A stretch of DNA of 40,971 nucleotides from Kiritimatiellia bacterium (GTDB lineage Bacteria > Verrucomicrobiota > Kiritimatiellia > RZYC01), in NCBI GenBank assembly GCA_028708815.1, contig JAQVYB010000014.1:1-40971 (forward strand), read 5' to 3'. The translations under genes and the position numbers were made by a program. Below, one piece after another: positions 1-40,971 of this stretch. Within the stretch, counting starts at the first letter, position 1. Each line of letters starts with the position of its first letter. Under the pieces are notes generated by a model. It did not search any database and was not told where the DNA came from. It saw only the letters and a program-made list of their open reading frames with translations.

Positions 1-1216
1 TTGCGACCGTCGTGCCGGTTTCCGTGTTGATGACTGTCCAACGATCATTCACGCCATCATAGGTGGCGCGGTAAGGGGCCGTGGATATATTGTAGCCGTC
101 ACCCGATATGCTCACAGACGCTGATCCGATTTGCGGGGTGGCATCATAAAAAACAGGCGTTCCCACAGCATCATTTTCATTGGACCAGGTGAAACGGTCG
201 CCTTCGGAATAAGCTGTGCCATTGCCAGGGGTGTTGATTCGCACATTGAATCCGTTGGCACCCTCAATAAAGAAGAAGTTGCGGGACTCGTTTGCAGGCG
301 CAGAATAAGTTGCTACATCAGTATGCGTCGTCTCATTGCGCAGCACCCACTGCGTGCCATCGTAGGTGGCGCTCCAGGAAGCGCGTGTAATGTCCGTTCC
401 CGAGCCGCTGACGGTGAGACTGGCTGATCCTTCCGTGGCGGCAGGTGCAAACTGCATGCCCGAGGCCGTGGCTTCACGCATGGCCGCCTGATTGATATGT
501 ATGGTGGCATCCTCCTGATAGCCTCCCACAGTCGGTGCTTCAATTTGGAGATGGAATACGGAACCTCCTTCCGAGAAATACAACTCGGTGCCGTCCCTCG
601 GATTGGCGGTCATGGTTCCCACCACGGAATTCGTGGTGATATCCCGGACCTCCCAGGTTCTCGCGCTGTAGTCGTAGACAGCCTGATAGTCGTGTGTCAG
701 AGAGGCGGACCCGGAGATGCGTTGTATGGTGTATTGGCTCGATGTGCTGCCCTCCACCATATCGCCGTCCAGCATGGGTACGCCGTTTCCTCCACGGAAC
801 AGGTAGAGACCGTTGAACTTTCCGGCGGCGGTGGCGCCGCTGGTGATTCGCTTGATCTCCTTCTGCATCTGCGCGAATTCCTTCTGCAGATTGTCCCGGT
901 CCACCTGGCTTTTGGTGCCGTCATTGGCCATGACGGCGAGTTCGGCCATGCGTCCGGTCATATCGTGAATTTTCTGGAGCCAGGCATCCGCTGTTTGCAG
1001 GTAGTTTATTTTGTTTTCGACATTGGATGCTGCTTTTGCGGTGTTGCGGTATTGAGCTCTGAGACGCTCACTCATGGCGAGTCCGGCGGGGTCGTCTCCA
1101 GCTCTGGTGATTCGCAGCCCGGAGGACAACTTGTTCATGGATTGCCTAAGGCAATACACGTTCTGGTTGTAGCTTCTCCAGGTAGAGAATGCGTTTATGT
1201 TATTGTATACCTGCAA
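1..1216 (-). CDS. fliC: Flagellin, N-terminal part (partial at left edge)
   Basis: This is the structural subunit of the flagellar filament, exported by the flagellar type III apparatus. The frame is open from a TTG at 1216 down to the window edge, giving 405 residues and no stop. The TTG is preceded by GAGGAG (1223-1228 on the complement) at six bases. The next start, ATG 1138, would delete the first 26 residues of the conserved D0 segment. Residues 27-60 carry the flagellin signature (NKLSSGLRITRAGDDPAGLA, then SERLRAQYR), followed by the D1 helix with QTADAWLQKIHDMTGRMAEL. From about residue 150 the sequence becomes variable and beta-rich. Two copies of a module start near residues 263 and 364, 101 residues apart (GSASLTVSG and GSASVSISG, each followed by ATYDG). 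The C-terminal D1/D0 lies outside the window. FlgL is less likely because the D1 sequence is flagellin-like. Confidence 0.85.
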   Translation of the reverse strand, partial: MQVYNNINAFSTWRSYNQNVYCLRQSMNKLSSGLRITRAGDDPAGLAMSERLRAQYRNTAKAASNVENKINYLQTADAWLQKIHDMTGRMAELAVMANDGTKSQVDRDNLQKEFAQMQKEIKRITSGATAAGKFNGLYLFRGGNGVPMLDGDMVEGSTSSQYTIQRISGSASLTHDYQAVYDYSARTWEVRDITTNSVVGTMTANPRDGTELYFSEGGSVFHLQIEAPTVGGYQEDATIHINQAAMREATASGMQFAPAATEGSASLTVSGSGTDITRASWSATYDGTQWVLRNETTHTDVATYSAPANESRNFFFIEGANGFNVRINTPGNGTAYSEGDRFTWSNENDAVGTPVFYDATPQIGSASVSISGDGYNISTAPYRATYDGVNDRWTVINTETGTTVA

Positions 1217-1713
1217 CGTACACTCCTCATTCACGATGAACAGATGCCGGAAACCTCCTTGTTTGAGGCAGCCATTCATTCCATTCCGGATGGTTCAAAC
1301 GCGTTTTGTTCCATCCGGCGTACCGTCCAGACGCCGAGCGGATGCGTTTCACCTTCGTCGCGCCGTGTGCACACGTCTCGACGGGTTAAAACGCCCGTTC
1401 CCTGTCTGAACGATATCTGTAACTGGACTGTAGCAAGTCATGCCATAGGCTTGAAGGTGGGCGTGGGGCGACAACTTTGCCGCCCATCGGCAATTCATGC
1501 ATCCTCGTCGGTCCTGTTTTGCCGGGGGATGGGTCGGCGGGCTGCCAGGTGGTCTGCGGGAAATTCTTTGTGATGCGCTTGACCTCTCTACCGGAGATGC
1601 CTACCCTCACGCCATTCAAAACAAACAAGGGCAGCCCATCGCGCCGGCGAACTCTCAGTGAATTGGCGCTCGCCTGATGCAGGAGCCGGAAACCAGGGAA
1701 ACGGGTTTTTATT
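1217..1713. other. Gene-free interval between flagellin and prfB
   Basis: These 497 bases separate the divergent flagellin and prfB genes and should hold both promoters. I see no convincing coding sequence: the short frames lack ribosome sites and recognisable protein. On the plus strand TTGACC (1579-1584) and TACCCT (1602-1607) are 17 bases apart and could serve prfB. On the minus strand I found no clear sigma-28 or correctly spaced sigma-54 promoter for the flagellin. Confidence 0.5.
1579..1607 (+). promoter_or_regulatory. Possible sigma-70-type promoter for prfB
   Basis: TTGACC matches the -35 consensus at five of six positions. After a 17-base spacer, TACCCT matches the -10 consensus at only three of six. 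It lies about 107 bases upstream of the prfB ATG. The weak -10 box keeps this tentative. Confidence 0.25.
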
Positions 1714-2848
1714 ATGGATAACGACTATCTGGAAATTTTCAAACGATTGGAACAGCAGTTGATCGAGATGCGGGGGTATCTTTGACGTCTCACTGAAGCA
1801 GCGGCAACTCGAAGATTTTGATATGGAGGCGGCCCAGCCGGAGTTCTGGGCGGACCAGAACCGGGCCCGGGAGGTCATTGCCGGGACCAAGGCGCTCAAG
1901 GCGGTGTTGATTCCCTGTGAGACGATTCAGGCATCCCTGGACGATGTGACGGTACTGATGGAGCTGGGGGAAGAGGAAAGCGATCCGGCTCAGAAGGAGC
2001 TGGCGCTTGCAGAAGTCGGTACGCAGTTGGAAAAGATTGAGCGTGATCTGGCGAAGCTGGAAATGAAGACCTTGCTGAGTGGTCAACTGGATGCGAACAA
2101 TGCGTATTTGAGTATCCATGCCGGCGCCGGCGGGACGGAATCGTGCGACTGGGCAGACATGCTGTTCCGGATGTACCGGCGCTATGCCGAATCGCACGGG
2201 TTCAAGTTCAGCATCCTGGATTATCAAGCAGGGGATGAAGCGGGCATTAAGAGTGTATCGTGCTATTTGGAGGGAGAGTACGCCTACGGTTATCTGAAGG
2301 CGGAGCGGGGAGTGCATCGGTTGGTGCGCATCAGCCCGTTTGATTCGAACAAGCGGCGTCACACGTCCTTTGCGTCGCTTGATGTGGTGGCGGAAGTGGA
2401 TGACAGCATCGAGGTCACGATTGAAGAAAAGGATATTCGGGTGGATACGTATCGTGCGAGCGGCGCCGGGGGGCAGCATGTGAATACCACGGACTCGGCC
2501 ATACGCATCACGCATGAGCCGACCGGCATTGTGGTGCAGTGTCAGGCGGAACGTTCACAGCACAGCAATCGGCAGAAGGCCATGGATATGCTCCGCGCGC
2601 GTCTTTACGAGTACGAGCTCGATTTGCAGAAGAGGGAAATCGAGCGGTTCTATTCGGCGAAGGGCGAAATTGCCTGGGGCGGCCAGATGCGGTCGTATGT
2701 GCTTCAGCCCTATAAGATGGTCAAAGATCTGCGCACCAACACGGAGACCTCGAATGTGGATGCCGTGCTGGACGGCGATCTGGATCTTTTCATTGAAAGT
2801 TATTTAAAGCAGACGTGCCGTCAGGCGAAGAACGGCGGGAACGAATAA
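1714..2848 (+). CDS. prfB: Peptide chain release factor 2 (with programmed +1 frameshift)
   Basis: RF2 recognises UGA and UAA stop codons on the ribosome and triggers peptide release. Translation starts at ATG 1714, reads 23 codons to CTT (1780-1782), meets an in-frame TGA (1783-1785) and must shift +1 to continue from GAC at 1784. The full product is 377 residues. The SPF stop-codon-recognition tripeptide is at residues 207-209 and the catalytic GGQ loop at 252-254, almost the same positions as in E. coli RF2. A call starting at ATG 1823 would miss the first 36 residues. yicC follows after 13 bases. Confidence 0.96.
1771..1786 (+). promoter_or_regulatory. RF2 programmed +1 frameshift site
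   Basis: The site reads CGGGGGTATCTTTGAC: a Shine-Dalgarno-like GGGGG, then the slippery CTT, then TGA followed by C. This is the classic autoregulatory RF2 element. When RF2 is scarce the ribosome pauses at the poorly terminating TGA-C and slips +1, restoring RF2 synthesis. Confidence 0.95.
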
Positions 2849-2861
2849 TCAGGAGGGGACG

Positions 2862-3752
2862 ATGGGATTGCAGAGTATGACCGGATACGGGCGTGGCGCC
2901 GTAAAGACACAGGCTTGCAGCGTGACCGTTGAGTTGGCCTCCGTCAACCGCAAGCAGCTTGATGTGCATTTGAAGATGGATCGTGAGCTTCAAATGCTGG
3001 AGCCGCAGATGGTTTCGGAAATCGGCCGGCGCATTGTGCGCGGACGGGTCAACGCGGAGATTCGGATGGAGTATCATGCGGGGGGCACGGGGTCGTCCAT
3101 CGAAATAGATCGTGAGCTCGCCTCGGATTACATTGCTAATCTCCGCAAGGTGGCGGGGGCCCTGCATTTGGCGGATGATCTGGGAAGCAGCGTACTGCTC
3201 TCGCTGCCGAACGTGGTCAGGTTTTCGAAGTCGGCGCCGGATGCCGAAGCGCTTCTTCCGGTGGTGCTGAAGGCGTTGAACAAGGCGCTGAACAGTTTGA
3301 TTGCCATGCGCAGGCGGGAGGGGCGCGCGTTGTGCAAGGACTTGTCGGGGCGACTGCAAACAATGGAACGCCAGGTGGGTGGGGTCGAAGAAAAGGCTCC
3401 GCTGGTGGCGGACAAATACAGAAGCGATCTGCTTCGGCGCATACGCGAAGCAGGAGTGACGACGGAGGATCAGGAAGAGCGTCTCCTGCGCGAGGTGGCT
3501 TTCTTCGCCGATCGCTCGGATATTTCCGAGGAAATTACACGGCTGAGGAGTCACATCAAACAGATGAAGCAACTCCTGCGCTCTTCCTCCACCGAGGCCA
3601 GTGGACGGGCGATGGATTTCATCGCGCAGGAAATGTTTCGGGAGATCAACACGATCGGTTCCAAGGCGAACGATGCGGGGATCATCCGGGAGGTATTGGA
3701 GTTCAAAACAGAGTTGGAACGGTTTAGGGAACAGGTGCAGAACATCGAATGA
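2862..3752 (+). CDS. yicC: YicC family endoribonuclease-like protein
   Basis: This 296-residue protein matches the YicC/YloC family in length and layout. The N-terminus has the hallmark QSMTGYGRG stretch followed by SVTVELASVNRKQLDV. The C-terminal DUF1732-type region contains DRSDISEEITRLRSHIKQM and a long stretch ending ELERFREQVQNIE. E. coli YicC is reported to act as an endoribonuclease and to influence small-RNA turnover; that role is taken from family knowledge. The start at ATG 2862 has a strong AGGAGGGG ribosome site. It overlaps gmk by four bases (ATGA), the usual yicC-gmk pairing, so the two are probably translated together. Confidence 0.9.
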   Translation: MGLQSMTGYGRGAVKTQACSVTVELASVNRKQLDVHLKMDRELQMLEPQMVSEIGRRIVRGRVNAEIRMEYHAGGTGSSIEIDRELASDYIANLRKVAGALHLADDLGSSVLLSLPNVVRFSKSAPDAEALLPVVLKALNKALNSLIAMRRREGRALCKDLSGRLQTMERQVGGVEEKAPLVADKYRSDLLRRIREAGVTTEDQEERLLREVAFFADRSDISEEITRLRSHIKQMKQLLRSSSTEASGRAMDFIAQEMFREINTIGSKANDAGIIREVLEFKTELERFREQVQNIE

Positions 3753-4378
3753 ATACGAATCTTCAATCACCCGTGTGGATGGTGGTTTCCGCTCCTTCCG
3801 GTGCGGGTAAAACCACCTTGTGCAATTGTCTCCTGCAGGAATATCCGGATATTCACTATTCGGTTTCATGCACCACGCGTCGCGCACGCCCCGGCGAACA
3901 GGACGGTGTGGATTATCATTTTATGGATGTCTCGGCTTTTGAAGCGAAGGTTGCGCACGATGCCTTTCTTGAACATGCTGAAGTGCATGGCGCCTGCTAC
4001 GGCACCTTGAAGGAATCGGTGTTTGGCCAGTTGATACGCGGCGTGGATGTGCTGATGGATATTGATGTGCAGGGCGCCGCGCAGATCCGACGCTTTATTC
4101 AGTCGGATGAATGTCCCGACGTGATGAAGCGCGCTTACGTGGATGTGTTCATCACGCCTCCTTCGATTGAGGCGCTGCACGAGCGGTTGATCCTGCGCGG
4201 TGCGGATGATGCCGACGTGATCGAGCGCCGCGTGAACAAAGCCCGCGATGAGATGGAGAGTCGCTGCGACTACGATTACATCGTGGTGAACGGTGATGTT
4301 GAAACGGCGTATGATCATCTGCGTTCGATTTACGTTGCGACGCATTGGCGGACGTACGAGACGACGGGAAAAAAATAA
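3749..4378 (+). CDS. gmk: Guanylate kinase
   Basis: It phosphorylates GMP to GDP with ATP, the step feeding GTP synthesis. The 209-residue protein has the P-loop APSGAGKTT at residues 15-23, followed by the GMP-binding region with SCTTRRARPGEQDGVDYHF. Further on come DIDVQGA and the lid region with an R-G-x-D-D motif. Length and order are normal for the family. The start codon overlaps the yicC stop. rpoZ, which often follows gmk, is not seen; a 237-base leader and the H1-like gene come next. Confidence 0.95.
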   Translation: MNTNLQSPVWMVVSAPSGAGKTTLCNCLLQEYPDIHYSVSCTTRRARPGEQDGVDYHFMDVSAFEAKVAHDAFLEHAEVHGACYGTLKESVFGQLIRGVDVLMDIDVQGAAQIRRFIQSDECPDVMKRAYVDVFITPPSIEALHERLILRGADDADVIERRVNKARDEMESRCDYDYIVVNGDVETAYDHLRSIYVATHWRTYETTGKK

Positions 4379-4523
4379 TCTTTGTCAATGATAATTCGTT
4401 GACGGGAATCGGAGAAGATATTACCGTCTCTTCAAACCGAAAGGTTGTAGGCTGAAGTTCGTCGGTGCGGGTTGCGTCGGCGAGAGGACAGAAAGCGCCG
4501 TCCGCTGAAGTGAAGTAAGAAGG

Positions 4524-4540
4524 GTTCTCCGTCGGAGAAC
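4524..4540 (+). ncRNA. Perfect hairpin in the leader of the H1-like gene
   Basis: Within the 237-base gap 4379-4615, GTTCTCCG (4524-4531) and CGGAGAAC (4533-4540) form a perfect inverted repeat with a very tight loop. It has no U-run, so it is not a classic terminator. The rest of the leader contains purine-rich stretches that could pair, but I recognise no Rfam-type RNA. It may be a 5' regulatory structure or part of a small RNA. Confidence 0.35.
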
Positions 4541-4615
4541 AATCGGTTCAGGGCTGGCGCATAACAAGCCGGGACAGGGCTGCATAGCTCCCCCGGGAAA
4601 TCGGAGGAAATAGGC

Positions 4616-4927
4616 ATGGCCGTTAAAAAGAAAGCAGCAGCGAAGAAGCCCGTGAAAAAAGCAGCAGCGAAGAAGCCCGTGAAAAAAGCGGTAGCTAAGA
4701 AACCTGCGGCGAAGAAAGCGGCGGTGAAGAAACCTGCGGCGAAAAAGGCAGCGGCGAAGAAACCTGCGGTGAAAAAAGCGGCGGTGAAAAAACCTGCGGC
4801 GAAAAAAGCGGCGGTGAAAAAACCTGTGGCCAAAAAGGCCGCGGCGAAGAAACCTGCTGTGAAAAAGGCCGTCGCCAAGAAGCCAGCGGCGAAGAAGGCT
4901 GTCAAGAAGGTCGCTAAGAAGAAATAA
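4616..4927 (+). CDS. Histone-H1-like lysine/alanine-rich DNA-binding protein
   Basis: The 103 residues consist only of Lys, Ala, Pro and Val after the initiator Met. They form tandem pentad-type repeats such as AAKKP and AVKKP. This is the composition of bacterial H1-like proteins (Hc1/HctB, AlgP-type tails), which bind DNA electrostatically and help compact the nucleoid; RNA or ribosome binding is also possible. There is no folded domain. The start at ATG 4616 has a strong GGAGG (4603-4607). The gene has its own long leader and a strong terminator, so it may be a separate, highly expressed transcript. The internal DNA repeats make the copy number prone to slippage. The minus-strand Phe/Ala-rich frame over it is only its shadow. 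Confidence 0.85.
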   Translation: MAVKKKAAAKKPVKKAAAKKPVKKAVAKKPAAKKAAVKKPAAKKAAAKKPAVKKAAVKKPAAKKAAVKKPVAKKAAAKKPAVKKAVAKKPAAKKAVKKVAKKK

Positions 4928-4941
4928 TCCGCGACGTTTAG

Positions 4942-4973
4942 AAACCCGCCGGAAAGCCGGCGGGTTTTTTTTT
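4942..4973 (+). terminator. Rho-independent terminator after the H1-like gene
   Basis: A GC-rich stem (ACCCGCCGG with CCGGCGGGT, loop AAAG) is followed by nine T residues. It starts 14 bases after the stop codon of the H1-like gene. Confidence 0.93.
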
Positions 4974-5073
4974 GTTGATTGTCGGAAAAAGGAATGGTCA
5001 ATCCGTTCCGAGCGTTATACATTAACCGCGTAACAAACGGTGAAGTGTCACTGGGAAAGAATAAGGAGAAGAC

Positions 5074-5649
5074 ATGACGAGTGTGAAGGGAAGCCAGACG
5101 GAAAAGAATCTTTTAAAGACGTTTGCGGGGGAGTCGCAGGCGCGTATGCGTTACACCTATTTTGCGAGCCAGGCCAAGAAAGACGGCTACGTACAGATTT
5201 CCCGCATTTTTGAAGAGACGGCTGATCAGGAAAAGGAACACGCGAAGCGAATGTTTAAGTTTCTGGAAGGCGGGATGCTGGAAATTACGGCTTCCTATCC
5301 GGCCGGGAGAATCGGGACTACGGAAGAGAATCTGGAGGCGGCGGCCGCCGGCGAGAACGAGGAATGGACAGAGCTCTATCCGGAATTCGCCAACGTGGCG
5401 CGTTCGGAGGGGTTTGAGCAGGTTGCGAAGATGTACGAGGCGATCGTGGTGGCGGAACGTCAGCATGAGAAGCGTTATCTGGACCTGTTGAAGAACCTTC
5501 GCGAAAGTCAGGTTTTCAAAAAGCCCGGCAAGGTGGTTTGGCGCTGTCTGAATTGCGGCTATCTGCACGAGAGCGATGAGGCGCCGACTGTGTGTCCGGC
5601 CTGTCTGCATCCGCAGGCATACTTCGAAGTGCTGGGCGAAAACTGGTAA
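5074..5649 (+). CDS. rbr: Rubrerythrin
   Basis: This non-haem iron peroxidase reduces hydrogen peroxide to water in the cytoplasm of anaerobes, with electrons from rubredoxin or NADH-linked donors. Residues 1-140 form the ferritin-like four-helix bundle with diiron ligands in GESQAR (Glu20) and EKEH (Glu53, His56). A second EANEEW-type helix and an E-RQH motif follow. The C-terminal rubredoxin-like domain holds Cys158, Cys161, Cys174 and Cys177. The length, 191 residues, is typical. An AAGGAG ribosome site supports ATG 5074. The superoxide reductase gene follows after 28 bases, so the pair converts superoxide to peroxide to water. Confidence 0.96.
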   Translation: MTSVKGSQTEKNLLKTFAGESQARMRYTYFASQAKKDGYVQISRIFEETADQEKEHAKRMFKFLEGGMLEITASYPAGRIGTTEENLEAAAAGENEEWTELYPEFANVARSEGFEQVAKMYEAIVVAERQHEKRYLDLLKNLRESQVFKKPGKVVWRCLNCGYLHESDEAPTVCPACLHPQAYFEVLGENW

Positions 5650-5677
5650 TCCATAATCAGGATGAAAGGAGAGGGAT

Positions 5678-6055
5678 ATGACAAAATTGCTGGAAATCTA
5701 CAAATGTGAACTGTGTGGGAATATCGTTGAGATGCTGCATGCGGGAGCAGGAGAACTGGTCTGTTGCGGAAAACCCATGGTGGGGATGACGGAGAACACT
5801 GTGGATGCCGCAAAGGAAAAGCATGTGCCGGTTATTGAAAAAGTGGATGGAGGCTTCAAGGTGACGGTCGGCAGTGTGGCGCATCCCATGGAAGAGAAGC
5901 ACTACATCGAATGGATTGAAATTCAGTTCGACAACAAGGTCGGGCGCAAATTTCTCAAGCCGGGTGAAAAGCCGGAAGCTACATTTCTGGGGGTGGATGC
6001 CCCCGCCATTACGGCGCGGGAATACTGCAACCTGCACGGGCTTTGGAAGGCCTGA
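5678..6055 (+). CDS. dfx: Desulfoferrodoxin (superoxide reductase)
   Basis: It reduces superoxide to hydrogen peroxide without producing oxygen, a hallmark of anaerobes. The 125-residue protein has both iron centres. The desulforedoxin-type site uses Cys10, Cys13, Cys29 and Cys30. The catalytic centre is expected from His49, His69, His75, Cys117 and His120, all present, with the conserved KHVPVIE and YCNLHGLWK segments. It therefore belongs to the two-iron class. A strong AAAGGAGAGG site precedes the ATG. Rubrerythrin, just upstream, removes the peroxide product, so the two genes form an oxidative-stress operon. Confidence 0.96.
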
Positions 6056-6067
6056 GAAGGAACGCAG

Positions 6068-6169
6068 ATGATCAATTCGAATCGACGGACACGGTCGCGC
6101 CCTCGAAGTGGTGCTCGGCACGTGGCGGTTCGTAAATCGGAAACAGGTGCGTTTTTATTTCTGAAATGA
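6068..6169 (+). CDS. Possible small Arg-rich ORF (33 aa)
   Basis: ATG 6068 lies 12 bases after the dfx stop and has AAGGA seven bases upstream. The frame runs 33 codons to TGA at 6167-6169 and ends nine bases before the operon terminator. The product is basic (RRTRSRPRSGAR in the first half) and ends hydrophobic (GAFLFLK). I recognise no family. The ribosome site and the snug position before the terminator favour it, but chance is possible at this length. Confidence 0.3.
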   Translation: MINSNRRTRSRPRSGARHVAVRKSETGAFLFLK

Positions 6170-6177
6170 AGAGAAAG

Positions 6178-6204
6178 ACCCCGGAGGGCCCTCCGGGGTT
6201 TTTC
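6178..6204 (+). terminator. Rho-independent terminator after the rbr-dfx operon
   Basis: A perfect 11-bp inverted repeat, ACCCCGGAGGG followed by CCCTCCGGGGT, precedes a T-run (TTTTTC). It separates the oxidative-stress operon from zwf. Confidence 0.92.
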
Positions 6205-6306
6205 TTTATGCCACTCAGTCTGCCGCGCGGCTTTTCCGCGAATATAGGCAAGGATAAGCCGACAGGGCTTTTTTGAACGGCTTGTTTGCGGAGGATGTCT
6301 TTTTCA

Positions 6307-7758
6307 ATGAGTTCAGCTTCATCAGAGCCCAGTGAGTTTCTGGCCGTTGTGATTTTGGGGGCCTCGGGTGATCTGGCGCAACGGAAGATTTATCCGGCAC
6401 TTTTTGCGCTCTATTGTCAGGGGTTTTTGCCGGCTTCCTTCAAGGTATATGGGTATGCCCGATCAACGTTTTCGCCGGAAGAATGGGGCGAACGGATACT
6501 CTCCCGTTTGACCTGCCGTTATACGCCTGCGGCAGATTGTGCGGCGCATATGCAGTCTTTTATGGAGCATGGTGTGTATCGAAGCGGATCGTACAGCGAG
6601 CCATCTGGATTTGTTGCGATGCGGGAGGAAATTCAGCGTGATGCGGGAGGGCGACTTGTTCATGTGCTGCTGTATTTCGCCCTGCCATCGACGGTTTTTC
6701 CGGAGGCGGCGAACATGATCGGGCGCGCAGGCTGGACCGGTGGGCCGGGGTTCACAGGATGGATGCGCTGCGTCATGGAGAAACCGTTCGGGCGGGATCT
6801 GGAAAGTTTTCGTCGTTTGACCGATGAGCTTTCGGGGAACTTTCAAGAGTCACAGATTTACCGAATCGACCATTATCTGGGCAAGGAGGTGGTGCAGAAT
6901 CTATTGGTTCTTCGATTCGGCAATCTGATTTTTGAACCCTTTTGGAACCGTCATTACGTGGAGCGGATTGAGCTTTCCTGGTATGAGGATATGGGGGTGG
7001 GCGAGCGTGGTGCCTATTTTGACCGCTATGGAATTGTTCGTGACGTGATGCAGAACCATTTGCTTCAAATGGCTGCGCTGATTGGGATGGAACATCCGCG
7101 GGAGGTGCCGGGCGGTGTGCGCGATGAGAAGGTTAAGCTGCTGAAATCCTTCAGCACGGCGCTTTCTGAGCATTGTGTTTTAGGTCAGTATGAGGCGGGG
7201 ATGTTGAATGGGGAGCGGCATTCGGCCTATACGGACGAGGCTTCGGTGGAGGTGGATTCTCATACAGCGACATACGCGGAATGCGTGCTCTGGGCCAATA
7301 ACGCCCGTTGGGCAGGCGTGCCGTTTGTGTTGCGTGCCGGAAAAGGATGCGGGGAGCGCAAGACGGAGATTCAGTTGGTTTTCCGGGAAACGGCGCTGAA
7401 TCCCTTTGCAGGCGAATCCGGGGCATTGGGGAGCAATCGGCTGGTGATCCGGGTTCAGCCGGATGAGAAGATTTATCTTCGGGTGAATACCAAGCGCCCC
7501 GGTTTGGCATGGACGATTGATGAGCAGGATTTGCAGTTGCATTATCAGTCGGTCTTTTCCGAGCAGATTCCGGATGCGTATGAAGCGTTGTTGCTGGAGG
7601 TGCTGAAGGGGGATCGGAGTCTTTTTTTACGAAGTGATGAGCTGGAGGCGTCGTGGGCGATTTTCACGCCTCTGCTGCATGCGATGGACGAAAACAGGGT
7701 TGTGGTGGAGAAATATGCTTTTGGTTCGATGGGTCCAACCGGTATATTCAAACCATGA
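6307..7758 (+). CDS. zwf: Glucose-6-phosphate 1-dehydrogenase
   Basis: It oxidises glucose 6-phosphate to 6-phosphogluconolactone with NADP, the entry to the oxidative pentose phosphate pathway. With ATG 6307 the protein has 483 residues, normal for the family. The dinucleotide-binding loop GASGDL is at residues 18-23. The substrate and catalytic motif RIDHYLGKE begins at residue 186, with the catalytic His expected in the following helix region. ATG 6295 sits directly on the GGAGG, and an upstream TTG at 6286 precedes it, so 6307 is the better start although its spacing of 12 is long. No gnd or pgl gene lies nearby; the gene stands alone between the terminator and the kinase cluster. Confidence 0.94.
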   Translation: MSSASSEPSEFLAVVILGASGDLAQRKIYPALFALYCQGFLPASFKVYGYARSTFSPEEWGERILSRLTCRYTPAADCAAHMQSFMEHGVYRSGSYSEPSGFVAMREEIQRDAGGRLVHVLLYFALPSTVFPEAANMIGRAGWTGGPGFTGWMRCVMEKPFGRDLESFRRLTDELSGNFQESQIYRIDHYLGKEVVQNLLVLRFGNLIFEPFWNRHYVERIELSWYEDMGVGERGAYFDRYGIVRDVMQNHLLQMAALIGMEHPREVPGGVRDEKVKLLKSFSTALSEHCVLGQYEAGMLNGERHSAYTDEASVEVDSHTATYAECVLWANNARWAGVPFVLRAGKGCGERKTEIQLVFRETALNPFAGESGALGSNRLVIRVQPDEKIYLRVNTKRPGLAWTIDEQDLQLHYQSVFSEQIPDAYEALLLEVLKGDRSLFLRSDELEASWAIFTPLLHAMDENRVVVEKYAFGSMGPTGIFKP

Positions 7759-7807
7759 CGTTTTTTGAACCGGTATGCCGCACGGTCGGCGAACGGACGG
7801 GATGCCA

Positions 7808-10696
7808 ATGCGGCGATTTGCTGATTTGAAGATTAAATGGAAGCTGACGCTGATCATTCTGCTGACCAGCACGCTGTCCCTGTTTCTGGCGGATGGCGCC
7901 TTTTTTATCTACGATCTGCTCAATTCCAAGTCGGCCAAAATCGAGTCGCTGGGTTTGCTGGCCGATGTGGTATCCGGGAATTGTGCGGAGGCGCTGATTG
8001 ACGGGGATGCGGAATTGGCTTGGGAAGTGCTGGCTTCCCTTGCGCGGGATCGGGATATCCTGAGTGCGGTTCTGAGTGACGGCGAGGGCAATATTTTCGC
8101 CTCCTACGGCAGCGAGCAGTTGATCGAAGCCGGTTCAGAGGCTGGACAATCGAGGCGGCGGGAGAAACTGCTTCTTCGTTCAGTGGATATTGCGCGTCGA
8201 ATTGTGAAGGACGGTCGGGTGATTGGTCGGTTGACGATTGTCTGTCAGGTGAATCTGTTTCAAAGGGGTATCCTACAGTATTTGAAAATTTCGGGTTTGA
8301 TGCTGCTGTTGACGCTATGTTCTGCGTTGCTTCTGTCTCTTCTTTTCCAACGGGTGATTTCTCATCCGATAAAACGGATCACCTCGGCGGCTCACCGGAT
8401 CAGCCTTGGCGAAGATTATTCGCTTCGTGTGGAGGAAGCAGGGCATGACGAGATCGGTGCTTTGGTGGAAACGTTCAATAACATGCTGGTTCAGATCCGC
8501 ATCCGTGAGGAAGAGCTGCGCCGCCATCGCGAACATTTGGAAGAGCTGGTGGATCAGCGGTCGGCGGTGATTAAGAACACGAACGAGGAGTTGCGTAAAG
8601 AGGTTTGGGAGCGCAAACGGGCGCAGCATGCGTTGGTGCGCCTGAACGAGGAACTGGAGGATCGTGTCAACGAACGAACCCGGGCGCTGCAGGACAATAT
8701 CCGGGAGATGAAAACGGTGCGCGATGCGCTCGAGCGTGAGCGTAATCTGTTCACGGACGGCCCGGTCATGGTCTTTAAGTGGAAGGCAGAGGCCGGTTGG
8801 CCTATTGAATATGTTTCCTCCAATATTGAACAGTTTGCATATCCATGTGAAGAGTTGATTGGAAAGAAGACGCTCTATACGCCGATGATTCACGAGGATG
8901 ACCGTGAGCGGGTGATTCAGCATTTGCAGGCTGAAGTGGAACGGGGCGTACGGTCCATTGAACAGGATTTTCGTATGCTGACGGCGCGTGGCGAGGTCAA
9001 GTGGGTGTATTGCTACATCATTACCGTGCACGATTCGGCGGGCCACATCACGCATTACGACGGCTATATGCTGGATATGACGGAACGGCGTAATATGCAG
9101 CAGGCTTTGCACGACAGCGAACAACGTCTGGGCCTCGCGTTGAAGGCGACCAATGATGTGCTGTGGGATTGGGATTTCAAGGAAGGGAGTCTTTACGTTA
9201 CCCAGAAATGGGGGGCGTTGCTGGGTTATGATGAATCGGAGTTGCCGGTGACGCATGAGGAGGTGCTGCAATTTGCACATCCGGACGACCGGGACTATAT
9301 CCGCCGGTCGCTGAGCGATCATATCAGTGGAAAAACCCAGGGCTATGAAGCGGAATACCGGTTCCGCATGAAGGATGGGGAATACAAGTGGATCATGGAC
9401 CGTGGGCGCGTGGTGGAATGGAGTGGGAAAAACCATCCGATCCGGATGGTGGGTACGTATACGGACATAACGGAACAAAAGGTGGTGGAGTTGCAGATAT
9501 CCCTGCAGCGTGCCCTGTTGAAGTCGATGATCAATTCGATTCCGGATTTGATATTTTACAAAGACATGGACGGCGTCTATCTGGGCTGCAATCCGGCCTT
9601 CTGCGAATTTGTGGGCAAGGATTGGGATGATGTGGTGGGGCGCAGCGATTATGATTTGTTTGATCATGAGTTGGCGGAACAGTTTCGGATGACGGATGCG
9701 TTGATGCTGCAAGAAGCCATCCCGCGGATCAATGAATTCTGGGTGCGCTATCCGGATGACCGAAAGGTTCTGTTGAGTACGTTGCGCACTCCGTATTACG
9801 GCCCGGCGGGGGAGACGCTCGGAGTGGTGGGGATCAGTCGCGACGTGACGGCACACCGGCATGCGGAGCAGGAGCTGGCGGAGAAACAGGCGCAATTGGT
9901 CCATTCCGGGCGTCTGGCGGCGCTGGGCGAAATGTCGACGGCGATTGCGCATGAATTGGGGCAGCCGTTGCAGATTATCAAGACATCGGCAGGTATCATT
10001 GATGAGGAACTGAACGATCCGAACCTGGATACGGAGTCGTTGAAGGGGGTGGTGGAGAAGATCAAGAAACAGGTTCAGCGGGCCGCGACCATTATCCAAA
10101 ATGTGCGTTCTTTTGCGAGGCAGTCCACCGAGACGGAGATGCCGGCGCGCGTGGATTTACGCACTCCGCTGGCGGATGCCCTTTCCTTTTTCAAGGAACA
10201 GTTCCGCCAGCATCAGGTGCAATTGGATGTGGAGTGTGATGAGAACCTGCCTTCGGTGCGCGTCAATGCGCAGAAGTTTCAGCAGGTGATTGTTAATCTG
10301 CTTTCCAATGCGCGGTATGCGGTGGATCGTAAAGCGGAGATGAAGCTGTACAAATATGCCAAGCATGTTTCCGTGCGGATGTACAATCGGAAGGCGTCGG
10401 AAGAGGATGCGTATGATTGCCTTTGTTTGGATGTGTGCGACAATGGGATCGGAATGAGTGCTGATGCGAGTGAGCGCTGCCTGGATCCTTTTTATACCAC
10501 GAAGCCGGTTGGAGAGGGGACCGGCCTGGGTCTTTCGATTCTGTACGGGATTGTGAAGGATTTCAAAGGGGAGGTGGAGATTCAAAGCGAGGAGGGAGAG
10601 GGAACGGTGTTTCGGATCCGGATTCCGTTGTCGGATTCGGAGTCGAACGGGCCTCGCAACGGGGAGGCGTCAGAGCAAATGGGCAATAAGAATTGA
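7808..10696 (+). CDS. Membrane PAS-domain sensor histidine kinase
   Basis: This is a 962-residue inner-membrane sensor kinase. A first membrane helix at about residues 12-35 is followed by a periplasmic CHASE8-like sensor region (GLLADVVSGNCAEALI) and a second helix near 155-178. Then come HAMP (about 178-235), a coiled coil, three PAS domains (about 315-431, 438-558, 568-686), HisKA with His715 in IAHELGQPL, and a HATPase domain with DNGIGM and GEGTGLGLS. There is no receiver domain, so it must pass phosphate to another protein. The two hybrid kinases downstream are obvious candidates. ATG 7808 is chosen because it directly precedes the basic, membrane-leading segment; ATG 7775 would add 11 residues. 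No clear ribosome site is seen. Confidence 0.93.
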   Translation: MRRFADLKIKWKLTLIILLTSTLSLFLADGAFFIYDLLNSKSAKIESLGLLADVVSGNCAEALIDGDAELAWEVLASLARDRDILSAVLSDGEGNIFASYGSEQLIEAGSEAGQSRRREKLLLRSVDIARRIVKDGRVIGRLTIVCQVNLFQRGILQYLKISGLMLLLTLCSALLLSLLFQRVISHPIKRITSAAHRISLGEDYSLRVEEAGHDEIGALVETFNNMLVQIRIREEELRRHREHLEELVDQRSAVIKNTNEELRKEVWERKRAQHALVRLNEELEDRVNERTRALQDNIREMKTVRDALERERNLFTDGPVMVFKWKAEAGWPIEYVSSNIEQFAYPCEELIGKKTLYTPMIHEDDRERVIQHLQAEVERGVRSIEQDFRMLTARGEVKWVYCYIITVHDSAGHITHYDGYMLDMTERRNMQQALHDSEQRLGLALKATNDVLWDWDFKEGSLYVTQKWGALLGYDESELPVTHEEVLQFAHPDDRDYIRRSLSDHISGKTQGYEAEYRFRMKDGEYKWIMDRGRVVEWSGKNHPIRMVGTYTDITEQKVVELQISLQRALLKSMINSIPDLIFYKDMDGVYLGCNPAFCEFVGKDWDDVVGRSDYDLFDHELAEQFRMTDALMLQEAIPRINEFWVRYPDDRKVLLSTLRTPYYGPAGETLGVVGISRDVTAHRHAEQELAEKQAQLVHSGRLAALGEMSTAIAHELGQPLQIIKTSAGIIDEELNDPNLDTESLKGVVEKIKKQVQRAATIIQNVRSFARQSTETEMPARVDLRTPLADALSFFKEQFRQHQVQLDVECDENLPSVRVNAQKFQQVIVNLLSNARYAVDRKAEMKLYKYAKHVSVRMYNRKASEEDAYDCLCLDVCDNGIGMSADASERCLDPFYTTKPVGEGTGLGLSILYGIVKDFKGEVEIQSEEGEGTVFRIRIPLSDSESNGPRNGEASEQMGNKN

Positions 10697-10746
10697 ACAC
10701 GATGGAGCGGGGTGTGTATACCGTTACGCAGCACCTAAATAGGCGC

Positions 10747-10776
10747 TTGATTCGATGGGGGGATTACGGGTAAACT
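10747..10776 (+). promoter_or_regulatory. Possible promoter before the first hybrid kinase
   Basis: TTGATT (10747-10752) and TAAACT (10771-10776) are 18 bases apart, each matching the consensus at four of six positions. The site lies in the 123-base gap between the PAS kinase and the next gene. It would allow separate expression of the two hybrid kinases. Confidence 0.3.
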
Positions 10777-10819
10777 CACAGGCGATGTACTTGTCTGTTA
10801 ACAGTGGGGTTGCGGATTG

Positions 10820-12505
10820 ATGCAGGATTCAATGGAAAATCAGATTCGGGTGCTCCTGGTGGATGATGAGCAGGATTTTACGGAGCTCATGGTGCATGCG
10901 TTGCGCGCCCTTCCGTATTGCATTGAAGCGGTGAACTCCGGTGAGGCGGCGCTGCAGCACATCGAAAACAATCGGGTGGATATTCTGATTACGGATGTGC
11001 GTATGCCCGGGATGAGCGGTTTTGATTTGATGGAAAAGGTTCACCAGATCAATCCGGATACGCATGTGATTGCAATTTCAGCGCACGGGAAGCTGGATAC
11101 GGCCGTGGAATTCATGAAAAAGGGGGCGGTGGATTTTCTGCAGAAACCGGTGGATAATGTGGATATCCAACTGGCGATCGAATCGGCGGCGGCCAAGTGG
11201 CGTTTGCGGCAGGAACTGCATATGGCCAACCGGCATTTAAAGCGGATGAACGAGTCGCTGCAACACGAGATCCGTGAGCGAAAACATGCCGAAGACCGCA
11301 TGCTGGCGACGAACCAGCAGCTGGAGGCTGCGCTGATTGAACTGAAGCAAACACAGCAGCAGTTGATCAAGCAGGAACGTATGGGAGCCTTGGGGCAGAT
11401 GTCGCGTGGGGTGGCGCACGATTTTAACAATGCGCTTCAGCCGATCATGCTGGCTGCCGGTTTTATGCAGGCCAATCCTCAGCGGCTAATGGAAATGGGG
11501 ATTCTGGAAGAGTATATCGACGAAATCGTGCAGGCCACGGAGGCGGCTGCCGCGACGGTCCGAAGGCTGGTCCGTTTTTACGCCACTTCGGGACAGTCTG
11601 AGTTGCTGACGATTGATTTGAACGAACTGATCCGGTCGGTGGTGGACATAACACGTCCACGCTGGAAAAACGAGGCGATGGCGAGCGGGAAAACAATCGA
11701 AATGGTGATGGATTTGGAGGAGGGTTGTCGGGTTGATGGATACCGGGATGAACTGCGTGAAGTGTTTGTGAATTTGATTTTCAATGCGGTGGAAGCGATT
11801 GAGCAACGAGGTACGATTTCGATTACGGCGAAGCCAACCGGTGGGCGCATTGTGGTGTCGGTTCGGGATGATGGTTGCGGCATGTCGGAGGATATCAAGC
11901 AGCGCTGTATGGAGCCGTTTGTCACGACGCGGATGCAGAAGGGTTCCGGGCTTGGGCTTTCGGTGGTCTACGGCGTAGTGGAGCAGCATAAGGCGTCGAT
12001 TGAGATCGAGAGTGAAGAAGGCCGAGGAACCATGGTGACGATTACGTTTCCTGCGGCGAGTGGCGAATCGCCTGCTCCGGAAAAGCCGTATGATTCGGGA
12101 TCCTCGGCGAGCGTTGATTTGGAACATTCAGGTCCATCGCATCGCATTCTTGTGGTGGATGATGAATTGCCGATGAGACGGATGCTTTCCCGGGTGTTGA
12201 AGCGGTTGGGGCATGAGGTGGATGCCGAGGAGAGCGGCAAATCGGGGTGGGAAAGATTTCAAGCGAAGAAGTATGATTTGGTTATCACCGATCAGGCTAT
12301 GCCGGAAATGACCGGTGATCGTCTGGCGGATTTGATCAAGCAGCACGGCACGACGCCGGTGATTATGGTCACCGGTTTTGGCGATCTGCTGCGTGCACGC
12401 GATAACCCGCCGGCGAATATTGACTTGCTCTTGAGCAAGCCCATTCAGATTGAGCAGCTGACGAAAGCCATTGATTCGGTTATGGCAGGCGAGAAGCCGG
12501 ACTGA
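10820..12505 (+). CDS. Hybrid histidine kinase, REC-HisKA-HATPase-REC
   Basis: This soluble 561-residue hybrid kinase lacks membrane segments. The N-terminal receiver (about 10-125) has VDDE and the phospho-acceptor Asp59 in TDVRMPG. A coiled coil (about 130-180) leads to HisKA with His200 in GVAHDFNNALQP, then HATPase with DDGCGM and GSGLGLS. The C-terminal receiver (about 435-555) has Asp491 in TDQAMPEM. The front receiver suggests that it is controlled by another kinase, plausibly the PAS kinase upstream, rather than by a ligand. Its N-terminal 160 residues closely resemble those of the next gene, pointing to duplication. The start could also be ATG 10832, which has AGGA four bases upstream. 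No DNA-binding output domain is present. Confidence 0.92.
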   Translation: MQDSMENQIRVLLVDDEQDFTELMVHALRALPYCIEAVNSGEAALQHIENNRVDILITDVRMPGMSGFDLMEKVHQINPDTHVIAISAHGKLDTAVEFMKKGAVDFLQKPVDNVDIQLAIESAAAKWRLRQELHMANRHLKRMNESLQHEIRERKHAEDRMLATNQQLEAALIELKQTQQQLIKQERMGALGQMSRGVAHDFNNALQPIMLAAGFMQANPQRLMEMGILEEYIDEIVQATEAAAATVRRLVRFYATSGQSELLTIDLNELIRSVVDITRPRWKNEAMASGKTIEMVMDLEEGCRVDGYRDELREVFVNLIFNAVEAIEQRGTISITAKPTGGRIVVSVRDDGCGMSEDIKQRCMEPFVTTRMQKGSGLGLSVVYGVVEQHKASIEIESEEGRGTMVTITFPAASGESPAPEKPYDSGSSASVDLEHSGPSHRILVVDDELPMRRMLSRVLKRLGHEVDAEESGKSGWERFQAKKYDLVITDQAMPEMTGDRLADLIKQHGTTPVIMVTGFGDLLRARDNPPANIDLLLSKPIQIEQLTKAIDSVMAGEKPD

Positions 12506-12538
12506 TAGGAACCGTTCCCCTCTGGATAAGGAATGTTC

Positions 12539-14530
12539 ATGACTTCGGAAGAAACCGCCAGACTGCTGATTGTGGATGATGAACGGGATGTTACCGAGTC
12601 GCTCTGTTACATGCTCCGCAAGCAGGGGTATGAAATTCAGACAGCCAATCATGCCTTGGAAGCACTGGAGATTGCCGGGCGTTTTGTGGTGGATGTCATG
12701 ATTACGGATATCCGTATGCCGGACATGGATGGGCTGGAACTGCTGCGGGAAATACGGAAACTGAATCAGGATACCATGGTGATTGCCGTTTCCGCGCATG
12801 GCAGCCTGGATACGGCCGTGGAGTTTATGCGGGAGGGCGGGGTTGATTTTCTGCAAAAACCGGTAAGCAATGATGCGTTGCGTCTGGCCATTCGATCGGC
12901 GGTGGAGAAATGGCGGTTGCGGCGGGATCTCCGCTTGGCGAACGAGGAGTTGCGGAAGGCCAAGGGGAGCGCGGAGAAGGCCTTCAAGGCCCGTTCGGAA
13001 TTTCTGGCCAACATGAGCCACGAGATTCGTACGCCGCTGAATGCCATTGTCGGGTTGACGCATTTACTGGTGGATTCGGCCTTGACCGTTGAGCAGAAGG
13101 ATTACGTCAAAACGATTCAGCTCAGTGGCGAGGCCCTGTTGGATATCGTGACCAATATTCTGAGTATGACGAAAATCGAGTCGGGGCGGCTTGAGCTTGA
13201 ATCGATACCCTTTGATTTGAGGGCTTGTGCGGAAACGGCATTGAATATGATGGCCCCAAAGAGTGTGGAAAAGGGGCTGGAACTGATTTACGACGTGGAT
13301 CCGCAGGTGCCCTATTCGGTGCTTGGCGATATGGGCCGTGTCCACCAGATTCTGGTCAACCTGCTGAATAACGCGCTCAAGTTCACGGAACAGGGCGAAG
13401 TCATTCTCTCGATCCGGATGGGAGAATGCGATAAAGAGCGATGTCTCATTCATTTTACGGTTGGGGATACGGGAATAGGGATAGACCCGGATAATATGAA
13501 CCGGATCTTCGATTCGTTTAAGCAGGCCGATTCCTCGATGACGCGTAAATACGGAGGGACGGGCCTGGGGCTTTCCATTTGCCGCGAACTATGCGGTATG
13601 ATGGGGGGTACGTTGAGCGTGGAGAGCCAGGTGGGGGTTGGATCCAGGTTTCATTTTCAAATTGCAGTGAAGAATGTGTCGGAAGAAAAAATGCCGGTCG
13701 CGTTCAGCATCCCGGTGACGGGCCACTGCGTTCTGTTGAGTGTGGGAAACAGGGCGTTATACGAGGTGATGGAACGGGTGCTTGAAAAATGGGGAATGCG
13801 GGTGGTTGGCTGCCGCAGCGAGGAGGAGTTGGCGAAGTTGACGGAAGCGGAGCTTTCCGGCGTGGAGGTGTGCATTGTGGATAATACCATCGTGGACCTT
13901 ATTCCGCGTTGGATAGACCGGTTGGACGAGCGCGTTGCACAGGGCACCTGCCCCTTTGTTTATCTGACAAGTCTGGGCGCGGAGAAGGTGGATGTGGAGA
14001 TGGATGCCTGGCTGGTAAAGCCTGTGCCGTTCTGGAAGTTGCGCGCGACGCTGGTACGCCTTCTTGTCGGGGCTGCGGCGATGGAGAATATGGAAGAGGA
14101 CGTAGAGTCAAAGACCGGCGTGCTGGATGTGCCGGTGAATATTCTTCTTGCGGAGGATAATCTGGTAAATCAGAAGGTGGCGCTGAAAATGCTGGCGAAA
14201 GTGGGCTTGAAGGCGGACTTGGCGGTGGATGGAAATGAAGTGATAAAGCAGATTCAGTCGAAGGATTACGACATCATTCTCATGGATGTTCAAATGCCGG
14301 GCAAAGATGGGTTGGAGACCACCGTTGAGATCCGCCGAATGGGTAAGACGGTGTATATCGCGGGGATGACGGCTCATGTGCTTCCCGAGGACCGGGACAA
14401 TTGTATTGATGTGGGGATGGACGATTATATTCCGAAACCTGTCCGTCCGGCGTTTCTCTACGAGGCCCTGCGCAAGGCGCAGAAGACGATTCAGCGTCGC
14501 CGTCAGAATGCGGCGGAGACCGCGGGTTAA
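12539..14530 (+). CDS. Hybrid histidine kinase, REC-HisKA-HATPase-REC-REC
   Basis: This soluble 663-residue hybrid kinase has an N-terminal receiver with Asp57 in TDIRMPDMDG. HisKA follows with His161 in NMSHEIRTPLNAI, then HATPase with GDTGIGI and GGTGLGLS. A weakly conserved middle receiver-like domain (about 395-515) keeps a VDN and a VKP. The C-terminal receiver has Asp583 in LMDVQMPGKDG. AAGGA directly abuts ATG 12533, so ATG 12539, six bases downstream, is the likely start. It follows the previous hybrid kinase after 33 bases. No HPt domain or transcription factor is encoded next to it, so the final output lies elsewhere. Confidence 0.92.
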   Translation: MTSEETARLLIVDDERDVTESLCYMLRKQGYEIQTANHALEALEIAGRFVVDVMITDIRMPDMDGLELLREIRKLNQDTMVIAVSAHGSLDTAVEFMREGGVDFLQKPVSNDALRLAIRSAVEKWRLRRDLRLANEELRKAKGSAEKAFKARSEFLANMSHEIRTPLNAIVGLTHLLVDSALTVEQKDYVKTIQLSGEALLDIVTNILSMTKIESGRLELESIPFDLRACAETALNMMAPKSVEKGLELIYDVDPQVPYSVLGDMGRVHQILVNLLNNALKFTEQGEVILSIRMGECDKERCLIHFTVGDTGIGIDPDNMNRIFDSFKQADSSMTRKYGGTGLGLSICRELCGMMGGTLSVESQVGVGSRFHFQIAVKNVSEEKMPVAFSIPVTGHCVLLSVGNRALYEVMERVLEKWGMRVVGCRSEEELAKLTEAELSGVEVCIVDNTIVDLIPRWIDRLDERVAQGTCPFVYLTSLGAEKVDVEMDAWLVKPVPFWKLRATLVRLLVGAAAMENMEEDVESKTGVLDVPVNILLAEDNLVNQKVALKMLAKVGLKADLAVDGNEVIKQIQSKDYDIILMDVQMPGKDGLETTVEIRRMGKTVYIAGMTAHVLPEDRDNCIDVGMDDYIPKPVRPAFLYEALRKAQKTIQRRRQNAAETAG

Positions 14531-14555
14531 GGGATGGGCCCGCCTGTGTGGCGAA

Positions 14556-15602
14556 TCATTGAGTGGTCTCGATGATGGCAAGAGCCTTGGGCACATCCAC
14601 CACACGTACTTTTCCGTACATTTTTTTCAGCAGTTTGATTTTGCGCGGTTCGCTGCCGGGGGCATCCAGAACCAGCGTTGTGGGCAGGATGGATACATCG
14701 TATTTTGCAGCGAGATCGGCGTCCTTTTTCCCCTCCTCGGGATTGATGGATACCTTGATGATTTCCTTGGTCTCCTGAAGGAAATCGGAGGTCATGAGTA
14801 GTTCCTCGGAAAGGGTTTTGCAGTCGTTGTTCCAGGAGGTGTGGAAGTAGAGGAGTATTTTGTATTTGGTACGGCGTTGCAGGCTGAGCGCTTCTTTGTA
14901 CCCCTCCTGATTTTCGAGCCATTTCAGGGGATCGACCTCTTCATTTCGGCGCAGGGCGGAGAGGGTACCCGGTTGGGGAAGGGTGGGCGGGAGAATGTCG
15001 ACTTGGCGACAGATTGCACGAATCTCGCGTCCATCCCCGGAAATATACAGCACATGACTGAATGCCTGGGCGTCGGCATTACTCAGCACGAGGATTTCTA
15101 TGCCCTGCGGGAAATATCCAACAATCCGCAAGGAGTTTGCGGGGTCGTAGGCGGGGGTTCGGTGGGTCAGAGTGATGCGCTGGGCATCGGGAGGGAGCGG
15201 CGGGGGCGTCGGTACGGGGGGGGGGGTGGGTTCGGGTGTTTCTTCGACCATGGTTGGGTAGTACGGTTCCGGGGTGGCGTAGAAGGAGGCATCAATCAGT
15301 TCTTTATCCACAAAGGCGGTGATCCAGGAGCCGGAGGCGGCCTCGAAGGTGATGGTCATTCGGGAGGAGGAGTTGCCCAATTCGAGGATGGAAAGGGTGA
15401 CGTAGGGGGGCAGGGAGCCCAGGGGTGTTTCTTCCTCGGCGGTGGCGTAGTAGGGTGTTTCGCGGGTGGTCATGGCGGTGAGCGGTTCCGCGTGAGAGGA
15501 TGTGGAAAGAAGGACCAGGCAAAACAGAGTCCGTACCATCCGCTTGCAGAATATTCCGGCGAGGCGTTGAATGGATGCATGTTGAGAGAAAGAGGCATTC
15601 AT
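14556..15602 (-). CDS. Exported protein with SH3-like region and thioredoxin fold
   Basis: This is a 348-residue protein with an N-terminal signal peptide (MVRTLFCLVLLSTSSHA). If translation starts at ATG 15539 instead, the signal peptide is more canonical; neither start has a clear ribosome site. After cleavage come two SH3-like beta regions (residues about 45-110 and 145-205) joined by a proline-rich linker (ETPEPTPPPVPTPPP). The C-terminal 110 residues look like a thioredoxin fold: KILLYFHTSWNNDCKTL, then SINPEEGKKDADLAAKYDVSILPTTLVLD, with the cis-proline region ILPTT. The usual CxxC is reduced to one Cys (WNNDC), so dithiol oxidoreductase activity is doubtful. The gene is convergent with the hybrid kinase and divergent from the glycosidase-like lipoprotein. 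Confidence 0.75.
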   Translation of the reverse strand: MNASFSQHASIQRLAGIFCKRMVRTLFCLVLLSTSSHAEPLTAMTTRETPYYATAEEETPLGSLPPYVTLSILELGNSSSRMTITFEAASGSWITAFVDKELIDASFYATPEPYYPTMVEETPEPTPPPVPTPPPLPPDAQRITLTHRTPAYDPANSLRIVGYFPQGIEILVLSNADAQAFSHVLYISGDGREIRAICRQVDILPPTLPQPGTLSALRRNEEVDPLKWLENQEGYKEALSLQRRTKYKILLYFHTSWNNDCKTLSEELLMTSDFLQETKEIIKVSINPEEGKKDADLAAKYDVSILPTTLVLDAPGSEPRKIKLLKKMYGKVRVVDVPKALAIIETTQ

Positions 15603-15704
15603 TAGCTGTTTATGGTACGTTGACTTGGGTGTGGTTGTATAGTTCTATTCCGGGTGGATTTCACATGCGGGAATTTTACTGTGGATGAAAGGGTCGGAAT
15701 CACG

Positions 15705-17123
15705 ATGTGGAAAGTGATGTATATTTTGGCCGGGTTGTTGTTGGTCGGTGGGTGTGCTTTGGAGTTGGGGCATGTCGAGGTGTCGTGCGCCGAGCCTGAA
15801 AGGGACGCTGTGAAAGAGAGGCTGTTCGGAAAGGTCGGGATTCAGGAATGTGATCTCACGGTGGATGGGGAACCGTTTCGGGTGATCGGAATGGGGTATG
15901 AGCCGGGGTGTCGTCCCGGGCGTCGTCCGTGGGATCGTCCGTGGGAGCCGGACTTGCTTCGGCTTGATTTTGAACGGATACGCGCAGCGGGTTTCAACAC
16001 GATTCGAACGTGGACTCCGCTGATGGACGCGGAATTCGAATTGGCGGCTGAATATGGGCTATGGGTGATTCCGGGTGTCTGGTTTGACCCGCAGGCCGAT
16101 TTCAATGATCCGGCCTTTCGGCGGAGCACGCTGGAGATGGTCCGTCGTGAAATTGCACGCATGTCGAAGCACGAGAATGTTCTGTATTATCTGTTGCTTA
16201 ATGAGCCGCATGCGGATGCCGTATATCGGGCCGGGCTCGATCAGATGGAGGCTTTTTATGAGGAGTTGATTGCCTGCGCGCGCGGGGCCGATCCGAAGCG
16301 TTTGTTTTCGTATTCCAATTGTGTGATCACGGATTTCATGGATGCGGAAAAGTGGGATATTGTCTCCATGAATGTGTATCCCTACAGTCCGTGTCAGATT
16401 GATCAGTGCTTTGGATATGACAACTATCTTCGGTTGATGCGGGAACGGATGGCGCCGAATAAACCGTTTGTGGTGACGGAATTCGGGCTGTCGGTTTCAC
16501 CGAGTGGCGATGGGCGCGGTTACGGAGGCAATTCACTCCGTGAACAGGCGGACGGGGTGTTGCGTATGTGGGATTCCATTCTGCGCTCGGGTGCGGCGGG
16601 GGGATGCGTGTTTATGTGGGTCGATGGGTGGTGGAAGGCGGGGAATGAGTCGGTGCACGATGATCATGCCGAGGAATGGTACGGCCTGCTTTCGGCGGAT
16701 GAGGATGAGCGGGGCATTCCGCGACCGGTTTATTATGCCCTGGCCGAATATAACCGAACGGCATTGAAGAACGTTGCGGCGCAGTCCGCCGCCCGGCAGG
16801 AAGGCCTGGAATGGGTGATTGCACCCCCGCACCGCGTGGCGCCCGGCGGGGAGATTCGGGTGCGGGTGCGTGTGACGGATGAGAACGGGCGGCCCGCATC
16901 GGGACGGCGGGTGGATGTGGCCCGCTTCGTGCATACGAAATGGAATGAATGGCATGCGCTGCTCACGACGGATGAGCAGGGGCTGGCCGAAGCCGGGATT
17001 CCTAATCCGGAGGAGAAAGGTATTCTTTCCGTGGCGGTGGCCGTGCGCCAGGCCGATGGAACGCCCGTGTCAGCCTGCCTTTATGAAACGGTGATGATGG
17101 AAGAGGAAGGGGCGGCTCCGTAG
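15705..17123 (+). CDS. Lipoprotein with glycoside hydrolase (clan GH-A, GH5/GH2-like) domain
   Basis: The 472-residue product starts with a lipoprotein signal (MYILAGLLLVGGC), so it is probably anchored to the envelope. The next 340 residues read as a TIM-barrel retaining glycosidase. The likely acid/base Glu is in LLLNEPHAD near residue 167, and the nucleophile is in FVVTEFGLS near residue 258. Aromatic residues of the substrate cleft (RTWTP, FMWVDGWW) are also present. A C-terminal Ig-like domain (VAPGGEIRVRVRVTDENGRPA) follows. A beta-mannanase or cellulase-like substrate is possible but cannot be assigned. ATG 15705 puts the signal peptide at the N-terminus; the longer frame from 15654 would bury it. 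The 31-bp repeat array begins three bases after the stop. Confidence 0.82.
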   Translation: MWKVMYILAGLLLVGGCALELGHVEVSCAEPERDAVKERLFGKVGIQECDLTVDGEPFRVIGMGYEPGCRPGRRPWDRPWEPDLLRLDFERIRAAGFNTIRTWTPLMDAEFELAAEYGLWVIPGVWFDPQADFNDPAFRRSTLEMVRREIARMSKHENVLYYLLLNEPHADAVYRAGLDQMEAFYEELIACARGADPKRLFSYSNCVITDFMDAEKWDIVSMNVYPYSPCQIDQCFGYDNYLRLMRERMAPNKPFVVTEFGLSVSPSGDGRGYGGNSLREQADGVLRMWDSILRSGAAGGCVFMWVDGWWKAGNESVHDDHAEEWYGLLSADEDERGIPRPVYYALAEYNRTALKNVAAQSAARQEGLEWVIAPPHRVAPGGEIRVRVRVTDENGRPASGRRVDVARFVHTKWNEWHALLTTDEQGLAEAGIPNPEEKGILSVAVAVRQADGTPVSACLYETVMMEEEGAAP

Positions 17124-17126
17124 TTG

Positions 17127-17250
17127 TTTTTCCAATCATTGGAACTTTTTGAGGTGATTTTTCCAATCGTTGGAACTTTTTCAGGCGATTTTTCCAATCG
17201 TTGGAACTTTTGGAGACCGTTTTTCCAATCATTGGAAACTTTTTGATCAT
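17127..17250. repeat. Four tandem copies of a 31-bp palindromic repeat
   Basis: Copies begin at 17127, 17158, 17189 and 17220, a strict 31-base period. Each starts TTTTTCCAAT and holds the palindromic core TTCCAATCATTGGAA (copies 1 and 4) or TTCCAATCGTTGGAA (copies 2 and 3). The core is followed by CTTTT or ACTTTTT and a variable stretch of about seven bases. The array fills most of the gap between the lipoprotein gene and hisC. The same core and period recur at 31298-31343 inside the adenylate cyclase gene. Because 31 is about three helical turns, the cores face the same side of DNA, which would suit cooperative protein binding. A mobile mini-repeat is the other main reading. Confidence 0.95.
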
Positions 17251-17326
17251 CAAATTTTACAGACAACGTCGGGGGATACGGTGTAGAAAGCGGTCGTTTT
17301 TTTATGTTTAAACGAGGGATGACATC

Positions 17327-18436
17327 ATGCAGATAGAAAATGAGTGGATTGCGGATTTAGGGTATTACGAGCCGGGCAAACCGATCGAGGAGGTGGCGCG
17401 GGAACTGGGTTTTGATTGTGTGGATGAAATTTGCAAGTTGGCCTCGAACGAGAATTCGCTGGGTCCTTCTCCGCTGGCGGTGAAGGCGATGAAGCAGGTG
17501 GCGGGAAAAATGCATTTTTATCCGGACGGTGGTTCGCATTATCTGAGGGAAAAACTGGCGACGCAGCTGCGGGTTCATCTGGAGGAAGTGATCGTGGGCA
17601 ATGGCAGCAATGAGCTGCTGGAAATGATCGCGAGCGTTTATTTGAGCAAGGGCATGAATATCGTGATGGCGGATCGTGCGTTTGTGGTGTATCGGCTGGC
17701 GGCGGCGGCGCGTCAGGCGGTGGCGAAGGCGGTGCCGATGAAGGCGTATCGGCATGATCTGGATGCGATGCTCGATGCGATTGATGAACAGACGCGAATT
17801 GTGTTCATTGCGAATCCGAACAATCCGACGGGTACGGTTCTTGAGGCGGAGGAGTTGGATGGATTCATGCGGCGGGTGCCGGATCATGTGGCGGTGGTGT
17901 TTGACGAGGCGTATATCGAGTTGCTGGCGCCGGAGGAACAGCCGGATATGATTCAGTATGTGCGGTCGCGTCCGCATGTGTATGTGCTGCGTACGTTTTC
18001 GAAGGCGTATGGTCTGGCGGGTCTGCGGGTGGGCTATGGCATTGCCGGAAAGCGGGAGATCGAGTTGTTGAACCGGGTGCGTCAACCGTTTAATGTGAAT
18101 GCGATGGGGCAGGCGGCGGCGCTGGCGGCACTGGATGATGTGGCGCATGTGGAAAAGACGCGCCTCATGGTGAAGGAAGGGCTGGCTTTCCTGGAACAGA
18201 GTTTTGGGGAGATGAAGCTGGAGTATGTTCCGTCGCGGGCGAATTTTATGCTGGTGAAGGTGGGCGAGGGGCGCCGCGTGTTCGAGGCGTTGCAGCGCAA
18301 GAAGGTGATTGTGCGTCCGGTGGCGGGCTATGCGATGCCGGAATGGATTCGGGTGACGGTGGGTACGGCGCATGAAAATAAACGATTGATTCATGCGATG
18401 AAGGAATTGATGCAGGAAGGGATCATATTGACATGA
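17327..18436 (+). CDS. hisC: Histidinol-phosphate aminotransferase (HisC-type)
   Basis: This 369-residue PLP-dependent class I/II aminotransferase has the HisC opening (YEPGKPIEEVARELG, LASNENSLGPSP), the NPNNPTGT motif and the PLP-binding Lys226 in RTFSKAYGLAGLRVGY. HisC makes histidinol phosphate in histidine synthesis. Here it heads an aromatic operon, and HisC enzymes in that setting can also transaminate prephenate or hydroxyphenylpyruvate; that dual role is inference. GAGGG upstream of ATG 17327 is the ribosome site. The stop overlaps the next gene by four bases. No other his gene is in the window. Confidence 0.92.
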   Translation: MQIENEWIADLGYYEPGKPIEEVARELGFDCVDEICKLASNENSLGPSPLAVKAMKQVAGKMHFYPDGGSHYLREKLATQLRVHLEEVIVGNGSNELLEMIASVYLSKGMNIVMADRAFVVYRLAAAARQAVAKAVPMKAYRHDLDAMLDAIDEQTRIVFIANPNNPTGTVLEAEELDGFMRRVPDHVAVVFDEAYIELLAPEEQPDMIQYVRSRPHVYVLRTFSKAYGLAGLRVGYGIAGKREIELLNRVRQPFNVNAMGQAAALAALDDVAHVEKTRLMVKEGLAFLEQSFGEMKLEYVPSRANFMLVKVGEGRRVFEALQRKKVIVRPVAGYAMPEWIRVTVGTAHENKRLIHAMKELMQEGIILT

Positions 18437-19464
18437 TTATTGTATTGAAACAGGACGCTACCGAGGCGCAGATCGAACACATCCTGGAGAAGATACGGGA
18501 ATGGGGGCTGACTCCGAGCCTGAGCCGGGGCGAGGAGCGCTCGATTATCGGGGTGATCGGCAATGAATCGATTCTTCGGGTGAAGCCGGTGGATGTGTTT
18601 CCGGGCGTGGATTATACGATGAACGTGGTCAAGCCGTACAAGCTGGCGAATGCGGCGTTTCATCCGGCCCGTACGGTGATTGAACTGCCTGCGCTGAAGG
18701 GCGCCCCGCCGGTGCGCATCGGCGGGAATGACTTGGTGGTGATGGCGGGTCCGTGTGCGGTGGAGAGCCGTGAAGGTCTGCTGGAGGTGGCGCAATGCGT
18801 GAAGGAGGCCGGTGCAACGGTGTTGCGTGCGGGCGCATTCAAGCCGCGAACATCGCCGTATGCTTTTCAGGGAATGGGCGTCAAGGGACTGGCGATTCTG
18901 GCGGAGGCACGCGAGAAGTACGGGTTGCATATTGTGTCGGAAGTGATGGACACGCGGGATGTGGAGATGATTGCGGAGATGTGCGACATCATTCAGATCG
19001 GCGCACGCAATATGCAGAATTTTAATTTGCTGAAGGTGGTGGGACGCTGCGATAAGCCGGTGATGATCAAGCGTGGGCTTTCGAGTACGATTCAGGAACT
19101 GTTGATGAGCGCGGAGTATGTGATGAGTCAGGGCAATCACCGGGTGATACTGTGTGAGCGCGGTATTCGGACGTTTGAGCCTATGACGCGCAACACGCTG
19201 GATTTGAGTGCCGTTCCGGTGCTGAACCGCGAGAGTCATTTGCCGGTGATTGTGGACCCGAGCCACGGAACGGGGCACTGGGATTTGGTGAGCCCGATGG
19301 CGTGTGCGGCGGTCGCGGCGGGCACCGACGGGGTGATGGTGGAGGTGCATCCGCGCCCGGAAGAGGCGTTCTCGGACGGATCGCAATCGTTGCTGCCTGA
19401 GAAATTCCGCTTGATGATGAAGCAGATGCGGGCCATTGCGGGAGCGGTGGGTAAAACGATGTAG
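18433..19464 (+). CDS. aroF: 3-deoxy-7-phosphoheptulonate synthase (type I-beta)
   Basis: DAHP synthase condenses phosphoenolpyruvate and erythrose 4-phosphate, the first step of the shikimate pathway. The 343-residue protein has an N-terminal ferredoxin-like regulatory domain of about 70 residues ([20 protein letters not shown]), as in the Thermotoga-type enzyme, where it mediates feedback inhibition by Tyr or Phe. The barrel carries [34 protein letters not shown], the metal-site region QIGARNMQN, and [14 protein letters not shown] near the end. It overlaps hisC by ATGA and is followed after 37 bases by tyrA. Confidence 0.95.
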
Positions 19465-19501
19465 GAAGGACGGCACGAATAACTCGAGCGAATGTGGAAT
19501 C

Positions 19502-20392
19502 ATGCATGCAGAAAAGAAAATAGCCATACTGGGACTCGGATTGATGGGTGGCTCGTTGGGTCTGGCTCTGAAGGGTCGAGGCTACGGCGGGTGTGTGCAG
19601 GGATATGCCCGGCGTGCTGAAACGGTGCGCCATGCGCTGGAACACGGGCTGTGTGATCACGCGGGATCAGAGGCTCCTGAGGCTGTGGCGGATGCGGATT
19701 TGGTGGTGGTGTGCGTGCCGGTGCTTTCTATTCCGTCGTTGATACGCGAGGTGCGCGGGGCGCTGAAACCTGGGGCGGTGATTACGGATGTGGGCAGTAC
19801 CAAGGCCTGGCTTCATGCGGAAGTGGAAAAGATACTCGATGGAACGAAGGTTTCGTTTGTGGGCAGCCACCCGGTCGCCGGCTCGGAGAAGAGCGGCGCG
19901 GAAGCCGCCCGCTCGGATCTTTATGCCGGTGCCCGATGCGTTTTGACGGGGAACGAGGCGACGCCCGAACCGGCGATGCTTCGGGTGGCGACGCTCTGGA
20001 ATTTTGCGGGTTGCCGGGTCTCGGTGATGGACCCGGAATCACATGATCGGATGCTGGCACGGACCAGTCATTTGCCGCATCTGCTTTCCTCGGCGTTGGC
20101 TATGGCGGTGTCGCGACCGGATGGCGGGGCTCCGGAAGCGGATTTCTGCGGGCCAGGATATCGCAGTATGACGCGCCTGGCCTGCGGGTCGCCCGGGATG
20201 TGGCGGGATATTTTCGAGAGCAACCGTTCCAATCTGCTGCATGAGATGGAGGCGATTCGGTCGGATTTGGCGCAACTGCACGGGTTGATCGAGCGGAACG
20301 AGATGGACGCACTGGAGCGGTATCTGCGGCAGGCGGGGGAACTTCGCCGTCACTTGGTGTCGGAGCAGCAGGCGGATGGCAGTGATGAATAA
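19502..20392 (+). CDS. tyrA: Prephenate dehydrogenase
   Basis: It converts prephenate to 4-hydroxyphenylpyruvate with NAD(P), the tyrosine branch. The 296-residue protein opens with the Rossmann motif ILGLGLMGGSLGLAL, then VVVCVPV and TDVGSTKA. The catalytic-region SHPVAGSEKSG is followed by the helical C-terminal domain (SHLPHLLSSALA). No ACT domain is present, so feedback control probably rests on the DAHP synthase. ATG 19502 is chosen because the Rossmann strand starts seven residues later; a longer frame from 19436 would overlap aroF. The aroA start lies inside its end. Confidence 0.92.
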   Translation: MHAEKKIAILGLGLMGGSLGLALKGRGYGGCVQGYARRAETVRHALEHGLCDHAGSEAPEAVADADLVVVCVPVLSIPSLIREVRGALKPGAVITDVGSTKAWLHAEVEKILDGTKVSFVGSHPVAGSEKSGAEAARSDLYAGARCVLTGNEATPEPAMLRVATLWNFAGCRVSVMDPESHDRMLARTSHLPHLLSSALAMAVSRPDGGAPEADFCGPGYRSMTRLACGSPGMWRDIFESNRSNLLHEMEAIRSDLAQLHGLIERNEMDALERYLRQAGELRRHLVSEQQADGSDE

Positions 20393-21713
20393 ATCGAAGG
20401 CCATACGGGTGGCGCCCGGCTTGACGTGTGGGGTCTATCGCATGTCGGTTCCGGGGGATAAAAGTATTTCGCAGCGGGTGGCGTTGCTGGCCGGTCTGGC
20501 GCGTGGCGAATCGGTGGTGACCGGCTATCTGCGCGGAGAGGATTGCCTGAACACCCTGCGGGCGATGGAACGACTTGGCGCGCGCGTGCGCGATACCGGC
20601 GAAACGTTGATTATTGAAGGCACGGGGAACGCACTTGTTCAGCCGAACAACCCGCTGAACCTGGGCAATTCGGGTACAGGTACTCGGCTGTTGGCCGGAT
20701 TGCTGGCGGGATTTCCGCTTTCGGTTACGTTGACCGGTGATTCCTCGCTCTGTTCGCGCCCCATGCGGCGTATTCAGGAGCCGTTGGAGCAGATGGGCGC
20801 GACCGTGCGGCTGACGGGCGAAAAGGGTACCGCGCCGATTTTCATTCAGGGAGGAGCCCTCAAGGGAATTACGTATCGGATGCCGATGCCGTCGGCACAG
20901 GTGAAATCCTGTGTGTTGCTGGCCGGTCTCTTTGCCGAAGGGCGGACGGTTCTGCTCGAACCGGCAAAAAGCCGCGATCATACCGAGCGGCTTTTTCGTA
21001 CCCTGGGCGTCCCGTTGGAAATGACGGACGGCCGTTTGGAATTGGAAGGCTTTGGCACGAAAGGCCCGGATTTGCGGGGATTTACGATACGTATTCCGGG
21101 GGATATTTCGTCGGCGGCGTTTTGTTTGGTGGCGGCGGCTTGTACGCCGGGCCTTCGGCTGACGATCGAGGGGGTGGGATTGAATCCCGGACGGGAGGCC
21201 ATCCTTTCGGTGTTGCATCGAATGGGCGCTTCGGTGGTGATTACCCCGCGTGACGGTGCGGGAGAGGAACCGATGGGCGATTTGACGGTGGAGGGAGGAA
21301 CGCTGCAAGGTACAGAAATTGGTGGACCGGAAATACCGTCTTTGATAGATGAGTTACCGATTCTGGCGGTGGCGGGCGCATTGGCGTCGGGCGAAACGGT
21401 GATTCGTGACGCCGGTGAGTTGCGGTTCAAGGAGTCGGATCGGATTGCGGTGATGGTGCGGCATCTGACGGCCATGGGTGTGCAGGTGAGCGAGACGACG
21501 GATGGTATGGTGATTCAGGGCGGTACGCCGATTCGCGGCGGTGTGGAACTCGATGCGCACGGCGACCACCGCATCGCGATGTCGATGGCAGTGATGGCGT
21601 TGTTCGCGGAGGAACCGGTGACGCTGAGACAAGTGGAATGCGTGAGTACTTCGTACCCGGCATTCTGGAATGATTTAAAACGATTGGGAGCACAAGTGCA
21701 TGAAACCGAATGA
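20376..21713 (+). CDS. aroA: 3-phosphoshikimate 1-carboxyvinyltransferase (EPSP synthase)
   Basis: It transfers enolpyruvyl from phosphoenolpyruvate to shikimate 3-phosphate. The 445-residue protein has the substrate motifs VPGDKSISQRVALLAGLA and NLGNSGTGTRLLAG near the N-terminus. Further on are SSLCSRPMRRI, SAQVKSCVLLAGLFAEG, RIPGDISSAAF and, near the end, the catalytic LRFKESDRI and DHRIAMSMAV. Length and motifs are those of a functional enzyme. It begins 17 bases inside tyrA; ATG 20385 is an alternative start. It overlaps cmk by 14 bases. Confidence 0.96.
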   Translation: MAVMNKSKAIRVAPGLTCGVYRMSVPGDKSISQRVALLAGLARGESVVTGYLRGEDCLNTLRAMERLGARVRDTGETLIIEGTGNALVQPNNPLNLGNSGTGTRLLAGLLAGFPLSVTLTGDSSLCSRPMRRIQEPLEQMGATVRLTGEKGTAPIFIQGGALKGITYRMPMPSAQVKSCVLLAGLFAEGRTVLLEPAKSRDHTERLFRTLGVPLEMTDGRLELEGFGTKGPDLRGFTIRIPGDISSAAFCLVAAACTPGLRLTIEGVGLNPGREAILSVLHRMGASVVITPRDGAGEEPMGDLTVEGGTLQGTEIGGPEIPSLIDELPILAVAGALASGETVIRDAGELRFKESDRIAVMVRHLTAMGVQVSETTDGMVIQGGTPIRGGVELDAHGDHRIAMSMAVMALFAEEPVTLRQVECVSTSYPAFWNDLKRLGAQVHETE

Positions 21714-22380
21714 AGGATTGGTAATCGCGATTGATGGGCCGTCGGCCTCCGGGAAGTCCACGGTCTCTCGTCAGGTGGCCCAGGCGTTGGCCTTTATTTA
21801 TGTGGACTCGGGTTCGCTCTATCGCGGGATGACGTGGAAGGCCGTGCAGAGCGGCGTGGATGTACGCGATGCCGAGGCGGTCGTTCGGATGATGAACGAA
21901 TCGAAATGGGAATTTTTCATTGAAGAACGCGTGGTTTATTTTCAGATTGACGGCGTGGACCCGCGCGATTTTCTGCGCAAGGAGGCGGTTCGTGAGCGGG
22001 TTTCAGATGTGGCGGCCATTCCGGAAGTGCGCCGCTTTATTGTGGCACGCCTGCGGGAGATGAGTGACTTCGGTTCGATTGTGATGGAAGGCCGCGACAT
22101 TGGATCGGTGGTTTTTCCGGAAACGTCATGGAAATACTATCTGGATGCGGATCCGGAAGAGCGCGCGCGGCGGCGATTCAAGGAATTGCAGGTTTCGGAG
22201 AGTGCGGCCTGTGTGCAGAGCGTGAAAGATTCGCTGCTTCGGCGGGATCACAAGGATACGACCCGCGCCACGGCGCCGCTGCAGATTGCCCTGGGCGCCA
22301 AAGTGGTGAACACCACCAACATGGGCATTGACGATGTCGTCCAAATGATTGTGTCGGAAGTGAACCGTTCCAACGGATGA
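21700..22380 (+). CDS. cmk: Cytidylate kinase
   Basis: It phosphorylates CMP and dCMP, supplying CTP and dCTP. The 226-residue protein has the P-loop GPSASGKST at residues 13-21. DSGSLYRGMTWKA binds the base, VMEGRDIGSVVFP forms the nucleotide-monophosphate region, and the lid includes RRDHKDTTRATAPL. The aroA-cmk order is widely conserved; rpsA, which often follows, is replaced here by plsC one base downstream. Confidence 0.95.
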   Translation: MKPNEGLVIAIDGPSASGKSTVSRQVAQALAFIYVDSGSLYRGMTWKAVQSGVDVRDAEAVVRMMNESKWEFFIEERVVYFQIDGVDPRDFLRKEAVRERVSDVAAIPEVRRFIVARLREMSDFGSIVMEGRDIGSVVFPETSWKYYLDADPEERARRRFKELQVSESAACVQSVKDSLLRRDHKDTTRATAPLQIALGAKVVNTTNMGIDDVVQMIVSEVNRSNG

Positions 22381-22381
22381 A

Positions 22382-23026
22382 ATGAAAAAGCTGCATCTAT
22401 TTTACTGGCTGGCGGTTTATACGGTACGACTGTGGGCGGCCGTTTGGTTTCGGATTGACTATATCGGGCGCGGAAACATACCCAAAGAAGGTGGCTGCAT
22501 CATTGCGGCCAATCATGTGAGCTTTCTGGACCCGCCGTTGATCGGCGTTGGCGTGGCCACCTGCCGGATCATCCGTTTTGTGGCCCGTGCGACCTTACGG
22601 AATAGCCGGATGGCAAACTGGATTTTTGATCATTTGCTGACGATCCCGCTCGATCGCACCAAAGGTGATTTGAAGGCGATGCGTACGGTACTCGGCCATC
22701 TGGCGCAGGGAGAAGTCGTGGCACTGTTTCCCGAAGGGACCCGCTCGGAAGACGGGAACCTTCAGCAGGCCAAGGCAGGGATCGGATTTATGATTGTCAA
22801 GGCGGGGGTGCCGGTGGTGCCCACGCGTATCGAAGGAAGCTTTGAGGCGTATCCGCGCGGTGCGCGTTTCATCCGTCCACGCAAAATCCGGGTCACTTTC
22901 GGCAAGCCGGTCCAGCCCGAAGAGATCAAGAAGCTTGGTGACGGAAAAGAAGTGTATGGTCTGGCCGGAGACCACATCATGCGTCGTATCGGGGAACTGG
23001 CCCCCGGGGTGAAGTCGTCTTTTTAA
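22382..23026 (+). CDS. plsC: 1-acyl-sn-glycerol-3-phosphate acyltransferase
   Basis: It acylates lysophosphatidate to phosphatidate at the membrane in phospholipid synthesis. The 214-residue protein has an N-terminal hydrophobic helix (about residues 6-24) and the catalytic HX4D motif NHVSFLD with His45 and Asp50. The glycerol-phosphate-binding FPEGTRS is near residues 116-122, and a V-P-V/T-R block follows. It closes the aromatic operon; its start lies one base after the cmk stop. No terminator is seen after it. Confidence 0.93.
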   Translation: MKKLHLFYWLAVYTVRLWAAVWFRIDYIGRGNIPKEGGCIIAANHVSFLDPPLIGVGVATCRIIRFVARATLRNSRMANWIFDHLLTIPLDRTKGDLKAMRTVLGHLAQGEVVALFPEGTRSEDGNLQQAKAGIGFMIVKAGVPVVPTRIEGSFEAYPRGARFIRPRKIRVTFGKPVQPEEIKKLGDGKEVYGLAGDHIMRRIGELAPGVKSSF

Positions 23027-23073
23027 CGTCCAGACACGCGAAAAGCGGCGCAAAACAATAGTCCCTGGAAAGA

Positions 23074-23102
23074 TTGATCTGTGGGCGCCTAACCGTTATA
23101 TT
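23074..23102 (+). promoter_or_regulatory. Sigma-70-type promoter for the TPM-LemA-Mla operon
   Basis: TTGATC (23074-23079) and TATATT (23097-23102) are separated by exactly 17 bases and match the consensus at four and five of six positions. The -10 box is 25 bases before the TPM gene start. This is the best-looking promoter in the window and stands in front of 14 co-directional genes. Confidence 0.62.
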
Positions 23103-23127
23103 TTCACGCCAGAAGGAGGACGGATTC

Positions 23128-23910
23128 ATGCGCGTATCAATCGGACAAAAAGGCCTCTTAATCGGGGTGCTGGCGGTTTGGGCATTGGTTTGGCAGGCGT
23201 CGGCTCAGGATCAAACGGACTTTGACCGGCTTCTCGATTCTCTACCGTATGAGGCTCAGGTCACGGATCAGGCGGGCGTTCTTTCCATAGAGGATCGGGA
23301 CACTCTCGAAAAGAAGTTGACTGACTATCGGCTGGAGAGCGGCAATGAAGTGGCCGTGGCGCTCATCTCTTCGTTGCAGGGTGGCCAGATTGATGATTTC
23401 GGCAATAAGTTGTTTGCAAAGTGGGAGCTGGGCGATGCCGATAAAGACAATGGGTTGCTGGTGCTGGCGGCCATTGAAGACCGCAAGATGCGCATCGAAG
23501 TCGGGTATGGACTGGAAGGGGTGCTGCCCGATGCGGCGTGCGGAAGGATTCGCGATCAATATCTTGCGCCGGCATTCCGCGAGGGAAAGTATGCCAAGGG
23601 GCTGAACGATGCCGTGGATGCCTTCATTCGGGCCATTGGTGGAACGGATGCGGAAGGTTCGGAATCCGAGGACGGAGCGCCGGTGGTGGTTCAGCCCATT
23701 TCCGGAGGGGGAAAACTCCTGATTATGCTTTTTTTTGTGGTTGTGGTCGTGGTGATCATTGTGCTGGGCAACAAATTCGGAGGGCGAACCGGAGGGGGTT
23801 CGTCGTCGGGCGGAAGCCGCAGCGGGGGGTCGTCGTCGTCGGGTTCTTCTGGATTCAGCGGAGGCGGGGGTGGAAGTTCCGGAGGCGGGGGCGCAAGCGG
23901 AAGTTGGTGA
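23128..23910 (+). CDS. TPM domain membrane protein
   Basis: This is a 260-residue envelope protein with a cleavable signal (about residues 1-25, ending SAQA-like). A TPM domain (about 45-175) follows, with VTDQAGVLS, GNEVAVALI, DNGLLVLAAIEDRKMRIEVGYGLEGVLPD and LAPAFREGKYAKGL. After it come one membrane helix (LLIMLFFVVVVVVIIVLG) and a Gly/Ser-rich tail. Proteins of this group (YgcG type) accompany LemA, as here. Reported roles of TPM domains in photosystem II repair and as phosphatases do not fix a function for this one. ATG 23128 has a strong AAGGAGG; the longer frame from 23074 starts inside the promoter. Confidence 0.88.
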   Translation: MRVSIGQKGLLIGVLAVWALVWQASAQDQTDFDRLLDSLPYEAQVTDQAGVLSIEDRDTLEKKLTDYRLESGNEVAVALISSLQGGQIDDFGNKLFAKWELGDADKDNGLLVLAAIEDRKMRIEVGYGLEGVLPDAACGRIRDQYLAPAFREGKYAKGLNDAVDAFIRAIGGTDAEGSESEDGAPVVVQPISGGGKLLIMLFFVVVVVVIIVLGNKFGGRTGGGSSSGGSRSGGSSSSGSSGFSGGGGGSSGGGGASGSW

Positions 23911-23966
23911 GTGTTTTCATGGCGTGACCATGAAGGATTGAATAAGCGAACGAAAGGAGAATCAAA

Positions 23967-24533
23967 ATGGGCAAGGGATGTCTGATTGCAGGTGGTGTGG
24001 TGGTGGTGATCGGGTTGATCATCGTATCGTCGCTGATGGGTATGTATAATGGGCTGATCGGGCAGGATGAAAACTGCAACAAGGCCTGGGCGAACGTGGA
24101 AACGGTGTTGCAGCGGCGCTTTGATCTGATTCCGAATCTGGTGAATACGGTCAAGGGCTATGCTTCGCATGAAAAGGAATTGCTGGAAGAAGTGACGCGC
24201 CTGCGCAGCCAGTGGGGCGAAGCGAAAACACAGAATCAGAAGGCTCAGGCCGGCTCGCTGCTGGATGGGGCGCTCGGTAAGTTGATGGTGGTGATGGAAA
24301 ATTATCCGGACTTGAAGGCGAATCAGAATTTCATCGCTCTTCAGGATGAACTGGCGGGTACGGAGAATCGTATCTCGGTGGAACGGCAGCGTTACAACGA
24401 GGCGGTGCAGTCATACAACACGGCCATCCGGTCGTTTCCAAATGTGATTCTGGCAGGCTTTATGGGATTGGAAAAGCGGACGCCGTTTGAAGCGCAGCAG
24501 GGCGCGGAAAAAGCGCCGGAGGTTACATTCTGA
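23967..24533 (+). CDS. lemA: LemA family protein
   Basis: This 188-residue membrane protein has an N-terminal helix (about residues 5-26) and then the LemA helical domain. The conserved stretch NCNKAWANVETVLQRR and DLIPNLVNTVKGYASHEK are present, with NFIALQDELAGTENRISVERQRYNEAVQSYN near the end. LemA proteins present a helical bundle outside the membrane; their biochemical role is not settled. The pairing with a TPM protein is common. An AAAGGAG site precedes ATG 23967. The MlaE-like gene begins eight bases after its stop. Confidence 0.93.
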   Translation: MGKGCLIAGGVVVVIGLIIVSSLMGMYNGLIGQDENCNKAWANVETVLQRRFDLIPNLVNTVKGYASHEKELLEEVTRLRSQWGEAKTQNQKAQAGSLLDGALGKLMVVMENYPDLKANQNFIALQDELAGTENRISVERQRYNEAVQSYNTAIRSFPNVILAGFMGLEKRTPFEAQQGAEKAPEVTF

Positions 24534-24541
24534 ATCGGTTC

Positions 24542-25330
24542 GTGAAGATTCCAGGCGGCATTGGAGCCCGGGTGACGGGCAGCGTGCGTCAGATCAGTCA
24601 CGTCCTGAGTTTGGCGGGCGCGGTGGTCTGGGCGGCGCTTCATCCCCGTTATTGGCCGGGCACGGTACGTAATGTACTGGCCCGGCAGGTGCTCTTTACG
24701 GGGGTGGATGCCACGCGATTCATCGCGCTTTCCGGAATGATCTGCGGTATCACGGTGGTGATGCAGGCACAGGTTTGGCTGACGCGCTTTGGGCAGACGC
24801 GTATGCTGGGTCCAATCCTGGTGGCCTTGGTGGTACGGGAACTGGCCCCGCTGCTGACGAATCTGATCGTGTTGGGACGCAGCGGCACGGCGGTGGCGTC
24901 GGAATTGGCGAGCATGCGGGTCAGTCAGCAGATTCGTTTGCTGGATTCGCAGGGGGTGGACCCGTTCATTTATCTGGTGATGCCGCGCGCGGTTGGATTG
25001 GCCGTTTCGGTGTTTTGCCTGACGATTGTTTTCATTACGGTGAGCTTGGTCACTGGTTTTTTGACGGCGGTGCTGGCGGGGGCGGGGCAGGCGGGTCCCA
25101 TGCAGTTCATTCAGCAGGTGGCGCAGGCGCTCCAACCGGTGGATGTGGTGGTGATACTGGGAAAAACCCTGGCGCCGGGTATTCTGATGGGCGTGATCTG
25201 CTGTGAGGCCGGGCTTTCGGTCAGTCGCGATCTGGCGGAAATTCCTCAGGCAACCACGCTGGGTCAGGTTCGCTCGTTGATGGCGGTTTTTTTGGCTTTT
25301 TTAGTGGTTTCGGTGCTGGTGTATGTGTGA
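24542..25330 (+). CDS. mlaE: MlaE-like ABC transporter permease
   Basis: This 262-residue inner-membrane protein of the MlaE/YrbE family forms the permease of lipid transporters that exchange phospholipids between inner and outer membranes. It shows the family pattern. An amphipathic N-terminal part is followed by the characteristic helices with LVALVVRELAPLLTNLIVLGRSG and ASELASMRVSQQIRLLDSQGVDPFIYLVMPR. Four or five membrane segments follow, including LAVSVFCLTIVFITVSLVTGFL. The start is GTG 24542, with no strong ribosome site, eight bases after lemA. The adjacent ATPase-like gene is degenerate, which makes the energy source of this transporter unclear. Confidence 0.9.
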   Translation: MKIPGGIGARVTGSVRQISHVLSLAGAVVWAALHPRYWPGTVRNVLARQVLFTGVDATRFIALSGMICGITVVMQAQVWLTRFGQTRMLGPILVALVVRELAPLLTNLIVLGRSGTAVASELASMRVSQQIRLLDSQGVDPFIYLVMPRAVGLAVSVFCLTIVFITVSLVTGFLTAVLAGAGQAGPMQFIQQVAQALQPVDVVVILGKTLAPGILMGVICCEAGLSVSRDLAEIPQATTLGQVRSLMAVFLAFLVVSVLVYV

Positions 25331-25333
25331 TGT

Positions 25334-26023
25334 ATGAACGCTCTGCTTGAATTTAACAAGGTAACGATTGGGCCGGAAGAGTACGACGGCGGCTTAACGG
25401 ATGTTACGTTTGCGCTGCATTCCGGCGAGGTGATGCTTGTTCTGGCGGAGGCGCGGCATGTGAATCTTCCCTTGTTCGATGCGGCGCAGGGGTTGGTTCT
25501 TCCGGAGTTGGGAAATGTGTTGTACGACGGAACGGATTGGTCGGTCATGCCGCCGGATGAGCAGGCGGTTCGGCGCGCAGGGATGGGCCGGATTTATGGA
25601 ATCCAAGGTGCCTGGGTGAGTAATCTGGATATGGATGAAAACATCACGTTGCGTGTTCGAAACCGTGCCCTGCTGCCGGACACGGCTGTTTATGAGGAGG
25701 CGCGGGCGCTGGCGTTGGAATTGGGGCTCGATGAACTGCCGGGCAGACGCCCCCCTCATTATTCCAGGGAAATTCGTCAGATCAGTCAATGTGTGCGGGC
25801 ATTGTTGGATGAACCGAAGCTGCTGCTGGCGGAATGTGCTCTGCATTCGATGCATGTGGAGGCGCAGGAGAGATTCATGCGCATTCTGCATAAACGGCTG
25901 GAGGCGGGGTTGGCCTTGATATGGCTTACGGCTAACGAGCGGGAACGGGAACTTTTTGAAAACAATGCGGTCTGCTTTCGTTACGAGGACGGCATGCTGA
26001 AGGAAACCGGGAGTCAGGTATGA
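25334..26023 (+). CDS. Degenerate MlaF-like ABC protein lacking ATPase motifs
   Basis: The position between mlaE and the MCE gene, and the length of 229 residues, match the MlaF ATPase. The fold can be followed: the strand before Walker A (GEVMLVLAEA), a Q-loop-like segment (YGIQGAWVSNLDMDENITL, Gln91), the helical domain (ALELGLDELPGRRP) and ALLDEPKLLLAE. The functional motifs are gone. Walker A at about residues 38-46 reads LAEARHVNL with no Gly-Lys-Thr. The signature at 143-147 reads YSREI instead of LSGGQ. Walker B lacks Asp-Glu (LLLAEC), and the switch His is absent (LTAN). The frame is intact and overlaps mlaD by four bases, so it looks like a selected pseudo-ATPase rather than decay. 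Confidence 0.72.
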   Translation: MNALLEFNKVTIGPEEYDGGLTDVTFALHSGEVMLVLAEARHVNLPLFDAAQGLVLPELGNVLYDGTDWSVMPPDEQAVRRAGMGRIYGIQGAWVSNLDMDENITLRVRNRALLPDTAVYEEARALALELGLDELPGRRPPHYSREIRQISQCVRALLDEPKLLLAECALHSMHVEAQERFMRILHKRLEAGLALIWLTANERERELFENNAVCFRYEDGMLKETGSQV

Positions 26024-26955
26024 ATAAAAAACCGTTCAAGTTCAGATATGTGAATGAAATTGTGGGTTCGTTTGTCCTGCTGATTGTGGTGCTGCTGATC
26101 GCCGCCGTGGTACTGATTGGACATGCGCAGGAGTGGTTTGTGCCTCGGCACGAGGTGTATATCCGGTTTCCGACGCGCGGCAGCGCAGGCCTGAAAAAGG
26201 GCGCGGATGTGGAGATTATGGAAACCCAGGCGGGGCGTCTCGAACGAATCATCATCAATGAAGACGGAAGCATGGAAGGAAAAATTCTCATTACCGGCAA
26301 TTTCATGAATTACATCCGTATGGATTCGGAGGCGATCATCAAGAAACGTTTTGCGGTGGCGGGGGATTCCTTCATTGAGATTACACGCGGCACCAATGAA
26401 GCGCCCGCGGAAAGTAAAATTTACATTCCCTGCCGGAAGGATGAGGATTTGACCGAGATGGTCCAGGAAATCATGCAGCAGGTGCAGGATGCGGTGATTC
26501 CGTTTGTGGAGAAGGTGGAGGCGATTCTAACTGCGTATGAAGCGGTGGCGACGAATGTGAACAATCCGGCAGGCCCGATCCAGCAGTCGCTCCTCTCGGT
26601 GCAGCGCATCATGGCGGATCTGGAGGCGGGGAAAGGTCCGGCAGGCCTGCTGCTGCGTGATCCGGAAATGTCGGCCCAGTTGCAGGAAACCGTTGGCTCG
26701 CTGCAAAAACTCGCGAATGATTTGGTGGTGATCGGTGAAGATGTGAAAGCCATCAGCGCGACGGCGAATGCCACCGCGCAGGAACAACTGCCGCAACTGA
26801 CAAGGGAGACCGCGGAGACGATCGAAGAATCCCGCAAGCTGATTGAAGGGATTCAGCGCCATTGGTTGATTCGGGGAAGCATGGAGAAAACCGCTACGCC
26901 GGAGCGACTCGCTCCGGATGAATTCAACGACTATTCCACAGGAGCAGTGCAATGA
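26020..26955 (+). CDS. mlaD: MCE/MlaD-type lipid-transport protein
   Basis: This 311-residue protein is anchored by one N-terminal helix (IVGSFVLLIVVLLIAAVVLIG, about residues 14-36). It carries one MCE domain (about 42-120) with VYIRFPTRGSAGLKKGADVEIM and GDSFIEITRG. MCE proteins form hexameric rings that shuttle lipids in the periplasm and partner with MlaE permeases. A long, mostly helical C-terminal region (about 135-290) could build a tube or needle, as in PqiB/YebT-like relatives. Start and stop overlap both neighbours by ATGA. Confidence 0.9.
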   Translation: MNKKPFKFRYVNEIVGSFVLLIVVLLIAAVVLIGHAQEWFVPRHEVYIRFPTRGSAGLKKGADVEIMETQAGRLERIIINEDGSMEGKILITGNFMNYIRMDSEAIIKKRFAVAGDSFIEITRGTNEAPAESKIYIPCRKDEDLTEMVQEIMQQVQDAVIPFVEKVEAILTAYEAVATNVNNPAGPIQQSLLSVQRIMADLEAGKGPAGLLLRDPEMSAQLQETVGSLQKLANDLVVIGEDVKAISATANATAQEQLPQLTRETAETIEESRKLIEGIQRHWLIRGSMEKTATPERLAPDEFNDYSTGAVQ

Positions 26956-27893
26956 AGAGCGAACAGGCAAAACAGTGGCTGAGCGGATTGGTGCTGTGGG
27001 GCTTCGGACTTATGCTCTGCGGCTGCGGGACAACGCGACCGGTGGGTGATGAGCGGTACCTGACCCTGATGGAACGGGGCGGTCGGGCGTATGCAGGGGG
27101 GCGGGACGATACCGCCGCATCGGAATATGAAGCGGCCTTTCAGCGTGCTCTGGGGATTGGTGATGCGCGTTCGGCGGGGGATGCCGCATACAATCAGGCC
27201 CTGATTCAGGCGCGGAAAGCCGATTATGAAAAGGCGCTGCAGACCTTGTCGTCCGGCATGGCCTGTGTGCGGTCGGATGGTGGCACGGTGGGCTGGGATA
27301 TGGAGTTGCTGGAAGCGAAAATTCTTTCGGCGCTGGGGCGGGATTCGGAGGCGCTGCAGGCGCTGGATCGTGCGGCTTTAGCGCCAGGGAGCGATGCGGC
27401 GGGCGTACGTGAGCAGCTTGATCTGTGCCGGGCGCAACTTGAGTGGAAGTTGGGAGGGGCCGAAGAGAGCGAACGGATTCTGAACGAATTGATGAAAAAA
27501 AATGTGGAAGGAAACACTCGTCTGAGCGCGGGGTGTTATCGGCTTCGGGGCGACCTGGGCGCTGCCAAGGGGATGAACCGCGATGCCGCTGCTGATTATG
27601 CAAAGGCGGTGGCGCTGTATAAAACGGCTAACGACTATGGAGACATGGTCGATACCATGAGCCAGGTGGCCACGGCCTATGGCCAGGCAGGTGCGTGGAA
27701 CGAGGCCGGAGATTACGCCCTGCGTGCGGCGTTGGTCTTTTATGGTCAGCATCGCTATGTGGACGCGCTGAAGGCGATTGAACAGAGCTTGCAGATGGCG
27801 CAAAAGAGCGGGGACGCGGAACTGGAGAGCAGTGCCGAAACCCTGTTTGGGTTGATCAAACAAAAGGTTTCCGGAACAAAGGAGGAGCAGTGA
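26952..27893 (+). CDS. TPR-repeat lipoprotein
   Basis: This 313-residue protein has a lipoprotein signal (LVLWGFGLMLCGC, lipobox LCGC), so it should be membrane-anchored in the periplasm or at the outer membrane. The rest reads as tandem TPR-like helical pairs, for example YAGGRDDTAASEYEAAFQRAL, ADYEKALQTL, DAAADYAKAVALYK and YVDALKAIEQSLQMAQKSGD. TPR lipoproteins usually act as scaffolds. Placed after the MCE gene, it could fill the role of the accessory lipoprotein in this transport system; that is inference. It overlaps both neighbours. Confidence 0.85.
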   Translation: MKSEQAKQWLSGLVLWGFGLMLCGCGTTRPVGDERYLTLMERGGRAYAGGRDDTAASEYEAAFQRALGIGDARSAGDAAYNQALIQARKADYEKALQTLSSGMACVRSDGGTVGWDMELLEAKILSALGRDSEALQALDRAALAPGSDAAGVREQLDLCRAQLEWKLGGAEESERILNELMKKNVEGNTRLSAGCYRLRGDLGAAKGMNRDAAADYAKAVALYKTANDYGDMVDTMSQVATAYGQAGAWNEAGDYALRAALVFYGQHRYVDALKAIEQSLQMAQKSGDAELESSAETLFGLIKQKVSGTKEEQ

Positions 27894-28375
27894 TGAAGAA
27901 ATGGAAGGTTGCGGCGGGTGTGCTGGTGCTGTCGGTGTGCGGCGTCTATGCGTCCGGGCAGTCGATGAGCGTGCAGGTGAAGGAAACCGTGCTTCGGGAC
28001 AAGCCCTCTTTTCTGGGGGCAACCGTGGCGAAGCTTTCGTACGGTGATCAGGTGACGGTCACTGAAGAGAAATCCGGCTGGAGTCAGGCAGGCGCGGACG
28101 GGGTTCAAGGGTGGGTGCACACCTCGGCGTTGACCCGTAAAAAAATTACTCCGGTGGCGGGTGGCGGTCAGGTCGGCACGGTGGCATCGGGTGATGAGCT
28201 GGCGCTGGCGGGCAAGGGCTTCAGTAAGGAAGTGGAAGCAGAATACAAGGCCCAAAACAAGGAAGTGGATTTCACGGAAGTGGATGTTATGGAGAAAATA
28301 GTGATTCCCGAGCAGGAGATGCGTCAGTTTCTCGCGGAAGGGGATGTGGCGACAGGCAAAGGAGGTGCGATGTGA
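27893..28375 (+). CDS. Secreted SH3-domain protein
   Basis: This 160-residue protein has a signal peptide (about residues 1-23, ending VYASG) and one bacterial SH3 domain (about 25-82). The domain shows VKETVLRDKPSFLGATVAKLSYGDQVTVTEEKSGWSQ and GWVHTSAL. Such domains often bind peptidoglycan stem peptides. The C-terminal half has no recognised domain. The start is ATG 27893, overlapping the previous stop by one base, with GGAGG upstream. It overlaps the M48 gene by four bases. Confidence 0.85.
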   Translation: MKKWKVAAGVLVLSVCGVYASGQSMSVQVKETVLRDKPSFLGATVAKLSYGDQVTVTEEKSGWSQAGADGVQGWVHTSALTRKKITPVAGGGQVGTVASGDELALAGKGFSKEVEAEYKAQNKEVDFTEVDVMEKIVIPEQEMRQFLAEGDVATGKGGAM

Positions 28376-29292
28376 AAAAACACAGGATCCTTTTTTTGTT
28401 TGGATTGACGGCCTCTTCGTTGCTGCTCTTCACGGCGTGTGAAACGCTGAATCAAATGACGGAAATGGGGACCTCCATTGCGGTGGCATCGGGTGCGATC
28501 AAGGAGGAAGATGCCCAATCGATCAATAAATCGGTCAGCGCGGTGGCAAAGACCTTCGAGGACATCACGCCGGAGCAGGAGTATTACATTGGGCGTTCGG
28601 TGGCGGCGACGCTGCTCGGGCAGTACAAACCCTATGACGACGGGGTGCTCACGCATTATGTCAACGTGCTCGGCCAGACCCTCTCGCGTGCATCCGGCAA
28701 GCCGGAGACCTTCGGCGGGTACCATTTTCTGGTGCTGGATACCGATGAGGTCAATGCCTTTGCCGCTCCAGGCGGCCTCATACTGGTTTCACGTGGCTTG
28801 TTAAAATGTTGTAAAACAGAGGATGAACTGGCGTCCGTGCTGGCGCATGAGGTGGGTCATGTGCAGAATGAGGACGGTCTGCGCGCCATCAGCAAGAGTC
28901 GCCTGACTTCGGCCTTGACCATCCTGGCCACCGAGAGCGCGAAGGGACTCGGCGGCGAGCAGCTTGCGGAGGTGACCAAGGCGTTTGAAGGGTCGATTAA
29001 CGATGTCACACAGACCTTGGTGGTGAACGGTTACTCGCGGCGGCAGGAATATCAGGCGGATGCGGCGGCTGTTCAGATTATGGAGTCCGTGGGCTATGAT
29101 CCGAATGCGCTGATTGCCATGCTCTCGGAAATGAAAAAACAGATTCACGGCGATAGTCCGGGATTTGCCAAGACGCATCCCTCGCCGGATGATCGCATTG
29201 AAGCGGTGCGTTCACAGATCAAGTTATCCCCGCGTCCGGCGCCGAAAGAGCGGCAGAAACGTTTTGAGACGGCTACGGCCAGCCTGCGATAA
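28372..29292 (+). CDS. M48 family zinc metalloprotease lipoprotein
   Basis: This 306-residue product has a lipoprotein signal (LFLFGLTASSLLLFTAC). A peptidase M48 domain follows, with the zinc motif HEVGH at residues 159-163 and the third ligand expected in RRQEYQADAAAVQIM. GGLILVSRGLL upstream of the active site is also typical. Relatives such as BepA and LoiP act in outer-membrane quality control. The start is GTG 28372 with GGAGG seven to eight bases upstream. The partnership with the SH3 protein and the MCE system suggests envelope maintenance. Confidence 0.9.
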   Translation: MKKHRILFLFGLTASSLLLFTACETLNQMTEMGTSIAVASGAIKEEDAQSINKSVSAVAKTFEDITPEQEYYIGRSVAATLLGQYKPYDDGVLTHYVNVLGQTLSRASGKPETFGGYHFLVLDTDEVNAFAAPGGLILVSRGLLKCCKTEDELASVLAHEVGHVQNEDGLRAISKSRLTSALTILATESAKGLGGEQLAEVTKAFEGSINDVTQTLVVNGYSRRQEYQADAAAVQIMESVGYDPNALIAMLSEMKKQIHGDSPGFAKTHPSPDDRIEAVRSQIKLSPRPAPKERQKRFETATASLR

Positions 29293-29309
29293 CCCACGAT
29301 TGAAACGGA

Positions 29310-31436
29310 ATGATGAAGGCGGAGACCAAAAAGAAGTGGCTGTACGGGGTACTCTGCGGAAGCGGGGCGGCGCTGATCAGTCTGTCGCTCTGGTTTTTCG
29401 GGGCGTTGGATGCGGTTGAGAATGTGACCTGGGCATGGCGTGTGCGTATGTTCGGGCGCAACTCGGAGTCGGCGGCGAAAATCAAGCTGGTGTTGTTGGA
29501 TCAGCCGTCGCTGGATTGGGCGGCAAACACGTTGAGCGTGTCGTGGCCCTGGCCGCGTGAAATGTATGTTCCGCTGCTTCAGTTTATGCAGCGTGCGGGC
29601 GCGGCGAGCGTGTCGTTTGACGTGCTCTATACCGAGCCTTCGGCCTATTCCGTGAGCGACGACGAAGCGCTTGGAGAGGCGATGCGCAATACGACCAATC
29701 TGGTGGCGGCGGTGTTTCTCGGTGATCGTTCGGGCGGGAGCGAGACTTGGCCGCCGGACATTTTGCAACGCGCCTGGAAGGTGCAGGTGTCGGATCTTAC
29801 GCCCAGACGCGTGCGGCGCTTGAACAAGAGTCATGCCACGTTTCCGATTTCCGAAGTGGCCACCAACGCCGCCTTGTTGGGCAATGTACGCGATATGCCT
29901 GATTCCGACGGGGTGTTCCGTCGCGCCTCGCCGCTGAATCGGTTCGATGGGCGCTATGTGCCTTCGCTCGGTTTGGCGGCATATCTGCTCACGCATCCGG
30001 ATGCCTGGGAAACCAGCCTGGATGCCCGCCGTCTGAAACTCGGGCAGGTGAACATTCCGCTGGATTCCAAGGGGGACGTACTCCTGCATTATCGGGGGGT
30101 ACGGGATCCCTATGAGCGGATACGGGCTGCGGCGGTGATTCAGTCGGAAATGAATTTGCAGGCGGGTATGGAGGCTGAACTGGACCCGAAGGTATTCAAG
30201 GATTGTCACGTCCTGTTTGGATTCAGCGCGCCGGGCTTGATGGATCAGCGGGCCACGCCGGTTTCGCGCGTTTCTCCGGGCGTGTTCATTCACGCCACAC
30301 TGCTGGATAACCTGCTCGATGCGGATGCGCTGCGGGATGTGCCGCGCCATGCGGTGGTGCTCGTGGTGCTGCTGCTTTCCCTGCTGGCGGCGTTGGCGGG
30401 GTTGTTCAGTCGGTCGGCGTGGCGCAGTGCGCTTTTTTACGTGTTGTTTCTGCTTCCCGGGGTGGGGGTTGCGCTGTTGTTTTATCCGCTGGGTTACTGG
30501 TATCCACTGGTGGTGCAGGTGCTGTCGCTGCTGCTGGCGCTGACCGTGGCGGTGCTGGTGAATTATGCCACGGAGGGGCGGCAGAAACAGTTTATCAAGC
30601 GTGCCTTTCAGCACTATTTGAGTCGCGATGTGATTGAAAATATTCTCAACGATCCGGGGCGCTTGAAGCTTGGTGGCGAACGCAAGGTGCTCACGATTTT
30701 CTTTTCCGACATCCAGGGATTTTCCACCATTTCCGAGCGGATGAATCCGCAGGAACTGACCGCCTTTCTCAATGAGTACCTGTCGGAAATGACCGATATT
30801 ATTTTTCAGGAGGGCGGCACGCTCGATAAATACGAGGGTGATGCCATTATCGCTTTTTGGAATGCGCCGATGGATCAGCATGATCACGCCCTGCGCGGAT
30901 GCCGTGCGGCGTTGCGTTGTGCCAACCGCCTCGAAGAGCTGCGTGCGGATTTCGCAAAGCGGTACGGCTCGCCACTCTATGCGCGTATCGGCATGCACAC
31001 GGGCGAGGTGGTGGTGGGGAATATGGGGTCGAAAGAGCGTTTCGATTATACGGTGCTGGGCGATGCGGCCAATCTGGCCTCTCGTCTTGAGGGTGCGAAC
31101 AAAGCCTTCGGAACGTATATCATGGTTTCCGGCGAAACCTGGTCGGCAGTGGAGGGGCAACTGAGTGCGCGGCAAATCGGAAGAATACGGGTGGTCGGGC
31201 GCAAAACGCCGGTAAATGTGTATGAACTGCTGACGTTGAATCCGAACGAACGGCCGGACTGGGTTCGGACCTTCGAAGAAGGGCTCGTATGCGTTTTTTC
31301 CAATGATTGGAAAAATGCGATGGAAAAGTTCCAATCATTGGAAAAAGATCCGCCGGCCGCGAAGTATCTGGCACGCTGCCGTGAGGCGTTGAAGGGTAGT
31401 GATTGGGACGGCGTTTGGAATCTGACGGAGAAATAA
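29310..31436 (+). CDS. CHASE2-domain adenylate/guanylate cyclase
   Basis: This 708-residue membrane cyclase makes a cyclic nucleotide, probably cAMP. An N-terminal helix precedes a periplasmic CHASE2 sensor (about residues 35-330). Three membrane helices (about 345-420) and a class III cyclase domain (about 458-640) follow. Metal-binding Asp467 lies in FFSDIQGFS and Asp511 in KYEGDAII. Lys in LDKYEGD and Asp in YTVLGDAANLASR fit adenine recognition, and the Asn-Arg pair for transition-state binding is present, so the domain looks active. The C-terminal tail (about 650-708, ending WDGVWNLTEK) contains two in-frame copies of the 31-bp palindromic repeat, encoding FSNDWK and FQSLEK. The next two genes could degrade and sense its product. 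Confidence 0.93.
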   Translation: MMKAETKKKWLYGVLCGSGAALISLSLWFFGALDAVENVTWAWRVRMFGRNSESAAKIKLVLLDQPSLDWAANTLSVSWPWPREMYVPLLQFMQRAGAASVSFDVLYTEPSAYSVSDDEALGEAMRNTTNLVAAVFLGDRSGGSETWPPDILQRAWKVQVSDLTPRRVRRLNKSHATFPISEVATNAALLGNVRDMPDSDGVFRRASPLNRFDGRYVPSLGLAAYLLTHPDAWETSLDARRLKLGQVNIPLDSKGDVLLHYRGVRDPYERIRAAAVIQSEMNLQAGMEAELDPKVFKDCHVLFGFSAPGLMDQRATPVSRVSPGVFIHATLLDNLLDADALRDVPRHAVVLVVLLLSLLAALAGLFSRSAWRSALFYVLFLLPGVGVALLFYPLGYWYPLVVQVLSLLLALTVAVLVNYATEGRQKQFIKRAFQHYLSRDVIENILNDPGRLKLGGERKVLTIFFSDIQGFSTISERMNPQELTAFLNEYLSEMTDIIFQEGGTLDKYEGDAIIAFWNAPMDQHDHALRGCRAALRCANRLEELRADFAKRYGSPLYARIGMHTGEVVVGNMGSKERFDYTVLGDAANLASRLEGANKAFGTYIMVSGETWSAVEGQLSARQIGRIRVVGRKTPVNVYELLTLNPNERPDWVRTFEEGLVCVFSNDWKNAMEKFQSLEKDPPAAKYLARCREALKGSDWDGVWNLTEK
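31294..31347 (+). repeat. Two copies of the 31-bp palindromic repeat inside the cyclase gene
   Basis: TTCCAATGATTGGAA (31298-31312) and TTCCAATCATTGGAA (31329-31343) start exactly 31 bases apart, the same core and period as the array at 17127-17250. The flanks (AAAAG before, AAAAA after) match the array read on its minus strand. Here both copies are translated: the first gives F-S-N-D-W-K and the second, one frame on, F-Q-S-L-E-K. The cyclase frame is not broken. Confidence 0.95.
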
Positions 31437-32294
31437 ATGCAAATCACATTGGGCGGTGTGCGTGGTACGGCGGTGGTGACGAATCCGGCCTTTCGCGAGT
31501 TCGGAGGTGATACCACCTGTTTCTACATTGTGGGGCGTGACGGGGAAGAAATACTGATCGATTTCGGATCGGGCCTCAACGGCATGCGCGACCGATTGAG
31601 CCAATCCGATAGGCCGATGCTGGCGTTGATGACGCATTATCATCTTGATCATCTGGCGGAATTTCCGGTGTTTCCTAGGATATACCGTCCCGGCGCCCCG
31701 TTGCACATTGTCGGTCCGTCGTTGAACGGCAAGGAGGTGAAGGATGTTTTCGCGCAAATCATGGCGGCCCCGTTCTGGCCTCAGCAAATTGAGATGCTGC
31801 GTGGGGAACTGACGTTCGAGGCGCTGGGGACGTATCATCGCGAGGCCGTGATGACGTATGGCGGATTAGAGGTGCGTTGGTGTCCGGTGCATCATCCGGG
31901 TGGTTGCGTGGCGTACCGCGTGGATGAGCCGGCGACCGGGCATAGCCTGCTTGTTGCGACAGATATTGAGTGGCCGCTTTCCACAAAGGAGGAGCGCGAT
32001 ATCTTTTTGCATTTGTGTCGCACGCCGAATCCCGTAAATTGGATGGCCTTTGACGGGCATTGTACACCGGAGAATTATCCGGCGCATGTGAACTGGGGAC
32101 ACAGTACCTGGCAGGATGGGGTGGCGATTGCGAGAGAGACCGGCATTCAACAGCTCGTGATTATTCATCACGCGCCGGAATTGGATGATGCCGCGCTGCG
32201 CGAATTGGAACGTAAGATGCGGGAGGAATGCCCGGGGGCGGTGTTGGGACGGCAGGGTGAGCGGTATGAAGGAGCGGAGAAGGTGAATCCATGA
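31437..32294 (+). CDS. Metallo-beta-lactamase-fold hydrolase, possible cyclic nucleotide phosphodiesterase
   Basis: This 285-residue, probably cytoplasmic, protein has an intact dinuclear metal motif. THYHLDH gives His67, His69, Asp71 and His72. A later His in VHHPGGC, Asp in VATDIEW and the terminal VIIHHAP segment complete the set. The fold is used by many hydrolases, including some cyclic nucleotide phosphodiesterases. Its place directly after the cyclase (start immediately after the stop) and before a cNMP-binding channel makes cAMP hydrolysis an attractive, unproven role. It overlaps the channel gene by ATGA. Confidence 0.82.
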   Translation: MQITLGGVRGTAVVTNPAFREFGGDTTCFYIVGRDGEEILIDFGSGLNGMRDRLSQSDRPMLALMTHYHLDHLAEFPVFPRIYRPGAPLHIVGPSLNGKEVKDVFAQIMAAPFWPQQIEMLRGELTFEALGTYHREAVMTYGGLEVRWCPVHHPGGCVAYRVDEPATGHSLLVATDIEWPLSTKEERDIFLHLCRTPNPVNWMAFDGHCTPENYPAHVNWGHSTWQDGVAIARETGIQQLVIIHHAPELDDAALRELERKMREECPGAVLGRQGERYEGAEKVNP

Positions 32295-33913
32295 ACAGTA
32301 TGACGTTTTATCTGGTGGAGGGATCGCTGGCGCTGGCATTGGTTTCTCTGGCGTTTTTTATTGCGCGCCGGATTCGTTTGAAATCCGGCGAACGGCTTAC
32401 GGCGAATGTGCGGAAGAAAGTCTGGTTTCGAGGTTTTTTGTACCCGGTGGCGCTGCCGGCTTTAGTGCTGGTCTTTTCTTACGCTGCGGCCTGGTTGGCC
32501 GCTCATTGTCCAGGGGCGTGTGCCGCATGGATGGAGCATTGCCGTCTGCATTTTGAGGCCTGGCAGACTTTTTGGTGGGTGATCCTCGGGATGCGTGCGG
32601 TGGAGGGGGGCTGTGTTTCCTTTTTCTGGTTTCGCGGGAAAGCGTTTCCGGTTCCTTCGCTTATTGTTTCCATTGTGCGTACGGTGATTGCGCTGCTGGC
32701 GGCCTTTTTGGTGCTGAAGGAAGTGGCGGGTGTTAATATTGCGCCGCTGCTGGCCTCGACGGCATTGGTTACGGCTGTCATCGGTTTTGCGCTGCAGGGG
32801 GTGCTGGGAAATCTGCTCGGCGGGATGTCGCTGCATCTGGTGCGCTCGCTGGTGCCGGGCGACTGGATTCGGGTGGAGGGAATCGAAGGGGAGGTGATTG
32901 AAACAAACTGGCGGGAAACCCGGCTTCGAACGCATGACGGGCATGTGATGATTGTGCCGAACAGTACCGTTTCTTCGGCAGTGCTGAATCACATGTCGTG
33001 GCCGAATACGTTGCGTCGGCACCGCTTTGAGGTGGGTGCAAGTTATTCCGATGCGCCGGGGAATGTGATTCGGGAACTGATCGAGGCGGCGCGGGAAACG
33101 CCCAATGTGCTGGAGGAGCCGAAACCTGATGCCTTTATCACGGAATACAAGGATTTCGGTATCAATTACGTGGTGCGCTACTGGAGCAGGCGATATTATG
33201 ATCGACGGGAACTGGATGGCGAGGTCGCGCGAAGAATCTGGTATCGCTTTAAACGCAAGGGCATTGAGATACCCTTCCCGATGAGCGACAAGCTGTTGAA
33301 TGATTTTATGGCCGTGGTCTATCGTCAGCGCCGGGAGCCACCGGAGGAAAAAGAGGTTCTTCGTATGGCGGATGATCTGGAGCGGAGTCGGTTTTCCCGG
33401 GATCTGCTGACGGGAGTGGATGGGGTCGGCCTGCTGTGTCGTGAGGAGTATGTGGCATTGGCCCGGCATGCCCGCCGTGTCTTTTATACCACGGGCGAGG
33501 TGTTGTTCCGTCAGCGCGAAGAGGGCGACCGTTGTTATATCGTGGTGCGTGGTCTGCTCAACGGGGAGGTGGAAGGTTGTGAGAGTTCAACGCGACGGCA
33601 TGTCTTTGAAATCAGGTCGGGTGCGCTGCTGGGAGAAATGAGCCTTCTCACCGGGTTGCCTCGAACCGCCACCGTGCGGGCCGTCGAAGAATGCGAATTG
33701 ATCGAGTTGGATGCCGATGCCTTCACCTATTTGCTCGGGATGAAACCGGATATCCCCGAACGGTTGGCCGAGTTGGCCTCCGAACGGACGGAGGCCCTCA
33801 AGACGGAGTTGGAACGAATGAAAAATACGGATGGAACCTCTTCACACACGCTCGGAAAATCCGGGTTGCTGGATCGCTTTTTGCGAATGATCCGAACGCA
33901 GCGGAATGCTTAA
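32291..33913 (+). CDS. MscS-type channel with C-terminal cyclic-nucleotide-binding domain
   Basis: This 540-residue inner-membrane channel has four or five N-terminal helices. The pore helix resembles MscS TM3 (IGFALQGVLGNLLGGMSL), followed by the beta domain (VPGDWIRVEGIEGEVIETNWRETRLRT, VPNSTVSSAVLNH) and the alpha/beta vestibule. From about residue 390 there is a cNMP-binding domain: ARRVFYTTGEVLFRQREEGDRCYIVVRG, then GEMSLLTGLPRTATVRA with the Glu and Arg that hold the cyclic phosphate. Such fusions (bCNG-type MscS relatives) are known and generally respond to cAMP rather than tension. With the cyclase two genes upstream this forms a complete signal-to-channel route. Confidence 0.93.
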   Translation: MNSMTFYLVEGSLALALVSLAFFIARRIRLKSGERLTANVRKKVWFRGFLYPVALPALVLVFSYAAAWLAAHCPGACAAWMEHCRLHFEAWQTFWWVILGMRAVEGGCVSFFWFRGKAFPVPSLIVSIVRTVIALLAAFLVLKEVAGVNIAPLLASTALVTAVIGFALQGVLGNLLGGMSLHLVRSLVPGDWIRVEGIEGEVIETNWRETRLRTHDGHVMIVPNSTVSSAVLNHMSWPNTLRRHRFEVGASYSDAPGNVIRELIEAARETPNVLEEPKPDAFITEYKDFGINYVVRYWSRRYYDRRELDGEVARRIWYRFKRKGIEIPFPMSDKLLNDFMAVVYRQRREPPEEKEVLRMADDLERSRFSRDLLTGVDGVGLLCREEYVALARHARRVFYTTGEVLFRQREEGDRCYIVVRGLLNGEVEGCESSTRRHVFEIRSGALLGEMSLLTGLPRTATVRAVEECELIELDADAFTYLLGMKPDIPERLAELASERTEALKTELERMKNTDGTSSHTLGKSGLLDRFLRMIRTQRNA

Positions 33914-33915
33914 CG

Positions 33916-35703
33916 ATGGAAAGTAAGAAAAAACCAGGTTCAGAGGGACGAAAAGCCGGTGCCTACCGGGGCGGCTATTGGCTGGCCGTGTTTGTTGTCT
34001 TGATTGGTCTGGGGGGAAGTTTCTATCTCTGGAACACGAAGCAACGCAGTGAAGCGGCGGGGCTGGCCGTTGCGTTTCGTGTGGAATCGGACAATGTGAT
34101 CGTGAGCATACGTCGTGAGTTGAATCAGTATTTCGACGTGCTGGAATCGGTAGGGCATTTGCACAGTCTTTCGCCGGATGTCAGCGCGGATGTGTTCAAC
34201 GAATTTGTACAGAAGGGCATGCTCTATCAGCAACGGATTCTGGGCGTCTTCGGATTGGCGCCGCGTATCGACGGACCGGACCGTGCGCCTTATGAGGCGG
34301 CGATGCGCCGTCAGGTGCGCCCGGATTTCAGTTTGGTGGAATGGACGGCAGATGGCTGGGCGCCGGCCAGTCGGCAGGAACTCTATTTCCCGGTTTCCTA
34401 TCTTGCACCGGATATGTTTCAGGATATTCCGGTCGGTTATGATCTCCACTCGGATGCGGACAACGCACGGGCCATGCTGGAGGCGGTGGAAGGGGGGCAT
34501 GGTCGTGCAGGTGGGTTGGTGCGCGGCAAGCGGGGTGCGGGGCGGATACTCTTTTCGCCCATTCAGCACCTGATGCCAGGCCTTCTCAACGGAAAGGCGA
34601 GTGGAGGGTACGCCTTCGGCTATGCATTCGCGGTCATGTATCCGGCGGAAGTGATTGATCGCATTCTGCGCAATCACACGCCGGAAGGGTTGGACGTGGA
34701 GGTACTCGAGGGCAAAGGACAAAACGTCATCCGCCTTTATCCGCCCGAATCGAAAAATCCGGTCTCAACAAACGGCTCGCTGCATGTGGAGCAGACGTTG
34801 CAGATCAACGGACTGAACTGGACGGTGGTGTGCCGTGCGTCGCGGGCGTTTATCGAACAACGGAAAACCCGTGTGCCATGGATTTATCTCGCGGGTGGAT
34901 TGCTGCTCACTCTCGTGGTGGCCGGACAAATCGCGCAACTGGCCGGGCGTACGGCACGTATACGGCGCCTCGTGGCGGAGCGTACCGACGAACTGGAACA
35001 GGCCAACAGGGAACTGGAGCGGGAAATCAGACAGCGCCATGAATTGCAGCGACAGATTATCGACATCAGCACGCAGGAAAAAAAGCGGGTGGGACGGGAT
35101 TTGCACGACTCCCTCGGACAGCAGTTGACCGGAATAGGACTCCTCACCAGCGCTTTGGCGAAACGGCTGGATCAAACGCAGCAGGAGGAAGGGGCGGGGC
35201 AGGCCCGGCAGATTGTCCAGCTGCTCAAAGAGGCACGCGTGGCCACGCGTCGCATGGCACACGGGCTTACGCCGGTCGAACTGGATGTCGAGGCGCTGCC
35301 CGATGCTCTCGAGAAACTCACGGCGGAAATGCAATCTTCTTCCGGCATATCCTGTGTTTTTGAATGGTGGGGCCGCCTCGAAGGTCTGAACAATGATCAG
35401 GCCGTAAATCTATACCATATCGCGCAGGAGGCGCTGAACAATGCCGTTCGCCATGCAGGTGCAACTAACATACGGGTGGAGCTGGGCGCACGACTCCTGA
35501 AGATCAGTGATGATGGAACGGGTCTGCCGAGTGAAGAGGACCGGCAGACCGGACAGGGAATCGGCTTGAAAATTATGCAGTACCGGGCGGAAACGGCGGG
35601 TGGGCGGCTGGTGGTGGAGTCGCAGTCGGGTGGAGGCGTTACGGTGGTTTGCTCGCTGGATGATGCGGAAACGAAAAGGAAGCAGCAAGAAGGTGGGGCG
35701 TGA
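33916..35703 (+). CDS. CHASE-domain sensor histidine kinase (NarL-partner type)
   Basis: This 595-residue inner-membrane kinase has a helix at about residues 20-38 and a periplasmic CHASE sensor (about 65-280) with GVFGLAPRIDGPDRAPYEAAMRR and FPVSYLAPD. A second helix (about 318-340) and a coiled coil follow. The HisKA_3 dimerisation domain carries the phospho-acceptor His in GRDLHDSLGQQLTGIG. The compact HATPase has NLYHIAQEALNNAVRHAGA, ISDDGTGL and GQGIGLKIM. This class pairs with LuxR-type regulators, and one is encoded immediately downstream, overlapping by one base. ATG 33916 lies two bases after the channel stop; the longer frame from 33691 runs into the channel gene. Confidence 0.92.
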   Translation: MESKKKPGSEGRKAGAYRGGYWLAVFVVLIGLGGSFYLWNTKQRSEAAGLAVAFRVESDNVIVSIRRELNQYFDVLESVGHLHSLSPDVSADVFNEFVQKGMLYQQRILGVFGLAPRIDGPDRAPYEAAMRRQVRPDFSLVEWTADGWAPASRQELYFPVSYLAPDMFQDIPVGYDLHSDADNARAMLEAVEGGHGRAGGLVRGKRGAGRILFSPIQHLMPGLLNGKASGGYAFGYAFAVMYPAEVIDRILRNHTPEGLDVEVLEGKGQNVIRLYPPESKNPVSTNGSLHVEQTLQINGLNWTVVCRASRAFIEQRKTRVPWIYLAGGLLLTLVVAGQIAQLAGRTARIRRLVAERTDELEQANRELEREIRQRHELQRQIIDISTQEKKRVGRDLHDSLGQQLTGIGLLTSALAKRLDQTQQEEGAGQARQIVQLLKEARVATRRMAHGLTPVELDVEALPDALEKLTAEMQSSSGISCVFEWWGRLEGLNNDQAVNLYHIAQEALNNAVRHAGATNIRVELGARLLKISDDGTGLPSEEDRQTGQGIGLKIMQYRAETAGGRLVVESQSGGGVTVVCSLDDAETKRKQQEGGA

Positions 35704-36344
35704 TGAAGGCAACGGTGTTTATTGTGGATGATCATTCGCTGGTGCGCCAGGGACTCGGTCTGATTATCAATCAGGAAGAGGATCTGGAGGTCGGCGGCGG
35801 GGCAGGTGATGAGGCGGAGGCGCTGGCCGCCATGATGAAGCAGCAGCCGGACGTGGCGGTGATAGATCTTTCTCTGAAGGGAGGAAGCGGCCTCGATTTG
35901 ATCAAGGCCATACGCGAGCGGGGTTGGACCTTTCCCATTCTGGTGCTGTCTATGCATGACGAGGCTCTGTATGCCGAGCGGGCGCTGCGTGCGGGCGCCA
36001 ATGGCTACATCATGAAGGAACAGGCCGATGAAGCGGTGCTGGATGGCCTGCGCACGGTGTTGAAGGGAGAATTGTTTGTGAGTCGCGAGGTGCAGTCGCG
36101 CATGCTTCAGCAATACATCGGTGGGCAGAAAGAACTTTCCGGCGTGGAAACGCTGAGCGACCGAGAGTTACAGGTGTTTGAACTGATTGGACAGGGACTT
36201 TCCACGCAGCAGATTGCCGACCGCCTGGAGTTGAGCGTAAAGACCATTGAGGCGCATCGGGTGAGAATCAAAAAGAAACTCAATACCGATACCGCCTCTC
36301 AACTCATGCAGCAGGCCGTTCTCTGGGTGGATGAACATCGCTGA
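35703..36344 (+). CDS. NarL/FixJ-type response regulator
   Basis: This 213-residue cytoplasmic transcription factor has a receiver (about residues 1-120) with VDDHSLVRQGL. The phospho-acceptor Asp is in VIDLSLKGGSG, and VLSMHDE and the Lys in MKEQAD follow. The C-terminal LuxR helix-turn-helix has LSDRELQVFELIGQGLSTQQ, IADRLELSVKTIEAHR and IKKKL. The start is ATG 35703 in TGATG, overlapping the kinase stop, with AAGGTGGGG upstream. It ends the large operon and may control it. It converges with the acyl-CoA synthetase gene across a 77-base gap in which no clear terminator is visible. Confidence 0.95.
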   Translation: MKATVFIVDDHSLVRQGLGLIINQEEDLEVGGGAGDEAEALAAMMKQQPDVAVIDLSLKGGSGLDLIKAIRERGWTFPILVLSMHDEALYAERALRAGANGYIMKEQADEAVLDGLRTVLKGELFVSREVQSRMLQQYIGGQKELSGVETLSDRELQVFELIGQGLSTQQIADRLELSVKTIEAHRVRIKKKLNTDTASQLMQQAVLWVDEHR

Positions 36345-36421
36345 CAGGCCGGTGGGATTTGGCCCGCGCCAATCTGAATAAGAGGACAATGAGGGCACTC
36401 GCTGTTCATCCCGGGGACCGG

Positions 36422-38116
36422 TTATGAGGAGGTTGCGTCCTGCGCTTCGGATTCCTTGAAGACGTTGTCGCAAATGCCCAGGAGTTCGCGGGCCTGCTCG
36501 CGCAGTTTGAATTTTTGAATTTTCCCGCTGGCGGTTTGGGGATAGTTTTTCACGAAGAAGACGTGTTTGGGGGTTTTGTAGCGGGCCATGTTGTTACGGC
36601 AGGCGAATTGGACTTCTTCTTCCGTAAGGGAGGCGCCTTCCTTGAGAATGATGAAGGCGCCGACGATTTCCCCGTATTTTGAATCGGGTATTCCGACCAC
36701 CTGGACATCTCTGATTTCCGGGAGGGTGTAGAGGAATTCTTCCACTTCACGCGGGTAGATGTTCTCGCCGCCTCGGATGATCATGTCTTTGATGCGTCCG
36801 GTGATTTTGTAGTATCCGGCTTCATCGACTTCGGCAATGTCGCCGCTGTGCAGCCAGCCATCTGCATCCAGTGCGCGTGCGGTTTCTTCGGGCAGGTTGT
36901 AGTAGCCTTTCATCACGTTGTAGCCCCGACAGCAGATTTCTCCGGGCTGGTTAAATCCGACGGTTTTTCCGGTTTCCGGGTCGATGATTTTTACGTCGAT
37001 GAAGGGGAGGGCCTTGCCGACGGTGGAGGATTTTATTTCGGGTGGATCATCGGTGCTGGTTTGGGTGAAGACGGGGGACGCTTCGGTGAGTCCGTAAGCG
37101 ATGGTGACGTCGGTGCAGTGCATTTTGGTCATGACGTTTTTCATGGCCTCAATGGGACAGGGCGAGCCCGCCATGATGCCGGTGCGCAGGGAGGTCAGGT
37201 CAAAGAGATCGAACATGGGATGGTTCATTTCGGCGATGAACATGGTGGGTACGCCGTAGATGGCGGTGCAACGTTCCTTTTGGACCGCAGCAAGGGCCAT
37301 GAGCGGATCGAATTGTTCGAGCGGAACCACGGTGGCGCCATGTGAGAGAATGGCCATGACGCCCAGCACGATGCCGAAACAGTGAAAGAGCGGGACGGGC
37401 AGGCATAGCCGATCCTCACCGGTGAATTTCTGGCGTTCGCCGATGTAATAGCCGTTGTTGAGAATATTTCGATGGGTGAGCATGACGCCTTTGGGGAATC
37501 CGGTGGTGCCGGAGGTGTATTGCATGTTGACCACGTCGTCGCAGTGGAGGGTCTTCATGCCTTCATGCAGTCGGGTCATGTCGGAATGGCGGCCCAACAG
37601 AAGGAGTTCGTTGACATTGTACATGCCGTGGTGTTTTTCCTGGCCGACGTAGAGGAGCTGCCGCAGGTGCGGAAATTCTTCCGAGCGCAGATGGCCGCGC
37701 GCGGTATGGCGTAATTCCGGGATGAGTTCATACATGATGCTCAGGTAATCCGAATCCTGATAGCGGTCAATCAGGGCGAGCATTTTCATGTCGGATTGCT
37801 TCAGGACATAGGCAATCTCATGTTGTTTGTAGAGGGTGTTGATGGTGATGAGGACGGCGCCGATTTTGGTGGCGGCGAAGAAAAAGGTCAACCAGTCAGG
37901 TACGTTTTTGGCCCAGATGCCGATGTGATCGTTTGGTCCGAGACCGATTTCCATCAGGCCGTTGGCGAGCTCATTCACGCGTTGATTGAACAGGGAATAG
38001 GACCAGCGGAGATTGCGGTCGGGATAGACGAGGAAGTCGCGGTCGGGATGGGCCTGGGTTTCGGCTTCCAGAAAATCGCCGATGGTCATGTCAGTGAAAA
38101 GCGCTTCGTGGTTCAT
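36422..38116 (-). CDS. Acyl-CoA synthetase (AMP-forming)
   Basis: This 564-residue ANL-superfamily enzyme activates a carboxylic acid through an acyl-adenylate and forms its CoA thioester. The P-loop-like [16 protein letters not shown], the substrate-pocket region [10 protein letters not shown], the ATP-binding [21 protein letters not shown] and [17 protein letters not shown], and the catalytic Lys region [14 protein letters not shown] are all present. The similarity is to medium or long-chain fatty acid ligases; the exact substrate is unknown. AAGGA nine bases before the ATG supports the start. Its place downstream of a 2-oxoacid:ferredoxin oxidoreductase suggests branched-chain or aryl acid metabolism. 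Confidence 0.92.
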
Positions 38117-38145
38117 GGCATATGATCCTTGGGCTCGTGATGGAG

Positions 38146-38727
38146 TCAGGCGGGGGAGTAGACGACGGCCAGGATTAAGGCATCCTGGTTGTTCATGGCA
38201 TGTACGGCGTGTGGAACGACGGAGTCATAGTAGAGGCTGTCGCCCACGTTCAACTGGTATACTTCCTTGCCGTAAAGGATTTCAATCCCGCCTTTGAGGA
38301 CATAGAGGAATTCTTCGCCTTCGTGACCGGAAAGCTTGATGTCGTGTGATTGGGGCGGATGAACTTCGATCAGAAAGGGTTCCATATGCCGATCACTTTT
38401 CCCGGCGGCAAGAGAATGAAAATCCAGGACACTGGCTTTTTCCGCATCGGCATTGCCGGAGAAGCGAAGCACCTGATCGGCCTGGCCCTGCCGCACGAGG
38501 GATGGTCCGGCGTGAGGGGAATCATCGAGAAACGTACCGAGGCGCACACCGAGGCCGCGCGCGATTTTGAGGAGGGGGGTGAGCGAGGGGATGAGAGCGC
38601 CCGCTTCGAGCCGTTCAATCAAGACGGTGCTGCATTGGCTTCGTTCTGCGAGTTGTTCCACGGTGAGCTTGTGCTGCTCGCGGATCAGTTTGAGTTTTTC
38701 GCCGAGGTCATTTTGTTTTTTTATCAT
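38146..38727 (-). CDS. XRE-family transcriptional regulator with cupin domain
   Basis: This 193-residue regulator has an N-terminal XRE helix-turn-helix (about residues 8-63; [20 protein letters not shown], then [24 protein letters not shown]). A C-terminal cupin (about 115-190) shows [19 protein letters not shown] and [17 protein letters not shown]. Such proteins usually sense a small metabolite through the cupin and control adjacent operons. It lies between the oxidoreductase (nine bases) and the synthetase (29 bases), so it probably controls this operon. GAGGA precedes the ATG. Confidence 0.93.
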
Positions 38728-38736
38728 GGTTGGTCC

Positions 38737-40182
38737 TCATGGTTTGTTCGCCGGGGCTGTCGGGGCGTTGGCTTTTGCCCAGGCGCATCCCGCGTCGAAA
38801 ATGCTGCGATTAATCGGGATCAATTTTGGTTTTTTGGCGAAGGATTGCTCGAGTGCTGCGTGAAATCCTTTGATGGAAAGTCCAGTGATGTTCAGGGCCG
38901 CCAGCACGCCGAACATGATTGTGTTTGCGGCCTTGGGCGCCCCGTTTTCCGTGGCTAATATTCCGGCGGGCACAGCCAGGGCATTCACGGAAGAGGGCGC
39001 GTCAAAATCGCCGATCACCGCATCGTACAGGATATATCCGCCCGGGCGTACCGATTCCGCAAAGCGCTCGAGAGATGGGCGGTTCATTGCTACCAGTACG
39101 TCAGGATGATGAACCACCGGGGAACCGACGGGCGCGCCGCTGATCACCACGCCGCAGTTTGAGGTTCCTCCGCGCTGCTCGGGCCCGTAGGAGGGATACC
39201 AGGAAGTGAAGTAGCGGTCGTGACAGGCGGCCTGCGCCAGCATAATGCCGAGACTCAGTACGCCTTGCCCACCGAACCCGGCCGCCTTGATTTGTACGGG
39301 GGAGAAGTCCGGTCGGTCGAGTGCTGTTTCAGCGGTGTTGTTTTCGAGATCGAAGAGATGGTCGATGGTGTGTTTCTCGAAGAGACTGTCTTCCCGTTGA
39401 AGGGGTTCGGTGGAGGTTGTTTGGTCCCTGAAGTTTCCGAGCGGAAATTCCTTCTCCATCTGGTTGTTGATGAAGTCGGCGCTGGAGAGGGCGTCCTGCT
39501 TGAGGTTGGTGGGGCAGTTGGATAGAATTTCCACAAAGGCATAGCCTTTGGAGTCGCGCTGAATTTCGAGGGCTTTGCGGATGGCTTGTCGAGCCTTGCG
39601 GATGTGTTTGATGTCAGAGACGGAAACGCGCTCGACGAATACGGGTGCACGCAGGGTGCTGATCAGTTCGCACATGTGAAGCGGGTAGCCGGCCTGGCGG
39701 GGATCGCGCCCGGCGGGGCAGGTGCTGGTTTTTTCCCCGATTAGTGTGGTGGGGGCCATTTGGCCGCCGGTCATTCCGTAGACGGTGTTGTTCACGAAAA
39801 AAACCGCTATTTTTTCGCCCCTGTTGGCGGCTTGAAGCGTTTCGTTGAGGCCGATGGAGGCGAGGTCGCCATCGCCTTGATAGGAGATGACAACGGCGTC
39901 GTTGCGTGCGCGTGAGACGCCGGTCCCGACGGCGGGTGCGCGCCCGTGTGCCACCTGGATGTTTCCGCAGTCGAAATAGTAGTAGGCGAAGACGGCGCAA
40001 CCTACCGGGCTGATGGCCACGCAGCGTTCCTGGATGCCGAGATCCACCATGGCCTCGCCGATCAGTTTATGGATAATGCCGTGTCCGCAACCGGGACAGT
40101 AGTGTGTGGCGGTGGGAGCGGAACCTCCTTTGCGGGGGAAGGTGCTGTAGATCCCTTTGCTGGAAATGATTTTTTCTTTCAT
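38737..40182 (-). CDS. 2-oxoacid:ferredoxin oxidoreductase, fused beta and gamma subunits
   Basis: This 481-residue fusion combines two subunits of a ketoisovalerate/indolepyruvate-type oxidoreductase, which oxidatively decarboxylates 2-oxoacids to acyl-CoA while reducing ferredoxin. The beta part (about residues 1-280) has the cysteine motif HYCPGCGHG (Cys29, Cys32). Its TPP site comprises [12 protein letters not shown] and [15 protein letters not shown]. The gamma part (about 285-470) begins with [22 protein letters not shown] and contains [18 protein letters not shown] precedes the ATG, which overlaps the alpha stop by four bases. A polyferredoxin (delta) gene is not seen in the window. 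Confidence 0.92.
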
Positions 40183-40971
40183 GCCAATCCTTTTATGGAG
40201 TCCAGAACCTGGTCCATGGTCATTAAATTTCCACCGAGCCGTGATACAAGATGGACGGGGCGCATACAGTTGATGGCGAGCTGGAGGTCGTCGCGCATTT
40301 GGCCGTTGCTCATTTCCACGGAGATGAGCTGCATCTCATCGCGTGTGGCGCAGAGTTCACGCAGGGCGGGTGCCGGCCAGGGGAAGAGGGTGATTGGGCG
40401 AAACAGCCCCGCCTTGATGCCTTCGTCGCGGGCCTGATCGACGGCCGACTTCGCAATCCGGCTGCAAATGCCGTAGGCCACGAGGAGGATGTCGGCATCT
40501 TCGGTGCGGTAGGCCTCGTGTCGGCATTCTGATTCTTCGATGCGTTGGTATTTTTGCTGGAGGTGATTGTTGAAGGCCTCGAGCTGGTCGAAGTCGAGGA
40601 AAATGGAGGTAATCAGGTTGCCCATGGTGTCTTTATTTCCGCTGACGGCCCAGGAGTTGTCGGGGGTCGGGGTGATGGAGCGCTCGGGGAAATTGAGCGG
40701 CTCGATCATCTGGCCGAGTACGCCATCGGCCAGCAGGTAGGTCGGGGTGCGGTATTTGAAGGCAAGGTCAAAGGCGAGGATGGTCAGGTCGCACATTTCC
40801 TGAATGGAATTGGGGGCGACGACAATACTGCGGTAGTTTCCGTGTCCGCCGCCTTTGACGACCTGGTTGTAGTCGCCCTGCTCGGGGCCGATGTTGCCCA
40901 GGCCGGGACCCGCCCGGCCGACATCCACCACCACCGCCGGCAGCTCGGCGCCGGCCAGGTAGGAGATTCCC
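40179..40971 (-). CDS. vorB: 2-oxoacid:ferredoxin oxidoreductase alpha subunit (VorB-like), partial
   Basis: The frame is open to the right edge, so the N-terminus is missing; 263 residues are visible. The sequence [45 protein letters not shown] is the pyrimidine-domain hallmark of VorB-type alpha subunits. The C-terminal part includes [43 protein letters not shown]. It works with the beta-gamma fusion immediately downstream. A ketoisovalerate preference is likely by family, not proven. Confidence 0.92.

Follow-up and report, generated by a model that had tools for sequence, protein, structure and literature searches.

A phased palindromic array in Kiritimatiellia, built into cyclase code without a change of length and probably bound by a DNA-wrapping protein

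The window analysed here, a stretch of 40,971 nucleotides from a Kiritimatiellia bacterium (assembly GCA_028708815.1, contig JAQVYB010000014.1, positions 1 to 40,971), carries a CHASE2-domain adenylate/guanylate cyclase gene whose frame of 708 amino acids has orthologues in 40 of 57 relatives. Two copies of a 15-bp palindromic core lie within this gene and four more in an intergenic array, as follows.

17127 to 17250, + strand: intergenic array, four cores at 31-bp intervals, flanked by genes for a glycoside-hydrolase-2-like protein and a class I/II aminotransferase
29310 to 31436, + strand: CHASE2-domain adenylate/guanylate cyclase gene holding two cores (Pfam CHASE2 E=1.4e-47, Guanylate_cyc E=1.2e-21)
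31298 to 31312, + strand: core 1, TTCCAATGATTGGAA, exact match, read (F)SNDWK, centre G
31313 to 31328, - strand: spacer of 16 bp, CTTTTCCATCGCATTT on the minus strand, matching the genome-wide consensus ACTTTTTnnnCnnTTT
31329 to 31343, + strand: core 2, TTCCAATCATTGGAA, exact match, read FQSLE, centre C
31437 to 32294, + strand: metallo-beta-lactamase-fold (MBL-fold) gene directly 3' of the cyclase, its neighbour across most of the class

An earlier note, made from the letters alone, had described two 15-base cores 31 bases apart in the 3' end of the cyclase gene and further copies, with sequence and phase in agreement, at 17127-17250. Both descriptions hold: the cyclase cores together read as FSNDWKNAMEKFQSLEK, and the four cores of the intergenic array read SNDWKNGLQKFQRLEK on the minus strand. 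Core 2 has the centre C (TCA) because the TGA normally seen in arrays of this direction would terminate the cyclase frame. The cyclase cores lie 93 bp ahead of the MBL-fold gene start. Elsewhere in the window, at 4616-4927 (+), ~30-bp tandem repeats (repeat 4654-4896) would encode lysine/alanine-rich KKAAAKKPAA units, which resemble histone-H1-type chromatin proteins.

The TTCCAATSATTGGAA cores are a real family and not a product of chance. The 4.0-Mb source genome (G000) contains 190 exact matches to the core, as against none for the reversed control, and the window alone holds 14 matches with three or fewer mismatches, a number never equalled by shuffles (mean 1.4, maximum 5). Two other members of the source genome's family carry 226 and 274 exact cores, and a genome-wide pattern search found exact single cores in 20 of 57 relatives. 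Paired cores, searched as a two-core pattern, turned up in 70 of the 288 genomes from the class; the reversed control was 0 in each, and the highest count (1216 matches) came from G088; outside the class but in the same phylum, one of 131 sampled genomes had them. All array genomes share TTCCAANSNTTGGAA and ~15-bp palindromic sites of the form TTCCAA-NSN-TTGGAA, in which the centre varies by lineage (TSA in the source genome's family, GSC in family f7, others elsewhere). The cores are conserved and flanked by A/T tracts, and the middle of the spacer (genome-wide consensus ACTTTTTnnnCnnTTT) is free to vary. A GTAG or CGTC tag is absent at the palindrome foot, the consensus TTTTTCCAATSATTGGAA(A)CTTTTT having neither. 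The earlier note knew of no described family with the repeat sequence, and our reading of the open-access literature likewise found none with TTCCAATSATTGGAA. Presence differs within genera: arrays occur in G034 and are absent or nearly absent in G006 and G023 (genus g7), and the same is true of G036 and G056 vs. G025 (genus g25) and of G049 vs. G014 (genus g15). Such patchiness inside one genus suggests that the array system was gained or lost recently.

The spacing of the cores is quantised. Pooled over the genomes read, core-to-core distances fall at 22 bp (20 times), 30-33 bp (342 times) and 41-43 bp (25 times), with rarer classes at 52, 62-63, 73, 106 and 116 bp, and only 3 of 399 lie off the helical-turn classes, that is, the multiples of ~10.5 bp. 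Rayleigh R at 10.5 bp was 0.93, with p ~1e-13 using only spacings >33 bp. In some genomes 31 and 32 bp alternate, which averages to three exact turns. The source genome yielded 77 arrays in 777 kb fetched around copies, four cores being the commonest number; its array counts cover 0.78 Mb around known copies, and those of G002, from its sister genus, cover 1.2 Mb. Some arrays have a tandem-duplicated look (e.g. L048, with three identical spacers), but tandem duplication by itself should yield a single unit length, which makes helical-turn phasing the simplest reading of the spacing classes. By analogy with known systems, the cores have the layout of operator arrays for an oligomeric protein: a protein that binds cooperatively as dimers would require sites on one helix face at quantised spacing, near-perfect dyads and spacers free to vary.

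The same arrangement can be considered at the level of RNA, where hairpins might act as terminators, stability elements or RNase sites. Adjacent cores can pair, and the two in the cyclase are exact reverse complements (-24.7 kcal/mol, z -6.0). However, the centre base is the same in 248 of 306 adjacent exact cores and so places a mismatch in the hairpin; arrays also sit between divergent genes, a setting without transcript ends; and helical spacing is meaningless for RNA. Further, terminator and promoter scans of the arrays found nothing, leaving no terminator-like site, and an Rfam scan of the arrays returned 0 matches. Keeping these observations in mind, we regard an RNA element as very improbable.

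As to genomic placement, the 1.2 Mb read from G002, mostly not chosen by copy, holds 120 cores; 86 of them are noncoding, in DNA of which 11% is noncoding (p 2e-54), and the other 34 are coding, as judged by gene calls from a simple codon model written for the analysis. Arrays are found between tandem, convergent and divergent gene pairs, and no consistent relation of array direction to flanking gene direction was found. A dependence of array direction on the replication strand was weak and of opposite sign in G000 and G002, the G002 spacer being itself symmetric, and the idea was dropped. Because array positions are mostly unshared between the two genomes, gene-by-gene regulation at most sites looks unlikely. 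Conserved neighbours were rejected as evidence of a regulon, their overlap between G000 and G002 being approximately that of chance, the cyclase itself excepted.

Two origins had been proposed for the cyclase copy in the earlier note, namely that the repeat invaded the gene as an in-frame insertion or that it arose from the cyclase coding segment and then spread, and the comparison with relatives supports neither. Approximately 30 cyclase orthologues align ungapped through the core segment, without extra residues, and most of them keep W or an aromatic residue, A and F at the same positions. The W-x6-F frame was already there, in agreement with the note's description of the tail as an otherwise normal C-terminus, and the orthologues share the native W-x-x-A-x-x-x-F. 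Spread from the cyclase is contradicted by arrays in G017 and G051, which have no detectable cyclase orthologue, and by array-bearing genomes whose orthologue lacks cores at the site. Judged by these alignments, the cyclase array is overlaid on native coding sequence, not inserted.

At this site of the cyclase, cores are common only to the source genome and G002. A cyclase tree built without the tail recovers these two as sisters (97/81) with core-free G001 outside, and the simplest history is therefore one gain before the two diverged. Separately, the cyclase of L035 (JANYIU010000194.1, labelled Holophagaceae) nests inside family f7 of the Kiritimatiellia class, probably reflecting a binning error or a wrongly labelled record. 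The source and G002 cyclases are ~50% identical as proteins, and in the array they use the same codon at 13 of 14 identical residues, compared with ~45% elsewhere (Fisher p 3e-4), in a test which, like the one for aspartase below, is small, with 13-14 codons each. The G002 cyclase has a third core, four turns (43 bp) upstream, which lies in another frame and reads VPMIGT. On this comparison the array appears to be kept by selection as a DNA word. Core-free cyclase orthologues differ from the double core by 14-23 mismatches, and hence stepwise capture in the cyclase would need many changes.

A similar case is presented by the lyase/aspartase-like gene L052 (Pfam Lyase_1), which carries two cores at amino acids 172-187. 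The G001 aspartase has cores at the same two positions, one exact and one with a single mismatch, and its codons are identical to those of the source at 12 of 13 sites in the array vs. 120 of 271 elsewhere (p 6e-4). Core-free aspartase orthologues encode FQTLEK...LGKTEL, i.e. similar residues through other codons, and f17 aspartase sequences are only a few mismatches from the cores; taken together, the sequences support capture of native coding sequence. The aspartase gene tree is unresolved and compatible with either shared descent or parallel capture.

These data also bear on coding convergence, according to which a common helix motif, N/G-D-W-x-x-A-x-x-x-F, is spelled like the repeat by chance. 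The amino-acid frame is indeed native, and the core-free aspartases, by reaching FQTLEK...LGKTEL through other codons, show the pattern that the earlier note would have taken as a sign of convergence; the codon identity among core-bearing species, however, indicates that the DNA word itself was kept, and the note's test thus turns out in favour of convergence in one respect and against it in the other. Two perfect 15-mers exactly 31 bp apart, 13 of 14 codons shared with the sister genus at ~50% protein identity, the extra core in a different frame and the distance of 14-23 mismatches to core-free orthologues all speak against chance, and we find convergence scarcely credible.

In other genes the arrays do add residues. 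The G008 cyclase carries four units, read in three frames, in the CHASE2 loop, with ~16 extra residues, and the G035 cyclase has two units in the same loop; at locus L027 the array adds residues relative to repeat-free orthologues. The resemblance to in-frame inserted palindromes that had been suggested for the cyclase thus fails there, where no residues are gained, and holds at other loci such as L027. In G002 an array forms the end of a chemoreceptor-like protein, others lie within a DUF2298 membrane protein and further genes, and several genes end FQ* with the TGA stop supplied by the core. The ...FQ* ends at L117:3277, L167:8788, L173:15915 and L039:5383 take their TGA from the array's first core. 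To judge from such frames, arrays can reset gene ends.

Extra residues or C-terminal extensions in some genes, hundreds of dispersed copies, patchiness even within a genus, turnover of array positions between genera and the tandem-duplicated look of arrays such as L048 are all features expected of a mobile or selfish palindromic repeat, REP-like or inserted in frame as in Rickettsia, that invades genes and is tolerated. Such a repeat is difficult to reconcile with the unchanged length of the cyclase, with spacing by helical turns and not by one unit length, and with unconserved spacer middles. Moreover, no mobile carrier was found among plasmids (0 matches) or viral contigs (1 in 2.9 million), and Y1_Tnp counts do not follow the arrays, the domain being absent in array-bearing G017, G030, G034 and G045 and abundant in array-free G019 and G046. 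We consider a selfish origin unlikely. Viral contig L251 (IMGVR_UViG_3300035698_006241), the sole one to match the two-core pattern (at 3460-3505), is possibly host DNA or a provirus end. The whole genome of G002 gave 63 weak matches to the Y1 transposase domain, far above most relatives.

The interpretation that we favour, and hold to be likely, is that the 54-bp cyclase segment is a two-site member of class-wide phased DNA-binding arrays of Lrp-like design, overlaid on coding sequence. Each 15-bp palindrome would most likely be bound by a protein dimer. With sites whole helical turns apart, mostly three (~31.5 bp) but also two, four, five and six, neighbouring dimers would be presented on one DNA face, so that an oligomer may bind them together and wrap or bend ~60-130 bp; an effect of the array on the downstream gene is conceivable. 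The cyclase array lies over the codons of the native W-x-x-A-x-x-x-F helix; it most likely arose via base substitution or same-length patch replacement where coding and binding requirements coincided, and appears to be maintained by selection on the DNA word. Cumulatively, the TTCCAATSATTGGAA array is probably gripped by a DNA-wrapping protein and built into cyclase code without a change of length.

By analogy, an Lrp/AsnC-type octamer would be the best-matching known design for the binder, and the one Lrp/AsnC protein with an HTH in the source genome (L214) is a candidate. PF01037 is present in all 57 genomes with at least two core pairs and in 183 of 231 others of the class. The Lrp recognition helix was rejected as the cause of array presence, since it does not visibly separate genomes with arrays from those without. 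Within the ~3 kb fetched around lrp in G000 and 29 relatives there were no arrays, only two isolated imperfect matches; self-regulation of Lrp/AsnC proteins through such sites is common but not universal. Since PF01037 is common in array-free genomes and the recognition helices are alike, we speak of an Lrp-like design, with membership of Lrp itself as a candidate only.

It is possible, and we offer this tentatively, that the arrays belong to a dedicated DNA-wrapping system of the class, a chromatin-like nucleoid protein with tens to hundreds of phased addresses per genome, in which the phasing code would be strong enough to constrain enzyme codons across genus-level divergence and the palindrome centre would shift by lineage as binder and sites co-evolve. 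Phased sites across the genomes of a little-cultured class point to a global DNA-binding protein and provide an exact bait sequence for it. In-gene arrays are natural experiments in which a single DNA stretch holds both a protein code and a binding code, and patchiness within genera makes the gain and loss of the array system traceable.

REP/BIME elements are dispersed short palindromes, mostly intergenic and clustered, that occasionally occur in genes (PMC3733652). The Kiritimatiellia arrays resemble them in all these respects but, unlike REP/BIME elements with their RAYT transposases, are A+T-rich, lack the GTAG/CGTC tag, are spaced by helical turns and show no Y1 transposase link. Rickettsia palindromic elements form a family of palindromes that occur within proteins in several reading frames, each as one long inserted element. 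Compared by description, the arrays are likewise read in several frames within proteins, whereas the cyclase replacement involves no length change and the site units are ~31 bp. Lrp/AsnC-type arrays consist of 4-5 semipalindromes of 15 bp with 15-17-bp spacers and an alternative 27-29-bp spacing (PMC10201364); Ss-LrpB recognizes the 15-bp palindrome TTGCAAAATTTGCAA, built as 6+3+6, with DNA wrapping (PMC4046817); sites can be aligned on the same face at two or three turns (PMC2995911); and binding can also be intragenic (PMC10201364, PMC4046817, PMC2995911). Unlike these systems, the class has tens to hundreds of arrays per genome with near-perfect sites, placed mostly between genes without promoter preference and in some cases within coding sequence, and its Lrp neither tracks array presence nor has an array at its own gene. 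Like the operator arrays of BarR and Ss-LrpB, the Kiritimatiellia arrays combine 6+3+6 palindromes of 15 bp with 15-17-bp spacers and an alternative one turn longer, and, as in Lrp/AsnC arrays of 3-5 sites set two or three turns apart, the sites keep to one helix face, here in classes of 22, 31-32, 42 and 52 bp.
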